Below are positions 1 through 64,000 of a DNA stretch of 64,000 nt, piece by piece (positions within the stretch are counted from its first letter, which is position 1; the number at the start of each line of letters is the position of its first letter). Location of the stretch: assembly GCF_000737325.1 (NCBI RefSeq), contig NZ_CP011125.1, positions 4,898,001 through 4,962,000 on the forward strand, written 5' to 3'. A program made the position numbers and the translations under genes. Under the pieces are notes generated by a model. It did no database searches and was not told the DNA's origin. It saw only the letters and a list, made by a program, of their open reading frames with translations. Source of the stretch: Sandaracinus amylolyticus (lineage in GTDB: Bacteria > Myxococcota_A > Polyangia > Polyangiales > Sandaracinaceae).

Positions 1-84
1 GCCGAGCAGGAACACGAAGCCGCCGAGCAACGCCAGCGCGACGAGCACCAGCAGGCCGACCCGCGCTTCGAGCGAGAGCTTCAT
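1..84 (-). CDS. MCE/MlaD-family protein, N-terminus only
   Basis: The gene runs off the left edge; only the first 28 codons are present. The start is the ATG at 84-82, which overlaps the stop of the ATPase upstream in a 4-base ATGA junction. The visible residues are a short basic N-terminus followed by a long hydrophobic stretch rich in Leu, Val, Gly and Ala, the single membrane anchor expected of MlaD/MCE proteins (motif [12 protein letters not shown]). Position directly behind an MlaF-type ATPase and MlaE permeases supports this. MCE proteins form periplasmic hexamers that carry lipids between membranes. The MCE domain itself lies outside the window, so the call rests on the anchor and context. 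Confidence 0.7.
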
Positions 85-827
85 GTCTCGTACGGCCCCT
101 CGGAACGGCCTTCGATGAACTGGCGCACCACGGGATCCTCGGTGCGCCGGAGCTCTTCGGGCGTCCCCACCACGCGAACGCGACCCTTGTACAGCATCGC
201 GATTCGGTCGGCGATCGTGAAGATGGACGTGAGATCGTGCGAGACGACGATCGCGGTCACGCCGAGCCGATCGCAGAGCTCGCGGATCATCTGATCGACG
301 CGCCGCGCCGACACCGGATCGAGCGACGTCGTGGGCTCGTCGAAGAGCACGTAGCGTGGCTCGAGCGTCAACGCGCGCGCGATCGCGACGCGCTTGCGCA
401 TGCCGTCGCCGAGCTCCGCCGGATAGCGATCGCCGAACGCCTCCATGTGGACCTGCTCGAGCCTTCGTCGCGCCTCGACGCGCGCGTCCCTCAGCGAGAG
501 CCCGCGGTGCATGCGCAGCGGGAGCGCGACGTTCTCCTCGCACGTCATGGAGTCGAAGAGCGTCGAGCTCTGGAAGACCATCGCGCAGCGCTTCCGCACC
601 GGATGGAAGTCGGCCTCGGACAGGCGCGAGACTTCCTGCCCGTCGAGCCAGATCTCCCCGGAATCCGGGCGCAGAAGGCCGATGAGGTGCTTGATCAGCA
701 CGCTCTTGCCGACGCCCGATCCGCCGATGACGAAGAAGCACTCTCCGTCGTTCACGTCGATCGACACGTCGTCGAGCACGACCTTCGGACCGAACGCCTT
801 GCGTAGGTGCTTGAACTGGATCGGCAC
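81..827 (-). CDS. MlaF-like ABC ATPase with degenerate signature motif
   Basis: 248 aa, the normal length for an MlaF/Mkl-type ATPase of MCE lipid transporters. Walker A (GGSGVGKS, residues 35-42), Q-loop Q86, Walker B with catalytic Glu (LFDEP, E164) and the switch histidine (VSHD, H197) are all intact. The ABC signature, normally LSGG in this family, reads LGDG (residues 139-142) before the usual MRKR, so the gamma-phosphate-contacting Ser is lost. It ends in an ATGA overlap with the MCE gene and starts two bases after an MlaE permease stop. The second ATPase of the same operon (3692-4426) has an intact LSGGQ but no switch His. The two would complement each other in a heterodimer with one consensus and one degenerate ATP site. 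Confidence 0.9.
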
Positions 828-828
828 G

Positions 829-1608
829 TCAGCCCGGGAAGAGCAGGAAGCCCACGCTGCTGATCACGAAGTTCAGCACGATGACCGCGAGCGAGCTCTG
901 CACGACCGCGTTCGTCGTCGCCCAGCCCACGCCCTCCGAGCCGCCGAACGTCGTGAGCCCACAGCGCGCGCTGACGATCGGGATCGCCGCGCCGTACGCG
1001 AGCATCTTCGTCAGCCCGACGATCACGTCGCCGGCATCGACCATCGAGAAGTTCGCGAACGTCGCGTAGTTGACCTCGAACACCACGTTCGCGGTGACCA
1101 TCCCCGCGCCGAACGCGACGACCGCTGCCCAGATCAGCAGACAGAACGTCATCAGCACCGAGGCGAGGAAGCGCGGCACAACGAGGTACTCGATCGGATC
1201 GGCGGCGCACATGCGCATCGCGTCGACCTGCTCGGTGACGACCATCGATCCGATCTCCGCGGCGATGCCCGCGCCCACGCGCGTCGCGAGCATCATCGCG
1301 CCGATCGACGCAGCGAGATCGCGCACCAGCAGCTCGGCGAACGTCGCGCCCAGCATGCTGAGCTCGGGCACGAGCTTGAGCGCCTGCAGGCCCGCTTGGA
1401 ACACCATGATGGTGCCGATGAAGCCCATCGTGACGCTCACGAAGAACACCGAGCGATTGCCCATCTGATAGGCCTGCTCGACGATCGTGCGGCGATCACG
1501 ACGGCCGCGGATCGCGAGCACGATGATGCGAGCGAGCATCGCGAAGAGGTCGCGGAGCTCGCGCACGAGGTGCAGCACCGGGGCTCCGATCGTCTCGAGC
1601 GCGCTCAT
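829..1608 (-). CDS. MlaE-family permease (first of two)
   Basis: 259 aa integral membrane protein of the MlaE/YrbE family, the inner-membrane permease of MCE lipid ABC transporters. It has several hydrophobic helices and the family's conserved motif with an acidic residue in a membrane-proximal loop ([16 protein letters not shown], about residues 115-130), followed by the [10 protein letters not shown] segment. ATG start at 1608. It lies between a second MlaE gene (stop at 1652) and the ATPase gene that starts 2 bases after it. Two non-identical permeases side by side suggest a heterodimeric membrane part, as in mycobacterial YrbEA/YrbEB. Regulation is probably by the shared operon transcript. 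Confidence 0.92.
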
Positions 1609-1651
1609 CAGCTGGAGAGCTCCGCCGGCGAGCCGATGTGGGACCAGCCGC

Positions 1652-2449
1652 TCATCCGAGCAGGTACGTGGAGAAGTAGTCGAGCACGAAGATGCCGCTC
1701 GCTGCCGCGACGACCGCCGCGTTCACGGCGCGTCCGACGCCCGGCGCGCCACCCTTCACGCTCAGCCCGAAGTGGCACGAGGTGAGCGCGATCATCACGC
1801 CGAACGCGACGCTCTTGATGAGCCCCGTCGCGAGATCCCACTCGTCGAGCAGCACGGTCAGGGAGCTGACGAACGAGCGCGGATCGACGTCGAGCAGCAC
1901 CTTCGCTGCGCCGATCGCGCCGACGATCGCGACCGCGTCGCCGACGATCGTCAGCAAGAAGAGCATCACGATCATCGAGATCACGCGCGGCAGGATCAGG
2001 TACGAGACCGGATCGATCGCGAGCGCGCGCAGCGCGTCGATCTGATCGGTGACCACCATGGTCCCGAGCTCGGCGGTGTTGTTCGCGCCGACGCGCCCGC
2101 TGAACATCAGCGCGATCAGCAGCGGACCGACCTCGCGCAGCGTCGCGAAGCCCGCGCCCCAGCCGACGATCTCCTTCGCGTTGAAGCGCATCACGAGCGG
2201 CGCGGCCTGGATGACCATGATCGCGCCGACGAAGATCGCCGTGACCGTCACGATGCCGACCGAGCGCACGCCGGTCTTGTGCAGGTTCTTCACGAGCTCG
2301 TCGCGATCCACGCGCGGCGGCAGGAGGCGGCGCAGCAATCGCGCGGCGAGCACGATCATCCCGCCGAGCTCGCCCGAGACGTGCAGCAGCGAGCCGCCGA
2401 TGCGCGACGGAACGCTCAGGTAGAAGGGTTCGTCCTCACCCGTGCTCAC
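1652..2449 (-). CDS. MlaE-family permease (second of two)
   Basis: 265 aa from a GTG start at 2449. Longer upstream readings in this frame have no homology-like sequence and run into the neighbouring gene, so this start is preferred. Contains the MlaE signature (TAELGTMVVTDQIDAL) and DPVSYLILPR, with about five hydrophobic segments. It differs clearly from the other permease at 829-1608, so the pair is an old duplication and not a recent copy. An N-terminal extension of about 40 residues precedes the conserved domain. The gene follows a small membrane protein (stop at 2470) after 20 bases and precedes the other permease by 43 bases, all on one strand. Confidence 0.9.
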   Translation of the reverse strand: MSTGEDEPFYLSVPSRIGGSLLHVSGELGGMIVLAARLLRRLLPPRVDRDELVKNLHKTGVRSVGIVTVTAIFVGAIMVIQAAPLVMRFNAKEIVGWGAGFATLREVGPLLIALMFSGRVGANNTAELGTMVVTDQIDALRALAIDPVSYLILPRVISMIVMLFLLTIVGDAVAIVGAIGAAKVLLDVDPRSFVSSLTVLLDEWDLATGLIKSVAFGVMIALTSCHFGLSVKGGAPGVGRAVNAAVVAAASGIFVLDYFSTYLLG

Positions 2450-2469
2450 GCGGCGCGAGCATAACGCGG

Positions 2470-3042
2470 TCAGCCGAGCCGCAGCGTCTCCTCGATCGCG
2501 TCGAACGCGCGCTCGATCGCAGCCTCGCGCGCCGCGCGGCGGAACACGAGCTGACCCGCGATCATCAGCGCGACGACGGCGCCGAAGACGCCGATCGTCA
2601 TCAGCGGGCGGTGGTGCCCGCGCAACAGCACGTCGCACACCGCGGCCACCACGAAGATCGGCATCGTGATCGGCACGAACCCCTGCGTCGCGCGCAGCAC
2701 GATCTCGCGCCCCGTGCGCTCGAGATCGATCCGCACGAGCCACTGGTCGCGACGGTAGAAACCGTACGCGGTGCGGAGCGCGAACGAGCGCCCGTCGCCG
2801 CTCGACATCAGCACGGCGTCGTCGAGATCGACGCGCTCGGGGAACGTCGGGAGCGCGGCCTCGGTCTCGTTTCCGAACCGATAGCTCCGCGGCCCATCGT
2901 GCTCGCGCGGACGGTCCAGCGTGATCCGCCGCTCGGGCGTCAAGCGCAGGAACGCGAGCCGTGCGAGCCACTGCGGACGCGCGAAGAAGACGATCGTCTC
3001 GATCAAGAGCGGCGCCATCGCGGCGTAGAGCAGTGGGCTCAT
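2470..3042 (-). CDS. Membrane protein of unknown function, MCE operon, paralogue 2
   Basis: 190 aa; I do not recognise the family. N-terminal hydrophobic segment (about residues 3-20), then a motif shared with the next gene (ARLAFLRLTPER), a soluble mid-section rich in beta-prone residues, two adjacent hydrophobic segments near the C-terminus, and an amphipathic tail (AIERAFDAIEETL). The ATG at 3042 overlaps the stop of the upstream paralogue (ATGA), indicating translational coupling. Its place between the ATPase and permease genes of an MCE operon suggests an accessory subunit, but the sequence alone gives no biochemical role. Confidence 0.75.
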   Translation of the reverse strand: MSPLLYAAMAPLLIETIVFFARPQWLARLAFLRLTPERRITLDRPREHDGPRSYRFGNETEAALPTFPERVDLDDAVLMSSGDGRSFALRTAYGFYRRDQWLVRIDLERTGREIVLRATQGFVPITMPIFVVAAVCDVLLRGHHRPLMTIGVFGAVVALMIAGQLVFRRAAREAAIERAFDAIEETLRLG

Positions 3043-3653
3043 CGCGCGCAGGATGACACGTCGCGCACGGCGGGCGCCGGTCGCGTGAGCGCGCGCTCGA
3101 CCGCGTCGTACGCACGCTCGATCGCGGTCGGCCGCGGCTCGGCGCGCTGCGCGATCCACGCGAGCGCCGACACCGCCGCCGCGAGCAGCGCGATCGCCGG
3201 CAGCGACGACGACGCGCGCAGCGTCACCTCGGCGATCGACACTGCGAGCACGAGCGGCGTCACGAGCGGAACGGGCAGCATCCGCGCGCGCAGGTGCACG
3301 CCGTCGTCCTCCCAGGCCAGATCGACGCGCACCGGCCACGCCCTTCGTCGTTCTCCCCAGCAGAACGATCGACCGCGACGCGTCGTCGACGTCGCGAGCA
3401 CCGTGTCGGCGATCGCGACGCGCGCGGGGAGCCCTCGCGCCACGCGCACGGCCGCGCTCCGATATCCGGCGCGCACGTCGACGACGCGCACCTCGGGAGG
3501 CACGCGCACGATCCGCTCGGCCGTGAGCGGCAGGAACGCGAGGCGCGCGATCCACCTCCGCGGCAGCATCAGCGCGAGCATCTCGAGCGCGCAGAGCGCG
3601 AGCGCGATCCACGCCGCGTCCGGCAGCTCGCGCGTCGCGATCCACGCCTCCAT
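3039..3653 (-). CDS. Membrane protein of unknown function, MCE operon, paralogue 1
   Basis: 204 aa from the ATG at 3653. Same architecture as the following gene: N-terminal membrane segment, ARLAFLPLTAER motif, a beta-rich middle, two C-terminal membrane helices and a tail motif (AIERAYDAVERAL). The two proteins are clearly paralogous but diverged. The stop overlaps the start of paralogue 2 by 4 bases; the ATPase stop lies 38 bases upstream. No catalytic motif is visible. As part of a two-ATPase, two-permease MCE operon, this duplicated pair may form matching accessory subunits (inference). Confidence 0.75.
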   Translation of the reverse strand: MEAWIATRELPDAAWIALALCALEMLALMLPRRWIARLAFLPLTAERIVRVPPEVRVVDVRAGYRSAAVRVARGLPARVAIADTVLATSTTRRGRSFCWGERRRAWPVRVDLAWEDDGVHLRARMLPVPLVTPLVLAVSIAEVTLRASSSLPAIALLAAAVSALAWIAQRAEPRPTAIERAYDAVERALTRPAPAVRDVSSCAR

Positions 3654-3691
3654 CCGCTCAGTCTGCGACGCCGCGGCGCGAGGAACACTCG

Positions 3692-4426
3692 TCAGAGCGG
3701 GCCGTCGGTCAGACCGTGCACGAATTGCCGCACTTCCGGCACCTCGGACGCGAGCGCCTGCTCGCGCGTGCCCTCGAAGATCAGCTTGCCTCCGTGCAGC
3801 ATGCCGACGCGATCCGCGATCGTGAGCAGGCCGCGCACGTCGCTCGAGATCACGACGTTGGTCGTGCGGTGCGTGCGCTGCTCCTCGCGGATGAGGTCGT
3901 AGATCTTCTGGCTCGTCACCGGATCGAGCCCCGCCGTCGGCTCGTCGTAGAGCAGCACGCGCGGCCGCGACACCGTCGCGCGCGCCACGCCGACGCGCTT
4001 CTTCTGACCGCCGCTGAGCCCGGCGGGCAGCCTCGGCTCGAAGCCCGGGAGCGACACCCGCGCGAGCCGCTCGGCGACGCGCTCCTGGATCTCTCGTTCT
4101 CCCAGAGAGAACAATCGGCGCAGCGGGAACGCGATGTTCTCGCCCACCGTCATGAAGTCGAAGAGCGCGTAGTTCTGGAAGAGCATGCCGACGTCGCGGC
4201 GCACCTCCATCAGCCCCGCCTCGTCGAGCTCGCCGAGCGTGCGACCGAGCAGCTCGACGCGTCCCTGCGAGGGCCGGATCAGCCCCGCGAGCGTCTTGAG
4301 CAGCACGCTCTTGCCCGCCGCCCCCGGCCCGATCAGCGCGTAGATGCAGCCCTCGGGGACCTCGAGCGAGACGCCGCGCAGCACCGGCTGGCGGAACGCG
4401 ACGTGGACGTCCACGGCTCGGATCAC
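3692..4426 (-). CDS. MlaF-like ABC ATPase lacking the switch histidine
   Basis: 244 aa ABC ATPase of the MlaF type and probably the first gene of the MCE operon. Walker A (GPGAAGKS, 33-40), Q-loop Q84, intact signature LSGGQKKR (137-144) and Walker B with catalytic Glu (LLYDEP, E162) are present. At the H-loop, where the paralogue at 81-827 has VSHD, this protein reads VISSD: Ser195 replaces the switch histidine (codon at 3842-3844). Loss of this His normally cripples hydrolysis at the site that uses this Walker A. The other ATPase lacks the signature Ser that would face the same site, so both defects fall in one composite site. The alternative is two separate, partly inactive homodimers. Confidence 0.9.
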   Translation of the reverse strand: MIRAVDVHVAFRQPVLRGVSLEVPEGCIYALIGPGAAGKSVLLKTLAGLIRPSQGRVELLGRTLGELDEAGLMEVRRDVGMLFQNYALFDFMTVGENIAFPLRRLFSLGEREIQERVAERLARVSLPGFEPRLPAGLSGGQKKRVGVARATVSRPRVLLYDEPTAGLDPVTSQKIYDLIREEQRTHRTTNVVISSDVRGLLTIADRVGMLHGGKLIFEGTREQALASEVPEVRQFVHGLTDGPL

Positions 4427-4453
4427 GCGCGGAGTATGCCCGAGCAGGGGCCC

Positions 4454-4483
4454 TGTCGACCCCTCGTCCCTCGGTGCTAGAAC
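4454..4483 (+). promoter_or_regulatory. Possible sigma-70 promoter for glyA
   Basis: TGTCGA and TAGAAC separated by 18 bases, 36 bases upstream of the glyA ATG, in the divergent gap between the MCE operon and glyA. The -10 box is a fair match and the -35 box weak. Sequence inspection only. Confidence 0.35.
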
Positions 4484-4518
4484 CGCGGCCTACTCGAGCC
4501 CCCGAGGAGACGAGAGCC

Positions 4519-5772
4519 ATGTCGGAGCCCACGCTCGCCCAGGTCGATCCCGAGATCGCGTCGCTCATCGCGAAGGAGGAGCGCCGTCAGCTCGACAGCA
4601 TCCGCCTGATCGCGAGCGAGAACTACGCGTCGCGCGCGGTGCAGGAAGCGGCCGGCAGCGCGCTGAACAACAAGTACAGCGAGGGCTATCCGGGCAAGCG
4701 CTACTACCAGGGCCAGGAGTACGTCGACAAGGTCGAGACCCTCGCCATCGAGCGCATCAAGAAGCTCTTCGGCGTCGAGCACGTGAACGTGCAGCCCTAC
4801 TCGGGCTCGCCCGCGAACCTCGCGGTCCACTACGCGTTCCTGCGCCCCGGCGACAAGACCGTCGGCCTCGGGCTGCCCGCGGGCGGTCACCTCACGCACG
4901 GCTGGAAGGTCTCGATCACCGGCGACTACTTCGAGGCGCACCAGTACGGCGTGCGCGAGAACGACCACCGGCTCGACATGGACCAGGTCGCGCGGCTCGC
5001 GCGCGAGCACAAGCCGAAGCTCATGTGGTGCGGCACCACGGCGTACCCGCGCCACGTCGACTACGCGAAGTTCGCGGAGATCGCGAACGAGGTGGGCGCG
5101 ATCCTGGTCGCCGACATCGCGCACGTCTCCGGTCTGATCGCGGGCAAGGCGCACCCGAGCCCGGTGGGCCTCGCGCCGATCGTCACGAGCACCACGCACA
5201 AGACGCTGCGCGGTCCGCGCGGCGGCATGATCCTCTGCGACGCGAAGTACGCGAAGGAGATCGACAAGGCGGTGTTCCCGGGCCTCCAGGGTGGCCCGCA
5301 CAACAGCGGCATCGCGGCGCTCGCGGTCGCGGCGCACGAGGCGCTGCAGCCGAGCTTCGAGACCTACGCGCGCAACGTGGTGACGAACGCGAAGGCAATG
5401 GCCGAGACGCTGATGTCGCGCGGCATCGATCTCGTCACCGGCGGCACCGACACGCACCTGATCCTCGCGGATCTCACGAGCAAGAACGTCGCGGGCAAGC
5501 CGGCGGCGATCGCGCTCGAGAAGGCGGGGATCGTCTGCAACTACAACTCGGTGCCCTTCGACAAGCGCAAGCCGTTCGATCCGAGCGGCATCCGCCTCGG
5601 CACGCCCGCGGTGACGAGCCGCGGCATGGGCCCCGACGAGATGAAGCGCATCGGCGGCTGGATCGCCGACGTGGTCGAGGCGCCGACCGACGAGAAGGTG
5701 ATCGCGCGCGTGCGCGGCGAGCTGCTCGCGATGTGCCAGCAGTTCCCGGCGCCCGGCCTCGAGCGTCGCTGA
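4519..5772 (+). CDS. glyA: Serine hydroxymethyltransferase
   Basis: 417 aa, the same length as classical bacterial GlyA. It interconverts serine and glycine with tetrahydrofolate, supplying one-carbon units; PLP enzyme, cytosolic. The PLP-binding lysine is in STTHKTLRGPRG (K228). Other family landmarks are LIASENYAS, NNKYSEGYPGKRYY, the HVSGLIAG segment with the PLP-contacting Asp just before it, and the C-terminal GIRLGTPAVTSRG. The ATG at 4519 is preferred over in-frame upstream codons because it follows a GAGGAG Shine-Dalgarno at about 4504-4509 and gives the family-typical N-terminus. Transcribed alone; divergent from the MCE operon. Confidence 0.98.
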   Translation: MSEPTLAQVDPEIASLIAKEERRQLDSIRLIASENYASRAVQEAAGSALNNKYSEGYPGKRYYQGQEYVDKVETLAIERIKKLFGVEHVNVQPYSGSPANLAVHYAFLRPGDKTVGLGLPAGGHLTHGWKVSITGDYFEAHQYGVRENDHRLDMDQVARLAREHKPKLMWCGTTAYPRHVDYAKFAEIANEVGAILVADIAHVSGLIAGKAHPSPVGLAPIVTSTTHKTLRGPRGGMILCDAKYAKEIDKAVFPGLQGGPHNSGIAALAVAAHEALQPSFETYARNVVTNAKAMAETLMSRGIDLVTGGTDTHLILADLTSKNVAGKPAAIALEKAGIVCNYNSVPFDKRKPFDPSGIRLGTPAVTSRGMGPDEMKRIGGWIADVVEAPTDEKVIARVRGELLAMCQQFPAPGLERR

Positions 5773-5806
5773 TCGATTTCGAGCGATACTCCGCGGCGCT
5801 TGGGGG

Positions 5807-6007
5807 GTGGGCACGACCGCGATCGGCGGCGCGTGCGAGCGCGATCAACAGTGCGTCGCGGGCGCGCTCTGCACGCACGTCGCCGCGCTCGGCCGTCGCG
5901 CGTGCGTCGCGCTCTGCACCGTCGGCGAGCCGTGCCCCGGCGGGACGACGTGCATCGAGGGCGCGCGCGTTCGCGATCTGATCGTCGGCACCTGCCCGCT
6001 GCCCTGA
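5807..6007 (+). CDS. Small cysteine-rich protein or fragment
   Basis: 66 aa from a GTG at 5807 preceded by a G-run. It carries eight cysteines in the spacing often seen in myxobacterial secreted Cys-rich modules (GACERDQQC, ALC, RRAC, ALC, EPC, TTC, GTC). There is no signal peptide or lipobox, which is odd for a disulfide-rich protein. The frame stays open upstream into the 3' end of glyA. It may be the degraded C-terminal remnant of a longer secreted protein, or a cytosolic metal-binding peptide. I do not assign a function, and whether it is translated is uncertain. Confidence 0.4.
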   Translation: MGTTAIGGACERDQQCVAGALCTHVAALGRRACVALCTVGEPCPGGTTCIEGARVRDLIVGTCPLP

Positions 6008-6058
6008 TCGCGCGCCGAGAAGTTGACGCGGAGCGCGCGCTCGGCGCTCTCTCCTCGC

Positions 6059-7585
6059 ATGCGCCCGCGCGAGAGCACGAGCGGCAACGCACGACCGCGA
6101 GCACGCGTCGTGGGCGGGCTCGCGTGTCTGCTCGTCGCGAGCGCGCTCGCCGGCCTCGCGCTCGCGCAGCACGAGCCCGTGCGCGCCGCCGTCCCCGACG
6201 CGACCGTTCGCATCGCAGGCGCGGAGATCACGGACGGCGCCGACGCCGGCACGATCGCGGCCGACGTCGCGCGCGCGTGGGGCGAGCAGCCGATCGCGCT
6301 GCGCATCGGCGAGGAGCGCGTCGAGGGGACGCGCGCATCGTTCGGCGGTCGCATCGACGCCGCCGCGCTCACCGCGCGCATCGAGCAGGCGCGCGACCCG
6401 GCGTCGCTGATGCGACGGCTGCACGCGCAGCTCTCGACCGCTGCGCCGCTCGAGCTGCCGGTCGACGTGCGCGTCGACGCGACGAGCACGCTCGCGATGC
6501 TCCTCGAGCGCAAGGATCACCTCGACGTGCGCCCGCGCGACGCGCGCATCGAGCCCCGCACCGGCGCGATCGTGCCCGAGCGCGAGGGCCTCACGCTCGA
6601 CGTGCACGGCACGCTCGACGCGCTCGCGGACGCGATGCGCAGCGGCGCGCCGGAAGCGAGCGCGCGCATCCTCCGCGAGCGCCCGCGCCGCACCGCGCGC
6701 GACCTCGCGAACGTGCGGCTCGACGCGACGCTCGGCTCCTTCGAGACGCGCTACAGCACGTCGCCCGACGCCGCCGCGCGCACCCACAACCTCCGCGTCG
6801 CCGCGGCGCGCCTCGACGGCCTCGTGCTGATGCCCGGCGAGACCCTCGACTTCAACGACGTCGTCGGCGAGCGCAACGAGGCGAACGGCTTCCGCCCTGC
6901 CCCGCAGATCGCGGCCGGCGAGCTCGTCGACGGCATCGGAGGCGGCACCTGCCAGATCGCGGGCACGCTCCACGCCGCCGCGTTCTTCGCGGGCCTGCCG
7001 ATCGTCGAGCGCTCGCCCCACAGCCGGCCGAGCACGTACATCTGGATGGGCCTCGACGCCGTCGTCGTGTACGCGCGGCTCAACCTCCGCTTCACGAACG
7101 ATCTCCCGTTCCCGATCGCGCTCGCGATGAGCGTCGAGGGCGGCGTGGTGCGCGCGGAGATCCGCGGCGCGTCGTCGGGCCGTCTCGTCTCGTTCGCGCG
7201 ACGCATCGACTCGATCGCGCCGTTCCGCGAGCGCACCGAAGAAGACGCGTCGCTGCCCGCCGGCGTCCGCGTGCTCGATCAGCGCGGCGTGCCCGGCTTC
7301 ACCGTCGTGCGCGACCGCGTGATCCGCGACGTCGAGCGCAACCAGGCGCGCCGCCAGCGCATCGAGGACGTGTACCCGCCGACCGATCAGATCTGGCGCG
7401 TCGGCACCGGCCCCGCGGCGCCCGCGGGCTACGTCGCGGAGGCCGGCGACGATCACCCGGAGTACACGACCGACGAGTACCTCGTCGCGACGCAAGGCGC
7501 GGGCGTCGAGGGCACGGAGATCACCCGCCGCGGCGGCGTCAGCACGCAGGCGGGCTGGACCCAGAGCTACGTCGCGCCGCGTTGA
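6059..7585 (+). CDS. VanW-domain exported protein
   Basis: 508 aa. An N-terminal hydrophobic segment (VGGLACLLVASALAGLALA, about residues 17-35) is a signal peptide or anchor. The middle resembles the peptidoglycan-binding-like region found before VanW domains. The VanW domain itself spans roughly residues 235-385, with landmarks GETLDFNDVVGER, GGGTCQIAGTLHAAAF and the aromatic STYIWMGLDA. VanW/YoaR-like proteins are cell-envelope proteins of unclear biochemical role. The ATG at 6059 was chosen; an in-frame TTG at 6023 would add 12 residues. No paired vancomycin-resistance genes are nearby, so a resistance role should not be assumed. Confidence 0.88.
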   Translation: MRPRESTSGNARPRARVVGGLACLLVASALAGLALAQHEPVRAAVPDATVRIAGAEITDGADAGTIAADVARAWGEQPIALRIGEERVEGTRASFGGRIDAAALTARIEQARDPASLMRRLHAQLSTAAPLELPVDVRVDATSTLAMLLERKDHLDVRPRDARIEPRTGAIVPEREGLTLDVHGTLDALADAMRSGAPEASARILRERPRRTARDLANVRLDATLGSFETRYSTSPDAAARTHNLRVAAARLDGLVLMPGETLDFNDVVGERNEANGFRPAPQIAAGELVDGIGGGTCQIAGTLHAAAFFAGLPIVERSPHSRPSTYIWMGLDAVVVYARLNLRFTNDLPFPIALAMSVEGGVVRAEIRGASSGRLVSFARRIDSIAPFRERTEEDASLPAGVRVLDQRGVPGFTVVRDRVIRDVERNQARRQRIEDVYPPTDQIWRVGTGPAAPAGYVAEAGDDHPEYTTDEYLVATQGAGVEGTEITRRGGVSTQAGWTQSYVAPR

Positions 7586-7604
7586 TTCGTGGTACCAACG
7601 ACGC

Positions 7605-8798
7605 GTGATCTCCGGTCGTCGCATCGTGCTCGGCGTCGGCGGTGGCATCGCCGCGTACAAGGCCGTGGTGCTCGCGCGCGAGCTGCTCCGTCGTGGCGCG
7701 CAGCTGCGCGTCGTCATGACCGACTCGGCGACGCGCTTCGTCGGTCCGGTCACGTTCACCGGGATCACGGGCGCGCCGCCCGTGATCGATCTCTGGGACG
7801 CGAAGTACGCCGGCGAGATCCACGTCGAGCTCGCGGCGTGGGGCGAGGCGATCGTCGTCGCGCCCGCGACCGCGAACCTGCTCGCGCGCATGGCCTCGGG
7901 CATCGCCGACGACGCGCTCTCGGCGACGCTCCTCTGCAGCGACAAGCGCGTGCTGGTCGCGCCCGCGATGCACCACCGCATGTGGTCGCACGCCGCGACG
8001 CGCCGCAACGTCGCGCGACTGCGCGAGGACGGCGTGCTCTTCGCCGGCCCGGTGTCGGGCCCGCTCGCGAGCGGTGAAGAGGGCATGGGCCGCATGGCCG
8101 AGCCCGACGCGATCGCCGATGCGCTCGAGGTGCTGTTCCGCGAGACGCGCGACCTCTCGGGCCACACCGTCCTGATCTCCGCGGGCCCCACGCTCGAGCC
8201 GGTCGATCCCGTGCGCTTCCTCGGCAACCGGTCGAGCGGACGGATGGGCTACGCGATCGCCGAGCGCGCGCGACAGCGCGGCGCGCGCGTGATCCTCGTG
8301 AGCGGCCCGGTCGCGCTCGCCGCGCCGCAGGGCGTCGAGCGCGTCTCGGTGCGCACCGCGATCGAGATGCAGGAGGCGATCACGTCGCGCCTGCCCGACT
8401 GCGACGCGGTGATCATGGCGGCCGCCGTCGCCGACTTCCGCCCGCGCGAGGCCGCGGTGCACAAGCTGAAGAAGCTCGAGGGCGAAGAGACGCGCGTCAT
8501 CGAGCTCGTCCGCAACCCCGACATCCTCGCGGACCTCGGCGCGTCGAGGCGCGGCGCGCGCCCGGTGCTCGTCGGCTTCGCGGTGGAGACCGAGAACCTC
8601 GTCGCGGCCGCGCGCACGAAGCTCGAGACCAAGAAGGTCGACCTCGTCGTCGCCAACCACGCGAGCGTCGCGTTCGAAGGCGACGACAACGAGGCGACGC
8701 TCGTCACGCGCGACGACGAAGAGAGCACCGGCCGCGTCAGCAAGCACGCGCTCGCCGATCGCATCCTCGATCGCGTCCACGCCCTGCTCGAGCGCTGA
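7605..8798 (+). CDS. coaBC: Bifunctional phosphopantothenoylcysteine decarboxylase / phosphopantothenate-cysteine ligase
   Basis: 397 aa, standard CoaBC length. It makes 4'-phosphopantetheine from 4'-phosphopantothenate and cysteine, two steps of CoA synthesis. The CoaC half (about 1-185) is a flavoprotein with GGGIAAYKA, the active-site His in IHVELAAW and the substrate-clamp motif APAMHHRMW. The CoaB half (about 186-397) starts with GHTVLISAGPT and includes FLGNRSSGRMG, AAVADFRP and the lysine-rich KLKKLEG. The clamp motif has His where many homologues have Asn (PAMN), a variant I recall from other high-GC bacteria. GTG start at 7605, 19 bases after the VanW gene. Confidence 0.97.
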   Translation: MISGRRIVLGVGGGIAAYKAVVLARELLRRGAQLRVVMTDSATRFVGPVTFTGITGAPPVIDLWDAKYAGEIHVELAAWGEAIVVAPATANLLARMASGIADDALSATLLCSDKRVLVAPAMHHRMWSHAATRRNVARLREDGVLFAGPVSGPLASGEEGMGRMAEPDAIADALEVLFRETRDLSGHTVLISAGPTLEPVDPVRFLGNRSSGRMGYAIAERARQRGARVILVSGPVALAAPQGVERVSVRTAIEMQEAITSRLPDCDAVIMAAAVADFRPREAAVHKLKKLEGEETRVIELVRNPDILADLGASRRGARPVLVGFAVETENLVAAARTKLETKKVDLVVANHASVAFEGDDNEATLVTRDDEESTGRVSKHALADRILDRVHALLER

Positions 8799-8881
8799 TC
8801 GGAGCGCATCCGCGCGCCCCGACCGCGCATCGCGGGAGCGCCCGGTCGCGTCCCGGCACCTCCGGATCGTCTTCTGGCCGC

Positions 8882-9150
8882 CGGGACGCGATCCGGAGAT
8901 CGCCGGACGCCGTGTCCGGCTGCCGGAACGCCATCCGGAGATCTCGGAACGACGCCCGGGGCGGCCCGAGCGCGCTCCCGCGATCTCCGGACGCCGTTTC
9001 GCGAGGCCGGAACGCGATCCGGAGCTCGAAGAACGGCGCTCCGGCACGTCGAACCGCGGTCCGGAGACCACCGGACGTCACTCGGCGCGCCCAGAACGCG
9101 ATCCGGAGCGCGCCGCGAGCACTTCCCGGCACGTCCGAGCTCCTCCGAGC
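8882..9150. repeat. Degenerate 42-bp tandem repeat between convergent genes
   Basis: The 378-base gap between coaBC and the YciO gene has no convincing gene. It holds a tandem repeat with exact 42-base spacing: the core ATCCGGAG (or close variants) recurs at 8891, 8933, 8975 (weak), 9017, 9059, 9101 and weakly at 9143, usually preceded by GGAACGCG. The period is a multiple of three, so both strands stay open in several frames as 14-residue repeats. Repetition, rather than a real gene, explains those open frames. Confidence 0.75.
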
Positions 9151-9176
9151 CGAGCGCGGCCGTCCGCCGCGCGAGC

Positions 9177-9779
9177 TCAGAGCGCGTCGACGGGGCCGGC
9201 GCCCTCGCGCACCACGACGATGTCGCGCCCGGTGAGGTCGAGCACCGTCGACGGCGTGAGCCCCCCGAACCCGCCGTCGAGGATCAGATCGATCCCCGGG
9301 AACGTCTCGTCGATCTCCGCGGGATCGATCAGCGGCTGACCTTCGATCGCCGCGGTGGTGCTCACGATCGGATTGCCGAGCGCGCGCACGAGCGCGAGCG
9401 CGACCTCGTCGTGCGGCACGCGGATGCCGACCGTCTTGCGCTTCATCTGGAGGATGCGCGGCACCTCGCGCGTCGCCTCGAGGATGAAGCAGTACGGGCC
9501 GGGCGTGAGCCGCCGCATCAGGCGATACGTGCGGTCGTCGACGATCGCGTACTTCGCGAGGTCTCCGAGATCGGGGCAGATGAACGCGAGCGGCTGATCG
9601 GGCTTCATCCGCTTCATGCGGTAGATGCGCTCGACCGCCTTCTTGCTCGTGATGCTGCACCCGAGCCCGTACACCGTGTCGGTCGGGTACGCGAGCACGC
9701 CGTCGTCGCGCAGGATCGAGACGGCGCGCTCGATCTTGCGCGGCTCGGGGTGCTGCCGGTTGATCTCGAGGCGCGGCAT
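9177..9779 (-). CDS. YrdC/Sua5-domain protein, YciO type
   Basis: 200 aa, a single YrdC-like domain with no C-terminal Sua5 extension. The nucleotide-binding start is DGVLAYPTDTVYGLGC (about 26-41), followed by the basic KRMKPDQPLAFIC strand, LTPGPYCFIL, and IVSTTAA with IRVPHDE before it. The family includes TsaC/Sua5, which makes threonylcarbamoyl-AMP for the t6A tRNA modification. The extended 'MKRMKPDQPLAF' form is closer to YciO, whose role is less certain. Its ATG overlaps the stop of the upstream macro-like gene (TGATG), so the two are probably translationally coupled. Confidence 0.85.
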   Translation of the reverse strand: MPRLEINRQHPEPRKIERAVSILRDDGVLAYPTDTVYGLGCSITSKKAVERIYRMKRMKPDQPLAFICPDLGDLAKYAIVDDRTYRLMRRLTPGPYCFILEATREVPRILQMKRKTVGIRVPHDEVALALVRALGNPIVSTTAAIEGQPLIDPAEIDETFPGIDLILDGGFGGLTPSTVLDLTGRDIVVVREGAGPVDAL

Positions 9780-10663
9780 CAGCGCGCGTGCACGAGCTTG
9801 CGGGTCTCGCCGTCCTCGAAGAGCACGACGATGAACCCTTCGGGCGTGAGCTCGTGGACGCGACCGAAGCCGAACTTCGCGTGCACGAACCAGTCACCCG
9901 GCTGATAGCGCGTCGCGCGATCCCACGGCTTCGCCGTCGCGCGCGCATGCGCGAGCTCGTTCTCGTCGAGGCGCGGCTTCTTCGGCGTCGCCGCCGCGCG
10001 CGGCTTGCTGCTGCCACCGCCGCTCGCGGCACGACGCTCGGGCTTCGGCGGCGCGCTCGCCGCGGGGCGCGGCTCGGGAGGCGGGGCCTTCACGAGCTGC
10101 GAGACCATGCGGCGCGCCGAGGTCACGACCGAGAGGCGCGGATCGCAGATCAGCACTTCCTCGATGCCGGTCGACTTCCCGCTCGCGAAACGCTGCTCGT
10201 ACCACTGGCTGCACGCACGCGCGATGATCGCGAGGCGCTCGGCGTCCTCGAGCGCGCCCGGTCCGGCGCCGAGCGCGGGGAACGCGACGCGGATGACGTG
10301 ACGCTCCGCCACGAAGTCGAGCACCGCGCGCACCGCGTTCTCGATCGTCGCGCGATCCGGCGCCTGCGCCTGACGTCCCGCGTCCTCGGGCGGACGCGTC
10401 GCGATCCACACGAGGAAGTCGCAGTGCAGACGACCCGGATGCAGGCGCATCAGACCGCCGATCGGAAGCTCTTCGTCCGGCACCTTGTCGAGCTCGCGCT
10501 CGAGGTTCGACTGCAGGTCGTTGCCGTACTGCGAGAGCAGCTCGCGATCCGCGCCGGGCCCGGGCCAGAGCCGCGTGTCCGTCGCACCGTCGTGTGCGAC
10601 GACGCCGACGCGGCGCGAGGTCGGGAGCTCGTAGGCGGACGCCTGGATCATCAGGATGTCCAT
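9779..10663 (-). CDS. Macro-domain-like protein with C-terminal HPKFG-type domain
   Basis: 294 aa in three parts. Residues 1-175 resemble a divergent macro (ADP-ribose-binding) domain, with VIRVAFPALGAGPGALED at about 123-140. Residues 185-235 are a low-complexity Pro/Ala/Lys-rich linker. The C-terminus (about 245-294) is a small beta domain with YQPGDWFVHAKFGFGRV and VLFEDGETRKLVH, a module fused to many myxobacterial regulatory proteins. I cannot assign an activity. It starts the transcript that also carries the YciO-type gene, with stop and start overlapping by one base. A link to nucleotide or tRNA metabolism is only a guess from that neighbour. Confidence 0.65.
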   Translation of the reverse strand: MDILMIQASAYELPTSRRVGVVAHDGATDTRLWPGPGADRELLSQYGNDLQSNLERELDKVPDEELPIGGLMRLHPGRLHCDFLVWIATRPPEDAGRQAQAPDRATIENAVRAVLDFVAERHVIRVAFPALGAGPGALEDAERLAIIARACSQWYEQRFASGKSTGIEEVLICDPRLSVVTSARRMVSQLVKAPPPEPRPAASAPPKPERRAASGGGSSKPRAAATPKKPRLDENELAHARATAKPWDRATRYQPGDWFVHAKFGFGRVHELTPEGFIVVLFEDGETRKLVHAR

Positions 10664-10765
10664 GGGAGCGGGCCGGAGTTAGCACACGGGAGGGCGACGT
10701 CGACACATCGATGACGAGACGTGACGAGCACTCGCGTTTGGGGCACAGTCAGCGCCCGATTCATC

Positions 10766-11254
10766 ATGCCGAGCGATCAGGCCTTCATCGTCGTCACCGC
10801 GATTCTCGATCAAACCGCGCGTCCTGCCGCGATCACGCTGAGCCACGGTGATGCGCTCGAGCGCGCCGCGAAGGCGACTGCGGCTCGAGGCATCGCAGGG
10901 CTCGACATCGTCGAGCTCCCGATTCCTCCGAAGGCGTTCTCCGCGCTGCGCGAGAGCACCGGTCGCTCGCAGGACACCGTCGCGGTCTACGACGTCTTCC
11001 CGCTGACGCCGCACCTCGACGGGGCCACGCGCCGCATCGCGGGTCAGTTCCTCGCGGCCGAGATCCTGTGGGCGCTCGAGGAGCAGGGGCTGCTCAAGGG
11101 CGTGCCGCTGAACCTGAAGCTCGACGTGCCGCCCGGCTGGGACAAGTCGCCGAAGGCCGTGCACGAGAAGCTCGTCGAGGCGGGCGCGCTCGATCTCGGC
11201 GAAAAGGCGATCGAGGACTTCAAGGCCGTGAAGGCCGCGTGGGACGCGGCCTGA
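10766..11254 (+). CDS. Hypothetical protein
   Basis: 162 aa from the ATG at 10766; an in-frame codon at 10721 would add 15 unconvincing residues. I do not recognise the family. It is soluble with no signal peptide. The N-terminal half is beta/alpha-like (FIVVTAILDQTARP, ITLSHGDALERAAKATAA) and the C-terminal half is helical, ending in AIEDFKAVKAAWDAA. It ends exactly where the convergent apaG stop begins (11254/11255), leaving no terminator space between them. Confidence 0.7.
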   Translation: MPSDQAFIVVTAILDQTARPAAITLSHGDALERAAKATAARGIAGLDIVELPIPPKAFSALRESTGRSQDTVAVYDVFPLTPHLDGATRRIAGQFLAAEILWALEEQGLLKGVPLNLKLDVPPGWDKSPKAVHEKLVEAGALDLGEKAIEDFKAVKAAWDAA

Positions 11255-11653
11255 TCAGTTCAAGGTGAGCGGCAGCTCGAGCGCGAACGTCGCGATCTCC
11301 GCGTCGAACCCGCCGCCGTCGTCGCGCACCATCTGATAGGTGCCGCGCATCGCGCCGCGCGACGTCGCGAGCATGCAGCCGCTCGTGTACTGGAACGACT
11401 GTCCGGGCGCGAGGTGCGGCTGCTCGCCGACGACGCCCGGGCCCTTCACCTCTTCGATCTTCCCGCGCGCGTCGGTGATGATCCAGTGGCGGCTGAGGAG
11501 CTTCGCCGCGCTGCCGCCCTCGTTCGTGATCCGCACCGTGTAGGCCCACACGTAGCGATGCGCGAGCGGCGTCGACTGCTCGGCGAGATAGCGGCTCGTC
11601 ACGGTGATGCGGATGCCGTCGGTGATCGCGGTCGAGGTCGTCGTCGGCTGCAC
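11255..11653 (-). CDS. apaG: ApaG-family protein
   Basis: 132 aa, slightly longer than the usual 125. Fibronectin-III-like ApaG/F-box-associated domain with the landmarks GIRITVTSRYLAEQS, YVWAYTVRITNEG, LLSRHWIITDA, VVGEQPHLAPGQSFQYTSG and the C-terminal GTYQMV. Homologues bind nucleotides or divalent cations and have been tied to cobalt/magnesium resistance; the precise role is unsettled. The GTG start at 11653 is supported by AGGAG 6 bases upstream. Convergent with and directly abutting the hypothetical gene before it. Confidence 0.93.
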   Translation of the reverse strand: MQPTTTSTAITDGIRITVTSRYLAEQSTPLAHRYVWAYTVRITNEGGSAAKLLSRHWIITDARGKIEEVKGPGVVGEQPHLAPGQSFQYTSGCMLATSRGAMRGTYQMVRDDGGGFDAEIATFALELPLTLN

Positions 11654-11685
11654 GAAGGCTCCTGCGGAAGCGAGGCCGCGCGATC

Positions 11686-12315
11686 CTAGCGCGAACGTGC
11701 GCGCCGCAACGAATTGGCGTGCGTGACCCAGCGCGAGCCGGCGATGGCGAAGCGCTTCTTCGCGGCGCGATCGCGCGCGTTCGCGTAGTCGACGCCGACG
11801 CGAGGACCGACGAGCACGTCGCGATCGACGATCGGTGTCCCCTCGTGCGCCTCGAGCGCGCCCTCGTCGAAGAGCGACGCGCCGGAGAAGCTGCGATCGA
11901 GCGCGAGCGCCGCGCCCACCTTGCCCGGTCCGGCGAGCAGCGCCGGTGCGTCGCGATCCATCCGCCGGCGCGCGCGCACGATCTCGCCGCCCGAGACGAG
12001 CTCGCACGATCGGATCAGCACGGCTTGTCCGCGCCCTTCCTCGCCGGTCACGAGGTTGAGCATCTGGTGCAGCCCGTAGCAGACGTAGACGTACGCGTGC
12101 CCGGGCGGCCCCCACATCGGCGCGTTGCGCGCGGTGCGCCCGGCGCGGCAGTGGCTCGCGGTGTCCTCGGGCCCGCCGTACGCCTCGGTCTCGGTGATGC
12201 GCAACACGACCTCGTCGGGCGTGCCGCGATCGCGCACGAGATGACGTCCGAGGAGATCGCGCGCGACGATCTCGACCTCGCGCGCGAAGAACGCCTGCGT
12301 CAGTCGCGCGCTCAC
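11686..12315 (-). CDS. 3-methyladenine DNA glycosylase, AAG/MPG family
   Basis: 209 aa. A monofunctional base-excision-repair glycosylase that removes alkylated purines. Landmarks are ARDLLGRHLV near the start, the catalytic-Glu strand RITETEAYGGPEDTASHC, the FeS-free core MWGPPGHAYVYVCYG, LNLVTGEEGRGQAVLIRS, and GPGKVGAALALDRSFSG. The GTG at 12315 fits the family N-terminus (VSARLTQAFFAREVE) and has GGGTGA upstream; an in-frame ATG at 12393 would overlap the tRNA terminator. It lies directly downstream of the tRNA pair on the same strand, beyond that hairpin. Confidence 0.93.
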   Translation of the reverse strand: MSARLTQAFFAREVEIVARDLLGRHLVRDRGTPDEVVLRITETEAYGGPEDTASHCRAGRTARNAPMWGPPGHAYVYVCYGLHQMLNLVTGEEGRGQAVLIRSCELVSGGEIVRARRRMDRDAPALLAGPGKVGAALALDRSFSGASLFDEGALEAHEGTPIVDRDVLVGPRVGVDYANARDRAAKKRFAIAGSRWVTHANSLRRARSR

Positions 12316-12394
12316 CGGCTCACCCGCGCACGGGGGCGATTCCCGCGCTCGCGACGGGAGTTTCGCGGCGGCCGTGCGCGACCCCGGAAACACG

Positions 12395-12426
12395 AACGCC
12401 CGGCGTCGTTTCCGACGTCGGGCGTT
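12395..12426 (-). terminator. Hairpin downstream of tRNA-Glu
   Basis: A 14-base stem (AACGCCCGRCGTCG pairing across a TTTC loop, one G-T wobble). On the minus strand it is followed by CGTGTTTCC, a weak U-tract. It sits 29 bases beyond the 3' end of tRNA-Glu and before the glycosylase start, so it probably ends the tRNA transcript. Confidence 0.7.
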
Positions 12427-12454
12427 CCATTCTCTCGTCGAGACTCGCTCGACA

Positions 12455-12526
12455 CGACCCCACGGGGACTTGAACCCCGGTTACCGGCGTGAGAGGCCGA
12501 TGTCCTAACCACTAGACGATGGGGCC
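12455..12526 (-). tRNA. tRNA-Glu (CTC)
   Basis: 72 bases read on the minus strand from 12526. The acceptor stem GGCCCCA pairs with TGGGGTC, the anticodon loop is CCTCTCA with anticodon CTC, and the T arm contains GGTTCAAGTCC. The terminal CCA is not encoded. It is the second of two co-oriented tRNAs behind one promoter. Confidence 0.95.
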
Positions 12527-12618
12527 AGCTGCTGCGAACCGATTACCTAGCTTCCGTTCGTACGACGAGCAACCCGGAAGTGTAGGAAACTACTGCTCTT
12601 AGAGACGACTGCGTGTGA

Positions 12619-12689
12619 TTCGGGGACTAGGAGTCGAACCTAGATAAACGGAGCCAGAATCCGTTGTCCTGCCATTAGACGATCCCCGA
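12619..12689 (-). tRNA. tRNA-Gln (CTG)
   Basis: 71 bases on the minus strand from 12689. The acceptor stem TCGGGGA pairs with TCCCCGA, the anticodon stem is ACGGA/TCCGT with loop TTCTGGC (anticodon CTG), and the T loop is GGTTCGACTCC. CCA is not encoded. First tRNA of the Gln-Glu unit; 92 bases separate the two. Confidence 0.95.
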
Positions 12690-12754
12690 GTGTCAGGCGG
12701 CGGAACCACCGGAGTGGGCAGCGCACCGTCCGGGTTCGCCGAAGCGAGGCCGGC

Positions 12755-12783
12755 TTTCTAGCGCTGCCCCTGAGCACGGTCAA
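12755..12783 (-). promoter_or_regulatory. Sigma-70-type promoter for the tRNA pair
   Basis: On the minus strand TTGACC (12783-12778), a 17-base spacer and TAGAAA (12760-12755). It lies about 65 bases upstream of tRNA-Gln and is a near-consensus arrangement for a strong housekeeping promoter. Confidence 0.7.
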
Positions 12784-12914
12784 GAAGTTTTTCTCGCGGC
12801 GCGCGCCCTTCCCGCTCGCTTGCGCAGGGCGGTGATCCACGGTAAATGCATTCCCGCATTCCCCGGTAGGAAATGTCGGAACGCCCGACGCGAGGGAATC
12901 GGAGGCGCGGGACC

Positions 12915-13229
12915 GTGGCGGACAAGATCGAGCGGACCCTCTTCGTGATCACGGGCAACCGGCTCGCCGACGGGCGCGTCGTGTACCTCCGCGGCGACCA
13001 GACGTGGGGCAGCGACTTCGACGCCGCCGATCAGCTCGACGATGCCGCGCGCCGCGACGAGCTCGTCGCGTGGGCGCAGCGCGAGCACAAGCTCGTCGTC
13101 ACCGGTATCTACGCGTTCGACGTCGGCGTGACCACGAGCGGCGCGCGCGTGCTGAGCGCGCGCGAGCGACTGCGCGCCGCGGGCGAGGTCAGCGTGAGGC
13201 GGCGTCTCCGCGTCGGCGTCGAGGCCTGA
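12915..13229 (+). CDS. DUF2849 protein of the sulfite reductase operon
   Basis: 104 aa small protein of the DUF2849 family, which regularly sits before cysI. Landmarks are LFVITGNRLADGRVVYL near the start and AHKLVVTGIYAFDV-like beta strands in the middle. The GTG at 12915 is chosen for its GGAGG (12901-12905) and family-typical start; the frame is open further upstream. Function is unknown, but the fixed linkage to sulfite reductase suggests an assembly or regulatory role in sulfur assimilation. It is 9 bases from the reductase gene and forms one operon with it and the DUF934 gene. Confidence 0.85.
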   Translation: MADKIERTLFVITGNRLADGRVVYLRGDQTWGSDFDAADQLDDAARRDELVAWAQREHKLVVTGIYAFDVGVTTSGARVLSARERLRAAGEVSVRRRLRVGVEA

Positions 13230-13238
13230 GGAGCTGCG

Positions 13239-14903
13239 ATGTACCAGTACGACGAGCACGATCAGCGAATCGTCGAGGAGCGCGCGCGGCAGTTCCGCGA
13301 TCAGGTGCGGCGGCGCCTGAGCGGCGAGCTCACCGAGGAGGAGTTCCGCCCGCTGCGCCTGCAGAACGGCCTCTATCTGCAGCTGCACGCGTACATGATG
13401 CGGATCGCGATCCCGTACGGGCTGCTCAGCACGAAGCAGCTGCGCAAGCTCGGCGACGTCGCGCGCCGCTTCGATCGCGGCTACGGCCACTTCACGACGC
13501 GGCAGAACCTGCAGCTCAACTGGCCGCGGCTCGTCGACGTGCCGGACATCCTCGACGAGCTCGCGAGCGTGCAGATGCACGCGATCCAGACGAGCGGGAA
13601 CTGCATCCGGAACATCACGAGCGATCCGTTCGCGGGCGTCGCGAAGGACGAGCTCGAGGATCCGCGTCCGTACTGCGAGATCCTGCGTCAGTGGTCGACG
13701 TTCCACCCCGAGTTCGCGTTCCTGCCGCGCAAGTTCAAGATCGCGATCAGCGGCGCGGCGAGCGATCGCGCGGCGATCGCGATCCACGACATCGGCCTGC
13801 GGCTCGTGAAGAACGAGCAGGGCGAGATCGGCTTCGAGTACTTCGCGGGTGGCGGGCTCGGTCGCACGCCGATCCTCGCCGAGCGCATCCGCGCGTTCCT
13901 GCCGAAGCGCGATCTCCTCGCGTACACGGAGGCCGTGCTGCGCGTCTACAACGCGGACGGGCGACGCGACAACAAGTTCAAGGCGCGCATCAAGATCCTC
14001 GTCAAGGAAGTCGGCGTCGCCGAGTTCACGCGTCGCGTCGAAGAAGAGTTCGCGCGCATGAAGGCGGACGGAACCGCGATCGTGCTCGACGACGAGGAGA
14101 TCGCGCGCATGAAGGCGTACTTCACGCCGCCTGCGTACGAGGCGCTCCCCGACGAGAGCCTCGAGGGCGCGAAGCTCGGCAAGGATCGCGAGTACGCGCG
14201 CTGGCTGTCCGCGAACGTCGTGCCGCACCGCGTGCCGGGGTACGCGATCGTGCAGCTCTCGACGAAGTCGGACGAGGTCCCGCCGGGCGACGTGAGCTCG
14301 GATCAGATGGACGCGATCGCGGATCTCGCGGACCGCTACGGGTTCGGGCAGGTCGTGGTGACGCACCGGCAGAACCTCGTGCTGCCCGACGTGCGCATCC
14401 GCGATCTGCGCGAGGTGCACGCGGCGCTGAAGGCGCTCGGGTTCGCGACGCCGAACCTCGATCGCGTGACCGACATCATCGCGTGCCCCGGGCTCGACTA
14501 CTGCGACCTCGCGAATGCGCGCTCGATCCCGATCGCGAAGGAGATCCAGGCGACGCTCGACGACGCGGATCGCGTGCACGACCTCGGGCCGCTCACGATC
14601 AACATCTCGGGCTGCATCAACGCGTGCGGCCACCACCACGTCGGGAACATCGGGATCCTCGGGATCGACAAGCAGGGCGAGGAGTTCTACCAGGTGACCG
14701 TCGGCGGCTCGGCGCGCGAGGACGCGGCGCTGGGCAAGGTGCTCGGTCGCGCGCTCTCGTCCGAAGAGGTCGCGCCCGCGATCGCGCGGCTGGTCGATCG
14801 GTTCGCGCAAGTGCGCGAGCACGACGAGGAGACGTTCCTCGAGGCGCTCCGCCGCCTCGGCCCCAATCCGTTCAAGGAGGCCCTCTATGCGGCTGGTGCG
14901 TGA
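13239..14903 (+). CDS. cysI: Assimilatory sulfite reductase, hemoprotein (siroheme/4Fe-4S)
   Basis: 554 aa nitrite/sulfite-reductase-fold enzyme that reduces sulfite to sulfide. Two ferredoxin-like halves alternate with NiR_SIR domains; FTTRQNLQLNW and VVVTHRQNLVLPDV are the symmetry-related siroheme-binding strands. The four cluster cysteines are present as C416-x5-C422 (ACPGLDYC) and C459-x3-C463 (SGCINACG). Nitrite reductases share this fold, but the DUF2849 and DUF934 neighbours are typical of the sulfite enzyme. No flavoprotein subunit lies nearby, so ferredoxin or another donor is likely. It overlaps the DUF934 gene by 17 bases. Confidence 0.93.
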   Translation: MYQYDEHDQRIVEERARQFRDQVRRRLSGELTEEEFRPLRLQNGLYLQLHAYMMRIAIPYGLLSTKQLRKLGDVARRFDRGYGHFTTRQNLQLNWPRLVDVPDILDELASVQMHAIQTSGNCIRNITSDPFAGVAKDELEDPRPYCEILRQWSTFHPEFAFLPRKFKIAISGAASDRAAIAIHDIGLRLVKNEQGEIGFEYFAGGGLGRTPILAERIRAFLPKRDLLAYTEAVLRVYNADGRRDNKFKARIKILVKEVGVAEFTRRVEEEFARMKADGTAIVLDDEEIARMKAYFTPPAYEALPDESLEGAKLGKDREYARWLSANVVPHRVPGYAIVQLSTKSDEVPPGDVSSDQMDAIADLADRYGFGQVVVTHRQNLVLPDVRIRDLREVHAALKALGFATPNLDRVTDIIACPGLDYCDLANARSIPIAKEIQATLDDADRVHDLGPLTINISGCINACGHHHVGNIGILGIDKQGEEFYQVTVGGSAREDAALGKVLGRALSSEEVAPAIARLVDRFAQVREHDEETFLEALRRLGPNPFKEALYAAGA

Positions 14904-15390
14904 TCGACGCGTGGTCGACGACTCGTTCGTGCACGTCGGCGAAGAGGGCGAGATCCCGGACGGCGCCGACGTGATCGTGCCGTGGTCGCGATGGACGAAG
15001 GAGCGCGCGCAGCTCGGCGCGCGTCGTGGTCGCATCGGCGTGCGTGTGCCCAGCGATCGCAAGGCGGAGGAGCTCGCGTCGGACGTCGCGTCGTTCGCGG
15101 TGATCGCGATCGAGTTCCCCAAGTTCGCGGACGGGCGCGGGTACTCGATCGCGCGTCATCTGCGCGATCGGTACGCGTATCGCGGCGAGCTGCGCGCTGT
15201 CGGGAACGTGCTGCGCGATCAGATCTTCTATCTCTCGCGCTGCGGGTTCGACACGTTCGAGATCGACGCGAGCAAGAGCGCCGAGGACGCGATCGCGGGC
15301 CTCGACGACTTCTCGGTGAAGTACCAGACGGCGGCCGACGAGAAGACGCCGATCTGGCGTCGTCACGCGCGCGCCTGGCCGGCGCGCTGA
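14887..15390 (+). CDS. DUF934 protein, sulfite reductase partner
   Basis: 167 aa DUF934 protein. Landmarks are DVIVPWSRW near residue 35, the central IEFPKFADGRGYSIARHLRD, RAVGNVLRDQIFYLSRCGFD and the C-terminal FSVKYQ. The family is found almost only beside ferredoxin-dependent sulfite reductases and is thought to support them; no catalytic activity is established. The ATG overlaps the end of cysI by 17 bases, implying coupled translation. The last 28 bases overlap, antisense, the 3' end of the DUF4126 gene. Confidence 0.9.
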   Translation: MRLVRDRRVVDDSFVHVGEEGEIPDGADVIVPWSRWTKERAQLGARRGRIGVRVPSDRKAEELASDVASFAVIAIEFPKFADGRGYSIARHLRDRYAYRGELRAVGNVLRDQIFYLSRCGFDTFEIDASKSAEDAIAGLDDFSVKYQTAADEKTPIWRRHARAWPAR

Positions 15391-15950
15391 CTTCGGCGAC
15401 GGATCCAGCGCACGAACACGATCGCGAACGTGAGCATCGCGATCACGAGCAGGACCGGCACGACGAACGCGAGCACCGCGATGACGATCGCGAGCACGTC
15501 CTCGATCGTGCTGATCACCGGGTTCGCCAAGCCCGCCGTCGTGCCGCTCGAGACGACGCGCGCGCTCGCTTTCGCGGCGTGGGGCGCGAGCGCGACCGGG
15601 GCGCCGACGAGCATGCCGACGACGACCGCGATGAGCGGGTCTTCGATGCGCACCAGCACCGCAGCCGCGACGATCGCGCCTGCGACGGGGCGGATGAACG
15701 TGGAGATCGTGTCGAGCGCGTGATCGAGCGCGGGGACCTTGTCCGCGACGATCTCGACGATCGTCGCGATGCCGAAGAGCACGAGCGCGGGCGTCGACGC
15801 GAGCCAGCCGAACGCGTCACCGACCTCGGCGACGCCGACACGCGCGAGGAGCCCCGCGACGAACAGCGGCAGCCACGCGCGCAGGCCCGCGCATGCCGCG
15901 AGCGCGACGGCGAGCGCGAGCGTGCTCGTCCACGTGAGAGCGTCGCCCAT
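15363..15950 (-). CDS. DUF4126 membrane protein
   Basis: 195 aa from the ATG at 15950; in-frame starts at 15965 (ATG) and 15986 (TTG) are possible, and the latter overlaps the Nudix stop. About five hydrophobic segments, with the family-typical N-terminal half CAGLRAWLPLFVAGLLARVG and the mid-protein glycine-rich VVGMLVGAPVALAPHAAKA. DUF4126 proteins are predicted inner-membrane proteins of unknown function. The gene follows the Nudix gene closely on the same strand, so it is probably the last gene of a tolC-nudix-DUF4126 unit. It is convergent with the sulfite reductase operon. Confidence 0.85.
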   Translation of the reverse strand: MGDALTWTSTLALAVALAACAGLRAWLPLFVAGLLARVGVAEVGDAFGWLASTPALVLFGIATIVEIVADKVPALDHALDTISTFIRPVAGAIVAAAVLVRIEDPLIAVVVGMLVGAPVALAPHAAKASARVVSSGTTAGLANPVISTIEDVLAIVIAVLAFVVPVLLVIAMLTFAIVFVRWIRRRSQRAGQARA

Positions 15951-15982
15951 CGTGATCCCGTCCATGACGGGATCGTGCGGGA

Positions 15983-16372
15983 TCAACGACCGGCTTGCAG
16001 CTTGCGCACGAGGCGCTCGTCGGGCGGAGGCAGCGGGTAGTCACGGAGCTGCGACGGGAGCACCCACGCGTGCTCGGCGACGCCGAGGTGCTGGACCTCG
16101 CGATCGCTCGCGAGACGGCACTCGTAGAAGAGCAGCAGCACGTCCTTGCGCTCGTAGCGATGGAACGCGACCTCGATCACGTCGACGACCTCGAGATCGA
16201 TCGCGCACTCCTCGCGGCACTCGCGCACGACGGCGGCCTCGGGGTCCTCGCCCTCCTCGACCTTGCCGCCCGGGAACTCCCAGAAGCCCGCGAGGTGCGT
16301 GCCCTGGAGGCGGCGCGTGAGGAGCACGCGCCCTTCCCGCTTCACCACCGCGGCCGCGACGATCACCGTCAT
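15983..16372 (-). CDS. Nudix hydrolase, MutT type
   Basis: 129 aa, the size of MutT. The N-terminus (VIVAAAVVKREGRVLLTRR) and GFWEFPGGKVEEGE lead into the Nudix box, which runs GKVEEGEDPEAAVVRECREE, with all catalytic Glu residues; the usual Gly after the final EE-x is Ala. The likely substrate is 8-oxo-dGTP or another oxidised nucleotide, though Nudix specificity cannot be read from sequence alone. Its ATG overlaps the TolC-like gene stop by 4 bases, so it is translated after that gene. Confidence 0.9.
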   Translation of the reverse strand: MTVIVAAAVVKREGRVLLTRRLQGTHLAGFWEFPGGKVEEGEDPEAAVVRECREECAIDLEVVDVIEVAFHRYERKDVLLLFYECRLASDREVQHLGVAEHAWVLPSQLRDYPLPPPDERLVRKLQAGR

Positions 16373-17961
16373 TCGACGGCTTCTTGGTAGTTCTCGTCGG
16401 CGCCCGTCGCGCGCAGCAGCTGCGAGTACGCGACGCGCGCGTCGAGCGCCGCGCTCACGAGGTCGAGCTGCGCACGCGCGCGCTCGTTCACGGCGAGCAC
16501 GAGCTCGGTGACCACCGTCGCGCCCGCGCGATACTGCTCCTGGCGCACGCGCAGCGTCTCGTCGGCCGCCTCGACACCGGCGCGCGCGGCCTCGATCGCG
16601 GCGCGCGCGGCGCGGAGGCTCTCGTACGCCTGCGTGACCTGGATGCGAATGCCGTCCTCGAGGGTGCGGAGATCGGCCTCGACCTGCGAGCGCGCGGCGC
16701 GCGCCTCCGACGCGGCGACCTCGCCGACGAAGAAGTCGTTCGGGCTCCAGCTCACGACGACGCTGACGTCCCACGTGGTCTGGAACTCCTGGGTCAGCGG
16801 GAAGATGCGCTGGTTCGGGTTCGCAGTGGTCAGGTTCCCCGCGAGCACGAGGTGCGGCCAGCGGCTGCCCTCCGCCGCGTCGACCTGCCGGCCCCGCGCG
16901 CCCGCGAGCTCGCGCAGCGCACGCACCTCGGAGCGCTGATCGTACGCCGCCGCGACGAGAGCCTCGCGCTCGCCGGTCACCGGCGGGAGCGGCGCGAGGA
17001 GGTCCTCGGCGATCGCGAGCTCCTCGTCGGGATCGACGTGCATCACCGTGCGGAGCGCGGTCGCCGACGTGAGCACCGCGGCCTCGGCGCGCAGCGCTGC
17101 GACGCGCGCCGTGGCGACCTGCGCCTGCACGCGCACGAAGTCGACCTGCGCGGACGTGCCCGCGCGCACCATCGCTTCGATGAGCTGCGCCTGGAGCTCC
17201 GCCGCGGCGACCGCGGCACGCGCGACCGCGAGCCCACCGCGCGCCCGTGCGAACGCGTAGAACGTCTCGCGCGCGTTCTGCGCGACCTCCGACGACTGCG
17301 CGTACACCTGGTGCCGCTGCGCGCGCACCGCGCCCTGCGCGGCTTCGTACGACGGCCAGATCTGCAGGAAGATGTCGGTCACCGGGACCGTCAGCGACCC
17401 GCCGAAGCTCCAGTTGTCGAGCAGCACGGGGAACGTGAAGCTCGCCTGCTCGCGCTGCGCCATGATTTGGCCCTGCCAGAGCAGGCGCGCCTCGGGATCG
17501 TCGACGCCCATCGCGAGCTGCTCCGCGGCGTCGAGCAGCTCGTCGGTGTTCTCGCCGCCGAACAAGTTCGGCTGCGAGATCGGCGAGAGGCGCGTGTAGC
17601 GACCCTCGACCGAGAGCCGCGGGAAGAACGCGATCATCGCGCGATCCGCGCCCGCGCGCGCGGCGCTCAGCTGGGCGCGCACCGACTCGATCGACGGCCC
17701 CGTCTCGACGGCGCGACGCGCGGCGTCCTCCGCCGTGATGCCGCGTCCTTCGCCTCGCAAGAACGCCTCGACGTCGATGATCTCGGCCTCGGCAGGTGTC
17801 GTCGCGGCGCTCGTCTGCAGCGTCGCGCTGTCGCTGGTCGTCGCCGGCGGCGTCGTCGCGTCCTGCGCGCTCACGAGCATCGCTGGCGCGAGCACCGACG
17901 ACGCGAGCACGACCGAAGAGAGCGCCGCTCGGAAGGTCACGGCGCGGCTCGGGCTCGTCAT
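16369..17961 (-). CDS. TolC-family outer-membrane efflux protein
   Basis: 530 aa. Signal peptide at residues 1-32 (LSSVVLASSVLAPAMLVSAQ), a low-complexity Thr/Ala stretch, then two long alpha-helical OEP repeats. Each repeat has the typical heptad-rich helices and strand segments (for example LDNWSFGGSLTVPV and TTWDVSVVVSWSP). It would form the trimeric outer-membrane duct of a tripartite export or efflux system. No membrane-fusion protein or pump gene is adjacent; a Nudix hydrolase is coupled downstream instead. Divergent from asd, sharing a 127-base gap. Confidence 0.9.
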   Translation of the reverse strand: MTSPSRAVTFRAALSSVVLASSVLAPAMLVSAQDATTPPATTSDSATLQTSAATTPAEAEIIDVEAFLRGEGRGITAEDAARRAVETGPSIESVRAQLSAARAGADRAMIAFFPRLSVEGRYTRLSPISQPNLFGGENTDELLDAAEQLAMGVDDPEARLLWQGQIMAQREQASFTFPVLLDNWSFGGSLTVPVTDIFLQIWPSYEAAQGAVRAQRHQVYAQSSEVAQNARETFYAFARARGGLAVARAAVAAAELQAQLIEAMVRAGTSAQVDFVRVQAQVATARVAALRAEAAVLTSATALRTVMHVDPDEELAIAEDLLAPLPPVTGEREALVAAAYDQRSEVRALRELAGARGRQVDAAEGSRWPHLVLAGNLTTANPNQRIFPLTQEFQTTWDVSVVVSWSPNDFFVGEVAASEARAARSQVEADLRTLEDGIRIQVTQAYESLRAARAAIEAARAGVEAADETLRVRQEQYRAGATVVTELVLAVNERARAQLDLVSAALDARVAYSQLLRATGADENYQEAVE

Positions 17962-18088
17962 GCGGACTCCTGGCTCCCCGCGCGGGCTTTCCGCGCGCCC
18001 CGGTTGTGGGCACAAGCTTCCGCGCGCGCAACGACGAACGTGCTGCGCGCCATGACGCGTGCGTTCGCGCGTGGTATGCCGCGCCCCC

Positions 18089-19099
18089 ATGTCCAGGCAG
18101 CTCACGGTGGCCGTCCTCGGTGCGACGGGCGCCGTCGGTCGCGAGATGATCCGCATCCTCGAGGAGCGCTCCTTCCCGGTCGCGCGCCTCCTTCCTCTCG
18201 CCTCTCCGCGCAGCGCGGGCACGACGGTGCCGTTCCGCGGGACGCAGGTGAAGGTGGAGCCGGTGTCGGCCGATGCGTTCACGGGCGTCGACCTCGCGCT
18301 CTTCTCCGCGGGCTCGGGGCCGAGCAAGGAGTGGGGACCGATCGCCGCGAGCAAGGGCGCGCTCGTCGTCGACAATTCGTCGGCGTGGCGGATGGATCCC
18401 GAGGTGCCCCTCTGCGTGCCCGAGGTGAACCTCGACGCCGCGCGCAACCCGAAGCGCGGCATCATCGCGAACCCGAACTGCTCGACGATCCAGATGCTCG
18501 TCGCGCTCGCGCCGATCCACCGCGCGAACCGCATCCAGCGCATCGTCGTCTCGACGTACCAGGCGATCAGCGGCGCGGGGCACAGCGCGGTCGAGCACTT
18601 CCGCGCGCAGTCGCGCGCGTTCGCAGCCGGCGAGCCGATGCCCGCGGGCCCGATCACGAAGCAGCTCGCGGGCAGCCTCCTCATGGAGTGGAAGCGCGAC
18701 GGCGCGACCGGGTACCAGGAGGAAGAGCTCAAGATGATCCACGAGACGCGCAAGATCTTCGGCGACCCCGACATCCGCGTCTCGCCGACGACGGTGCGCG
18801 TGCCCGTGGTCAACGGGCACTCCGAGTCGGTCGCGATCGAGTGCGAGCGCCCGATCACCGCGAAGGAAGCGCGCGCGCTGATGACGGGCGCGCCGGGCGT
18901 GCGCGTGGTCGACGACTTCGAGAAGGGCGTGTACCCGACGCCGCTCGACGCGTCCGGGATCGACGACGTCCTCGTCGGGCGCGTCCGCGACGACCTCGGC
19001 AACCCGGGCGGCGTGATGATGTGGATCGTCGGCGACAACCTCCGGAAGGGCGCGGCGACGAACGCCGTGCAGATCGCCGAAGGTCTGCTGCTCCGGTGA
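18089..19099 (+). CDS. asd: Aspartate-semialdehyde dehydrogenase
   Basis: 336 aa, family-typical. It reduces aspartyl phosphate to aspartate semialdehyde with NADPH, feeding lysine/diaminopimelate, threonine and methionine synthesis. The Rossmann start is VAVLGATGAVGREM; the catalytic Cys is in ANPNCSTIQ (C131); the active-site His region is VNGHSESV. The ATG at 18089 is preferred over upstream in-frame codons because it leads directly into the Rossmann strand. The upstream TATGCC (18075-18080) would put transcription start within a few bases of the ATG, so the mRNA may be almost leaderless (weak inference). Confidence 0.96.
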   Translation: MSRQLTVAVLGATGAVGREMIRILEERSFPVARLLPLASPRSAGTTVPFRGTQVKVEPVSADAFTGVDLALFSAGSGPSKEWGPIAASKGALVVDNSSAWRMDPEVPLCVPEVNLDAARNPKRGIIANPNCSTIQMLVALAPIHRANRIQRIVVSTYQAISGAGHSAVEHFRAQSRAFAAGEPMPAGPITKQLAGSLLMEWKRDGATGYQEEELKMIHETRKIFGDPDIRVSPTTVRVPVVNGHSESVAIECERPITAKEARALMTGAPGVRVVDDFEKGVYPTPLDASGIDDVLVGRVRDDLGNPGGVMMWIVGDNLRKGAATNAVQIAEGLLLR

Positions 19100-19314
19100 C
19101 GCCCTCCCCCCGACCGGCGAAGCCGGATCGAGGGCCACGCTGGTCGCGGGCGACCCGTTGACGAGTTGGCGCGCGCGCTCGGACGTCCTCCCGGTGCGCG
19201 TGCCAGAATGACAGCCGCGGAGCCGGCGAGCGGCCGGCAAAACGCGCACGTTGCGCAGTTCGAGGCGCAGGAACGGAACGTGCTCAGCGGCTCCGCAGAG
19301 GATCTCGGATTCGA

Positions 19315-20352
19315 ATGAGAACCACACACCGCCTCTGGCTCTCCGCGCTGGTCGCCACGCTCGGTGCGTCATCCGCGTTCGCGTCGCCTGCGCGGGCCCA
19401 GACGATGAGCGTCCGCTTCACCGAACAGTTCGGCGGACGCGAGCTCATGACGTTCCTCTACGAAACGCCCGAGGCGACGGGTCAGCCGCTCTCGCTGCGT
19501 GAGTGCGAGGAGAACATCGCGATCCCGCTGGAGCTCGCAAACGTCCCGACCGGCACGACGCAGATCGACGTGTGGTTCGGCAGCAGCGCCGACGCGGACT
19601 GCCCGACGGCCTCGGTCCGCGCCGACACGACGAACACGTCGTGCGAGTACGTCGCGACGTTCAGCGCGATGGTGCCGACCACCGAGATCGACGCGACGGT
19701 GCGGCAGCTGTTCGGCGCGGATGCGTGCGAGACGAGCGCGGACCGCACGTTCTTCTTCTTCGCGAGCACCACGGCGCAGAACACGTCGAAGGACTTCACC
19801 ACCGCCGAGACCACGACGTTGCGCATCGCGCTCGACGTCGACCCGCCGGGCGCACCGACCATCGACGGCGGGCCGTTCGAGGGCGACGAGTCGATCGAGG
19901 TCACCTACGATCTCCCGGAAGGCACGCTCGTCGGCGCGAACGTGTACGTCGATCCGGAAGGCTGCACCGCGGACGGCGAGGTCGATCCCTCGGGCTCGCT
20001 GCAGGACGGCGCGGAGCCGCCGACCAGCGGCGGCGATCTCCAGCGCGGTGAGACCGCGACGGTCGACGCGTCGGACCTCGCCTACGACCAGTACGCGGCC
20101 GTCGGCATCACCGCCGTCGACCAGGCGCGCAACGAGAGCACGCTCGTCGTCACGTGCGTGCTGCGCGTCGAGATCGAGGGCGCGCTGAGCAGCTACTGTC
20201 GCTCGAAGGGCTACGAGGACATGGACGCGTGCCTCGCGGAGTACGAGTGCTCGGTCCTCGGAGCGGGCCTCGGGGGCGAGGCGCGCGTGACGATGATCGT
20301 GCTGCTCGGTGCTGCCCTGCTCGTCCTCGGTCGTCGGAGCCGGAGATCGTGA
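19315..20352 (+). CDS. Secreted protein with MYXO-CTERM-like tail
   Basis: 345 aa. Signal peptide at residues 1-29 (ALVATLGASSAFASPARAQ), then a Thr/Asp-rich beta-type ectodomain with several Cys residues and a fibronectin-like segment (DVDPPGAPTIDGGPFEGDES). The C-terminus is tripartite: a Cys (ECSVLGAGLGG), a hydrophobic helix (TMIVLLGAALLVLG) and a basic end (RRSRRS). That layout matches the MYXO-CTERM class of sorting tails, which are cleaved and anchored at the cell surface. The ectodomain family is not recognised. The stop overlaps the start of the barrel gene downstream (TGATG), so the two envelope proteins are co-translated. Confidence 0.8.
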   Translation: MRTTHRLWLSALVATLGASSAFASPARAQTMSVRFTEQFGGRELMTFLYETPEATGQPLSLRECEENIAIPLELANVPTGTTQIDVWFGSSADADCPTASVRADTTNTSCEYVATFSAMVPTTEIDATVRQLFGADACETSADRTFFFFASTTAQNTSKDFTTAETTTLRIALDVDPPGAPTIDGGPFEGDESIEVTYDLPEGTLVGANVYVDPEGCTADGEVDPSGSLQDGAEPPTSGGDLQRGETATVDASDLAYDQYAAVGITAVDQARNESTLVVTCVLRVEIEGALSSYCRSKGYEDMDACLAEYECSVLGAGLGGEARVTMIVLLGAALLVLGRRSRRS

Positions 20353-21086
20353 TGCGCTCGTTCTTCCTCTGTGGCGCGGCGCTCGTGGCGCTCGCGCTCC
20401 ACCCAACGTCGGTCTCCGCGCAGCAGGACGCGGCGCTCGAGGACGGCTCGATCGTGGGCTCGACGTTCGCCGTCGATCCGCTGTGGGTCCCGACGCCCGA
20501 AGGGTTCACGTTCGAGCTGCGCGTCGGCGGCTATCAGCCGAGCTTCGGCGGGCAGTTCGACACCGTGTTCCAGGGCGATCTCGGCCCGATGATCGGCGCC
20601 GAGCTCGACGTGCACATCTGGCGCGTGCCGTACCTCGGGCCGCTCGCCGCCGGCGTGTCGTTCGCGTGGGCGGAGTGGGACGGACCGGGGCGGATCGTCG
20701 GAAGCGATCAGGAGAGCGGGCGCACCGGCCTCTCGCTGATCAACTTCAACGCGCTGCTCGTCTGGCGCATCGACGGCCTCGCGCGGTACGTCGACGTCCC
20801 GCTGATCCTCACGGGCAAGGTCGGCCCCGACTTCGGCTACTGGGAGTCGGGCGAGGGGAGCACGACCGGCACCGGCTTCAGCTTCGGCGTCCGCTGGGCC
20901 GCGCAGATCGCGCTCGAGCTCGACTTCCTCGAGCCCCGCGCGGCGCGCCGTCTCGACGACGAGTGGGGCATCAACCACACCGAGATCTTCTTCGAAGCGT
21001 TCGGCTCCACGATGGGCGAGCACATGACCCAGCTGGAGCTGGGCACCTCGTTCGCGTGGGCCGTCGGCCTCGGCTTCACGTTCTGA
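20352..21086 (+). CDS. Outer-membrane beta-barrel protein, MXAN_2562-like
   Basis: 244 aa. Signal peptide at about residues 1-23 (CGAALVALALHPTSVSAQ), then alternating amphipathic strands. It ends in aromatic GLGFTF, the C-terminal Phe needed for barrel insertion. The segment RRLDDEWGINHTEIFFEAFG matches the hallmark of the myxobacterial MXAN_2562 barrel family as I remember it. Function is unknown. Coupled by a one-base stop/start overlap to the MYXO-CTERM-like protein before it, suggesting that the two work together at the cell surface. Confidence 0.82.
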   Translation: MRSFFLCGAALVALALHPTSVSAQQDAALEDGSIVGSTFAVDPLWVPTPEGFTFELRVGGYQPSFGGQFDTVFQGDLGPMIGAELDVHIWRVPYLGPLAAGVSFAWAEWDGPGRIVGSDQESGRTGLSLINFNALLVWRIDGLARYVDVPLILTGKVGPDFGYWESGEGSTTGTGFSFGVRWAAQIALELDFLEPRAARRLDDEWGINHTEIFFEAFGSTMGEHMTQLELGTSFAWAVGLGFTF

Positions 21087-21090
21087 TCGC

Positions 21091-21873
21091 GTGCTCCCCG
21101 GCGTCCGGCTGACGATCGCCTACGACGGCGCGGCCTTCGCCGGGTGGGCGCGCCAGCCGGGCACGCGCACCGTCCAGGGCACGCTCGAGGCGGCGATCGC
21201 GTCGATGAACGGCGCGCCCGTCGAGCTGCGCGGCGCGTCGCGCACCGATGCCGGCGTGCACGCGCTGGGTCAGGTCGCGGCGTTCGATGCCGCGCGCACG
21301 ATCGAGCCGCGAGGGTGGCTCCGCGGGCTCAACGCGGCGCTGCCCGACGACGCCGCGATCGTCGCGGCAGAGGCGTGCGAGGCCGGGTACACGCCGCGGT
21401 TCGACACCGTCGACAAGACCTACCGCTATCTCGTCCTGCGCGGCGACGTGCGCGATCCGCTGCTGCGCGGACGCGCGTGGTTCCTCGGCCCACGCCACGG
21501 GGGCACGTCGCTCGACGTCGCGGCGATGCGCGTGATCGCGAAGCACCTCGAGGGCACTCACGACTTCCGCGCGTTCCGATCGGCCGACGACGATCGCCAG
21601 AACACGGTCCGCACCATCCACGAGATCGCGATCCACGACGGCTGGGGCGAGGAGCCGCGGCTCGTCGCGATCGAGGTCCGCGGCAACGCGTTCATGAAGA
21701 ACATGGTGCGGATCCTCGTGGGAACCCTCGTGGAAGCGGGCCGCGGACGGCTCGCGGAGCGCGATGCAGGCGCCCTCGTCGGCCCGGATGCGCGCCGCGA
21801 CGACACCGGACAGACCGCGCCTGCTCACGGTCTCACGCTGGTGTCGATGCGTCTCGGTCGCGCTCGCGCTTGA
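21091..21873 (+). CDS. truA: tRNA pseudouridine(38-40) synthase
   Basis: 260 aa, standard TruA. It converts uridines 38-40 in tRNA anticodon stems to pseudouridine. The N-terminus is RLTIAYDGAAFAGWARQPG; the catalytic Asp is in GASRTDAGVHALGQ (D53); KTYRYLVL and the C-terminal RGNAFMKNMVRILVG are present. GTG start at 21091, only 4 bases after the barrel gene, so it may share that transcript. A promoter for the next gene, rplC, overlaps its stop codon. Confidence 0.96.
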   Translation: MLPGVRLTIAYDGAAFAGWARQPGTRTVQGTLEAAIASMNGAPVELRGASRTDAGVHALGQVAAFDAARTIEPRGWLRGLNAALPDDAAIVAAEACEAGYTPRFDTVDKTYRYLVLRGDVRDPLLRGRAWFLGPRHGGTSLDVAAMRVIAKHLEGTHDFRAFRSADDDRQNTVRTIHEIAIHDGWGEEPRLVAIEVRGNAFMKNMVRILVGTLVEAGRGRLAERDAGALVGPDARRDDTGQTAPAHGLTLVSMRLGRARA

Positions 21874-21897
21874 CGGATCGAGACCCCCGGCTATCCT
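21870..21897 (+). promoter_or_regulatory. Promoter for stand-alone rplC
   Basis: TTGACG (21870-21875), a 16-base spacer and TATCCT (21892-21897), overlapping the truA stop. The leader to the rplC ATG is about 45 bases. Confidence 0.55.
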
Positions 21898-21907
21898 CTC
21901 GCCCCCT

Positions 21908-21927
21908 GTCGCTCTAGCGACGGTTTT
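21908..21927 (+). promoter_or_regulatory. rplC leader hairpin, possible attenuator
   Basis: A perfect 6-base stem GTCGCT/AGCGAC with a CT loop, followed by GGTTTTC, between the predicted promoter and the rplC start. It looks like a small intrinsic terminator or a target for autogenous control of L3. No regulatory partner can be inferred. Confidence 0.45.
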
Positions 21928-21947
21928 CGTCTGTTCTTCGAGGCGCC

Positions 21948-22625
21948 ATGAACACGCATCCCGGCCTGATCGGCAAGAAGCTCGGTAATACGCAGATCTT
22001 CGAGAGCGACGGCAACGTCACGCGCGTGACGGTCGTCGAGGTCGGGCCCTGCATCGTCATCGGAAAGCGCACCGTCGAGAAGGACGGCTACAGCGCGCTC
22101 GTGCTCGGCTTCGGCGAGAAGCGCGAGAAGCACGTGAACAAGCCGACCGCCGGCCAGTTCGCGAAGATCAACCAGAAGGTCGCGAAGGTCATCCGCGAGT
22201 TCCGCCTCCCGGAGGAGATCGTCGCGGGCCACGAGATCGGCGCGGTGCTGAAGCCCTCGGAGATCTTCGAGGCCGGCCAGTTCGTCGACGTGTGCGGCCA
22301 GACGCGCGGTCGCGGCTTCACCGGCGTCATGAAGCGCTGGAACTTCCGCGGCTCGGCGACGGCGACGCACGGAACCCACGAGTACCAGCGTCACGGCGGC
22401 GCGATCGGCACGAACATGACGCCCGGCCGCACGCTCCCGAATCTCAAGATGCCCGGCCAGTACGGCAACGAGCGCGTCACGATCCAGAACCTGAAGATCG
22501 CGCGCGTGATGGACGAGCAGGGCGTGCTGCTCATCGAGGGCGCGGTGCCCGGCCCCAAGGGCGGCGTCGTGACGGTGCGCGGCGCGGTCAAGAAGAAGAA
22601 CGGCGGCCGCAAGAGCGCGGCCTGA
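21948..22625 (+). CDS. rplC: 50S ribosomal protein L3
   Basis: 225 aa L3. Landmarks are LIGKKLGNTQIF at the start, VVEVGPCIV, the long loop GRGFTGVMKRWNFRGS followed by THGTHEYQRHGG, and PGRTLPNLKMPG. L3 starts 50S assembly and reaches toward the peptidyl-transferase centre. It normally lies in the S10 operon before rplD. Here it stands alone between truA and rlmE, with its own promoter, leader hairpin and terminator. The usual KKLGMTQ reads KKLGNTQ. Whether another rplC exists elsewhere cannot be seen from this window. Confidence 0.97.
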   Translation: MNTHPGLIGKKLGNTQIFESDGNVTRVTVVEVGPCIVIGKRTVEKDGYSALVLGFGEKREKHVNKPTAGQFAKINQKVAKVIREFRLPEEIVAGHEIGAVLKPSEIFEAGQFVDVCGQTRGRGFTGVMKRWNFRGSATATHGTHEYQRHGGAIGTNMTPGRTLPNLKMPGQYGNERVTIQNLKIARVMDEQGVLLIEGAVPGPKGGVVTVRGAVKKKNGGRKSAA

Positions 22626-22669
22626 TCTCGTCGCGGCGGCTCCCAGAGCAGCCGTGAGATGATCGACGA

Positions 22670-22708
22670 GGGCGCGGTGACCATGATGGTCCCGCGCCCT
22701 TCGTGTTT
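22670..22708 (+). terminator. Intrinsic terminator after rplC
   Basis: A strong hairpin with GGGCGCGG-GACCA pairing with TGGTC-CCGCGCCC (one bulged T, TGA loop), followed by TTCGTGTTT. It separates rplC from rlmE. Confidence 0.8.
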
Positions 22709-22728
22709 CTGCCTCGAGGAGCAATCGC

Positions 22729-23343
22729 GTGAGCCGGAGCCGCAGACCGCAGGATCACTGGGGACATCGCGCGAAACGCGAGGGCTACGCGGCGCGATCG
22801 GTCTACAAGCTCGAGGAGATCGATCGGCGCGTGCGGCTGCTGCGGCCCGGCGCGCGGGTGCTCGATCTGGGCGCTTATCCGGGCTCGTGGACCGCGTATG
22901 CGGCGCAGAAGGTCGGCGCGAACGGGCGCGTGCTCGGGCTCGACATCCAGGAGTTCCGAGGCGCGCTGCCGCCCAACGCCGAGATGCGCACGCAGGACGT
23001 GATGAGCCCCGAGCTCGACGCGCAGCTCGGGGGTGAGCGCTTCGACGTCGTGATGAGCGACATGGCGCCCGCGACGAGCGGGCACCGCTTCACCGATCAG
23101 GCGCGCTCCTTCAACCTCGTGATGCGCGCGCTGCAGATCGCGGAAGAGCTGCTCGTGCCGGGCGGGCACTTCGTCGCGAAGATCTTCCAGGGGCCCGACT
23201 TCGAGGAAGCGCGACGCGCGGTCGCGAGCGCGTTCGAAGAGGTGAAGATCGTGAAGCCGCCTGCGACGCGCACCGAGAGCATCGAGACGTTCCTCGTCGG
23301 GCTCCGCAAGCGCGGAGCCGCGCGGACGGGAGCGACGACGTGA
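22729..23343 (+). CDS. rlmE: 23S rRNA 2'-O-ribose methyltransferase RlmE
   Basis: 204 aa FtsJ/RrmJ-type SAM methyltransferase, which methylates U2552 of 23S rRNA late in 50S assembly. The SAM motif is VLDLGAYPGSWTAYAAQ. The K-D-K-E catalytic tetrad is visible in AARSVYKLEEI, VVMSDMAPATSG, FVAKIFQG and RTESIETF. The GTG at 22729 follows a GAGGAG. The 3' end overlaps the SDR gene by four bases (GTGA). Confidence 0.95.
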   Translation: MSRSRRPQDHWGHRAKREGYAARSVYKLEEIDRRVRLLRPGARVLDLGAYPGSWTAYAAQKVGANGRVLGLDIQEFRGALPPNAEMRTQDVMSPELDAQLGGERFDVVMSDMAPATSGHRFTDQARSFNLVMRALQIAEELLVPGGHFVAKIFQGPDFEEARRAVASAFEEVKIVKPPATRTESIETFLVGLRKRGAARTGATT

Positions 23344-24002
23344 CGACGACGCTGATCACCGGAGCGAACCGCGGGATCGGGCTCTCGCTCGTGCAGCAGC
23401 ACGTCGCGCGTGGGGATCGCGTCATCGCGATCTGCCGCGCGCGATCGCGCGAGCTCGCGGAGACCGGCGTGGAGATCCACGAGGGCGTCGACGTGACCGA
23501 CGCGGCGGCGATCGCGCGCGTGGTCGCCGCGATCGGCGATGTCGTGCTCGATCGCGTGATCCTCAACGCCGGCGTGCTGCGCGACGACTCGCTCGACGAC
23601 GTGTCGTTCGAGGACGTGCGCGCGCAGATCGAGGTGAACGCGATCGCGCCGCTGCAGTGGGCGAAGGCGCTGCGTCCGCGGCTCGCGCGAGGCTCGAAGC
23701 TCGCGCTGATCACGAGCCGCATGGGCTCGATGGCCGACAATGGGAGCGGCGCGTACTACGGCTACCGCATGTCGAAGGCTGCGCTCAACGCGGCGGGCGT
23801 GTCCCTCGCGCGCGACCTCGCGGGAGCGGGGATCGCGGTGCTGCTGCTCCACCCGGGCTACGTGCGCACCGGGATGACGGCCGGCGCGGGCAACGTGGAC
23901 CCCGGCGAGGCTGCGCAGGGCATCGTCGCGCGCATCGACGAGCTCACGCTCGCGACGAGCGGGTCGTTCGTGCACGCGAGCGGGACGCCGATCCCGTTCT
24001 GA
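23340..24002 (+). CDS. Short-chain dehydrogenase/reductase
   Basis: 220 aa classical SDR. Cofactor-binding TGANRGIGLSL (residues 7-17), NAGVLRDD, catalytic Ser in LITSRMGS, the YxxxK pair in YGYRMSKAALN, and the HPGYVRTGMT loop. It resembles C-factor/CsgA-like and sniffer-type SDRs, which act in signalling or carbonyl reduction; the substrate is not readable. The GTG start overlaps the rlmE stop by 4 bases. Convergent with the TPR lipoprotein, 3 bases apart. Confidence 0.92.
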   Translation: MTTTLITGANRGIGLSLVQQHVARGDRVIAICRARSRELAETGVEIHEGVDVTDAAAIARVVAAIGDVVLDRVILNAGVLRDDSLDDVSFEDVRAQIEVNAIAPLQWAKALRPRLARGSKLALITSRMGSMADNGSGAYYGYRMSKAALNAAGVSLARDLAGAGIAVLLLHPGYVRTGMTAGAGNVDPGEAAQGIVARIDELTLATSGSFVHASGTPIPF

Positions 24003-24005
24003 CGA

Positions 24006-25025
24006 TCAGCGCTGGGCGCGCACGTGCTCGAGTCGGGCGCGCGCCTGCGCGGCCTCGGGCGCGTCCGGGGCCATGCGCAAGAACGTCTGGTACTCGGTCG
24101 CGGCGTCGCGCCAGGCCTCGCGCGCGGCGAGCATGTTCGCGAGCACCCAGTGCGCATCGGGATAGCTCGGCTCGTCGCGGATGATCTCGCGGATGCGCGC
24201 TTCGGCGGCCTCGCGCTGGCCCGCGGCGTACTCCGCGAGCGCGAGCTCGGCGCGCAGCGCGGGCGGCGCGGGTGCGTCCTCGGCGGCGATCGCCTCGCCG
24301 AGCGCGCGCACCGCGAGGTCGGCATCGCCGGCGCGGCGCAGCCCGTTCCCGATCGCCGCGAGATCGGCGCGGCTTCCTTCGGCGAGCGGGAGCGCGCGGC
24401 GCAGCTCGATCAGCGCCTGATCGCGCTCGCCGCGCGAGAGCAGGATCATCGCGAGCGCGGTGCGGCTCGCAGGGTCGCGCGGCGCGAGGCGCATGACGGT
24501 GCGGTACTCGTTCTCGGCGCCGGCGTCGTCGCCCGCGTCTTCGAGCGCGAGCGCGAGGTTGAGGTGCGCCGACGCGAGCCCCGGACGCGCTTCGACCGCG
24601 CGGCGCAGCATCGCGATGCCCTCCTCGCCGCGCTCGGTGTCGCGGAGCAGCGCGCCCAGGTTGTTGAGCGCTTCCGCGAACGTCGGGTCGACCTCGATGG
24701 CGCCGCGGTACGCGCGCTCTGCGGCCGGCAGATCCTCGCGCATCTCGTGGGCGAGACCGAGGTCGAGGCGGGCGCGCACGTCGCGGGGATCGCGCTCGAT
24801 CGCCGCCTCGAGCAGCGGCACCGCGCGATCGGGCTCGCCCTGCGCGATCAGCTGCTCCGCCTGCGTGACCTCTTCGCTCGCGGGTGGCGCGCGGCGCGCG
24901 GCGGCCTCGTCGTCGAACTCGATCGGCTCCTCGCCGCCGCTCGACGTCGCGCCTCCGGCGCTGCTGCCCCCGCCACACCCGAGGAGCACGAGCACGAGCG
25001 CGCCGGACCTGAGCGTTCTCCGCAT
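24006..25025 (-). CDS. TPR-repeat lipoprotein
   Basis: 339 aa. The signal peptide ends in a lipobox (ALVLVLLGC, Cys about residue 17), then a Gly/Ser linker and about seven tetratricopeptide repeats from residue 50 to the end. A typical repeat is RARLDLGLAHEMREDLPAAE followed by RAYRGAIEVDPTFAEALNNL. TPR lipoproteins act as scaffolds at the envelope; the partner is unknown. It follows glnD on the same strand after 78 bases with no clear terminator, so it may be read from the same transcript. Confidence 0.88.
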   Translation of the reverse strand: MRRTLRSGALVLVLLGCGGGSSAGGATSSGGEEPIEFDDEAAARRAPPASEEVTQAEQLIAQGEPDRAVPLLEAAIERDPRDVRARLDLGLAHEMREDLPAAERAYRGAIEVDPTFAEALNNLGALLRDTERGEEGIAMLRRAVEARPGLASAHLNLALALEDAGDDAGAENEYRTVMRLAPRDPASRTALAMILLSRGERDQALIELRRALPLAEGSRADLAAIGNGLRRAGDADLAVRALGEAIAAEDAPAPPALRAELALAEYAAGQREAAEARIREIIRDEPSYPDAHWVLANMLAAREAWRDAATEYQTFLRMAPDAPEAAQARARLEHVRAQR

Positions 25026-25103
25026 GCGGCCTCTCTATCTCCTGACGCGGCTTGCTGTCGAGCCCGCGCCGGACGAGATGAGACGCGCGACGACGAAGAA
25101 CGA

Positions 25104-27869
25104 TCAGCGCGCGTCGCGCTCGGCGAGCGCGTCGATCGCGGCGCGCAGCGCGTCCTTGAGCGCCGCGACCCGCGCGCCGTCGCGCAGCTTCGCGCCGCGC
25201 TCGTCGGTCACGTAGAACACGTCGGCGACACGCTCGCCCTCGGTCGTGACCTTCGAGAGCGCGATCGAGAGCCCCTGCTCGTGCAGCGTGCGCGCGATCG
25301 CGTGGAGCAGACCGACGCGATCGCGCGTGAACACGTCGATGACGGTGAAGCGCGGCGAGACGTCGTCGTCGACGAGGATCTCGGTCTTCACGGCGGGCAT
25401 GTGCTTGCGCGCCCACGCGGGCGGCGCGGCGCGGCGCGCGAGGAGATCCTTCGCGCTCACCCGACCGGTGACGAGATCCTCGAGATCCTTCTGGATGCGC
25501 GAGACCAGCTCGCGATCGACGGGCTCGCCCTCGGCCGCGCCGGTGCGGCGCACCTGGAACACGTCGAACGCCTCGTCGTGCGAGCCCGCGCGCGGCCGCG
25601 TGTGGATCTGCGCGGTCGTGATGTCGAGCCGAGACGAAGCGAGCACCGCCGCGACGTCGGCGAGCAACCCGGGACGATCGTCGGTGACGACGACGAGCTC
25701 CGCGACCTCCTCGCTCGGGCCCGGGCGCAGCGCGACGTGCACGGTGCGAGCATCGCGATCGCGCACGACGCGCGCATGCGCGCGAATGACGTCGACGGGG
25801 TTCGCGAGCACGTACCGATCGGGCATCGACGCGAGGAACGACTCGAGCTCCGCCTGCCGACCGTCCCCCACGAACCCGACGCGCACCTGATCGCGGATCG
25901 CGTCGGCGCGCTTCTCGCCCTGCTCGCCGCCCTGCCCCGCCGGCGCCTCGAGCCACGCGGCGGTCGCGAGGTAGAGGTCGTCGAGCATGCGCGCCTTCCA
26001 CGAGGTCATCGCATTCGGGTTCGTCGTCGAGAGATCCGCGACGGTGAGCACGTAGAGATCGCGCAGCCGATCGAGCGTGCCGACGCGACGCACGACCTCG
26101 GCGATCGTGTCGGGATCCGTGATGTCGCGACGGAGCGCCCAGTGGTAGAGGCTGAGGTGCTCTTCGACGAGCCAGCGCACGTGGAGCACGTCGCCCGGCG
26201 TGAGCCCGAGGCGCTCGCCGATCGGCACCGAGAGCTGCGCGCCGATCGTCGCGTGGTGCCCGCCGCGTCCCTTGCCGATGTCGTGCAGCAGCACGCCGAG
26301 GAAGAGCGTCATCGGGCGCGGCACGTCCGCCGCGAGGCGCGTCGGCATCGGGAGATCGCTCGCGTGATCGCCGCGCATCAGCGCACGCAGGCGATCGACC
26401 GCAGCGACCGAGTGAACGTCGACCGTGTACACGTGGTAGACGTCGTGCTGCACGCGGCCGGTGACCGGCTCGAACTCCGGGATCATCGCGAGCAGCACGC
26501 CGACCTCGTGCAGCTCCGCGAGCATCGAGCCGCGACGCACCGGCGCATCGCCGACGTGCGTCAGGAGCTCGAGGAAGAGATCGGCCGCCTCGCGGCTCGC
26601 GCGCAGGCGCTCGCACCACACGGGATCCGCGGCCGCTCGCGCGATCGCATCGCGCGCGAACGCGTACGGCGGGAGGTTGCGGCGGACCACCTGGCGATAC
26701 AGGCGCAGCGCGAGCGCGGGGTCGCGCTCGAGCGCTTCCGACTCGCGCAGCGTCACGTGCCCGTCGAACACGAGCACACCGCCGCCGAGCTCCTCGAGCG
26801 GCGCGGGGGCCTTGCGATCGTGGTGGCGAGCGCGCGAGAGCATGCGCTCGACGCCGGTCTCCACCACGCGCGCGTGGCGGTAGTACGTCTGCATGAACTG
26901 CTCGACGCCGAGCGAGACTCCGTCGTCGACGAAGCCCATCTGCGCCGAGACGTCTTCCTGATCTTCGAACGTGAGGCGGTCGTGGCGGCGACCCGATCCG
27001 CCGTTCTGCTCGCCGCGCGCGTGGAGCAGGTTGCGGACGCGCCAGAGCAGCTCGCGCGCCGCGTCGAGCTCCTGCGCCTCGCGATGGAGCAGCACGCCCT
27101 GCGCGACCGCTTCCTCGAGCGAGCGCGCGGCCCAGCGCACGTTCGCGGTCCAGAGGATCACGTCGAGATCGCGCAGGCCTCCGCAGCCGTTCTTCACCTC
27201 GGGCTCGAGGAGGAAGCGCGATCCGCCGTAGCGCTCGTGGCGCGCGTCGGTGTCGGTCGCGAGCGCGGTGAGGATGTCGCTCATCGCCGGCTCGAACACG
27301 TGACGGCGCGCGCCGCGCAGCAGCTCGTCCACGAGGCTCGCGTCGCCCGAGACGCGCCGCACGTCGAGCAGGGTCGTCGCGGTGCGCAGATCGTCGCGCG
27401 CGAGCGCGAGCGTCTCGTCCACGCCACGCACCGCGTGGCCGATCTCGAGGCCGAGATCCCACAGCGGATAGAGCAGCGCCTGCGCGACGAGCGCCGCGCC
27501 GGGATCGCCGGGATCCTCGCAGAGCACGACGACGTCGAGATCGCTGTGCAACCCGAGCAGGCCACGCCCGTAGCCGCCGACCGCGAGCAGCGCGGTGCGA
27601 CCCCGAGGCCCGCGACCGTGGGTCTTCGCGGCAGCGATCGATGCGCAGTAGAGCGCGCTCAGCAGGCCGTCGAGGATGCGCGCGTGCATCGACGCGACGC
27701 GCACACCGCTCTCGCCGCGACGTACCATCTCGGCGAGGCGCTCGCGATACGTCGCGCGATACTCCTCGCACGTCTTGCCGAGCCCGGGCGCGAACGTGGC
27801 GAGGTCGAGCGAGGGAGCGGGACCTCCCGGGCCCCGCCCCGAGAGCGACGAACGCGCGCCTTCGGCCAT
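25104..27869 (-). CDS. glnD: Bifunctional PII uridylyltransferase/uridylyl-removing enzyme
   Basis: 921 aa, the usual GlnD size. It senses glutamine and modifies PII proteins in nitrogen control. Order: nucleotidyltransferase domain with VGGYGRGLLGLHSDLDVVVL (residues 97-116, metal-binding D110 and D112), GlnD-type linker (EPEVKNGCGGLRDLDVILW), HD hydrolase domain with LLHDIGKGRGGHH near residue 527 (uridylyl removal), then two C-terminal ACT domains (DDRPGLLADVAAVLASSRLD and TRDRVGLLHAIARTLHEQGL) that bind glutamine. All four modules are intact. No glnB or amtB lies nearby. Confidence 0.96.
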   Translation of the reverse strand: MAEGARSSLSGRGPGGPAPSLDLATFAPGLGKTCEEYRATYRERLAEMVRRGESGVRVASMHARILDGLLSALYCASIAAAKTHGRGPRGRTALLAVGGYGRGLLGLHSDLDVVVLCEDPGDPGAALVAQALLYPLWDLGLEIGHAVRGVDETLALARDDLRTATTLLDVRRVSGDASLVDELLRGARRHVFEPAMSDILTALATDTDARHERYGGSRFLLEPEVKNGCGGLRDLDVILWTANVRWAARSLEEAVAQGVLLHREAQELDAARELLWRVRNLLHARGEQNGGSGRRHDRLTFEDQEDVSAQMGFVDDGVSLGVEQFMQTYYRHARVVETGVERMLSRARHHDRKAPAPLEELGGGVLVFDGHVTLRESEALERDPALALRLYRQVVRRNLPPYAFARDAIARAAADPVWCERLRASREAADLFLELLTHVGDAPVRRGSMLAELHEVGVLLAMIPEFEPVTGRVQHDVYHVYTVDVHSVAAVDRLRALMRGDHASDLPMPTRLAADVPRPMTLFLGVLLHDIGKGRGGHHATIGAQLSVPIGERLGLTPGDVLHVRWLVEEHLSLYHWALRRDITDPDTIAEVVRRVGTLDRLRDLYVLTVADLSTTNPNAMTSWKARMLDDLYLATAAWLEAPAGQGGEQGEKRADAIRDQVRVGFVGDGRQAELESFLASMPDRYVLANPVDVIRAHARVVRDRDARTVHVALRPGPSEEVAELVVVTDDRPGLLADVAAVLASSRLDITTAQIHTRPRAGSHDEAFDVFQVRRTGAAEGEPVDRELVSRIQKDLEDLVTGRVSAKDLLARRAAPPAWARKHMPAVKTEILVDDDVSPRFTVIDVFTRDRVGLLHAIARTLHEQGLSIALSKVTTEGERVADVFYVTDERGAKLRDGARVAALKDALRAAIDALAERDAR

Positions 27870-27925
27870 GAGGCCGAAAGTATTCGGCGCGATTCATTCC
27901 CGTGCAAACATCGGACGGCGACGAA

Positions 27926-27992
27926 TTCGACGGCTCGCTGCGCAGCCAGCGCCCGTCCGTGCCCGCGCCGGCTGCTTCGCGAGCTCTCTTGT
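27926..27992. repeat. Diverged solo copy of a dispersed repeat
   Basis: This 67-base stretch between the amidase and glnD matches the array at 41104-41392 over two blocks: the ACGGCTCGCTGCGCA...CCCGTCCGTGCCCG part and the GCCGGCTGCTTCGCGAG part. It lacks the internal GGGCAC...CCGTCC segment. The rest of the 168-base gap (27870-28037) shows no gene. Confidence 0.7.
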
Positions 27993-28037
27993 CACATCCC
28001 GAGTTCGGGACTGGAATGCCTGTCCATCCGTCGAGGA

Positions 28038-29735
28038 TCAGCGCCCTTCGACCCAGCGCACGATGCCCTCCGCGATGCCGTCCGCGAGCGCGCCTCGGTA
28101 GCGATCGTTGCGCAGCGCGTCGGCCTCGTCCTCGCGCGTCATGAACGACGCCTCGACGAGCACCGCCGGCATCGTCGCGCCGACCAGCACGTAGAACATC
28201 GCGCTGCGCACGCCGCGATCGTGGAGCCGCGGGAGCACCGTGCGACCGCCGGCGAGCGTGCCCCGGTGGATGCGCTCGGCGAGCGCGCGCGACGTGGCGA
28301 CCTGCTCCTCGCGACGCAGCCCCGCGAGGATGCGCGCGAGGCCGCCGACCTCCGCGGTGGTCGTTCCGTTCTCGCGCGCGGCGAGGCGCAGCGCCTGACG
28401 ATCGTTCGTGGTGTCGAGCACGAACGTGGTCACGCCGCCGTGGTCGACGGACTCGTCGGCCGCGTTCAGGTGGATCGAGACGAACGCATCGGCGGACACC
28501 GCGTTCGCCATCGCAGCGCGCTGCTCGAGCGAGACGAACACGTCGCGGTCGCGCGTGAGCACGATGCGCACGTTCGGCAGGCGACGGCGCAGCACGTCGC
28601 GCACGCGCATCGCGAGATCGAGGACGATGTCGGCCTCGCGCATCCCGAACGCGCGCGCGCCGTAGTCGTCGCCGCCGTGACCGGGATCGATCAGGATGAG
28701 ATCGACGTCGCGCGCCGCGCCGGTCGTGGTCGCAGCGCCGGGCTCGCCACGCGTCACGTCGATCACGACGCGGAACGGCTGCGGCAGCAAGAACACGCGC
28801 GCGCCCGTGCCGGGCTCGAGGTCGAGCACGACTCGCGTCCGGTCGTCGCGCCGCGCGTGGCGGATGCGCGCGAGGCCGGCCGCGCCCACCGGGATCGTCG
28901 AGGGCAGCGCCGACGCGGGCGTCGTCGATGCGAGATCGATCGCGACACGCGCAGGGAGCTCGCCCGCCGCGGGCAGATCGAGACGCTCGTACGCCGCGAC
29001 GCGATCGAGCGCGAGCACGACGCGCACGCTGCGTGCCTCGCGATCCTCGTGGCCGTAGACGACGATCGACTCGAGCGTCGCCGGCTCCCCCGAGATGGTC
29101 CGCTCGGCAGCCCACGCCTCGAGCGCGTCGCGCGGAGGCTCGGGATCACCAGCGAGGCCGATGCTGGGATCGTCGGCGTTCGGATCGGCGTCGATCGCGG
29201 CGAGCAGCGCGCGATCGGGACGATGCCCCTCGAGCGCGCCGAGGATGCGTCGCGCCTCGAGCGCGCACGCTTCGTCGGTCCAGCGCCGCGACGCGCGGTG
29301 CGCGACGAGATACGCCGCGGTGGGATCGACCGCGTCACGCGCCTCGAGCCGCGCGAGATCGATCGCGGCGTCGCACGCACCGGGCACGTCGCGTCGCAGC
29401 GACGCGTCGGCGAGCAGGGCACGAGCGCGCGCGAGCCCGTCACCGTCGGGCTCGCGCAGCGCACGGACGCGCGCGAGCGACGCCGCACGTCGCGCGGCAC
29501 GCACGCCCTGCTCGCTCGCACCGGCGCGCGCAGCCCACGCGTCCTCGATCGCGCGGAGCCGATCGAGCGGGATGCCCATCGCGTCGAGCTCGCTCACCTC
29601 GGGCGGCGACGCGCGCCCGGAATCGCGCGGTCCGGTATCGACGTCCGTCTCCGCGGGCGCGCCGCACGCAGCGACGAGCAGCGCGAGCATCACGCTGTTC
29701 AGCCACGAGCGTCGCGAGTAGCATCGCGGGCTCAC
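28038..29735 (-). CDS. N-acetylmuramoyl-L-alanine amidase (Amidase_3) lipoprotein
   Basis: 565 aa from a GTG at 29735; an in-frame ATG at 29804 is possible but would run close to the divergent gene. The signal peptide ends in a lipobox (LALLVAACG). Next comes a helical region of about 150 residues, an AMIN-like beta domain (VRVVLALDRVAAYERLDLP), and a C-terminal zinc Amidase_3 domain with LIDPGHGGDDYG, the Glu in MREADIVLDLAMRV, VSIHLNAADE and VLVEASFMT. It cleaves the amide between MurNAc and the stem peptide, as AmiC-type enzymes do in cell separation. Divergent from the YbjN-like gene. Confidence 0.9.
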   Translation of the reverse strand: MSPRCYSRRSWLNSVMLALLVAACGAPAETDVDTGPRDSGRASPPEVSELDAMGIPLDRLRAIEDAWAARAGASEQGVRAARRAASLARVRALREPDGDGLARARALLADASLRRDVPGACDAAIDLARLEARDAVDPTAAYLVAHRASRRWTDEACALEARRILGALEGHRPDRALLAAIDADPNADDPSIGLAGDPEPPRDALEAWAAERTISGEPATLESIVVYGHEDREARSVRVVLALDRVAAYERLDLPAAGELPARVAIDLASTTPASALPSTIPVGAAGLARIRHARRDDRTRVVLDLEPGTGARVFLLPQPFRVVIDVTRGEPGAATTTGAARDVDLILIDPGHGGDDYGARAFGMREADIVLDLAMRVRDVLRRRLPNVRIVLTRDRDVFVSLEQRAAMANAVSADAFVSIHLNAADESVDHGGVTTFVLDTTNDRQALRLAARENGTTTAEVGGLARILAGLRREEQVATSRALAERIHRGTLAGGRTVLPRLHDRGVRSAMFYVLVGATMPAVLVEASFMTREDEADALRNDRYRGALADGIAEGIVRWVEGR

Positions 29736-29851
29736 GGGGTGGACGCTGCGGGCGCGGTGCACGGGCTCGTCTCGGTGTGTGTCGCGGTCTCGCCCCGACT
29801 CCACTGCTTGATCGCGAGCCAGGATTGATCGCCAGCCAGGAGAGCGATGAC

Positions 29852-30322
29852 GTGAGCGAGACTCCCACGTACCAGGATCGCCAGACCGGCCGGGTCTATC
29901 GCGACGCGACGGAGATGGTCAACGACTACCTCCGGCGCTTCGGGACAGCGGTGGGCGTCGAGCTCGATCCCCTCGACGGCGACGGATACACCGACGTGCG
30001 TCGCGGCTCGGCGACCGTCGGGATCAACGTGCTGCACGAGCACGGGATCCTGCTCTTCCTCTCGCGCATCATGGACATCCCACGCGAGACCGCGGGCGGG
30101 CGCGAGGCGTTCTATCGACGCCTGCTCGAGCTGAACTTCCTCGTCACGAGCGACGCCGCGTTCGCCATCGACAAGGACAAGGACGCGGTCTACCTGCGTG
30201 CGCTGCGACGTCTCAGCGGGCTCGACTACGAAGAGTTCGAGGACCTGCTCCACACGATGGCGAGCGTCGCGGACGAGTGGGACGATCGGCTCACGCAGAT
30301 CTTCGGGACCGAGCGTTCCTGA
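29852..30322 (+). CDS. YbjN/CesT-like small protein
   Basis: 156 aa, acidic and soluble. A single alpha/beta domain resembling YbjN or type III secretion chaperones, with GINVLHEHGILLFLSRIMD and YRRLLELNFLVTSDAAFAID and a C-terminal helical pair. Proteins of this fold bind partner polypeptides; no enzyme motif is present. The GTG at 29852 has AGGAGA (29838-29843) at good spacing. It is 71 bases before the PEGA-domain gene and might share its transcript. Confidence 0.75.
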   Translation: MSETPTYQDRQTGRVYRDATEMVNDYLRRFGTAVGVELDPLDGDGYTDVRRGSATVGINVLHEHGILLFLSRIMDIPRETAGGREAFYRRLLELNFLVTSDAAFAIDKDKDAVYLRALRRLSGLDYEEFEDLLHTMASVADEWDDRLTQIFGTERS

Positions 30323-30393
30323 CGGTAGCGACGGCGGAAACGCGATGGTAGGCTGCTCCCACCCGGCTCCCCCAAGGCGCCGGGGTCGACCTC

Positions 30394-31710
30394 ATGAGCA
30401 GCGCCGCCGAGGACCCGAGCCCGAGCACCGATCGCGCGCCGACGGCGCCTGCGAACGAGGCGAGCGGCAGCCCACCGGCGGCTGCGGACGAGGGCGGATT
30501 CTGGGGCGCCGCGAAAGGCGACTTCGACGACACCGCGGCGGAGAAGCACGCGTCGAAGGTGTTCGCGCTGTGGGAGCTCGGGCCCGACCTCGCGCAGCCG
30601 GCGAGCGGCGCCTCGCAGGCAGCGCCCGCCGCGCCCAGCGATGACGTGTGGAGCGCGGTCGGCGAGACCGAGAAGCTCGACGCCGCGGCTGCCACGATCG
30701 AGGCACATCGCGCGGCGCTCGCAGAGGCCGCCGCGGCGCACGCGGCCGCGCAGGCCGCCGAAGCTGCGAAGGCCGCCGAGGCAGCTGCGGCGGCGACCGA
30801 GGCATCGAGCGCGAGCGATGGGATCGACTTCGCGCCGCCGGCACGCGTCTCGACCGCGCCGGTCGCGCAGACGCACGGGCGCGCTCCGTCGCGCCCTCGG
30901 CAGTCGGCGCGTCCTCACGAGCCTTCGCGTCCCGCGGTCGAGACTTCACCCGACGTGACGTCGGAGCTCCCGGCGCTGCCGGCATCGAGCTCGACGCGCA
31001 ACGTGCTCCTCGGTGCGGCGGCGCTCATCACGCTGCTCGTCGTGGCAGGGGGGATCGCGATGACGTCGGGCTCGAGCGCGCCCGTCGCGACGACGAGCGT
31101 CGCGGCACCGACTGCGCCGCCGACGACGACGCCGACCACGACTGCGGCAGCCGAGCCCGTCGCGGCCGCAGCCGCGGCGCCCGTCGCGCAAGTCACGCCC
31201 GAGCCGTCGATCGCTGCCGAGCCGATCGCGCCGGAACCGACGGTCGCAGAGCCGATCGCGCCCGAGCCGATCGCGCCCGCGCCCGCGCCCGTCGTGGAGC
31301 CCGCGCCGGTCGTCGCCGCGCTGCCGCCGCCTCCCGCGCCGATGCGTCGCCTGCGGGTGCGCACCGATCCCGAGCGCGCGACGCTGCTGCTCGACGGCAA
31401 CCCCGTCAACAACCCGTACGACGGTCGCCTGCCCGAGGGCTCGTCGCACACGCTCGTCGCGCGCGCCGAGGGCCACGTCGACGCGACCAGCACCGTCGCG
31501 CTCACCGACGACCGCACGCTGACGCTGCGCCTCGAGCGCACGCCTCCGCCGCCGCGCGTCGCGACGACGACGGCGCGCCGCCCCGCGTCCCGTGCACCTC
31601 GCGCGACCGCCCCGCGTCCGCAGGCCGCGAGCACGATCCGTCCGCGCGCGTCGTCCCCGCGCACGGGCTCGTCGCGCGGCGCGGGGTTCGTCACCGAGAG
31701 CCCGTACTGA
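30394..31710 (+). CDS. PEGA-domain membrane protein with low-complexity linkers
   Basis: 438 aa. An acidic, Ala/Pro-rich cytoplasmic part (1-200) includes an Ala-rich helix (AAAAHAAAQAAEAAKAAEAA). One membrane segment follows (NVLLGAAALITLLVVAGGIA, about 208-228), then a Pro/Ala/Thr region with EPIAPEP-type repeats. The PEGA domain (about 320-385) includes RLRVRTDPERATLLLDGNPV and LPEGSSHTLVARAEGHV, and the tail is basic. PEGA domains are thought to act at the cell surface. The arrangement resembles the C-terminal halves of myxobacterial Ser/Thr kinases, but there is no kinase domain. Confidence 0.8.
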   Translation: MSSAAEDPSPSTDRAPTAPANEASGSPPAAADEGGFWGAAKGDFDDTAAEKHASKVFALWELGPDLAQPASGASQAAPAAPSDDVWSAVGETEKLDAAAATIEAHRAALAEAAAAHAAAQAAEAAKAAEAAAAATEASSASDGIDFAPPARVSTAPVAQTHGRAPSRPRQSARPHEPSRPAVETSPDVTSELPALPASSSTRNVLLGAAALITLLVVAGGIAMTSGSSAPVATTSVAAPTAPPTTTPTTTAAAEPVAAAAAAPVAQVTPEPSIAAEPIAPEPTVAEPIAPEPIAPAPAPVVEPAPVVAALPPPPAPMRRLRVRTDPERATLLLDGNPVNNPYDGRLPEGSSHTLVARAEGHVDATSTVALTDDRTLTLRLERTPPPPRVATTTARRPASRAPRATAPRPQAASTIRPRASSPRTGSSRGAGFVTESPY

Positions 31711-31779
31711 TCGCGCGCTCGAGACGCTGGACCTCGTGGTCCCAGCGGGTACGTTGACGCTCACGCAAGGAGGACGGCG

Positions 31780-32589
31780 ATGAGCAGCGACGACGATCGA
31801 GGAGCACCGCGTCACGGAGCGCGGCCCGAGGGCGGTGGGCCCGGCCTGCCCGAGATCGACGTGCGGGAGTGGGGCGGCAAGCGCGACGGCGAGCGCCAGG
31901 TGATGGATCGCCGCCTCTTCATGCAGCTGCTCGTGTTCGACGTGCCCGCCGATCGCGATCTGCCCTCCCCCGCCGACGTGCAGCGCGAGCTCGCGCGCGC
32001 GCTGATCGACGCGGGCGTCGCGCACGTGCTCTACGCCGACACGAACTCGCCCTCGGGGCTCGCGCTGCTCACCTGGAGCGAGGATCCCGCGCACTTCGTC
32101 GATCGCGTGCGCCCCGTGTTCCACGAAGGCACGCGCCGTCGTCTCGTGCAGCGCCACGATCACACGATGATCGGCCGCACGTACTCGCTCGGCCACGAGC
32201 CCGACCTCGAGCACGGCCTCCTGCGCCGTCCCGTCGAGTACGTGCTGCACGAGGGATGGGACTGGGCCGTGTGGTACCCGCTGCGTCGCAGCGGCGCGTT
32301 CGAGAAGCTCGAGAAGCACGACCAGTCGATCGTCCTCCGCGAGCACGCGTCGATCGGCATGGCGTACGGGCGCGCGGATCTCGCGCACGACGTGCGCCTC
32401 GCGTGTCACGGGCTCGACGCGGGCGACAACGAGTTCGTCGTCGGGCTCGTCGGCAAGGCGCTGCACCCGCTCTCGCACGTGGTGCAGTCGATGCGTCACA
32501 CGAGGCAGACCTCGGAGTTCATCGTGAAGATGGGCCCCTTCTTCGTCGGCCGCGCGGTCCATCGCCACGCCGGAGGAGCCAAGCCGTGA
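31780..32589 (+). CDS. Chlorite dismutase-family (HemQ-like) heme protein
   Basis: 269 aa ferredoxin-fold Cld-family protein. Landmarks are DWAVWYPLRRSGAFEKLEKH, VLREHASIGMAYG (probable heme-proximal His), ACHGLDAGDNEFVVGLVGKA and MRHTRQTSEFIVKMGPFFVG. Members include HemQ (coproheme decarboxylase), chlorite dismutases and heme peroxidase-like proteins. The SEFIVKMGPFFVGRA end is like the HemQ-type signature, but the early region is unusual, so coproheme decarboxylation is a hypothesis. Strong AGGAGG before the ATG. Its stop overlaps the HIT gene start (GTGA). Confidence 0.82.
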   Translation: MSSDDDRGAPRHGARPEGGGPGLPEIDVREWGGKRDGERQVMDRRLFMQLLVFDVPADRDLPSPADVQRELARALIDAGVAHVLYADTNSPSGLALLTWSEDPAHFVDRVRPVFHEGTRRRLVQRHDHTMIGRTYSLGHEPDLEHGLLRRPVEYVLHEGWDWAVWYPLRRSGAFEKLEKHDQSIVLREHASIGMAYGRADLAHDVRLACHGLDAGDNEFVVGLVGKALHPLSHVVQSMRHTRQTSEFIVKMGPFFVGRAVHRHAGGAKP

Positions 32590-33005
32590 CGCAGACGCGA
32601 ACGATCTTCGATCGCATCCTCGAGGGCGAGATCCCCTGCCATCGCGTGTACGAGGACGAGCACGTGCTCGCGTTCCTCGACATCGGGCCGCTCTCCGAAG
32701 GGCACACGCTCGTGATCCCGAAGGAGCGCAAGGCGTTCCTCCACGAGCTCTCGGACGAGTCGGCGGCGGCGATCGGCCGCGTGCTGCCGCGCCTCGCGCG
32801 CGCCGTGATCCAGGCGACCGGCGCGACGGCCTACAACATCCTGCAGAACAACGGCGCGGAGGCGCACCAAGCGGTGTTCCACGTGCACTTCCACATCATC
32901 CCGAAGCGCGGCGAGCGCGGGCTCGGCGTCGGCTGGCGCCCGGGGTCGCTCGACGGCGCGGCGGGCAAGGAGCTCGCGGCGCGCATCGCGGCCGCGATCT
33001 CCTGA
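32586..33005 (+). CDS. HIT-family nucleotide hydrolase
   Basis: 139 aa histidine-triad protein. The motif FHVHFHIIP carries H99, H101 and H103, followed by PKRG. The N-terminus (IFDRILEGEIPCHRVYEDEH) and LDIGPLSEGHTLVIPK are typical of HinT/PKCI-type HIT proteins, which hydrolyse nucleoside phosphoramidates and related adenylates. Zinc-binding Cys residues are absent except C18. GTG start at 32586, overlapping the Cld-family gene stop by 4 bases. Confidence 0.95.
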   Translation: MTQTRTIFDRILEGEIPCHRVYEDEHVLAFLDIGPLSEGHTLVIPKERKAFLHELSDESAAAIGRVLPRLARAVIQATGATAYNILQNNGAEAHQAVFHVHFHIIPKRGERGLGVGWRPGSLDGAAGKELAARIAAAIS

Positions 33006-33069
33006 CGTGATCTTGTGACGCACCCGGGGGCGTCTACGAACTAGGCGCCCTCCGCGAGAGACATTCGTG

Positions 33070-33741
33070 ATGCAACGAGCGAGCGCCGCGCCTGTGCTGG
33101 CCGAGCTGCGACACGCGTTCCTGGACGCGCAGCTCGCGGGCGACGCGCGCGCGGGCGTCGCGGTGATCGAGCGCGGTCTCGCGCTGGGCTACGACGCGAC
33201 GACGCTGCGTCGCGAGCTCGTGCGCGCGGGCCAGGAGACGATCGGGCGGCTCTGGCAGGAGAACCGCATCAGCGTCGCGCGCGAGCACATGGGGACGTCG
33301 GTCGCGCTCGTCGCGCTCGCGCACCTCTACTGGCGCGCACCGCTCTCGGCGCCGCGCCACCGGCGCGTGCTCGTGTCGTGCGTGCCCGGCGAGCAGCACG
33401 CGTTCCCGGCGCGGCTCGCGGCGGACACGCTCGAGCTCGAGGGCTACGACGTGAAGTTCCTCGGCGCCGACGTCCCGCGCGAGTCGCTCGCCGGCATGGT
33501 CCACGACATGAAGCCCGACCTCGTCGTGCTCTCGGTGACGCTCGCGTTCCACCTGCCCGAGCTCGAGCGCACCGTGTCGCGCATCCGCGAGCTCGTGCCC
33601 GACGTGCCGATCGCGATCGGCGGCGGTGCGTGCAGCGACTGGGCGCCCGTCGCGTCGAGGCTCGGCGTGATCGGCGCAGGGCGCAGCGCCGAGGAGCTGC
33701 TCTCGATGGCCGAGGCGACGTTCCGAGGAGAGCAGGCATGA
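33070..33741 (+). CDS. Cobalamin-binding-domain protein
   Basis: 223 aa with a helical N-terminal cap (about 1-90, AGQETIGRLWQENRISVAREH) and a Rossmann-like B12-binding domain (about 95-220). The domain has VLVSCVPGEQHAFPARLAAD in place of the classical DxHxxG, then LGADVPRESL, LSVTLAFHLPEL and IAIGGGACS. This is the cap-plus-domain layout of methionine-synthase-type B12 modules also found in light-sensing regulators such as CarH and AerR, but no DNA-binding domain is present. It is coupled (ATGA) to an ABM-domain protein and then to a helical protein. A sensory role is an inference. Confidence 0.85.
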   Translation: MQRASAAPVLAELRHAFLDAQLAGDARAGVAVIERGLALGYDATTLRRELVRAGQETIGRLWQENRISVAREHMGTSVALVALAHLYWRAPLSAPRHRRVLVSCVPGEQHAFPARLAADTLELEGYDVKFLGADVPRESLAGMVHDMKPDLVVLSVTLAFHLPELERTVSRIRELVPDVPIAIGGGACSDWAPVASRLGVIGAGRSAEELLSMAEATFRGEQA

Positions 33742-34019
33742 TCGTGGCGATCTCGCGCTTCTCGTGCGAGGCGACCGAGGCCGACGAGATCGAGCGTCGC
33801 TTCCGCGCGCGCTCGCGGCTCGTAGACGGGCACCTCGGGTTCCGCGGGCTCGAGGTGCTGCGCTCGATCGGCGCCCGCCCCGAGTTCGTGCTGGTGACGC
33901 GCTGGGAGAGCCGCGCCGCGCTCGGCGCGTACCTCAAGTCGGAGGACTTCCGCGCAGTGCACGCGGAGGGCGAGGAGCAGGACGCGATCTTCACGCTCTA
34001 CGAGCAGGTGGCGACGTGA
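33738..34019 (+). CDS. ABM-domain (antibiotic biosynthesis monooxygenase-like) protein
   Basis: 93 aa dimeric alpha-beta-barrel ABM domain with MIVAISRFSC, LEVLRS, FVLVTRWESRAALGAYLKSE and FRAVHAEGEE. The ABM fold covers heme-degrading IsdG/HmoA-like enzymes, quinone-forming monooxygenases and non-catalytic sensors. No residue here decides between them. The ATG overlaps the B12-protein stop, and its stop overlaps the start of the helical protein, so the three are made together. Confidence 0.85.
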   Translation: MIVAISRFSCEATEADEIERRFRARSRLVDGHLGFRGLEVLRSIGARPEFVLVTRWESRAALGAYLKSEDFRAVHAEGEEQDAIFTLYEQVAT

Positions 34020-34405
34020 GCGCGATCCCGGCATCGGCGCGCGCGGCGCGCATCATCGAGCGGACGCGCGCGGAGCTCGCGGAGGAGACGGTCACGCGCG
34101 AGCTCGCGAAGGACGCGGAGCGCTGGGCGCCGTGGGGCGACGTCGCGCGCGTGCGCTGTCTCGAGGACACGCAGTTCCACCTGACGTTCCTGGTCGCGGC
34201 GCTGACGATGGGCCAAACGTCGCTGTTCACCGACTACGTCGCGTGGCTCGTGCCGATGCTCGAGAGCCGCAAGGTGATGCGCGACGACGTGATCGAGAAC
34301 TTCCGCGTGCTCGCGGAGGTGCTGCGCGAGCGGCTCGCGACCGACGAAGCGGACGCGGTGATCGCGCTCCTCGACGCGGGCACCGAGCGCGCGCTAGCGC
34401 TCTAG
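34016..34405 (+). CDS. All-helical protein of the B12-binding operon
   Basis: 129 aa, predicted all-alpha. The central segment FHLTFLVAALTMGQTSLFTD followed by YVAWLVPML resembles helical input domains I associate with B12-binding and RsbR-like sensors; this is from memory and unverified. No DNA-binding or catalytic motif. GTG start overlapping the ABM stop (GTGA). Its last 12 bases overlap, antisense, the coiled-coil gene that converges on it. Confidence 0.65.
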   Translation: MSAIPASARAARIIERTRAELAEETVTRELAKDAERWAPWGDVARVRCLEDTQFHLTFLVAALTMGQTSLFTDYVAWLVPMLESRKVMRDDVIENFRVLAEVLRERLATDEADAVIALLDAGTERALAL

Positions 34406-35320
34406 CCGCTCGACGGCGCGGCGCGCTTCGTCGGCGCGACGTCGCGCTTCGCGCGCGAGCTCCTCCGCGCGATCGGCCTCGCGCGCGAGCTCCTGCGCTT
34501 CGGCGCGGAGCTTCGCACGACGCGCGCGCGCTTCGTCCGCGGCGCGGCGGGTGGCTTCGCGTCGCGCCTCCTGCTCGGCGCGGCGCGCTCGCGCGCGACG
34601 TGCTTCTTCTTCGCGGCGTGCCTCTTCGGCCGCGGCTTCGCTTCGCGCGCGCTCTTCGTCGCGCCGCGCGCGCTCTTCGTCTCGCTGTCGCTGCGCTTCT
34701 TGGCGCGCCCGCGCGCGCTCGTCGGTCACGCGCACGTGCTCTCGCGTCTCCGCCGCGCGTCGCGCTGCCGCCTGTTTCGTGCGCAGCCGCGCGACCGGCG
34801 CTGCCGGCATCGCCACCGCGCCCAGCGCGTCGAGCCCCGGCGGCGCGAGGTCCTCTTCGAGATACCCGCGCTCCACCTGCGCGCGCCCGCCCGGCGAGAG
34901 CGCGAGCGCGCGCAGATCGTCGGACACACGCGACATCACCGCGTCGCCCGGAGCACGCCCGGTCTCGCCCTCGATGATCGCCGCGGCGCGCGTCGTGAGC
35001 GCCTCGATCCCCTCGCGCAGCGCGTCCATCCGCGCCCGCAGCGTCGCGGGATCCGCCCCACCCAGCACGTCTCCGAGCGCGCCCCGCGCGGCATCGCCCG
35101 CATCGAGCAGCGCGTCGATCCGGCGCGCTTCGCTCGCGAGGAGCTGCGTCACCGCCCAGGCCGAGATCGGCGGCTTCTTCAGCGCTTTCACGCGCGCCGC
35201 GCCCTCCGCGTCGCCCTCGTCGCGCAGCGCCCGCGCGAGCGCGTCGCGCCGCTTCGTGAGCTCGCCGAAGCTCCCGACGTAGAGCTCGCTCGTCCGGCGA
35301 TCGCGCGCCATCTCGCCCAT
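34394..35320 (-). CDS. Coiled-coil protein with KKP-AW N-terminal domain
   Basis: 308 aa. N-terminal domain (about 12-100): LYVGSFGELTKRRDALARAL, then VKALKKPPISAWAVTQLL. This pattern is widespread in actinobacterial and myxobacterial hypothetical proteins. From about 190 to the end it is an uninterrupted Arg/Glu/Ala-rich coiled coil (ARREEEARRARARRAEQEAR). Start at ATG 35320; a second ATG lies at 35311. Function unknown. Divergent from purM, with 75 bases between them. Confidence 0.75.
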   Translation of the reverse strand: MGEMARDRRTSELYVGSFGELTKRRDALARALRDEGDAEGAARVKALKKPPISAWAVTQLLASEARRIDALLDAGDAARGALGDVLGGADPATLRARMDALREGIEALTTRAAAIIEGETGRAPGDAVMSRVSDDLRALALSPGGRAQVERGYLEEDLAPPGLDALGAVAMPAAPVARLRTKQAAARRAAETREHVRVTDERARARQEAQRQRDEERARRDEERARSEAAAEEARREEEARRARARRAEQEARREATRRAADEARARRAKLRAEAQELAREADRAEELAREARRRADEARRAVERLER

Positions 35321-35395
35321 CACGTGGGCACCGCGCGCGACGCTCACACGCCCTCTTGCTCGGCTCGCGCGCGCCTCGCATCCTCCGGCCGCGTT

Positions 35396-36451
35396 ATGGC
35401 CGGCATCACCTACAAGGACTCGGGCGTCGACGTCGATGCGGGCGACGAGCTCGTCGAGCGGATCAAGCCGTTCGCGGCGCGCACGCGCATCCCCGAGGTC
35501 CTGAGCGGCGTCGGCGGCTTCGCCGGCCTGTGCGGCCTCCCGACGGGCATGAAGGACCCCGTGCTCGTCTCGGGCACCGACGGCGTGGGCACCAAGCTCA
35601 AGCTCGCGTTCCTCGCCGATCGCCACGACACCGTCGGCATCGACCTCGTCGCGATGTGCGTGAACGACGTCGTCACCACCGGCGCGCGTCCGCTCTTCTT
35701 CCTCGACTACTTCGCGACCGGGAAGCTCGACGTCGCGCGCACCGCGTCGGTCATCCAGGGCATCGCGAAGGGCTGCGAGGACGCGGGATGCGCGCTCCTC
35801 GGCGGCGAGACCGCGGAGCTCCCCGGCTTCTACGCGCCCGGCGAGTACGACCTCGCGGGCTTCTCGGTCGGCGTGGTCGAGCGCAGCGCGATCATCGACG
35901 GCAAGCGCGTCGCGAGCGGCGACGCGGTGATCGGTGTCGCATCGAGCGGCCTGCACTCGAACGGCTACTCGCTGGTCCGCAAGGTGCTGCTCGATCACGC
36001 GAAGCTCGCGCTCGACTCGACGCCCGAGGGGCTCGGCGAGCCGCTCGTCGACGCGCTGCTCCGCCCGACGCGCATCTACGCGCGCGCAGTGCGCGCGCTG
36101 CTCGACGCGACGATCGACATCCGCGCCCTCTCGCACATCACGGGCGGCGGTCTGCCCGGCAACATCCCGCGCGTGCTCCCCGACGATCTCGGCGTCGCCA
36201 TCGACGCGAGCAAGTGGGCGCGCCCCGCGATCTTCGAGCTCGTGCAGCGCCTCGGCGGCGTCAGCGAGGCGGAGATGCGCCGCGCGTTCAACCTCGGGCT
36301 CGGCCTCGTCGTCGTCGTGCCGCAGAGCGATGCGTCGCGCGCGGTCGACGCGCTGAACGGAGCCGGTGAGCGCGCGTCGATCATCGGGCGCGTCATCGAG
36401 ACTCCGGGCGTCGAGTTCGAAGACCGCGTGCAGTTCGCCTCCGCGGTCTGA
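35396..36451 (+). CDS. purM: Phosphoribosylformylglycinamidine cyclo-ligase
   Basis: 351 aa AIR synthetase, step 5 of purine biosynthesis, closing the imidazole ring with ATP. Landmarks are TYKDSGVDVDAG at the start, VSGTDGVGTKLKLA, DLVAMCVNDVVTTGARPLFF, ALLGGETAELPGFY, ASSGLHSNGYSLVR and the glycine-rich HITGGGLPGNIPR. Complete and family-typical. No purN or other pur gene is adjacent; an FAD oxidoreductase follows after 8 bases. Confidence 0.97.
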   Translation: MAGITYKDSGVDVDAGDELVERIKPFAARTRIPEVLSGVGGFAGLCGLPTGMKDPVLVSGTDGVGTKLKLAFLADRHDTVGIDLVAMCVNDVVTTGARPLFFLDYFATGKLDVARTASVIQGIAKGCEDAGCALLGGETAELPGFYAPGEYDLAGFSVGVVERSAIIDGKRVASGDAVIGVASSGLHSNGYSLVRKVLLDHAKLALDSTPEGLGEPLVDALLRPTRIYARAVRALLDATIDIRALSHITGGGLPGNIPRVLPDDLGVAIDASKWARPAIFELVQRLGGVSEAEMRRAFNLGLGLVVVVPQSDASRAVDALNGAGERASIIGRVIETPGVEFEDRVQFASAV

Positions 36452-36459
36452 CCAGGAAC

Positions 36460-38007
36460 GTGATCCGATCGTTCTACGACGTGGTGGTCGTCGGGAGCCG
36501 CCTCGGCGGGCTCTCCGCCGCCGCGCTGCTCGCGAAGCGCGGCTTCCGCGTGCTGGTGCTCGGTCAGGACGATCTCGGGCCCACCTACGAGCTCGACGGC
36601 GAGGCGCTCCCACGCGCGCCCTTCTCGTTCCTCTCCGCGCACTCGCCGGTCGCGCGACGCGTCTTCGCGGAGCTCGCGATCACCCAGGCGTTCCGCCGTC
36701 AGGCCGCGGTGGTCGATCCCGCTTTCCAGGTCGCGCTGCCCGGGCATCGCCTCGATCTCGCGCTCGATCCCGTGCACCTCGATCGCGAGATCGATCGTGA
36801 ATTCCCCGAGGTGAAGCGCCCCGCGCTCGACTTCCTCGCGCGCGCCCGCGCGACGTCGATCGCGCTCGATCGTGCGGTCGATCGCGATCTCGTGTGGCCG
36901 CCCGAGACGTTCTTCGAGCGGCGCGAGCACGCGCGCGCGATCTCGCACCTCGCGCCTCCTCCCGATCGGCGTGCGTCGATCGCCGACGACGATCCGCTGC
37001 GCGAGCTCCCCGACACGCACCCGTTCCGCCTCGTCGTGCACGCGCCGGTGCGCTTCGCCGACGGGATGGATCCCGATCACGGCACCGCGCTGCGCCTCCT
37101 GCGTCACTTCTCGTCGTGGCGCGAGGGCGGCGCGGTGATCGAGGGAGGCGCCGCGAGCCTCCGCGCGCTGATCGAGTCGAGCCTCCGCGCGCACGGCGGC
37201 GAGCTCCGCGCGCGCGACAAGATCGACGCGATCCTCGTGAAGCGCGGGAACGTCGAGGGCGTGCGCATCGCGGCCTCGGGCGAGGAGATCGGCGCGTCGT
37301 TCGTGCTGCTCGGGAGCGACGTCGGATCGTTCCTCCGCGTGCTGCCCGATCGCCGTCCGTTCGAAGAGCTCTTCGAGCGCGTCGGCGAGCCCGTCGTCCG
37401 CTACTACCGCTACACGCTGAACCTCCACCTGCGCGCCGATGGCGTGCCCGCGGGCATGGCGCGCGACGTGTTCTTCGTGCGCGATCCGTCGCGCCCGCTC
37501 TCCGGCGCCAACCTGCTGCACGTCGAGACGCATCCCGCCGACGCGAAGGGCCGCCGCCTCCTCTGCGTCGAGGCGCTGCTCCCGCGTCGCGGCGTCGAGG
37601 ACGTCGCCGACTACCTCGAGACGATCCGCGAGCACATCGTCGCGTCGCTCGGCGAGCTGGTGCCGTTCCTCGGCTCGAACCTCGTGCGGATGGACTCGCC
37701 GCACGATGGTCGCCCCGCGCAGGACCTCGCGACCGGGACGACGATCGAGGCGACCGCGAAGTGGGCGCGCGGACGCCACACGATGGACTCGCTCTACGGC
37801 TTCCCGATCGCGAGCGCGCTCGGCGTGTGCGCGCTCCCGGTGCGCACGCCGATCAAGCGCCTCCTGCTGTGCAACGCGCAGGTGGTGCCGGGCCTCGGGC
37901 TCGAGGGGCAGCTCCTCGCGGCGTGGTCCGCGGCGCGCATCGTGTCCCGCTCCGATCGGCGCCCCGCGATCCTGCGTCGCGGCCTCTGGACCAAGCTCGA
38001 GAGCTGA
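36460..38007 (+). CDS. FAD-dependent oxidoreductase, phytoene-desaturase-like
   Basis: 515 aa. N-terminal Rossmann FAD motif VVVVGSRLGGLSAAALLAKRG with the following acidic/Gln strand, and a C-terminal FAD-contacting region (NAQVVPGLGLEGQLLAAWSA). The middle is typical of the crtI/NAD(P)-binding amine-oxidase superfamily (VIEGGAASLRALIESSL). Substrate unknown; no carotenoid genes are near. The GTG at 36460 has AGGA upstream. It may be co-transcribed with purM, but the functions do not suggest a shared pathway. Confidence 0.85.
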   Translation: MIRSFYDVVVVGSRLGGLSAAALLAKRGFRVLVLGQDDLGPTYELDGEALPRAPFSFLSAHSPVARRVFAELAITQAFRRQAAVVDPAFQVALPGHRLDLALDPVHLDREIDREFPEVKRPALDFLARARATSIALDRAVDRDLVWPPETFFERREHARAISHLAPPPDRRASIADDDPLRELPDTHPFRLVVHAPVRFADGMDPDHGTALRLLRHFSSWREGGAVIEGGAASLRALIESSLRAHGGELRARDKIDAILVKRGNVEGVRIAASGEEIGASFVLLGSDVGSFLRVLPDRRPFEELFERVGEPVVRYYRYTLNLHLRADGVPAGMARDVFFVRDPSRPLSGANLLHVETHPADAKGRRLLCVEALLPRRGVEDVADYLETIREHIVASLGELVPFLGSNLVRMDSPHDGRPAQDLATGTTIEATAKWARGRHTMDSLYGFPIASALGVCALPVRTPIKRLLLCNAQVVPGLGLEGQLLAAWSAARIVSRSDRRPAILRRGLWTKLES

Positions 38008-38117
38008 GCTCGTGCGGCCGGGGACCCTCGTTCCGATGCGAGCCCCGCTCGCATCCGATGCTGCATCGCGTCATTCGAGTTGTTCCGCGCGATTCGCAGG
38101 CTCATAACCGAGGCTCG

Positions 38118-39839
<1,722 letters not shown>

Positions 39840-39872
39840 AGCGCGCAGCCGTGGGCGCTACGTGGCGCGATC

Positions 39873-40733
39873 GTGACCTCGTGGTCGATCGTGTCGTGGA
39901 ACGTCGACGGCCTGGCGCGCGTCGTCGACGATCTCCCCGCGCTCGTCGACGCGCTCGGTCGCCCCGAGATCCTGTGCCTGCAGGAGGTGCGGATCCGGGA
40001 CGACGACGCGCCCGCGATCACGCGGATGCGGAACGCCCTGTCCGGCTACGACTGCCACGCGTCGCTGAATCGCGATCGCGTGAACGCGTCGTTCCGGGGC
40101 GGTCGCACGTACGGCGTCGCGACCTACGTCGCGCGTCGCTGCGGTCGTGTCGTCGCGCGCACGCCGGAGTGGGACCTCGAAGGCCGCGTCGTGATCACCG
40201 AGCTCCCGGCGCGCGGCATCGCGGTCGCCGACGTCTACGGCGTGAACGGGACGTCCAAGCCCTACGTCCGCGAAGGGCTCGTCGTCGGCGATCGCCACGC
40301 GTGGAAGCGCGACGTGCAGCGCCTGCTCGGCGAGGAGCTCGCGGCGCTTCAGGCGCGCGGCCTCGCGATCATCGCGATCGGCGACTGGAACGTCTCGCAG
40401 GCGCGCATCGACGTCACGCCGCGGCTCCGCACCGAGGAGCCGCACGCCACCGCGCGTCGCGAGCTCCACGAGCGCTTCGTCGATGCGCTCGGCCTCGTCG
40501 ACGTGTTCCGCGCGCTCCATCCCGACGAGCGCGCATACACGTGGCGCGCGCGCGGCAGGCTCCTCGATGCGGCGCGCGTCGACTTCGCGCTCGTGTCCCG
40601 CGAGCTCGTGCCGCGCGTCACCGCTGCGTCGATCCTCGAGGACGCGCGCGGTCGCAGCGATCACGCGCCGATCGTCGTCACGCTCCGCCCGCCGGCATCC
40701 GCACGTCGAGGTCGGGGTAGTGCTTCTTCATGA
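39873..40733 (+). CDS. Exonuclease III-like endonuclease/exonuclease/phosphatase protein
   Basis: 286 aa EEP-superfamily protein. Motifs of the fold: SWNVDGLA (metal-binding Asn), LCLQEVR (catalytic Glu), VYGVNGTS in place of the common Y-x-PNG, IGDWNVSQ (D-x-N) and RSDHAPIV (final D-H). This set matches ExoIII/APE-type AP endonucleases, and DNA repair is the best guess. GTG start at 39873. The last 56 bases overlap, antisense, the 3' end of the DUF488-like gene. Confidence 0.87.
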   Translation: MTSWSIVSWNVDGLARVVDDLPALVDALGRPEILCLQEVRIRDDDAPAITRMRNALSGYDCHASLNRDRVNASFRGGRTYGVATYVARRCGRVVARTPEWDLEGRVVITELPARGIAVADVYGVNGTSKPYVREGLVVGDRHAWKRDVQRLLGEELAALQARGLAIIAIGDWNVSQARIDVTPRLRTEEPHATARRELHERFVDALGLVDVFRALHPDERAYTWRARGRLLDAARVDFALVSRELVPRVTAASILEDARGRSDHAPIVVTLRPPASARRGRGSASS

Positions 40734-41061
40734 ACGCGAGCGCGTGCGTCGTGTGGCAGCGCGTGACGTCGGGGTTCGCGGCGCTCGGACAGCTGCACCC
40801 GAGCAGCACGTCCTCCGATCGCGCGAGCTCCGCGAGCTGATCGAAGGGCGCGCGATCCTCGCCGAAGCGCTGCTCGAGGAGCGCGCGGTAGCGCTTCGCG
40901 AACTCGCGCCAGGCCGCGGCGTCGTCCTCGCCGATCACCGACGCGACGAGCTCGGGAGTCGGACGCAGCACGTGCTTCGTGTGCTTGCGCGTGTCCTGGC
41001 GGATGCCCTTCGGCAGCTTCGAGGCCGGGACGCCCCGGGCCATGGTGTAGCGGGCGAGCAC
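40678..41061 (-). CDS. DUF488-like protein, probably 5'-truncated
   Basis: 127 aa from a GTG at 41061. The body fits DUF488 (AAAWREFAKRYRALLEQRF, LAELARSEDVLLGCSCPS with the Cys pair, and a CHTTHALAFM end in place of CHR). In relatives about 20 residues precede the point equivalent to VLARYTMARG. Here the frame meets a stop inside the dispersed repeat array whose edge is about 40 bases upstream. A repeat insertion that removed the original start would explain this; expression is uncertain. Confidence 0.6.
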   Translation of the reverse strand: MLARYTMARGVPASKLPKGIRQDTRKHTKHVLRPTPELVASVIGEDDAAAWREFAKRYRALLEQRFGEDRAPFDQLAELARSEDVLLGCSCPSAANPDVTRCHTTHALAFMKKHYPDLDVRMPAGGA

Positions 41062-41103
41062 GCGCGATCGATCGCGCGCGCCGCGCGCCGTGTCGAGTCC
41101 GCA

Positions 41104-41392
41104 CTTTCAACGGCTCGCTGCGCACCCGGCTCCCGTCCGTGCCCGAGGCGGGCACTCCCGTCCGCCGGCTGCTTCGCGAGCACTCCTGTCGAGCCCGCAT
41201 TTCAACGGCTCGCTGCGCACCCGGCTCCCGTCCGTGCCCGTCACGGGCACTCCCGTCCGCCGGGTCGCTTCGCGAGCACTCCTGTCGAGCCCGCATTTCA
41301 ACGGCTCGCTGCGCACCCGGCTCCCGTCCGTGCCCGGGCACTCCCGTCCGCCGAGTGCTTCGCGAGCACTCCTGTCGAGCCCGCAATCCGGA
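41104..41392. repeat. Three-unit 95-bp tandem array of a dispersed repeat
   Basis: Three near-identical units with TTCAACGGCTCGCTGCGCAC starting at 41106, 41201 and 41297. Each runs on through CCCGTCCGTGCCCG, a GGGCACTCCCGTCCGCC segment and GCTTCGCGAGCACTCCTGTC. In units 1 and 2 the middle forms a hairpin (GTGCCCG-TCA-CGGGCAC in unit 2); unit 3 has lost one arm. A diverged solo copy lies at 27926-27992. The 338-base gap 41062-41399 holds only this array and no gene. Confidence 0.85.
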
Positions 41393-41399
41393 CCGCGCC

Positions 41400-42464
41400 T
41401 CAGCGGTCGTCGATCGCGATCACCGCGCAGCGCGACTCCTGCAGCTCTCCGCCTTCGATCGGCGTGCGCGTCACGATGTCGTCCGCGAGCGCGCCGAACT
41501 GCCGATCCGCATCGGTGTACGCGAGCATCGTGCACATCTCGTCGCTCGCGAGCGGGCCCCACGTGATCGTCTCGGTGCCCTCGTTGCGATAGCCGCAGAT
41601 CGTCCGCAGTCCCTCGGCGCCGGCGAGATCCACCGGCGGATCGAGCAGCGCGCCCAGCGCGTTCCCGATGCCGCCCATCGTCTCGAACACGACCTCGCCG
41701 TCGCGCGGCCCGCCGAAGATCTCGATGCGCATCCCGTCCGCGTACCCGTGGTAGTGCGGCAGCACGTAGTGCACCGAGAAGTCGAGCTCGCGACGATGCG
41801 CCTGCCGCAGGTTGCACTCCGTGCGCACGCTCGTCTCGCTGCGCGGCGCGAGCTCGATGCCGCGGTTGTCGATCGCGAGCGGGCGCAGGCGTGTCGTCAC
41901 CTCGCCCGGCTCGATCGTGGTGATGCGGAACGTGAGCGCGCTCGAGAGCGCGTCGGGCGTCGGGTTGATGACGTGCACCGAGCCGACGATCCGGCTCCAC
42001 GGCGGGATGCGATACGCCGCCCCCGCGGGGAACTGCTGCGTCTCCGCCGTCGACTGCGTCGACTGCGCGAAGAAGACACCACCGCCGCGCGCGCTCGCCG
42101 CGACCTCGTTGAAGCTGCGCTCGCTGCAGCGCCACGTGCCGTCGCCGCCGTCGTACGCGGGCTCCGGCACGTACATCCAGTTCGAGTGGTGCCAGCCCGG
42201 GCCCGCGCTCATCTCGACCGCGTGCACCCAGAGCTCGGTCGGATTGTTCAGCGTCCAGCTCTGACAGAGGCTGAGCACCTCGCCGTACGCCTCGAGCTCG
42301 ATCGCCGGGAACGTGTGCTCGCCGACGTACGGCGGACGCGGCCCCGCGTCGTGCATCGCGCCCGCGTCGCCCTGTGCCGACGCATCGCCCGGCGCCTCGC
42401 CCGCCTCGTCGCAGCCCCCGAGCACCGCCCCCACCAGACACGCGACCGCCCATCGTCCGCGCAT
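41400..42464 (-). CDS. Lipoprotein resembling copper type II monooxygenases (PHM/DBH-like)
   Basis: 354 aa. Lipobox at the end of the signal peptide (CLVGAVLGGC), then an Asp/Gly/Ala linker with acidic repeats. Candidate copper ligands in PHM/DBH order are the adjacent His pair in GPGWHHSNWMYV, the HxH in YVLPHYHGYADGM and the Met in SDEMCTMLAY. PHM-type enzymes hydroxylate peptides or small molecules at a mononuclear copper with ascorbate or another donor. The match is from motif order only; several Cys would form disulfides in a surface-exposed fold. Single gene, ending at the repeat array. Confidence 0.65.
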   Translation of the reverse strand: MRGRWAVACLVGAVLGGCDEAGEAPGDASAQGDAGAMHDAGPRPPYVGEHTFPAIELEAYGEVLSLCQSWTLNNPTELWVHAVEMSAGPGWHHSNWMYVPEPAYDGGDGTWRCSERSFNEVAASARGGGVFFAQSTQSTAETQQFPAGAAYRIPPWSRIVGSVHVINPTPDALSSALTFRITTIEPGEVTTRLRPLAIDNRGIELAPRSETSVRTECNLRQAHRRELDFSVHYVLPHYHGYADGMRIEIFGGPRDGEVVFETMGGIGNALGALLDPPVDLAGAEGLRTICGYRNEGTETITWGPLASDEMCTMLAYTDADRQFGALADDIVTRTPIEGGELQESRCAVIAIDDR

Positions 42465-42588
42465 GCCGCACCCCCATCGCCAAGAATGGTGACCCGATGG
42501 TCATTGATTCTACCGACGGGTCAAGAGCCGATCCGAGCGGCTCCTCACGCGGCTCGCTTGCATCTCCCGAGATGGCAGAATCGCGATC

Positions 42589-43179
42589 GTGGACGCTGGG
42601 GAACGGGGCGCCCTCTTCAAGGGCAAGATGGGCAGCGCGGTGCGCAAGGCGCTCAAGCGCGACCTCTCGCCCGCGCAGCACGCGCGCTTGCTCGAGGAGG
42701 GATCGCCCGACGTGGCGCGCATCCTGCGCGAGCGCTTCGTCGCGACGCAGTGGTATCCGGTCGCCGGGATCGAGGAGCTCATCTCGCGCCCTGCGCAGAT
42801 GCTCGGACGCGATCCGCTCGACTACGCGCGCTCGCTCGGCGGGAGCGTCGTCAGCGAGGCCGCGGGCACCGTGGGCCGGACCGTGATGAGCCTCTTCGCG
42901 ACGCCGCAGCGCGTCGCGAAGCACTTCGACTCGATCTGGCAGCAGGCGTACGACTCGGGCCACGTCGAGGGCGCGTACGACGAAGCGCGCGGCGTGCTCG
43001 TGGTCGAGCGCAGCGACTGGGCGGGCCACGGCCCGCTGCTGTGCATGACGCTGCTCGGGACGATCCTCGCGATCAGCGACGGCATGAATGGCCATCGCGT
43101 CGCCGCCGCGACGCGCACTGCGTGCATCTCCGAGGGCGCGCCGCGCTGCCGGTTCGAGCTGCGCTACGCGCCCAAGTGA
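42589..43179 (+). CDS. DUF2378/TIGR02265-family protein
   Basis: 196 aa of the myxobacterial DUF2378 family. Landmarks are ATQWYPVAGIEELI, the LGGSVVSEAAGTVGRTVMSL segment, PQRVAKHFDSIWQQAYDSG, and a C-terminal half like heme-NO/V4R domains (ACISEGAPRCRFELRY). The family is greatly expanded in myxobacteria; no function is established, though the fold suggests ligand sensing. GTG start at 42589 (VDAGERGAL). Convergent with the PEBP gene. Confidence 0.82.
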   Translation: MDAGERGALFKGKMGSAVRKALKRDLSPAQHARLLEEGSPDVARILRERFVATQWYPVAGIEELISRPAQMLGRDPLDYARSLGGSVVSEAAGTVGRTVMSLFATPQRVAKHFDSIWQQAYDSGHVEGAYDEARGVLVVERSDWAGHGPLLCMTLLGTILAISDGMNGHRVAAATRTACISEGAPRCRFELRYAPK

Positions 43180-43201
43180 GAGCGCGTAGCGCAGCGGGTG
43201 A

Positions 43202-43834
43202 TCACTTCGCGCGCACCGCTTTCGGGTAGATCGCGTACGTCCCGGTGAGCGACGCCTTCGCGAGCACGTGCCCCTTCATCGCGTCGCGCGCGTCGGCGAT
43301 CGTGAACGATCCCTCGACGCCCAACGACGCGACGTCGAGCGCGAGCACCGTGAACGTGTAGACGTGGAGGCGCTCGTCGTTCCACGGCGGACAGGGCCCG
43401 TCGTAGCCGTGGTAGTCGCCCTTCATGTGCGGGTCGCCCGCGAACCACCCGGTGTAGTCGTTGAGGCCCTGCTTGCTGCCGTGCACGCCGAGCGTGCCCT
43501 TGCCGTGCACCGTCACGCCCTTGCTCAGCGCGCCCTCTCCGAGCTCGCGCACGCTCGCGGGCAGATCGACGAGCGCGAGGTGCACGAACTCCACGCGCGG
43601 CAGGTCGAGCGGCACGGTGCGACCGTCTTGGTTCACGTCGTCGCCGCGGCTCGGCACCTCGCTGTCGGTGCAGAGGATCGCGAACGACTTCGTCCCCTCG
43701 GGCACGCCGCTCCACGCGAGGTGTGGGCTCAGGTTCTCGCTGAGCTCGACGTGGGTCTCGGGGTGGAACCGACCGAACGCGTTCTTCGTCGGGATCGCCG
43801 CGCCATCGGCGAAGCTGTCGCTGCGGAGCTCCAT
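43202..43834 (-). CDS. YbhB/YbcL-type PEBP protein
   Basis: 210 aa phosphatidylethanolamine-binding-protein family member (Raf-kinase-inhibitor-like, bacterial YbhB/YbcL branch). Motifs are NLSPHLAWSGVPEGTKSFAI, the CTDSEVPSRGDDVN variant of the ligand-pocket DPDAP region, and GYDGPCPPWNDERLHVYTFT. No signal peptide, so it is cytosolic. Ligand unknown. The ATG at 43834 is fixed by AGGAGG upstream; an in-frame ATG at 43855 lacks one. Confidence 0.93.
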   Translation of the reverse strand: MELRSDSFADGAAIPTKNAFGRFHPETHVELSENLSPHLAWSGVPEGTKSFAILCTDSEVPSRGDDVNQDGRTVPLDLPRVEFVHLALVDLPASVRELGEGALSKGVTVHGKGTLGVHGSKQGLNDYTGWFAGDPHMKGDYHGYDGPCPPWNDERLHVYTFTVLALDVASLGVEGSFTIADARDAMKGHVLAKASLTGTYAIYPKAVRAK

Positions 43835-43894
43835 CGTGTGTTCCTCCTGTCGCACGACCCATCACACGAACCCGGGCGTCCTCGCAACCCGTGT

Positions 43895-45043
43895 ATGATC
43901 GCGGACGAGATGCAGCCGCCTCCGTCGGACGCGAACGCGCCGCTCCAGGTCACGTTGATCCAGCTCCTGCGCGCGATGATCGATCGCGGTGCGTCGGACC
44001 TGCACATCACGAAGGACACGCCGCCGCAGTTCCGCATCGACGGCAGCCTCGTGCCCCTCAAGATGCCGCCGCTGCGCGCCGAGGACACGAAGCAGCTCGT
44101 CTACTCGGCGCTCAGCGAAGAGCAGAAGATCAAGTTCGAGAAGACCTGGGAGCTCGACTTCTCGTTCGGCGTGCGCGGCGTGTCGCGCTTCCGCGGCAAC
44201 GTCTTCATGCAGCGCGGCGCGGTCGCCGCCGCGTTCCGCGCGATCCCCCACAAGATCCGCAGCTTCGACGAGCTCGGCCTGCCGCCGGTGATCGCCGATC
44301 TCGCGTCGCTGCCGCGCGGCCTCGTGCTCGTCACCGGCCCGACCGGCTCGGGCAAGAGCACGACGCTCGCGTCGATCATCGACAAGATCAACCGCGAGAC
44401 GCGCCAGCACATCATCACGGTCGAGGACCCGATCGAGTTCGAGCACTTCTCGAAGCTCTGCGTGGTGAACCAGCGCGAGGTCGGCGCGGACACCAAGGGC
44501 TTCAAGGACGCGCTCAAGTACATCCTCCGCCAGGATCCCGACGTCGTGCTCGTCGGCGAGATGCGCGACCTCGAGACGATCGAGGCGGCGCTCACGATCA
44601 GCGAGACCGGTCACTTGGTGTTCGCGACGCTGCACACGAACAGCGCGATCTCGTCGATCAACCGCATCATCGACGTGTTCCCCGCGCACCAGCAGTCGCA
44701 GATCCGCGCGCAGCTCTCGTTCGTGCTGCAGGGCGTGATGACGCAGCTGCTGCTCCCGCGCGCCGACGGGCCCGGTCGCGTCATGGCGTGCGAGGTGATG
44801 ATCCCCAACGCCGCGATCCGGAACCTCATCCGCGAGGACAAGGTCCACCAGATGTACTCGCAGATGCAGATGGGCCAGGGGAAGAGCGGGATGCAGACGA
44901 TGAACCAGACGCTCTACTCGCTCTACCAGCGCCGCATGATCACGATCGAGGACGCGATGGGCTACTCGAGCGAGCCCGCGGAGCTCCAGGCGATGATCGA
45001 AGGTCGCTCGCCGGTCGTGCCCGCCGGAGCGGCGCGACGCTGA
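43895..45043 (+). CDS. pilT: Type IV pilus retraction ATPase
   Basis: 382 aa from the ATG at 43895; a second in-frame ATG at 43910 is possible, and a TATGAT at 43894-43899 could be a -10 box, which would favour the later start. Motifs are ASDLHIT in the N-terminal PAS-like domain, Walker A GPTGSGKST (about 148-156), the Asp box ITVEDPIEF, Walker B DVVLVGEMRD, the His box TGHLVFATLHTN, and the PilT AIRNLIRE hallmark. It drives pilus retraction in twitching (social) motility. It heads a pilT-pilC-pilS cluster. Confidence 0.96.
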   Translation: MIADEMQPPPSDANAPLQVTLIQLLRAMIDRGASDLHITKDTPPQFRIDGSLVPLKMPPLRAEDTKQLVYSALSEEQKIKFEKTWELDFSFGVRGVSRFRGNVFMQRGAVAAAFRAIPHKIRSFDELGLPPVIADLASLPRGLVLVTGPTGSGKSTTLASIIDKINRETRQHIITVEDPIEFEHFSKLCVVNQREVGADTKGFKDALKYILRQDPDVVLVGEMRDLETIEAALTISETGHLVFATLHTNSAISSINRIIDVFPAHQQSQIRAQLSFVLQGVMTQLLLPRADGPGRVMACEVMIPNAAIRNLIREDKVHQMYSQMQMGQGKSGMQTMNQTLYSLYQRRMITIEDAMGYSSEPAELQAMIEGRSPVVPAGAARR

Positions 45044-45086
45044 GCTCGGGCGGCCTGTCCGATCGGGCTGGAATTCCAAGTCGATT

Positions 45087-45116
45087 TTGACGTTCTCGGG
45101 CGCGCGCCTGTAGCAT
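45087..45116 (+). promoter_or_regulatory. Promoter for pilC
   Basis: TTGACG (45087-45092), an 18-base spacer and TAGCAT (45111-45116), ten bases before the pilC ATG, so the transcript would have almost no leader. It indicates that pilC-pilS can be transcribed separately from pilT. Confidence 0.5.
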
Positions 45117-45125
45117 CGCGACGGC

Positions 45126-46337
45126 ATGCAGGAGTGGGTCTGGGAGGCGCGCACGCGCACCGGCGAAGTGCGCAAGGGCATCATGGAGGCGGCGACCGAA
45201 GCCGCCGTCCAGGATCGCCTCAAGACCCAGAACCTCACGCCGACGCGCGTCCGCAAGAAGCCGCGCGACATCAACATCACGCTCGGCGCGCCGGTCTCCG
45301 AGAAGGAGCTCGTCGTCTTCATCCGTCAGTTCGCGACGATGATCGACGCGGGCCTCCCGCTCGTGCAGTGCCTCGACATCCTCTCGGCGCAGGGCGACAA
45401 CAAGGCGTTCAACCGGATCCTCAAGGACGTGAAGGCGAACGTCGAGCAGGGCGCGACGTTCTCCGACTCGCTGCGGCGCCACCCGAAGGTCTTCGACGAG
45501 CTCTTCGTGAACCTCGTCCAGGCCGGCGAGGTCGGCGGCATCCTCGACACGATCCTCGGCCGCCTCGCGGTCTACATCGAGAAGCGCGTCAAGCTGAAGC
45601 GCCAGGTGCGCAGCGCGCTCGTCTATCCGAGCTCCGTCATGGTGATCGCGGGCGGCGTGCTCACCGTGCTGCTCACGTGGGTGATCCCGAGCTTCCAGTC
45701 GATGTTCGCCGACTTCGGCGACGACGGAGACCTGCCGGGGCCGACGCAGCTCGTCATCGACATGTCGGAGTTCTTCGTCGGGAACTTCTTCTTCATCTTC
45801 GGCGGGCTCTTCGCGCTGATCGCGGGCATCTCGTACAGCTACCGGACGCCGGGCGGGAAGCGCTTCTGGCATCGCTTCCTGCTCGAGGTGCCGGTGCTCG
45901 GGCCCGTGATGCGCAAGATCGCGGTGTCGCGCTTCACGCGCACGCTCGGGACGCTGCTCGCGTCGGGCGTGCCGATCCTCGAGGCGCTCGACATCGTCGC
46001 GAAGGCGTCGGGCAACGTGATCGTCGAGGCGGCGATCAAGAACACCTCGGATCGCATCCGCGAGGGCCGCACGATGGCCGAGCCGCTGATGGAGACGAAG
46101 GTCTTCCCGCCGATGGTCGTGCAGATGATCGGCGTCGGCGAGCAGACCGGCGCGCTCGATCAGATGCTCAACAAGATCGCCGACTTCTACGAAGAGGAAG
46201 TCGACGTCGCGGTCGCCGCGCTCACCTCGCTGCTCGAGCCGATCATGATGGTCGTCATCGGCGGCATGGTCGGCTTCATGCTGATCGCGATGTACATGCC
46301 GATCTTCGACATCGCCGGGAAGGTGCAGGGGCACTAG
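45126..46337 (+). CDS. pilC: Type IV pilus inner-membrane platform protein
   Basis: 403 aa PilC/GspF family. Two tandem T2SSF domains: the first with FIRQFATMIDAGLPLVQCLD and LVQAGEVGGILDTIL, the second with FTRTLGTLLASGVPILEALD and MIGVGEQTGALDQML. Three membrane helices (about 174-194, 224-246 and the C-terminal EPIMMVVIGGMVGFMLIAM). PilC couples the PilB/PilT motors to pilin assembly. It is followed after 22 bases by the sensor kinase gene. Confidence 0.97.
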   Translation: MQEWVWEARTRTGEVRKGIMEAATEAAVQDRLKTQNLTPTRVRKKPRDINITLGAPVSEKELVVFIRQFATMIDAGLPLVQCLDILSAQGDNKAFNRILKDVKANVEQGATFSDSLRRHPKVFDELFVNLVQAGEVGGILDTILGRLAVYIEKRVKLKRQVRSALVYPSSVMVIAGGVLTVLLTWVIPSFQSMFADFGDDGDLPGPTQLVIDMSEFFVGNFFFIFGGLFALIAGISYSYRTPGGKRFWHRFLLEVPVLGPVMRKIAVSRFTRTLGTLLASGVPILEALDIVAKASGNVIVEAAIKNTSDRIREGRTMAEPLMETKVFPPMVVQMIGVGEQTGALDQMLNKIADFYEEEVDVAVAALTSLLEPIMMVVIGGMVGFMLIAMYMPIFDIAGKVQGH

Positions 46338-46359
46338 TGACCGGCGTGCCGAGCGGCGC

Positions 46360-48057
46360 ATGAGCATCGCACCGGCGCCGCCGGTCGCGACGATCGCCGA
46401 CGACGACGCGATCACGCAGCGACGCATCCCGTGGCTCGTCGGAGGGCGCCTGGTCGTCGCGACGGTGCTGCTCGGGGGCACGGTCGCGCTCGGCGGCGCC
46501 GACCTCGGCGCGTCGGCGCTGACGTGGCTCGTGGTCGCCGTCTACGCGACGTCGCTCGGCTCGCTGCTGTGGATGCAGTGGCGGCGCAGCGTGCGCGGGC
46601 TCGTCACCGCGCAGCTCGCGGTCGACCTCGCGATCGCGAGCGCGCTCGTGTGGCTCACCGGCGGCGCGGTGAGCTCGTTCAGCTTCCTCTACGGCGTCGT
46701 GATCCTGCTCTCCGCGCTGGTCGCCGGGCCGAGCCAGGTCGCCGCGACGGCGGGCCTCGCGGGCGTGCTCTACGTGTCGATCGGCATCGCGCTGCCGACG
46801 GGATGGCTTCCCGATCCCAGCGGGGCGATGGCGACGCTCGCGCCCACCGAGCTCAGCATCGCGCTGCTGCGCAACGTGGTCGGGCTCTTCCTCGTGGGGC
46901 TGCTCGCGAACGTGCTGAGCGCGCGCCTGCGCCGCACCGGCGGCGAGCTGCGGATCGCGACCGCGAGCGCCGCGGAGTACGCGCGGCTCACCGAGGACAT
47001 CGTGCGCTCGCTCGGCTCGGGGCTGATCACGACGGATCTCGATGGGCGCATCCGATCGATCAACGACGCGGGCGCGCGCATCCTCGGGACCAGCACGGAC
47101 GCGCTGGTCGGCACGCCGGTCGCCGAGATCCTGCCGCGCATCTCCGCGACGCCGATGAGCTCGCCGGCTCGTCAGGGCGAGCGCGGCGAGTCGTTCGCGA
47201 CGCGCCCCGACGGGAGCGAGCTGCCCGTGGGCTTCACGCGCACGCCGCTCGTCGGCGCCGACGGAACGCAGCACGGGACGCTCGTGCTCTTCCAGGACCT
47301 CACCGAGATCGCGCAGCTGCGCGCGAAGGCCGAGAAGGCGGAGCGTCTCGCGGTGCTCGGGCAGCTCGCGGCCGGGCTCGCGCACGAGATCCGGAACCCG
47401 CTGGGATCGATCTCGGGATCGGTCGAGCTGGTGCGCGACGCGCAGGAGCTCGGTGAGGAGGATCGCCGGCTGCTCGGCATGGTGCTCGGGGAGGTCGAGC
47501 GCCTGAACGAGCTGGTGACGACGATGCTCGACGTCGGAAGGCCGGTGACGCCGGATCGCATCGACGTCGATCTGCGCTCGCTCGCGGGCGAGGTGATCGA
47601 GGTCGCGCGGCGCGGGCCGACGCGCAGCGCGGGCGTCGAGGTGCGGCTCGAGGCGGACGAGGACGTGCACGCGCACGCGGACCCGGCGCAGCTGCGTCAG
47701 GTGCTGTGGAACCTCGTGAAGAACGCGATGCAGTACTCGCCGCGCGGCGCGGTGGTGACGGTGCGGGTGCGCGCGCTGGAGGACGGCTCGGTCTCGCTGG
47801 AGGTCGAGGACCGAGGCGCGGGGATCGCGGCGGAGGACCTCGAGAAGGTCTTCGATATGTTCTTCACGAAGCGCCGCCACGGCGTGGGGCTGGGGCTCGC
47901 GCTGGTGAAGCAGATCGTCGAGGCGCACGGCGGGCAGGTGCGCGTCGAGAGCCGACCCGGCGCGGGCGCGCGCTTCCGCGTGGTGCTGCCGCGACGTGGC
48001 GCGCGGACGAGCGGGAGCCACGGCGCGATCGAGCAGCCGAGCGCGCTCGAAGCCTGA
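46360..48057 (+). CDS. pilS: PilS-like sensor histidine kinase
   Basis: 565 aa. About six N-terminal membrane helices (residues 25-190), the layout of PilS, which senses pilin in the membrane. A PAS domain follows (about 210-320, GSGLITTDLDGRIRSINDAG), then HisKA with LAHEIRNPLGS (phospho-acceptor H342), and HATPase with NLVKNAMQYSP, VEDRGAGI and GVGLGLALVKQIVE. Its location after pilT-pilC supports the name. The usual NtrC-type partner pilR does not follow; the next gene is a lipase on the other strand. Confidence 0.88.
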   Translation: MSIAPAPPVATIADDDAITQRRIPWLVGGRLVVATVLLGGTVALGGADLGASALTWLVVAVYATSLGSLLWMQWRRSVRGLVTAQLAVDLAIASALVWLTGGAVSSFSFLYGVVILLSALVAGPSQVAATAGLAGVLYVSIGIALPTGWLPDPSGAMATLAPTELSIALLRNVVGLFLVGLLANVLSARLRRTGGELRIATASAAEYARLTEDIVRSLGSGLITTDLDGRIRSINDAGARILGTSTDALVGTPVAEILPRISATPMSSPARQGERGESFATRPDGSELPVGFTRTPLVGADGTQHGTLVLFQDLTEIAQLRAKAEKAERLAVLGQLAAGLAHEIRNPLGSISGSVELVRDAQELGEEDRRLLGMVLGEVERLNELVTTMLDVGRPVTPDRIDVDLRSLAGEVIEVARRGPTRSAGVEVRLEADEDVHAHADPAQLRQVLWNLVKNAMQYSPRGAVVTVRVRALEDGSVSLEVEDRGAGIAAEDLEKVFDMFFTKRRHGVGLGLALVKQIVEAHGGQVRVESRPGAGARFRVVLPRRGARTSGSHGAIEQPSALEA

Positions 48058-48083
48058 CGTGGCGACGAGCGGGAGAAGTCGGC

Positions 48084-48839
48084 TCAGCGCGTCAGGCCGT
48101 CGTGCACGTGCGCGAAGGCGCGCGGCTCGAAGAGCATCTCGTTGTGACCGACGTCGTCGAGCCAGTGGATGGTCGCGTCGTCGATCGACGCGGCGCTCTC
48201 GGGCGGTGTGACCATGCGATCGAGGCCGGCGACGACGGCGGTGTGGAGGACGCGCGAGGCGCGCGCGCGGCCTTCGCGGAGCATGCGGATGACGTGGCTG
48301 TCGGGGCGGATCGCCTCGAGCAGCGAGCCCGCGACGAGCGGCCCCATCGCGACGCGCGCGGCGCGGGTACCGGCGTGGGGGCTCGCGAGCGTGACGAGGC
48401 GATCGACGTGCGTCGCGCCGCCGCGCTCTTGGAGATACCAGCGCGCGACGATGCCGCCGAGCGAGTGCCCGACGATGTCGACGCGGCGTCCTTCGGCGAC
48501 GCGATCGACGATGGAGGCGAGGCGATCGACGGCGCGGTCGAAGCGCTCGAGCGGGCCGTAGGTGATGTCGATCGTGCCGACGGGCGCGCGCTGCTCGACG
48601 AAGGCGCGCATGGGATCGAACACGGGCCCCGCGGCCATGAAGCCGTGGACGAAGATGACGACGCGCTCGCCGGGGATCGTGGGTGTCGCGCGGTTGCGGG
48701 CGGCGGCGATGAGCTGGCCTTGCCGCGCGACGGCGCGCACCTCGCGGCCGAGCTCGACGGCGTGGCTGAGGAGGGAGCGGGCCGCGGCGGGGGGCATTTG
48801 GAGGAAGCGTAGCGCGTGGCGGGTAGGAAGGCCGAGCAC
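48084..48839 (-). CDS. Lipase-like alpha/beta hydrolase
   Basis: 251 aa from a GTG at 48839; an ATG at 48797 would give 237 aa, and neither has a convincing Shine-Dalgarno. The fold is a triacylglycerol-lipase/PGAP1-like hydrolase with VVIFVHGFMAAG (oxyanion), the nucleophile elbow DIVGHSLGGIVARW, and probable acid and His residues in LDRMVTPPESA and VGHNEMLF. No signal peptide. The substrate is likely an ester or lipid. It borders the repeat island on its upstream side. Confidence 0.88.
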   Translation of the reverse strand: MLGLPTRHALRFLQMPPAAARSLLSHAVELGREVRAVARQGQLIAAARNRATPTIPGERVVIFVHGFMAAGPVFDPMRAFVEQRAPVGTIDITYGPLERFDRAVDRLASIVDRVAEGRRVDIVGHSLGGIVARWYLQERGGATHVDRLVTLASPHAGTRAARVAMGPLVAGSLLEAIRPDSHVIRMLREGRARASRVLHTAVVAGLDRMVTPPESAASIDDATIHWLDDVGHNEMLFEPRAFAHVHDGLTR

Positions 48840-48968
48840 GTGCAGGTGGCACGAGGACGAGCACGCGGGACGAGCACGTGCACGAGCACGGGGCTCGCGG
48901 GGTCAGACCGCGGCGCGAGTGCCCCCAAGGACGGAGCACGCCGAGGCACGGCGCCGCTCGCGGCGCAC

Positions 48969-49370
48969 ACCACCCTCCGGGATGGTCCAACCGCAACGCT
49001 TACGGATCTACCACCCTCCGGGATGGTCCAACCGCAACGCTCACGGATCTACCACCCTCCGGGATGGTCCAACCGCAACGCTTACGGATCTCACCACCCT
49101 CCGGGATGGTCCAACCGCAACCTTACGGATCCGACCACCCTCCGGGATGGTCCAACCCGTAACCTTACGGATCCGACAGCTCCACCAAGCTCTCGATCCG
49201 CAACCTTACGGATCCAACAGCTTCACCAAGCTCTCGATCCGTAACCTTACGGATCCAACAGCTTTACCAAGCTCTCGACCCGCAACCTTACGGATCCACA
49301 GCTTCACCAAGCTCTCGACCCGCAACCTTACGGATCCGACAGCTTCACCAAGCTCCCGATCCGCAAGGCT
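48969..49370. repeat. Composite ten-unit hairpin repeat array (A x5, B x5)
   Basis: Ten units of 40-42 bases. Five A units start with ACCACCCTCCGGGATGGT (48969, 49010, 49051, 49093, 49134); five B units start with AGCTTCACCAAGCT (49178, 49219, 49260, 49300, 49341). Both unit types end in the same second half, CCGCAACCTTACGGATC or a close variant. Each half is a hairpin: A pairs ACCA.CC with GG.TGGT, B pairs AGCTT with AAGCT, and the shared half pairs CCGTAA with TTACGG in its best copies. No unique spacers exist, so this is not CRISPR. Confidence 0.9.
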
Positions 49371-49540
49371 CCACATGTGCTGCCCGCTCGCCCCGTGCGT
49401 GCGCCAGAAGCGCGACGGCTGTCCCGGCGGCGCTCAGTCGCAGTTGGGCCCGCAGAGCACGCCGCGCGACGGCACCGACGACGGGCTCTTCGCAGAATTC
49501 GACGCGCATGTTTGCTCCAGTCCGACGGAGAGCGTTCGGC

Positions 49541-49970
49541 GCGGCCCCGCGCTTCGCGCGTGTCCTCGCCTCCCCGCGACAGCACCGGCGCGGCCCCGCG
49601 CTTCGCGCGTGTCCTCGCCTCCCCGAACACCACCGGCGCGGCCCCGCGTTCCGCGCGTGTCCTCGCCTTCCCACGACACCACCGGCGCGGCCCCGCGCTT
49701 CGCGCGTGTCCTGCCTCCCCGAACACCACCGGCGCGAACCCGCGCTCCGCGCGTGTCCTCGCCTTCCCACGACACCACCGGCGCGGCCCCGCGCTTCGCG
49801 CGTGTCCTCGCCTCCCCGAACACCACCGGCGTGAACCCGCGCTCCGCGCGTGTCCTCGCCTCCCCGCGACACCACCGGCGCGGCCCCGCGCTTCGCGCGT
49901 GTCCTCGCCTCCCCGCGACACCACCGGCGCGGCCCCGCGCTCCGCGCGTGTCCTCGCCTGCGACTATGAA
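49541..49970. repeat. Nine-unit 48-bp tandem repeat
   Basis: Units of 47-49 bases begin at 49541, 49590, 49638, 49687, 49734, 49783, 49831, 49880 and 49929. Each reads approximately GCGGCCCCGCGCTTCGCGCG then TGTCCTCGCCTCCCCG and CACCACCGGC, with a CGCG-CTT-CGCG hairpin. Two alternating subtypes differ in GCGGCC versus GCGAAC and GAACAC versus CACGAC or CGCGAC. Length changes of one base break any reading frame, arguing against a repeat protein. 49371-49540, between the two arrays, holds no recognisable feature. Confidence 0.88.
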
Positions 49971-50267
49971 GTGGCCTGCCCGTCAACGGCACACCGCTGC
50001 CTGCGAGCTCGGTCTCCTCGAGCCGCTCTGCTTCGATCACGTTCCGGTCTCCGATCGCCGCGCGCTGCTGCATTCGACTATTCGCGCTCTGGTGGCGCAG
50101 GAGGGGATCCGCGGGCGAGCCGCATTCATAAGCAACGAGTTGCAGACAGGGTCGCCCCTGCTGGCTCATCGCACTCGTCGCGGTCATCGCCTTTGGAGCG
50201 CCGCTGCGAACCGAAGTTCGGAACGGACTCTGTTCGGAGCTCTCGGTCGAGAGCTCGAAATCGTTCT

Positions 50268-51298
50268 TCAGCTCTCGTCGGACGCTCTGGCCTCCGACGC
50301 TCGCGACGGGTCGTACGGCCTCTTCGCCTTCCACATCGCGTAGAGCACGTTCGTCATCTTCCTCGCGAGCGCGATGCGTTTGCCGCGCTTGTCCTCGAGC
50401 GACGCGCCCAGAGCACGATCGGGTCGTTCGGCCGCACTCGCCGGAGCGTCCACGCGCTCTGCACCATCTGCGAGCGCAGCTGCTTCGGTCCCGCTTTGAT
50501 CGTCGAGGTGCGCACGACTTTGCCGCCCGTCGTCGCTTCGCCAGGCACCAGGCCCAGATAGCTCGCGAGCTGCTCGCCCGATTCGAACCGCGACACGTCG
50601 TCGACGTGCGCCGCGAACATCGTCGCTGCGATCGCGCCGATCCCCGGCATCGTCATCAGCAGCTTCGAAATCGGGTCCTGCTCCGCGAGCTGCTCGAGCT
50701 CTTCGTCGAGCTTGTGGATCTGCTCCGTCAGGCTCTCGTAACTGGTCAGCAGAACCTCGAGCTCCATCGGCAGCCCACCGACGTGGTCGAGCGCCAGACG
50801 CCTGACCGCCTCGGGGAACTTCGGCGATGACGCTCGGCTCTCGATGTTCAGGAGCTGCCCTCGCAGCCACGTCTTGATGAAGAGCGAGAGCTGCGTCCGC
50901 GATTTCACGAGCACCGCTCTGGCGGACACCAGCTGCTTGCGCGATCGCGCGACGTCGGTCCTCAGATGCACGCTCGGGAGCTCCTCGCTGCGCACCGACG
51001 CACGCGCGAGGACTTCCGCGTCGCGGTCGTCCGTCTTGATGCCGCGCGCTCCGACCCCGAGCGCACGCACGAGCTGACCGGGGACGACGACCGTCTCGTG
51101 ATTCGCCGCCTGCGACGCTCGTGCAATCGCGGGGCTCTGCGTGCACGCCTCCATCACGACGCGACTGCGCGGCAGTCTCCGCAGCCAGTCCGGCAGGTCT
51201 CTCGTCGGCACTTGGAGCCGCGCGGTCACCTGACCGCTCGCTGCCATCCTCACGACGTGCGTTCGCTTCGCGCCCAGATCGAGCCCAACATGCTCCAC
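50268..51298 (-). pseudogene. IS110-family transposase, frameshifted near the 3' end
   Basis: GTG start at 51298 with GGAGGAG upstream. The DEDD nuclease half shows GLDLGAKRTHVVRM, VVMEACTQS and IKTDDRDAEVLA; the C-terminal Tnp_20 half shows LMTMPGIGAIAATMFAAHV, YLGLVPGEATTGGK and STIKAGPKQLR. At about 50405-50412 the frame ends in unrelated residues and a stop at 50354. The expected tail (EDKRGKRIALARKMTNVLYA, then MWKAKRPYD) continues in another frame to 50268. A single-base deletion explains this. Sequencing error or programmed frameshifting are alternatives, but the site lacks a slippery sequence. Confidence 0.8.
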
Positions 51299-51384
51299 GG
51301 CCGGTCTCCTCCTCTGCGGCCGACAGGACCGCGCACTCATTTGTGGCGAGCGAAAGCCCGACCACGCACGCGAGGAGACCGGCC
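51299..51384 (-). ncRNA. Candidate bridge-RNA region of the IS110 element
   Basis: A perfect 13-base inverted repeat (GGCCGGTCTCCTC at 51299-51311, its complement at 51372-51384) encloses a 60-base loop directly upstream of the transposase start. IS110 elements encode a structured bridge RNA in this non-coding region that pairs with target and donor DNA. The stem also covers the transposase Shine-Dalgarno. RNA limits and guide loops cannot be set without alignment. Confidence 0.4.
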
Positions 51385-51560
51385 CCTCTCACGACGAACC
51401 GTCGCGTGCTCATCCAGCGCCAGGGCGAGGGCAGGTGGACCGCCACTTCATCCCTTCTAAGCAGAGCCCGGATCGCGAGCGCCTGGGCCGCGGCGAAGCG
51501 CGGACCCGTCGCGAGCCATCTCACCCGAACCGAGCGAGGCGGCAGAACCGCGGTGCCGGG

Positions 51561-51742
51561 CGCGAGGGGGTGGGTCCGACGCCCCCGTGCGACGGGGGCT
51601 CGCCGAGGCCGACCACAGACTGATCGAAGCGTCGCGGCAGAGCGCGAAGCGCGCGCCGCGACGCGACCACGGATTCCCGACGCTCACTGCCTCTCGTACA
51701 GCAGCCCGCGAGCACCCAGGGCGTCGGACCCACCCCCTCGCG
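51561..51742. repeat. 182-bp element bounded by perfect 24-bp inverted repeats
   Basis: The 24 bases at 51561-51584 (CGCGAGGGGGTGGGTCCGAC plus GCCC) recur exactly as the reverse complement at 51719-51742. The 134-base interior contains a perfect 8-base hairpin (GCCCCCGT-GCG-ACGGGGGC, 51581-51599), which shares bases with the left arm, and a perfect 10-base stem (51629-51638 with 51655-51664). It has no gene. It is MITE-like or a structured RNA lying 22 bases after the stop of the epimerase gene. Confidence 0.8.
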
Positions 51743-51764
51743 CCTCTCGCCGAAGCCTTGCCGA

Positions 51765-52835
51765 TCAAGCGTAGCGAGGCACCCAGCGCTCCGCCTGATA
51801 CCAGCGCAGCACTTGGCGCCATCCCTCGACGAACGTCGGGAACCGCGGCTTCCACCCGAGCACGCGCAGCTTCCCCGTGTCGACCGGCAGGTCGTCGTAG
51901 AGCAGCGTCAGCGCTTCGCGATCGAGCCGCGCGCGCAGCGCGGGCTTGAGGCGGTGGCGCAGCACGACGAGCTTCCACGCCGCGAGCAGCGAGCGATCGA
52001 GCCCCGTGTACGCCGCGTCACGCTGGAAGAACTGCCCGATGCGATCGAGCACCGGCCGCGGCAGCTGTCCCGCCGGCACCGTCGGCAGCCCGTACGCGCG
52101 ATAGGTCTCGCTGATGCGATCGCCGAGCGTCATCCGATCGTCGTCGGCGACGTTGTAGATCTCGCCCTCGCACTCGCGCTTGCCGAGCACGAACACCCCG
52201 GCGCGCGCGACGTCCTCGGCGTGCACGAGGTTCGCGACCGGACCGCCGCGCCACCGCGGAAGCACCGGCGTCAGCAGCCGGAGCACCGGGCCGATCACGA
52301 GCAGGCTCGCGGCGTAGTGGCGCCCACGGCGCCCGTAGAGCGGCGCCGGGCGGAGGATCGTCCACGCCGGGCCGCCTCGCTCCGAGCGCTCGAGCAGCGC
52401 GCGCTCGGCCTCGTGCTTGGTGCGACCGTGCGGGCCACGCGGGAGGATGCGCGACTCCTCGGTGAGCGGACCGTCCTGGCCCTGCGCGTAGAGCATCGCC
52501 GTCGAGACGTGGACGAACCGCTTCGCGCCCGCGCGCGCCGCCGCGTCGTAGAGCGCGACGACGGCCTCGGAGTTCACCGCGGCGAGCGTCTCGAAGGGCG
52601 CGCCGACGTCGAGCATCGCGGCGGTGTGGATCACGTGGTCCACGCCCTTCACGAGCTTGTCGAGGAACGCACGGTCGCGGATGTCGCCGGGGCGCACCTC
52701 GCCGCGCACTGGAACCGCGACGCCCTTCGGGTGCAGGTCGCTCGCGATCACGCGGTAGCCCGCCGCCTCGGCGAGGCCGACCACGTAGTTGCCGACGGTG
52801 CCCGCGGCGCCCGTGACCAGCAGCGTCTCCGGCAT
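51765..52835 (-). CDS. NAD(P)-dependent epimerase/3-beta-HSD-like protein, atypical active site
   Basis: 356 aa extended SDR. The Rossmann motif is LLVTGAAGTVGNYVVGLAE (residues 5-23), with GDIRD, HTAAMLDVGAPFE and FVHVSTAMLYAQG. At the YxxxK position the protein reads PHGRTKHEAE: the lysine is kept but the catalytic Tyr is His. The C-terminal half resembles sterol/bile-acid-type dehydrogenases. It is the last gene of the trp operon on this strand, with its ATG overlapping the trpC stop (TGATG). The substrate is unknown, and a role in tryptophan synthesis is not expected. Confidence 0.85.
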   Translation of the reverse strand: MPETLLVTGAAGTVGNYVVGLAEAAGYRVIASDLHPKGVAVPVRGEVRPGDIRDRAFLDKLVKGVDHVIHTAAMLDVGAPFETLAAVNSEAVVALYDAAARAGAKRFVHVSTAMLYAQGQDGPLTEESRILPRGPHGRTKHEAERALLERSERGGPAWTILRPAPLYGRRGRHYAASLLVIGPVLRLLTPVLPRWRGGPVANLVHAEDVARAGVFVLGKRECEGEIYNVADDDRMTLGDRISETYRAYGLPTVPAGQLPRPVLDRIGQFFQRDAAYTGLDRSLLAAWKLVVLRHRLKPALRARLDREALTLLYDDLPVDTGKLRVLGWKPRFPTFVEGWRQVLRWYQAERWVPRYA

Positions 52836-53623
52836 CAGGCGCGGTCTCCCAGGATCTCACGCAGCCGCGCGCCGGGATCGGGCGCGCGCATGAGCTCCGT
52901 GCCGATGAGCACGGCGTCCGCCCTGCCCTCGGCCACGCGTGCGAAGTCCTCCTTCGTTCCCACGCCGCTCATGTACACCGCGATGCGGTCGTTGGGAACT
53001 TCCTGGAGCGCCCTCGCCGCCGCGCCCCCGTCGAGCTGGAAGCTGCGCAGATCGCGCGCGTTCACGCCGACGATCGTCGCGTTCGTGCGAAGCGCGCGAG
53101 AGAGCTCGGCCGCGTCCGCCGCCTCGACGACCGGCTCCATCCCGCGGCGACGCACCTCGTCGATCATGACGTCGAGGTCGCGCCCCGTGAGCGCCCGCAC
53201 GAGGAGCAGCACCAGGCTCGCCCCCGCGGCGCGCGCGAGATCGATCTGCCGGGGGTCGATCACGAACTCCTTGAACAGCACCGGACGCGCGACGGCCCGC
53301 GCCGCGCGCCGCACGTCGAGCACGCTCCCGCCGAACCCCGGGCCGTCGGCGAGCACGCTCACCGCCGCCGCGCCGCTCGCCTCGTAGGCGCGCGCGATCG
53401 CGATCACGTCGCCGCGCTCTCGCGCGCGGATCACGCCGGCGCTCGGGCTGCGTCGCTTGATCTCCGCGATGACGCGAGGCGGCGCGCCCGCCGGACGACG
53501 CAGCGCCGCGAGCGCGTGCGATCGGCGATCCGTGGAGCCGTCGATCGCCGGCTGCGGATGTCGCGCGCGGCGCAGCACCTCGACGCGCTTGCGGTCGAGG
53601 ATCGCCGAGAGGTGATCGGTCAC
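52835..53623 (-). CDS. trpC: Indole-3-glycerol-phosphate synthase
   Basis: 262 aa TIM-barrel enzyme converting CdRP to indole-3-glycerol phosphate. Landmarks are [16 protein letters not shown] at the start, IAEIKRRSPSAGVIR, VSVLADGPGFGGS, VLFKEFVIDPRQI, ARAAGASLVLLLV, VGVNARDLRSF, YMSGVGTKEDF and AVLIGTELM. The GTG at 53623 overlaps the trpD stop by 4 bases and is preferred over the ATG at 53638. All catalytic Lys/Glu segments are present. Confidence 0.96.
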   Translation of the reverse strand: MTDHLSAILDRKRVEVLRRARHPQPAIDGSTDRRSHALAALRRPAGAPPRVIAEIKRRSPSAGVIRARERGDVIAIARAYEASGAAAVSVLADGPGFGGSVLDVRRAARAVARPVLFKEFVIDPRQIDLARAAGASLVLLLVRALTGRDLDVMIDEVRRRGMEPVVEAADAAELSRALRTNATIVGVNARDLRSFQLDGGAAARALQEVPNDRIAVYMSGVGTKEDFARVAEGRADAVLIGTELMRAPDPGARLREILGDRA

Positions 53624-54636
53624 GACGCGTGCACCCATGCGTCGAGCAGCCGCGTGGCAGCGCCCGAGTCGATCGCGGCCTCGACGCGCTCGCGCGCCGC
53701 ACGCCGATCCCGCTCCGCGCCCGCGACGATCAGCGCGGCCGCCGCGTTGATCACCACCGCGCTCCGTCGCGCGCCGCGCTCGCCGCTCAGCACCGCACGC
53801 ACGAGCCGCGCGTTGTCGTGCGCGTCGCCGCCGCTGAGGCCGGCGATCGGCGCGTCCTCGAGCCCGAAGTCGCGCGGGACGATCTCGTCCTCGACCACGC
53901 GCCCGTCCTCGAGACGCGCCACGCGCGTCGCGCCCTCGGGCGCGATCTCGTCGAGCCCGCCGTGGCCGTGCACGACCCACGCGGCGCGCACGCCGAGGAG
54001 GCCGAGCACCTCCGCCATCGTGCGCACCCGCGCCGCGTCGTAGACGCCGACGAGCTGGTGCGTCGCGCTCGCCGGGTTCGCGAGCGGGCCGAGCAGGTTG
54101 AAGAACGTGCGCACGCCGAGCTCGCGCCGAACGCCCGCCGCGTGCCGCAGCGCGGCGTGATAGGCGGGCGCGAAGAGGAACCCGATGCCGAGCTCGCGCA
54201 CGTGACGCGCGACGACCTCGGGGCTCGCGTCGACCCGCACCCCGAGCGCCTCCAGCACGTCCGCGCTGCCGGCGCGCGAGCTCACCGCGCGATTGCCGTG
54301 CTTCGCGACGCGCACACCGCACGCCGCGACCACGACCGCGCACGTCGTGCTGACGTTGAACGTGCCCGCGCCGTCACCGCCGGTGCCGCAGGTGTCGAGC
54401 AGCACGCCGTCGATCTCGATCGACGGAGGCACGACGCGCCGGCGCATCGCGCGCGCCGCGGCGGCGAGCTCGGTCGGGCTCTCGCCGCGCATCCGGAGCG
54501 CGATCGCGAGCCCCGCGATCTGCGCCGGCGTGGCCTCGCCGGCGAGGATCGCGTCCATCGCCGACTCCATCGCGTCGGCGTCGAGCGCACGTCCCTCGAG
54601 CACGCGCGCGAGCGCGTCGCGCACCGAGGTGCTCAC
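53620..54636 (-). CDS. trpD: Anthranilate phosphoribosyltransferase
   Basis: 338 aa. It transfers phosphoribose from PRPP to anthranilate. Motifs are [20 protein letters not shown] (PRPP/Mg site), [54 protein letters not shown] and LDEIAPEG. The GTG at 54636 overlaps the trpG stop (GTGA), and the 3' end overlaps trpC, so trpG, trpD and trpC are translationally coupled in that order. Confidence 0.96.
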
Positions 54637-55226
54637 GCGGCCGCCTTCTTCCCGCCGCTCGGAAGACGCCGCAGGAAGCTCGCGAGCATCGCGTGCCCGT
54701 GCTCGGTCAGGAACGACTCGGGGTGGAACTGCACGCCTTCGACGTCGAGCTCGCGGTGGCGCATCCCCATGAGCTCGCCCTCCGCGGTCCACGCGGTCGG
54801 GCGGAGCACGTCGGGCAGCGTCTCGCGCTCGACGATCAGCGAGTGGTAGCGGGTCGCCTCGAACGGGCTCGGAAGACCCTCGAACACGCCCTCGCTCGCG
54901 TGGAGGATCGGCGAGGTGCGCCCGTGCATGAGGCGCGGCGCGCGGATCACGCGACCGCCGAACGCCTGTCCGATCGCCTGGTGCCCGAGGCACACGCCGA
55001 GGATCGGGCGCTCGCCCGACTGGTGCCGGATGACGTCGAGCGTGATCCCCGCCTCGTCCGGCGTGCCCGGACCGGGCGAGAGCAGGATGCCCTCGGGATC
55101 GAGCGCGCGGATCCCCGCGAGATCGATCGCGTCGTTGCGCACGACCTTCACCGCCGCGCCGAGCTCGCCGAGGTACTGCACGAGGTTGAACGTGAACGAG
55201 TCGTAGTTGTCGATCACCAGGATCAC
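54633..55226 (-). CDS. trpG: Anthranilate synthase glutamine amidotransferase component
   Basis: 197 aa class-I glutamine amidotransferase supplying ammonia to TrpE (or PabB). It begins [20 protein letters not shown]; catalytic Cys79 in [13 protein letters not shown]; His168 and Glu170 in VQFHPESF. The GTG at 55226 has GGAGAA upstream. trpE is not adjacent, so the synthase subunit must be encoded elsewhere. The gene follows a lipoprotein gene after 16 bases on the same strand. Confidence 0.96.
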
Positions 55227-55242
55227 GGCGCGTTCTCCATCG

Positions 55243-55866
55243 TCATTCGGGCAGCGGCTCGGCGGGCTCGCCGGCGCTCGGAGCAGGACCTTCGGGCGGG
55301 AGCGTGGGGCTGGCCTCGCCTTCGTCGACCGGCTCTTCGTCGCGACGCAGCGGGGGCAGACCTCCGAGCCGCGCGTCACGCTCGTCGTCGGCGCCCGCCG
55401 CGAGCGGACGAATCGCCGCGAGATCGTCGTGCAGCGCGACGATGGCGAGCTCAGCGTCGGCGTACGCGTGCATCGCGTCGAGCAGCTCGGTGTCCTCGGT
55501 GCCGATGCCGCGCGCGAGCAGCTGGCCGTAGCGCTCGAGCGCGTTGAGCCGCTCGCGATGGACGCGGACCGCGCGCGTGCGCAGCCGGCGGCCTTCCTGG
55601 GTCGACACCGACGCGTGCTGGAGCCGCTCGATCTGACGTCGCACCGCGGGGGCCGCGGCGGACTCGATCATCTCGGCAGCCATCACCGGACGCTCTCCGT
55701 CGACCGCGTCCTCGACCTCGCGGAGCACCGTGCGCGACGGATCGCTCCCGAGCAGCTCCTGCAGCGCCGCCGCGTCGGCCTGCACCGACGCGCTCGGACC
55801 GCTCTCGCCGCCGCCCGAGCACGCGACCGCGATCGACGCGAGCGCGACGAGGAACACGACGCGCAT
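55243..55866 (-). CDS. Hypothetical lipoprotein upstream of trpG
   Basis: 207 aa. The signal peptide ends in a lipobox ([16 protein letters not shown], Cys about residue 16). The mature part is helical ([36 protein letters not shown]), with an acidic Pro/Glu-rich C-terminal tail ([16 protein letters not shown]). Family unknown. Its ATG overlaps the stop of the hydrolase gene (TGATG), and it is 16 bases before trpG, so it is part of the same transcript though functionally unrelated by appearance. Confidence 0.8.
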
Positions 55867-56852
55867 CACCGCGCGCCTCCGAACGGCGGAGGCCGCGACG
55901 AACGACGCCGCGACTCGCCGCGCGGCGGATACCCGCGATCGCGCAGGAAGCGCTCGATGCGCAGGCTGACGAGCTCCGGGTACTCGACCGCGAGGTAGTG
56001 CGTCCCGCCCGGCACGACGAGCATCTCCGCGCCCGGCACCTCGCGCGCGATGCGCTCGGCCGCGCTGCGCGGCGTCATCAGGTCGCGCCCGCCCGCGAGC
56101 ATCAGGAGCGGCACGCGCACCGTCGGCAGCACGTCGTGCGCGTCGTGCTCTCCGATCTGCTCGAGCGTGTGCACGTAGATCCCCATGTCGAGCCCGCCGA
56201 ACGAGCCCGCGAGCTCCTCGAAGATCGCGACGTCGAGCGTGCGGCTCGCGAGGCCGAGGCGCATCGCCCACTGCGGCGTGCCCTTGAACGCGACGGCGCG
56301 CTGGGTGACCGACGAGACGAGGAGCGGCATGCGCCGCAGCGTCGAGAGCACGTACGGCGCGAGCAGCCCGACCTTCGGCACGTTCGCGAGCGTGCTCCAC
56401 GGCTTCCCGGCGACGCCGTTGATCAGCACGATCGACGCGATGCGCTCGGGCGCGCGGCGCCAGAGCTCGAGCGCGACCTGCACGCCCATCGACCAGCCCC
56501 AGATCGCGACCTGATCGAGCCCCTCGGCGTCGAGCACCGCGAGCGCATCGCGCGCCTGCGCCGGGACGTCGAGCGCGCCGCGATCGGGCGGGGCCCCCGA
56601 GCGATAGAGCCCGCGCTGGTCCCAGGAGACGAAGCGGTACCGATCCGAGAAGTGCCGGAGCTGGTGCGTCCACGCGCGCCACGACCCGCCGAGCCCGTTC
56701 GCGAGGAGGATCGGCGGGCCCTCGCCGACCAGGTGGTACGCGATGTCGGTGCCGTCGAACGAGACGACTCGGCGTTCTTCGACGGTCAGCGGAGGCGTGA
56801 ATCGAGTCGCAGGCGCGTGGATCCGCGCGCCGCCCGGCGGAGTCGCCGACAT
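55866..56852 (-). CDS. Alpha/beta-fold hydrolase
   Basis: 328 aa. Typical alpha/beta hydrolase triad: nucleophile Ser in AIWGWSMGVQVALEL, Asp in MLAGGRDLMTP, His in VPGGTHYLAVEYPEL; oxyanion region LLANGLGG. No signal peptide, and a basic tail (RGESRRRSSRP). The ATG at 56852 (MSATPPGG) is preferred over one at 56882. Substrate unknown. First gene of the transcript that includes the trp genes; divergent from the PhnD-like gene, 80 bases apart. Confidence 0.9.
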   Translation of the reverse strand: MSATPPGGARIHAPATRFTPPLTVEERRVVSFDGTDIAYHLVGEGPPILLANGLGGSWRAWTHQLRHFSDRYRFVSWDQRGLYRSGAPPDRGALDVPAQARDALAVLDAEGLDQVAIWGWSMGVQVALELWRRAPERIASIVLINGVAGKPWSTLANVPKVGLLAPYVLSTLRRMPLLVSSVTQRAVAFKGTPQWAMRLGLASRTLDVAIFEELAGSFGGLDMGIYVHTLEQIGEHDAHDVLPTVRVPLLMLAGGRDLMTPRSAAERIAREVPGAEMLVVPGGTHYLAVEYPELVSLRIERFLRDRGYPPRGESRRRSSRPPPFGGAR

Positions 56853-56932
56853 CGGCGCGCACTGTACGAGAGTGACGATCACGAGGCAACGCCGGGCCGT
56901 CCCGTACCGGGGCTGCTAGCTTGCCCAGAGCC

Positions 56933-57706
56933 GTGCTGCGGTTCCTGGTGCCTCCCTCGGTCGGTGTCGCGCGCGCCCAGGCCCGGGGCGAGCTGCTGGA
57001 GCGATCGCTCTCGAGCGACCTCGGGGATCGCGTCCAGGTCGAGGTCGCGCCGGACTACGCGACGTTCGAGCGCGTGGCGCGCGAGGCGGGCGCCGAGCTC
57101 CTCTGGGCACCGGCCGCGATCTGCGCGCACGTCGCCGACGATGCGCGCGCGGTCTTCAAGGTCGTGCGCGCGGGGCGCTCGACGTATCGCTCGGCGCTGA
57201 TCGCGCGCGCCGATGCGCACGTCGGGATCGCGCAGCTCGCGGGCAAGCGCGCGGCGTGGGTCGATCGTCGGTCGATCGGCGGGTACCTGCTGGTCGCGCA
57301 GCACCTGCGGGAGCGCGGGATCGACCCCGATCGCACGTTCGCCTCGCAGGACTTCGTGGGCACGCACCCCGCGGCGCTCGCTGCGGTGATCGAGGATCGC
57401 GCGGACGTGGCGGCGGTCTCGGTCGCGAGCGGCGAGAGCGAGCACGTCGAGCAGGCGCTCTCGCTGCACGGAGGGCGCGCGGGCGCGACGCGGCTCGCGC
57501 CGATCCTGATCACCGACACCGCCCCGACCGACGCGCTCGTGATCACACCCGCCCTCGACGTCATCCGCGCCGAGGCGCTCATCGAACGCATCTTCCCGCC
57601 TGCGGGGGGACGCGAGCGCACGACGGCGCTGAAGCTGGCGATGGAAGCAGACGGCTTCGAGCGCGCCGCGGACGGGGAGTACGCGCGCCTCAAGAAGCTC
57701 GGCTGA
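56933..57706 (+). CDS. PhnD-like substrate-binding-fold protein without signal peptide
   Basis: 257 aa from a GTG at 56933 (a TTG at 56921 is in frame). The type-II periplasmic-binding fold of the phosphate/phosphonate PhnD family is visible: LRFLVPPSVGVARAQARGEL, VEVAPDYATFERVAREAGAELLWAP-like pattern, AGKRAAWVDRRSIGGYLLVA, and VIEDRADVAAVSVASG. Unlike transporter subunits it has no signal peptide or lipobox, and no permease or ATPase gene is near. It may be a cytosolic sensor or enzyme-like relative. It precedes the DUF692 operon by 86 bases. Confidence 0.8.
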   Translation: MLRFLVPPSVGVARAQARGELLERSLSSDLGDRVQVEVAPDYATFERVAREAGAELLWAPAAICAHVADDARAVFKVVRAGRSTYRSALIARADAHVGIAQLAGKRAAWVDRRSIGGYLLVAQHLRERGIDPDRTFASQDFVGTHPAALAAVIEDRADVAAVSVASGESEHVEQALSLHGGRAGATRLAPILITDTAPTDALVITPALDVIRAEALIERIFPPAGGRERTTALKLAMEADGFERAADGEYARLKKLG

Positions 57707-57792
57707 GATCCGGACGTACGCTCGCTCGTCCCAGGCGGAACCCAAGCTGATCCGGGAGGTCTCGGTCAGCACCGTCATCGAGGAGGCGAGAG

Positions 57793-58659
57793 GTGCGACG
57801 ACTCCCTGCACGTGCGCTCGCGCTGATGCTCCTGATCCTGGGCTCGTGCGCCGCGCCCGACGCGGAGGAGACTGCGGTGCTCCTCCTCGACGAGGACGCG
57901 CGCGCCGCGGGCATCGCGCTCGAGGTCGGCGGCGAGACCGTCGAGAGCGCCCTGCCCGTCCCGGTCGCGGTCGACGACGAGGCGTACTTGGTGCGGCCCG
58001 AAGGACGCGAGCGGCTGGCGCTCGCGCCCGGTGAGCTCGTCGAGATCCGTGGCCCCGACGGCGAGGTGCAGCGCGGCGCGGTCGACGCCGATCGGTTCGT
58101 GATCACCGGGACGCACGCGGGCGCGCTCTCGCTCGGCGAGATGCTCGGTGCGCGCGTCGAGCCGCTGAGCGGTGCGCGCTACGCGCTGCACGCGCCGGGC
58201 GTGACGTGGGTCGCGGCGCTGCTCCACGACGTCGAGGTGGAAGGGGTGCGCGCGAGCTCGTTCGAGCAGGGGCTCGCGGCGGGCGACCTGACGTGGCACG
58301 AGCGGAGCGCGCTCGAGCTCGACCACGTCGTCCCCGAGCCCGACGACGATGGAGCGATCCCCGACGCGGCTGCGCTCGTCGGCGCGTACGCGTACTCCGA
58401 CGTGCTGTTCGTGCTCGACGCGGCGGGCGGATATCTCCTGCGCACCGCCGAGGGCACGACGCGCGGCACGTACCGCCCGGCGCCGGGCGGCATCGAGCTC
58501 GCGCCTCACGGAGGCGAGACGACGATCCGCATGCGGCTCTGGAATGACGCGCTCGTCGACGACGTCGGAGTGAGGCTCGCGCCCGCGACGCCCGAGATGT
58601 TCGCCCGCTCGCCGAGCGATCGCGGCGAGGTGTTCTTCGACACCGGAGAGATCGAATGA
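57793..58659 (+). CDS. Lipoprotein, first gene of the DUF692 operon
   Basis: 288 aa. The signal peptide ends in a lipobox (RALALMLLILGSCAAP). The mature protein is beta-rich with acidic strands (IALEVGGETVESALPVPVAV, YLVRPEGRERLALAPGELVE, GTYRPAPGGIELAPHGGET). Family not recognised. GTG start with GAGGAGG 5-8 bases upstream, a strong ribosome site. Its stop overlaps the ATG of the next gene (ATGA). As the lead gene of a four-gene coupled operon it is a candidate surface partner for the modified product. Confidence 0.8.
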   Translation: MRRLPARALALMLLILGSCAAPDAEETAVLLLDEDARAAGIALEVGGETVESALPVPVAVDDEAYLVRPEGRERLALAPGELVEIRGPDGEVQRGAVDADRFVITGTHAGALSLGEMLGARVEPLSGARYALHAPGVTWVAALLHDVEVEGVRASSFEQGLAAGDLTWHERSALELDHVVPEPDDDGAIPDAAALVGAYAYSDVLFVLDAAGGYLLRTAEGTTRGTYRPAPGGIELAPHGGETTIRMRLWNDALVDDVGVRLAPATPEMFARSPSDRGEVFFDTGEIE

Positions 58660-59555
58660 AGCGAAGGGATCTGTTCGGTGGTGCGGCGACCCTCGCGGGC
58701 GTGCTCGCGTGCCCGGCGTGGATGGCGCGCGCGTTCGCGCAGGACGACGACGGTGGGCTCGCCGCGCTCTCGGAGGCGTACCGCCGTGCCCAGCGTGCCG
58801 GGCGTCCGCTGCTCGTCATCGTGATCCCCGCGCAGCGCGAGGCGCGCTGGGAGCGCGCAGGCGCGTTCGGCGAGCTGCTCAACCACGGGCCCGATCAGGT
58901 GTTCGTCGATCTCGCGCTCGCGGAGGTCGTCTGCGCGACGATGTCGACGCTGCGCACGCTCGTGCCGCAAGCGCCCGCGGGCGAGCCGCTGATGGTGCTC
59001 GTCGAGCCGGAGCGCGTCCCCGCGGTCGCGCGCGCGATCGACGCGACGCTCCCCGAGACGCCGGAGTACTGGATCTTCCGCGATGACGAGCAGATGTCGT
59101 TCGAGGAGCGCACCGCGCGCGAGAACGAGGTGATCGATCGGCGCATCGCGGCGCTCGCGTCGCTGGTGCACGGCGCGATCGCGCCCGACGATGCGGCGCT
59201 CCAGCGCCGTGCCTCCGTCGCGCTCGCGGCGCTGCCCGTCGATCGACGGCAGCGCATCGAGCTCGCGCTCGGCGTGTACGACACGTCCGACCGCGTCGCG
59301 GTGGCGCTCGCGCCCGCGCTCTTCGTGAGGCATCCCGCGTTCCGCGAGGCCGTGCGCGACGTCGGGATCGAGCGGTGGCGTCGCGGTCGCGTGCCCGGCA
59401 GCCGGTGGGCGATCGGCAGCGGGTGCGGGACCACGGTCGAGATGACCGAGGAGGAGCGCCGCCGCGAGGGCGACGCGTCGCTGATGATCGCGTGCGGCAT
59501 GGGCCACGTGCCCGAGCGCAGCGCGCGCTTCCTCGACTGGTATCTCACGCCGTGA
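58656..59555 (+). CDS. Exported thioredoxin-fold-like protein with conserved-looking C-terminal Cys motif
   Basis: 299 aa. The signal peptide MKRRDLFGGAATLAGVLA resembles a Tat or late Sec signal. The middle has the beta-alpha rhythm of a thioredoxin fold (GRPLLVIVIPAQREARWER, then VLVEPERVPAVARAID) but no CxxC. The tail holds GSGCGTTVEM (C257) and IACGMGHVPERSARFLDWYL (C280). I recall CGMGHxPExSxRFL-type ends on other myxobacterial proteins beside DUF692 enzymes. That makes this protein the best candidate substrate of the DUF692 enzyme, and this is an inference. Coupled by 4-base overlaps on both sides. Confidence 0.75.
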   Translation: MKRRDLFGGAATLAGVLACPAWMARAFAQDDDGGLAALSEAYRRAQRAGRPLLVIVIPAQREARWERAGAFGELLNHGPDQVFVDLALAEVVCATMSTLRTLVPQAPAGEPLMVLVEPERVPAVARAIDATLPETPEYWIFRDDEQMSFEERTARENEVIDRRIAALASLVHGAIAPDDAALQRRASVALAALPVDRRQRIELALGVYDTSDRVAVALAPALFVRHPAFREAVRDVGIERWRRGRVPGSRWAIGSGCGTTVEMTEEERRREGDASLMIACGMGHVPERSARFLDWYLTP

Positions 59556-60451
59556 TCGGCGTCGGCTTCGCGCTGCCGCCCGACGACGAGACGCTCGCGC
59601 GCGTGGCGCCGATCGCGCGCCGCGCCGACTACCTCGAGGTCACGCCCGAGACGACGTGGATCGATCGCGACGACGGCGCGCTGGTCCCGAACGGGTTCCA
59701 CGCGCGCTTCCTCGCCGCGGTGCGCGCGTGGAACAAGCCCGTGGTCGCGCACGGCGTGGGCTTCTCGACGTGCAGCGAGGGCGACGAGGCGCGCACCCGC
59801 GCGTGGCTCGATCGGATGCGCGAGGACGTCGCGCTCTTCGGGTACGCGTGGTGGACCGATCACCTCGGCGCGACGTCGCTGCGGTCCGCGTCAGGAGCAG
59901 GCAGCGAGACGACGGCGCTCCCGATGCCGATGCCGTACGACGCGCGCACCGCGTCCACGCTGCGCGCGCGGCTCGAGCTCATGTCGCGCGTGGTGCCCGA
60001 CGTCGGCGTCGAGAACTCGGTCGTCTACTTCGTCCTCGGAGATCCGCTCGACGAGCCCCGCCTCCTGCATGACGTGCTCGCGGCGCCGCACCGTCACCTG
60101 CTGCTCGACCTGCACAACCTCCACACGATGTCGCTGCTGCACGGGCTCGATCCGCAGGCATGGCTCGCTCGCGCGCCGCTCGATCGCGTGATCGAGCTCC
60201 ACGTGAGCGGCGGTCGCGAGAGTGATCCGCGCTGGCTCCCGTCGGGCCGCACGATGCGCCTCGACGGCCACGACGACGCGGTGCCCGAGCCGGTGTGGGC
60301 GCTGCTCGACGACGTGCTCCCGCGCTGCCCGCACCTCCGCGGCGTGACGCTCGAGCGGATGGAAGGCACGGTGCCGGACCACGCGACGGCGCGCCTTCTC
60401 GACGACGAGCTCACGCGCATCCGCCGCGCGATCACGAAGGCCGCGCGATGA
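59552..60451 (+). CDS. DUF692 multinuclear non-heme iron oxidase (MbnB/TglH-like)
   Basis: 299 aa TIM-barrel DUF692 protein. Candidate metal ligands in family order are H67 (VVAHGVG), D103-H104 (WWTDHLGA), E154 (GVENSVVYF), D186/H188/N189 (LLDLHNLH), H217 (IELHVSGG), D238/H240 (RLDGHDDAVP) and E268 (TLERMEG). DUF692 enzymes (MbnB, TglH, ChrH) use two or three iron ions to rewrite cysteine residues in peptides with a small partner protein. The GTG at 59552 overlaps the upstream stop (GTGA). The substrate here is unknown; no methanobactin-like precursor is present. Confidence 0.88.
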   Translation: MIGVGFALPPDDETLARVAPIARRADYLEVTPETTWIDRDDGALVPNGFHARFLAAVRAWNKPVVAHGVGFSTCSEGDEARTRAWLDRMREDVALFGYAWWTDHLGATSLRSASGAGSETTALPMPMPYDARTASTLRARLELMSRVVPDVGVENSVVYFVLGDPLDEPRLLHDVLAAPHRHLLLDLHNLHTMSLLHGLDPQAWLARAPLDRVIELHVSGGRESDPRWLPSGRTMRLDGHDDAVPEPVWALLDDVLPRCPHLRGVTLERMEGTVPDHATARLLDDELTRIRRAITKAAR

Positions 60452-60795
60452 GCCGCGCGCGCCTCGAGGAGCTCCTCGCGCGCGCGATGCGCGCCGACGA
60501 TCCGGTCGCCGCGCTGCACGACGCGGCAGGCGATCCCGAGCTCGACGAGCCCACGCGGGCGGCGCTCGCGCGCGTCGATCCCGATGGCGTCCGCATGCAG
60601 GCGCTGCTCGTCGCGCGGCTGCGCTGCGAGCGACTCGTCCAGGGCAGCGACGAGGCCGCGCACCGCGCCGAGCTCGATCCGCGCGCGTTCGCCGCCCTCT
60701 TCCGCGTGTACCACCGCGAGGTCCCGATGCACGCGTCCCACCCGAGCGCCGAGGGCCGCGCGTTCGAGGCGTGGCTCAGCCGCCGAAGCCGATGA
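60448..60795 (+). CDS. Small partner protein of the DUF692 enzyme
   Basis: 115 aa, helical and highly charged. No family assigned with certainty; the C-terminal segment FAALFRVYHREVPMHASHPS followed by FEAWL resembles the small recognition subunits (MbnC, TglI, DUF2063-type) that sit directly after DUF692 genes and bind the substrate leader. The ATG overlaps the DUF692 stop (ATGA). The last 20 bases overlap, antisense, the RCC1 gene end. Partner status is inferred mainly from position and size. Confidence 0.7.
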   Translation: MSRARLEELLARAMRADDPVAALHDAAGDPELDEPTRAALARVDPDGVRMQALLVARLRCERLVQGSDEAAHRAELDPRAFAALFRVYHREVPMHASHPSAEGRAFEAWLSRRSR

Positions 60796-62056
60796 CCCGG
60801 ACCGGCTCGCGCACGAGCGTTCCTTCGACGACACCGTGCCCGAGCTGTCCGTCCGTGTCCCAGCCCCAGCACATCACGCCGCCGTCCTCGACGATCGCGC
60901 ACACCACGCTGTCGCCGGCCGAGATCGCGCGGGGCGCCGCGATCCCGGGCACGCGCGTCGGCGTCGGGTCGCACTCCTCGGGCGCGCCGCCGCCGCACCA
61001 GACCGTGCCTCCCTCGATCGTCCACGGGCCCCAGCACGTCACGCCACCGTCGGTGTCGATGACGCAAGAGCGACGGCTGCCGATCGAGAGCGCGGTGCCC
61101 GTGGGATCGCCCGTCGGCGCGATCGGCGCGATCGCGCACGCGCCGCCGGTGTCCCCGTGCACGCAGTACGGCAGCCCCTCCTTGATGCCGAGCGCGCCGT
61201 CCCAGTTGTAGCCCCAGCACAACACGCGCGTGTCGGCGAGCAGCACGCACGCGTGCTCCGCGCCGACCTCGAGATCGATCACGTCGTCGAGATCGACGAT
61301 CCCGTCGCCCCGTCCTTCGTCGCCCGCGCGCCCGAACGTGCCGTCGCCCACGCACCGCACGCGCTCGTCGGGCATCCACAGGCACGCGTGCGAGAGGCCC
61401 ATCCCGAGATCCCGCACGCCGTGCACCGCGGAGCGCGAGATGGCGCGCGACGCCGCGTCGGTGCCCCAGCAGCGCAGCTCGTCGCCCTCGACGAGCTCCG
61501 CGCACGTGCCGTGGACACCGATCCACACGCGTCGCACGGGAGGCACGTCGGGCACGCGCAGCGGGATCGGGCTGCACACGGCGCGACCACAGTCGGGTCG
61601 CTCCTCCGCCCTGACGCCGAGCTGACGGTAGTGGTCGAAGCCCCAGCACCAGAGCCCGCCGTCGACGTCCACCGCGCACGTGTGGCTGGCCCCGGCGCTC
61701 ACCGACGCGATCGGAGGCAGGCCATGCACGCGGAGCGGTCGCGAGGACGCGCGCCGCTCGTTCACGCCGAGCTGCCCGATGTCGTTCTGGCCCCAGCAGT
61801 AGAGCGCGCCCTCGTCGCTCACGGCGCACACGTGATCCCCGCCCACCGAGATCTGCACCACGCGCGTGCCGGGCGGCGGCTCTTCCGGCGGCGGCGGTGG
61901 GCCCGCGTCGGGACGCGCGACGCGGGCGTCGACCACGCTCGCATCGAGCGGCGCAGGACCGTCCGCGCCATCGAGCGAGTGCGCGAGGTAGCAGCCCGGC
62001 GAGAGCAGCCCGACGGCGCACACGAGCACGCCCACGACGCGGCCGGAGTCCCCCAT
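60776..62056 (-). CDS. RCC1-repeat lipoprotein
   Basis: 426 aa. The signal peptide ends in a lipobox (VLVCAVGLLSPGC), then an Asp/Pro linker. Six to seven RCC1-type blades follow, each with the Cys-and-Trp pattern seen in myxobacterial members (HVCAVSDEGALYCWGQNDIG, HTCAVDVDGGLWCWGFDHYR, HACVLLADTRVLCWGYNWDG, SVVCAIVEDGGVMCWGWDTD). It would form a disulfide-tied beta-propeller on the envelope. Function unknown; such proteins are expanded in myxobacteria. Divergent from the riboswitch transcript. Confidence 0.92.
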   Translation of the reverse strand: MGDSGRVVGVLVCAVGLLSPGCYLAHSLDGADGPAPLDASVVDARVARPDAGPPPPPEEPPPGTRVVQISVGGDHVCAVSDEGALYCWGQNDIGQLGVNERRASSRPLRVHGLPPIASVSAGASHTCAVDVDGGLWCWGFDHYRQLGVRAEERPDCGRAVCSPIPLRVPDVPPVRRVWIGVHGTCAELVEGDELRCWGTDAASRAISRSAVHGVRDLGMGLSHACLWMPDERVRCVGDGTFGRAGDEGRGDGIVDLDDVIDLEVGAEHACVLLADTRVLCWGYNWDGALGIKEGLPYCVHGDTGGACAIAPIAPTGDPTGTALSIGSRRSCVIDTDGGVTCWGPWTIEGGTVWCGGGAPEECDPTPTRVPGIAAPRAISAGDSVVCAIVEDGGVMCWGWDTDGQLGHGVVEGTLVREPVRVIGFGG

Positions 62057-62149
62057 CCGCTCGTCGTACGCGCGATCGCGGAGAATTTCCAACCCGCCCC
62101 GGTTTGACGCCTCGCGCCGGGCCCGCCACGTTCGCGCTCGCCAGCGGTG

Positions 62150-62331
62150 CGCGCGGTGGGACCGTGCGCCTCGAGGGAATCCGGTGCGAATCCGGAGCTG
62201 CCCCGCAGCGGTGTGCAGGAACGAACGCCGTCCCGAGCACTGGAGGAATGGTCCTCCGGGAAGCGACGGCCAGTAGAGACCGGATCGGCTCGAACGCGAT
62301 CCGAGCGCCTGCGAGCCCGAAGACCTGCCGA
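62150..62331 (+). promoter_or_regulatory. Cobalamin (B12) riboswitch
   Basis: Canonical core elements are in order. GGGAATCCGGTGCGAATCCG with GAGCTGCCCCGCAGCGGT is at 62175-62211; a B12-box-like AGCACTGG is near 62236; GGCCAGTAGAGACCGG is near 62268; and the closing GCGAGCCCGAAGACCTGCC is at 62311-62329. It lies 72 bases before the lipoprotein gene. Whether it acts on transcription or by hiding the GGAGG at 62392-62396 cannot be told by eye. Confidence 0.93.
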
Positions 62332-62402
62332 CGGTGTCGCGCGAGATCCGCGCGGCGGCACACGGCGCCTCGTGGGAGGGCGCCCCGCCTCGGAGGTCGC
62401 TC

Positions 62403-63656
62403 GTGTCTCGTCCGATCCTCGCCTCGCTCGTGCTGCTCGCCGCATGCGGCACCGAGCGCCCCTGCGACGTCGCCGACCTCGCCCCGATCTCGCGCGCGCC
62501 GGCGTTCGGCGTCGTGCTCTCCGACTACGCGTCGACCGCGATCGCGCTGCTCGACGAGCGCGGCGAGGCGATCACCGAGTCGTGGATCGACTCGGGCACG
62601 CGCGCGTCGGGCATCGCGGCAGGGCTCGGAGGCGACGTCGTGATCGTCGCGACGCCCGAGCCCGGCACGCTCGCGCTGCTCGAGCGCTTCAACGCCGATC
62701 GCCTCACCCTCGCCGAGTACGCGACCGGCACGGTGCGCCAGATCGATCTCCGCGGCGACGATCCCGACGCGCCGAGCGGTCACTCGCCCAACGTGCAGGA
62801 CGTGCTCGCGGTCGACGGCGCGATCGCGCTCGTGAGCCGCGCGAACCCGAGCTTCCATCCCGACGCGCCCGAGCTCGCGCGCGGCAACGACGTCGTGGTC
62901 GTCGACGTCGCGCAGGGCGTCGTGCTCGCACGCATCGACGTCGCCGCCGACACCACGGCGGAGGACGGCACGCCGATCTACGCGCGCCCCACGACGCTCG
63001 TGCCGATCGCGCATCCGAGCGGCGCGCGGCGCGTGCTGGTGTCGCTCCAGCGCCTCAGCGCGGACTTCACGCTCACCGGCGACGGCGCGGTCGCGGTCGT
63101 CGATCCCGACACGCGCGCGCTGACCGAGCTCGTCGCGCTCGAGGGTCTCAGCGGGTGCCACGGCGCGCGCGCGATCCCGGGCGCGCCCGATCGCGCGATG
63201 ATCCTCTGCACCGGCGATGCGTTCTCGCCGGGCCTCGAGCGCCGGCGCGAGGCGGGCATCGTGCGCGTCGCGATCGATCCCGACGGACGCATCACGATCG
63301 ATCGCGCGTGGCGCGCCGCCGATCACGAGAGCGCGCCGTCGCCCACCGCGGGGCTCGTGCCGCTCGACGCGTCGCGCGCGGCCTACGTCGCCGATCCGCG
63401 CGGCGAGAGCGGCCGCGACGTCCTCGCGCTGCTCGATCTCGACGACGCATCGATCGCGATCCTGCTCGAGGCCGACGCGTCGTTCGTGCTCGGCAGCGGC
63501 GCGCTCGATCCCGAGCGCGGCCTGCTCCTCGTCCCCGACGCCGACGCGCGCGGCGTCCATCGCCTCGACGTCCACGCGGAGGGCGCGACCCTGCGTGACT
63601 TCGTACTGCTACCGACCTGTCGCACGCTGCCGCCGCGCGAGATCACGCAGCTCTGA
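62403..63656 (+). CDS. Lipoprotein under B12 riboswitch control, beta-propeller-like
   Basis: 417 aa from a GTG at 62403 with GGAGG 6 bases upstream. The lipobox comes early (LASLVLLAACGTE). The mature part has a repeating strand pattern typical of YncE/WD-like propellers (TAIALLDERGEAITESWIDS, DVVIVATPEPGTLALLERF, NDVVVVDVAQGVVLARIDV, GAVAVVDPDTRALTELVALE, LLLVPDADARGVHRLDV). There are few Cys. Regulation by cobalamin and a propeller lipoprotein fold together recall BtuG, the B12-capturing lipoprotein of Bacteroidetes, though no homology is claimed. No btuB, btuF or cob gene follows in the window. Confidence 0.85.
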   Translation: MSRPILASLVLLAACGTERPCDVADLAPISRAPAFGVVLSDYASTAIALLDERGEAITESWIDSGTRASGIAAGLGGDVVIVATPEPGTLALLERFNADRLTLAEYATGTVRQIDLRGDDPDAPSGHSPNVQDVLAVDGAIALVSRANPSFHPDAPELARGNDVVVVDVAQGVVLARIDVAADTTAEDGTPIYARPTTLVPIAHPSGARRVLVSLQRLSADFTLTGDGAVAVVDPDTRALTELVALEGLSGCHGARAIPGAPDRAMILCTGDAFSPGLERRREAGIVRVAIDPDGRITIDRAWRAADHESAPSPTAGLVPLDASRAAYVADPRGESGRDVLALLDLDDASIAILLEADASFVLGSGALDPERGLLLVPDADARGVHRLDVHAEGATLRDFVLLPTCRTLPPREITQL

Positions 63657-63722
63657 GCGGACGCCCAGACGGCGGTACTCGGTGCTTGCAAGCCCGTCGC
63701 CGCGGGAGTAGGTGGGACTCCG

Positions 63723-64000
63723 ATGACCACTAGCTCGCCTTTCCGTCGACACTGGAACCTCTTCTCCTGTGTCCTCGCGGCGGTGCTCGCTGGCTCGCTC
63801 GGTCCAGGCTGTACGCCGAACCTGCCACGCACGCCTACCATGCCGAGCGAGGACGCGCGCTTCCAACGCGCCGATCTGACTCCGCCGGGCATGGCCGACG
63901 ACGCAGCCGCCGCGATGCAGCTCTACCCGGGCGACGTCGTGACGCTCCGGTTGATCAGCACCGAGACCGAAGAGTACGAGGGCCTGGTCGTCGACGAGCG
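63723..64000 (+). CDS. Polysaccharide export (Wza-like) lipoprotein, N-terminus only
   Basis: The gene continues past the right edge; 92 codons are visible. The signal peptide ends in a lipobox (VLAAVLAGSLGPGC). After a linker, MQLYPGDVVTLRLISTETEE matches the start of the Poly_export domain of Wza/KpsD/EpsY outer-membrane exporters, where a Y-x-x-GD pattern is typical. The ATG at 63723 lies 66 bases after the previous gene. A capsule or exopolysaccharide cluster may begin here, but only this start is visible. Confidence 0.75.
   Translation, partial: MTTSSPFRRHWNLFSCVLAAVLAGSLGPGCTPNLPRTPTMPSEDARFQRADLTPPGMADDAAAAMQLYPGDVVTLRLISTETEEYEGLVVDE

Follow-up and report, generated by a model that had tools for sequence, protein, structure and literature searches.

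A putative MCE transporter of Myxococcota with two different ATPases and substitutions confined to one composite ATP site

Seven genes at the beginning of the window, a 64,000-nucleotide stretch of Sandaracinus amylolyticus DNA, include two for different MlaF-type ATPases, F1 and F2, which very probably form a heterodimer on a pair of MlaE permeases, E1 and E2, with one type of MCE ring, giving a transporter with one consensus and one degenerate ATP site. The consensus/degenerate site design is familiar from drug exporters, TAP, and CFTR; the system described here would extend it to MlaE-type (type VIII) ABC transporters. We propose that in site 1 the LSGGQ of F2 would complete a set of F1 motifs (Walker A, Walker B, Glu, and His), giving a fully consensus site at which ATP should be hydrolysed. 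In site 2 the Walker A and altered Glu or His of F2 would meet the degenerate signature of F1; we expect ATP to bind there but to be hydrolysed slowly, if at all, and this site might act as a clamp while site 1 works. The observations behind this proposal are the sequences, the operon, the conservation of motifs over two phyla, and the co-occurrence of the genes, and from them we infer heterodimerisation, hydrolysis at one site, the lipid substrate (presumed from the family), and the direction of transport.

Open reading frames read in the window and the adjoining DNA gave seven minus-strand genes in the order F2-X-Y-E2-E1-F1-MCE. Throughout this series the genes overlap or are separated by fewer than 45 bases, and they are therefore likely to form a single operon:

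3692..4426, minus strand: F2, MlaF-type ATPase; Walker A, LSGGQ, and Glu162 intact, switch His replaced by Ser195
3039..3653, minus strand: X, small membrane protein without a family match, 32% identical to Y
2470..3042, minus strand: Y, small membrane protein without a family match, paralogue of X
1652..2449, minus strand: E2, MlaE permease (PF02405, 225 bits; cut-off 22.5)
829..1608, minus strand: E1, MlaE permease (PF02405, 180 bits; cut-off 22.5)
81..827, minus strand: F1, MlaF-type ATPase; Walker A, Glu164, and His197 intact, LGDGM replacing LSGGM/Q
1..84, minus strand: start of the MCE gene, encoding a MlaD-domain protein of 337 amino acids when whole; the rest lies beyond the window (L011:10084-9071)

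The start of the MCE gene (84) overlaps the stop codon of F1, and its product, which matches PF02470 (52.8 bits; cut-off 25.1), consists of one MlaD domain (residues 35-122 of 337) and then a long tail. The initial annotation had placed two different MlaE permeases between the ATPase genes, and this was borne out, as E1 and E2 both belong to PF02405 and are 36% identical. Two distinct MlaE genes thus parallel two distinct ATPases, F1 and F2 being 42% identical. The same annotation had omitted the MCE gene start at 84 and the paralogues X and Y between F2 and E2. X and Y matched nothing in Pfam or NCBIfam and, of all loci read, were present only in those from the genus of the window. MlaB and MlaC genes are absent from the operon, although the source genome has two MlaC-family genes at other places. 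Next to the operon, on the plus strand of the window (4519-8798), are open reading frames that by eye resemble serine hydroxymethyltransferase, VanW-like, and CoaBC-like proteins.

Both ATPases align to MlaF across almost their whole length, and the closest solved relatives of F1 (7CH8, 7D06, 6XBD), like those of F2, are MlaF structures. As F1 and F2 score 196 and 159 bits against the NCBIfam MlaF equivalog, below its cut-off of 441, we regard them as relatives of MlaF rather than MlaF of the E. coli type. In F1 the Walker A motif is GGSGVGKS (from residue 35) and the signature LGDGM (139-143), with Asp163 in Walker B, Glu164, and His197; the corresponding features of F2 are GPGAAGKS (from residue 33), LSGGQ (137-141), Asp161, Glu162, and Ser195. 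In an ungapped alignment with the structure-solved MlaF, Ser195 of F2 lies opposite the switch His and its LSGGQ opposite LSGGM. The motif assignments made earlier were therefore correct: LGDG for LSGG with the switch His kept in F1, LSGGQ kept with Ser195 for the switch His in F2, and Walker A, Walker B, and the catalytic Glu present in both. A sequencing error or pseudogene was rejected as the source of this pattern, which occurs also in a sister species (97% identity) and throughout the phylum.

A search of 379 Myxococcota genomes with E1 yielded about 150 strong matches (E 1e-54 or better), other MlaE proteins lying near 1e-30. We read 120 Myxococcota E1 neighbourhoods, then sought scattered partner genes genome-wide, and counted per genome. 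Among 116 genomes the F1 signature was GDG in 92, SDG in 11, GPS in 6, GPG in 4, and SSG, GEG, and GAG in one each, but never SGG; the catalytic Glu and the switch His were kept in all 116. The F2 signature was SGG in 111 of 112 genomes and AGG in one, the latter in a protein of the Asp/His group. At the Glu and His positions the same 112 genomes had Glu/Ser (61), Asp/His (45), Asp/Ser (3), Asp/Gln (1), Glu/Thr (1), and Glu/His (1); at least one of the catalytic Glu and switch His was thus missing from F2 in 111, and the sole F2 with both residues came from a genome (L135) flagged as 7% contaminated. The F2 lesion followed taxonomic class, with Glu/Ser found only in the class of the window and Asp/His only in other classes; the three double-lesion Asp/Ser proteins were all from the window's class. 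We checked whether the F1 and F2 substitutions vary independently between operons. They did not, as 108 of the 109 genomes with both genes combined a non-SGG F1 with an F2 lacking Glu and/or His. The co-occurrence of LGDG with Ser across myxobacteria, which had been put forward as a check, held in part: a degenerate F1 signature does go with an F2 lesion, but Ser was too narrow a description of that lesion, which in other classes is Glu to Asp with His kept. An obligatory match of LGDG with Ser was rejected, LGDG being found also with Glu to Asp plus His.

Over the 109 Myxococcota genomes with both ATPases, four F1 residues had a weighted entropy of zero: the Walker A Lys, the Walker B Asp, the catalytic Glu, and the switch His. 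Values were 0-0.2 across the SGG of F2 and rose to 0.4-1.3 in the signature of F1 and at the Glu and His positions of F2. The Walker A Lys was invariant in both F1 and F2 in these 109 pairs, and its invariance in F2 leads us to expect that site 2 would bind ATP. This distribution of conservation is what would be predicted if F1 and F2 paired to form one site that hydrolyses ATP and another that only binds it. Taken as a whole, F2 is the faster-evolving of the two (median weighted entropy 1.95, F1 1.24). Phylogenetic trees placed F1 in one clade and F2 in another; in an F2 tree from which the two trait columns had been left out, the Glu and His positions each needed about three changes. Different lesions, each specific to its class, have thus replaced one another at this site, and the small number of independent mutational events (about three per F2 position) indicates that the agreement between F1 and F2 reflects mostly long conservation, not repeated evolution. 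An independent-contrast test of the two F2 lesions comprised three independent pairs only, too few to give it any power.

When the genome collection was scanned with the E1 alignment, the matches listed included Bdellovibrionota besides Myxococcota. Permease matches occurred in 116 of 291 Bdellovibrionota genomes at E 1e-50 or better, about 70 of them reaching 1e-70 or better, as do the operons that we read. These operons have two ATPases, two MlaE, and one MCE gene in the order ATPase-ATPase-MlaE-MlaE-MCE. In the 44 loci read, one ATPase has an SYG signature and keeps Glu and His (43/43); the other keeps SGG and has Asp at the Glu site and Asn at the His site (37/37). All lesions would fall in one composite site in 37 of 37 pairs. 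A tree bearing on common ancestry of the Myxococcota and Bdellovibrionota proteins gave support of 79/51 for the signature-degenerate ATPases and 69/72 for the others, and in a quick tree with more rows the signature-degenerate ATPases of Myxococcota lay apart from those of Bdellovibrionota. It is a real possibility, which on balance we put a little short of probable, that asymmetric single-engine MCE transporters arose twice, by different mutations affecting the same composite site. If so, one-site ATP use would be a selected trait of some lipid transporters, not the quirk of a single lineage.

All substitutions map to one composite site in 108 of 109 Myxococcota and 37 of 37 Bdellovibrionota pairs. 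Such a pattern speaks against the ATPase homodimer of the solved MCE complexes, and the sequences are by far best explained by a heterodimer that has a consensus site and a degenerate one. The initial annotation, which had proposed such a heterodimer with a doubly degenerate second site, gains support from this confinement of the lesions.

An alternative that we consider very improbable is that the operon encodes two separate homodimeric transporters, F1-F1 on one permease and F2-F2 on the other. In some Myxococcota the five genes are scattered in the genome; in one family (f24: L112, L117, L125, L128, L130, L132) they lie in at least three places, with E1 alone, E2 with F2, and F1 with MCE. 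Such scattering favours separate transporters, as F1, F2, E1, and E2 need not then be made together. The motifs persist in these genomes, however, and both sites of either homodimer would be defective, leaving no consensus site, whereas the invariant parts of F1 and F2 are the complementary ones. The genes are also gained and lost together: F1 was not found in seven of seven tested Myxococcota genomes without E1, nor F2 in 30 genomes without E1, where the 24 best F2-like proteins read all fell outside the F2 clade and were MlaF-like ATPases of other kinds that retain Glu and His. Moreover, a single MCE gene usually accompanies the F1/F2/E1/E2 set. Two different ATPases are thus encoded together or co-occur, as in heterodimeric ABC transporters with a degenerate site. 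Some E1-less Myxococcota loci (L386, L388, L390, L392, L397, L400) provide a natural control, having two nearby MlaE genes with one consensus ATPase, a layout resembling mycobacterial YrbE1A/B-MceG; in other phyla, the ATPases of single-permease MCE systems had the SGG/Glu/His consensus in 40 of 40 cases.

Slightly less probable still is that the altered residues are functional substitutes and that both sites hydrolyse ATP at similar rates. Single signature or switch-His substitutions are tolerated by some ABC ATPases, and most Myxococcota F2 proteins have lost only Glu or only His; against this, the motifs that meet in site 2 would always include two or more altered ones, contributed by different proteins, and those in site 1 essentially none. 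Least probable of all is that one ATPase has a regulatory or structural role and that the altered residues reflect drift without a function at an ATP site, for although F2 evolves faster and its lesion differs between classes, its Walker A Lys and SGG are kept almost without exception across deep divergence, and the F1 signature never reverts to SGG, GDG itself being conserved.

The proposed F1/F2 heterodimer shares features with several known systems. E. coli MlaFEDB (MlaF2E2D6B2, with identical ATPases and permeases; PDB 6XBD, PMC7790496) likewise has a MlaF-type ATPase, a MlaE permease, and an MCE (MlaD) protein; here, in contrast, the two encoded ATPases differ from each other, as do the two permeases, and MlaB and MlaC are absent from the operon. 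Mycobacterial Mce1, a YrbE1A/B permease heterodimer with an MceG ATPase homodimer and a ring of six different MCE proteins (PDB 8FED, PMC9882608), is a precedent for two different MlaE-type permeases in one MCE transporter, but the present system has two ATPases and one MCE gene. The minimal MlaEFD of Veillonella parvula, with one kind of ATPase and one of permease in a predicted 2:2:6 complex (PMC10665443), is similar in having an ATPase, a permease, and a long-tailed MCE protein, and in that MlaA, MlaB, and MlaC are not in the operon. TM287/288, BmrCD, and EfrCD are heterodimeric exporters with one consensus and one degenerate site (PMC10632425, PMC4997860); they too have two different ATPase domains, with Asp for the catalytic Glu in the degenerate site, but are fused permease-ATPase half transporters, whereas the ATPases here are separate and the permeases of the MlaE type. 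In a search of an open-access subset of the literature we found no paper on an MCE transporter with two different ATPases; judged from this subset, such a transporter may perhaps be new. The solved MCE transporters compared have two identical ATPases; the operon would represent a natural version with one disabled site, present in two phyla, and offers a way to ask how many ATPs are needed per lipid moved in MCE transport and why a degenerate site is kept.

Two other kinds of MlaF-like ATPase with altered motifs were seen in the course of this work. One, at several Myxococcota loci (L219, L220, L394, L395, L398, L399, L401, L402), usually has an MCE gene nearby, and no MlaE was seen next to it; its signature is SAG, SQG, or SSG, and Glu and His are kept. 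The other is a lone ATPase of the source genome (L014, 5740137-5740847), in which the catalytic Glu is replaced by Asp (YDDP); neither a MlaE nor an MCE gene was found in its vicinity.

Follow-up and report, generated by a model that had tools for sequence, protein, structure and literature searches.

The window, the whole stretch of 64,000 nucleotides that was analysed, belongs to the genome of Sandaracinus amylolyticus (G000), which consists of one contig of 10,327,335 bases. The tandem array in focus lies in the window between a lipase-like gene and a gene remnant (Table 1). In the congener G002 the counterpart of the remnant is, as read by eye, a long, uninterrupted gene bordering the orthologous array. 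The neighbours of the focal array were a hydrolase, a histidine kinase, a type II secretion F protein and an IS110 transposase, and no ParA/ParB operon was among the neighbours at this locus. The core of the 48/97-bp array is similar to that of a period-48 array at locus L051 (5571-5899). No flank match to G002 (orthologous stretch L099) was obtained for window positions 49177-51711. Rfam covariance models gave zero matches at E ≤ 1 between positions 47900 and 51600, and neither a terminator-like site nor a sigma-70-type promoter was found at the focal locus.

Table 1 Coordinates of the focal array, its surroundings and the second 42-bp-period array in the window
Feature	Position in window	Strand	Remarks
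Lipase-like (alpha/beta hydrolase) gene	48084-48839	-	Focal array upstream of the gene, likewise in G002
Block A	48969-49176		Five units (41-43 bp) of alternating palindromes A and S
S palindromes, units 1-3	48991-49087		Loop CGC (or CGC with one change), then GATCT
S palindromes, units 4-9	49115-49333		Loop CC, then GATCC
Block B	49177-49366		Five units (40-41 bp) of alternating palindromes B and S; end approximate
Gene remnant	49436-49510	-	MRVEFCEEPVV (start) and GVLCGPNCD (end) retained without the middle; read by eye
Separate tandem array of 48/97-bp units	49537-49959		CGCGCTTCGCGCG palindromes; ~170 bp from focal array
IS110-type transposase gene	50354-51340		PF02371, PF01548; ~1 kb from focal array
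Second 42-bp-period intergenic array	8868-9115		Sequence unrelated to focal array

The focal array consists of ten units of 40-43 bp each (48969-49366, end approximate), and the description given in the initial annotation, five units of type A followed by five of type B, was borne out. Palindrome A (ACCACCCTCCGGGATGGT) is present in units 1-5 and palindrome B (AGCTYYACCAAGCT) in units 6-10, and both alternate with palindrome S, CCGYAAC(G)CTYACGG. S had been thought to be common to all ten units; nine complete copies are present (units 1-9, 48991-49333), but the last unit of block B stops inside S, and of the tenth copy only the fragment CCGCAA is found. The single switch that had been claimed holds for A and B, which change once, between units 5 and 6, but a further change occurs in S, where the loop CGC and the tail GATCT of units 1-3 give way to CC and GATCC in units 4-9. 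As the form of S changes before the A/B switch, units 4-5 are hybrid: their A half is that of block A, their S half that of block B. The 19 palindrome centres of the array are spaced at 20.0-21.5 bp throughout. The TRF scores were 348 and 350, and the repeat array is real and far beyond chance.

A coding repeat was rejected, as the focal period of 40-43 bp is no multiple of three, the arrays lie outside predicted genes and genic rows have no peak at 42. A CRISPR array was also rejected, as the units are contiguous and both halves repeat, so that there are no unique spacers between identical repeats.

Intergenic arrays with a period of 41-43 bp

The genome was sampled with 60 stretches of 20 kb and the window, altogether 1.264 Mb or 12 % of this one genome. 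Genes were predicted with a home-made hexamer model, and arrays of at least 70 bp were collected with TRF and merged. A period of 41-43 bp was found in 31 of the 54 intergenic tandem arrays compared to 4 of the 128 genic rows, and 25 of the 99 intergenic gaps of at least 300 bp held an array with this period; the counts 31/54 and 25/99 include the window, which was chosen, and three stretches (L048, L073 and L086) which were shifted to take in known arrays. Without these four pieces there were 20 intergenic regions bearing such arrays, called ladders here, in 1.14 Mb, which by proportion corresponds to ~180 per genome. The genome probably contains a hundred or more intergenic ladders. A self-match test performed without TRF on 165 gaps of at least 200 bp gave lag 42 in 21 gaps, lag 41 in 7 and lag 43 in 5, with further peaks at lags 21 (6), 63 (4), 84 (16), 105 (4) and 126 (10).

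Most ladders are unrelated in sequence to one another, and their common trait is the 21-bp step, often with alternating palindromes. The palindromes of the second 42-bp-period array in the window were not above chance (p = 0.67). A weak preference for gap orientation was seen, ladders being present in 7 of 17 convergent compared to 3 of 30 divergent gaps (p 0.02).

For 39 arrays, 31 of this genome and 8 of relatives, the consensus units were compared to 1,754 background intergenic 42-mers; in a reduced set, 8 of the 31 G000 arrays, picked by hand as related or adjoining, were dropped. The best dyad of the consensus units was stronger than that of the background (0.802 vs 0.714). In 16/39 arrays (10/23 in the reduced set) it was joined by a second dyad at a distance of 19.5-21.5 bp, compared to 12 % of the background. 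In a periodic sequence, symmetry about one centre across the whole unit implies symmetry at the half-unit, and the second dyad therefore amounts to ladders reading alike on both strands. Identity at lag 21 within the unit was raised (0.357 vs 0.306, p 0.0015; p 0.04 in the reduced set). Periodicities of A/T (5.25 and 7 bp) and of purines (10.5 bp) were also above background, several statistics having been tried. The palindromes were not universal, as 18 of the 39 arrays had them at p < 0.05.

Shared modules and differences between species

Some ladders share modules and swap them half by half, with the spacing kept. The A, S and B modules recur in other arrays in mixed combinations, and the modular unit of two hairpins proposed in the initial annotation is both real and general. 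A blastn search of the own genome gave further arrays: S-B at 8.118 Mb, one at 1.560 Mb in which X modules precede S-A, and X plus S-A at 5.856 Mb. The S pattern, allowing at most three mismatches, occurred at 10 places in the genome, all within three arrays, while a reversed control pattern gave 0. A 252-bp sequence in 1.8 copies was observed beside an X plus S-A ladder (L073 9057-9518; L026 about 1870-2020), and a relative of it adjoins the corresponding ladder in G002.

A second set of modules consists of D (TCGATTCTGAAATCGA), E (GGGTGTCAGCGACCC), F (CGAATCTCGGAGATTCG) and G (CTGGATTCGAAATCCAG). D-E-D-E arrays were present at 1.047, 2.308, 4.830 and 5.301 Mb and an F-D-F-D array at 3.609 Mb, and a single array at 3.262 Mb reads F-D-F-D-F-G-F-D-F-G-F-D-F. 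Partners were exchanged next to a shared module in S-A/S-B, D-E/D-F and F-D/F-G. Of the 37 forward matches of F across the genome, 35 were within five arrays, and of the 28 places with D, 27 were within eight array loci. In the DNA scanned for modules, lone matches made up 22/54 for E and 7/16 for X, both searched with loose patterns, and 3/13 for B, 2/7 for G, 2/65 for D, 2/23 for F, 1/19 for S and 0/24 for A.

Neighbouring module pairs at most 60 bp apart in this DNA (n = 160, a count that two loci enter twice, L045/L161 and L067/L167) were at 20-22 bp in 116 cases and at 41-43 bp in 42, and partner modules of unequal length keep the register of 20-21 bp. At L066 three units of one kind are followed by three of another with one half constant, and at L041 and L045 one half likewise changes along the array, the other half being constant. 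The switch at L045 is present also in the orthologous G002 array and thus probably predates the species split.

At the place of the focal array, between the same two genes, G002 has roughly seven S-A units, and B is absent. S-A units are also present in G002 where this genome has the S-B array at 8.118 Mb (the flank matches, and the flanking gene is the same by eye). Two loci therefore have a different partner of S in each species, with S itself and the spacing kept. The search of the genome and its relatives for the modules thus gave mixed arrays, and the focal array is neither alone in its genome nor reduced to a single unit in the relative. When the focal array was compared by blastn to 144 genomes including its own, four matched, namely its own, G002 and two weak ones (E near 1e-3). 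An exact-pattern scan of bacterial contigs, which may omit records of this genome or of one very near, gave the S half in 34 stretches from varied bacteria, at one place each and none in tandem. TRF on these 34 loci (263 kb) gave 14 rows of at least 70 bp, none of them at 41-43 bp in this small sample. Covariation was weak among 31 distinct S halves: there were 11 cells changed on both sides compared to 5.5 in shuffles (1/500), and the number of pairs with changes on both sides was reached by 95 of 500 shuffles.

Seven loci were comparable between G000 and G002, and an array was present in both species at six of them (the window, L086, L073, L068, L045 and L082, the last with an array of only about two units). 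At L051 the ladder is missing from G002 along with a neighbouring gene. The consensus units of the two species differ by few changes (4/41 positions in one L068 array) and the copies within an array are alike, which is the pattern of concerted evolution. At L068 a dispersed repeat of ~200 bp (9000-9218) lies just after two ladders, and about ten further matches to it were seen in G002. According to TRF, a period of 41-43 bp was found in 5/14 intergenic arrays of G002, 2/6 of G007 and 1/9 of G037, and in 0/6 of four other genomes of the order, and the stretches of G005 (120 kb) and G004 (40 kb) gave no intergenic arrays. The samples of all these genomes are small and non-random, and that of G002 includes four pieces picked for known arrays.

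Origin and possible role of the ladders

We give a probability of roughly 0.4 to the reading in which the focal array is one of many palindrome ladders, renewed by exchange between arrays and by duplication, with helically phased dyads that have a putative role in docking or supercoiling. A clear ladder is a head-to-tail array in which two palindromes of 14-20 bp alternate, and as the centres are 20-21 bp apart, i.e. two turns of B-DNA, the unit is about 42 bp. The switch from A to B most likely goes back to an exchange, by way of the shared S half, between an S-A array and one with S-B units, after which the new units would have multiplied by local tandem duplication. Such an exchange through S is expected to leave a junction like the hybrid units 4-5, in which A already stands next to the block B version of S. 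Exchange between arrays that share modules, together with local duplication of the new unit, suffices to account for the block-wise growth. The ladder reading draws on the even spacing of the 19 centres, the excess of 41-43-bp periods in intergenic DNA, the lag peaks at multiples of 21, the half-unit dyads, the strict alternation with swapped partners, the recurrent block switches, the arrays kept in G002 at 6 of 7 loci, the equal folding of both strands over the 39 arrays and the negative Rfam, terminator and sigma-70 scans of the focal locus.

The 21-bp step would place the dyads on one face of the helix, where their probable role is that of stacked docking sites for a putative dimeric or structure-reading chromosomal protein. 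Alternatively, they may act as a series of extrudable dyads buffering supercoiling between genes. The dyads would in both roles be elements of the DNA rather than RNA hairpins of one transcript. The ladders have no single sequence in common, which fits poorly with a protein that reads sequence. The non-universal palindromes, the weak covariation of S, the folding bias of the focal minus strand described below and the weak orientation preference were also counted against the ladder reading. It is doubtful that the ~180 intergenic ladders constitute a chromosomal architecture system of the genus or family, i.e. swappable 21-bp palindromic modules with two-turn phasing and a putative structure-recognising reader which tolerates almost any palindrome, geometry being inherited over sequence.

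It is possible, as a tentative alternative, that the ladders are a functionless by-product: slippage and template switching at palindromes would both perfect the palindromes and duplicate the units, under a mutational ruler of ~21 bp particular to the lineage. The fast turnover and concerted change, the absence of a conserved sequence, the presence of ladders in every gene context and the modest strength of the palindromes all agree with such a neutral origin. However, the places of the ladders are kept between species at 6 of 7 loci, the register of 20-21 bp is held by partner modules of different length, the small sample of 14 TRF rows from the 34 loci of unrelated bacteria had none at 41-43 bp, and we know of no process with a 42-bp step. 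A quarter of the sampled long intergenic gaps in a 10-Mb genome contain arrays of constrained geometry and unconstrained sequence. If this geometry is functional, it would represent a chromosomal code of spacing and symmetry, and if it is not, the mutational process of the lineage would use a ruler of 21 bp, likewise unexplained.

The arrays could also act at the RNA level, as tandem hairpins in untranslated regions which stabilise, terminate or process transcripts, and the folding of the focal array is consistent with this. Its minus strand, which is sense for the lipase gene, folded at -237.6 kcal/mol compared to -141.9 kcal/mol for the plus strand (z -4.9 vs -3.3 against shuffled units), the hairpins have short loops, and in 12 of the 39 arrays one or both strands had z < -2. 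Over the 39 arrays, however, the strands were equal in folding beyond composition (mean z -1.27 and -1.33), showing no general strand preference, and no terminator-like site is present at the focal locus. The related S-B array at 8.118 Mb has the orientation of the focal array and is flanked by plus-strand genes, and its better-folding strand is thus antisense there. RNA has no need of a helical register such as a step of two turns of B-DNA, and we consider an RNA element unlikely. The DNA-level reading is therefore favoured with modest confidence, the neutral mutational ruler being a close second.

Repeated insertion of mobile hairpins, suggested in the initial annotation and here taken as non-autonomous palindromes of the REPIN/BIME type moved by a transposase, would fit the related modules at loci megabases apart, the mosaic structure, the Y1-transposase family in 22/38 genomes of the wider group and the IS110-type gene near the focal array, but it is very unlikely given that PF01797, the RAYT-type (Y1) transposase, had no match in this genome or its congeners G001 and G002, that F, D and S are almost never solitary (35/37, 27/28 and 10/10 in arrays), that no module is common to most ladders and that the sole ladder missing from G002 is missing together with a neighbouring gene.

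Comparison with known repeat systems

REP and BIME elements, according to a published account (PMC2817692), are short extragenic palindromes with regular spacing, hybrid mosaic arrays and fast turnover, in which palindromy outlasts sequence. The ladders are similarly extragenic, palindromic and mosaic, with composite arrays at regular spacing, as in REP, BIME and REPIN. BIMEs contain one or few REP sequences in alternating orientation and have a cognate RAYT, whereas the ladders contain many unrelated modules, with two different palindromes alternating. The ladders also differ by their fixed step of 20-21 bp, the RAYT that was not found and the near absence of solitary copies; a high copy number of one sequence, with solitary or doublet copies besides clusters, is a feature of REP/BIME that they do not have. 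The ladders resemble REP/BIME and are filed as a variant of mosaic palindromic repeats.

The BOX elements of Streptococcus pneumoniae are described as modular, with a variable number of tandem boxB modules and predicted stem-loops, and the same boxB occurs with different partners in S. suis (PMC3049150). Tandem modules with changing partners are found in the ladders too. BOX has conserved end modules, boxA and boxC, and one family sequence, whereas no conserved ends were seen when those of the ladders were inspected by eye.

Each repeat of sopC, the partition site of the F plasmid, holds an inverted repeat bound by SopB, and in plasmid replication iterons the repeats are about two helical turns apart for binding on the same face. 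Unlike the ladders, iterons are not known as palindromic alternating pairs or as elements dispersed over a chromosome. The sopC site has twelve tandem repeats of 43 bp (PMC9178275), and the period of the ladders is nearly the same. However, sopC is one site with one sequence and one cognate ParB, whereas the ladders have many loci and many sequences.

Searched by terms, the S. amylolyticus genome paper (PMC5010890) gave no mention of tandem, transposition or intergenic elements, and repeats appeared there only as CRISPR. In a literature search by terms, no paper combining tandem repeats, hairpins, intergenic location and myxobacteria was found among the texts as far as these were accessible.

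A family of 84-96-bp tandem repeats with the common sequence TCGGCTCGCC...GAGCACTCC was also observed, with 2-5 copies per site and mostly within ~60 bp of a gene. Its sites are in the window (41091-41385) and at L045 (8350-8760), L053 (8121-8288), L066 (19109-19286), L075 (18516-18692), L077 (15389-15589) and L082 (6103-6381).
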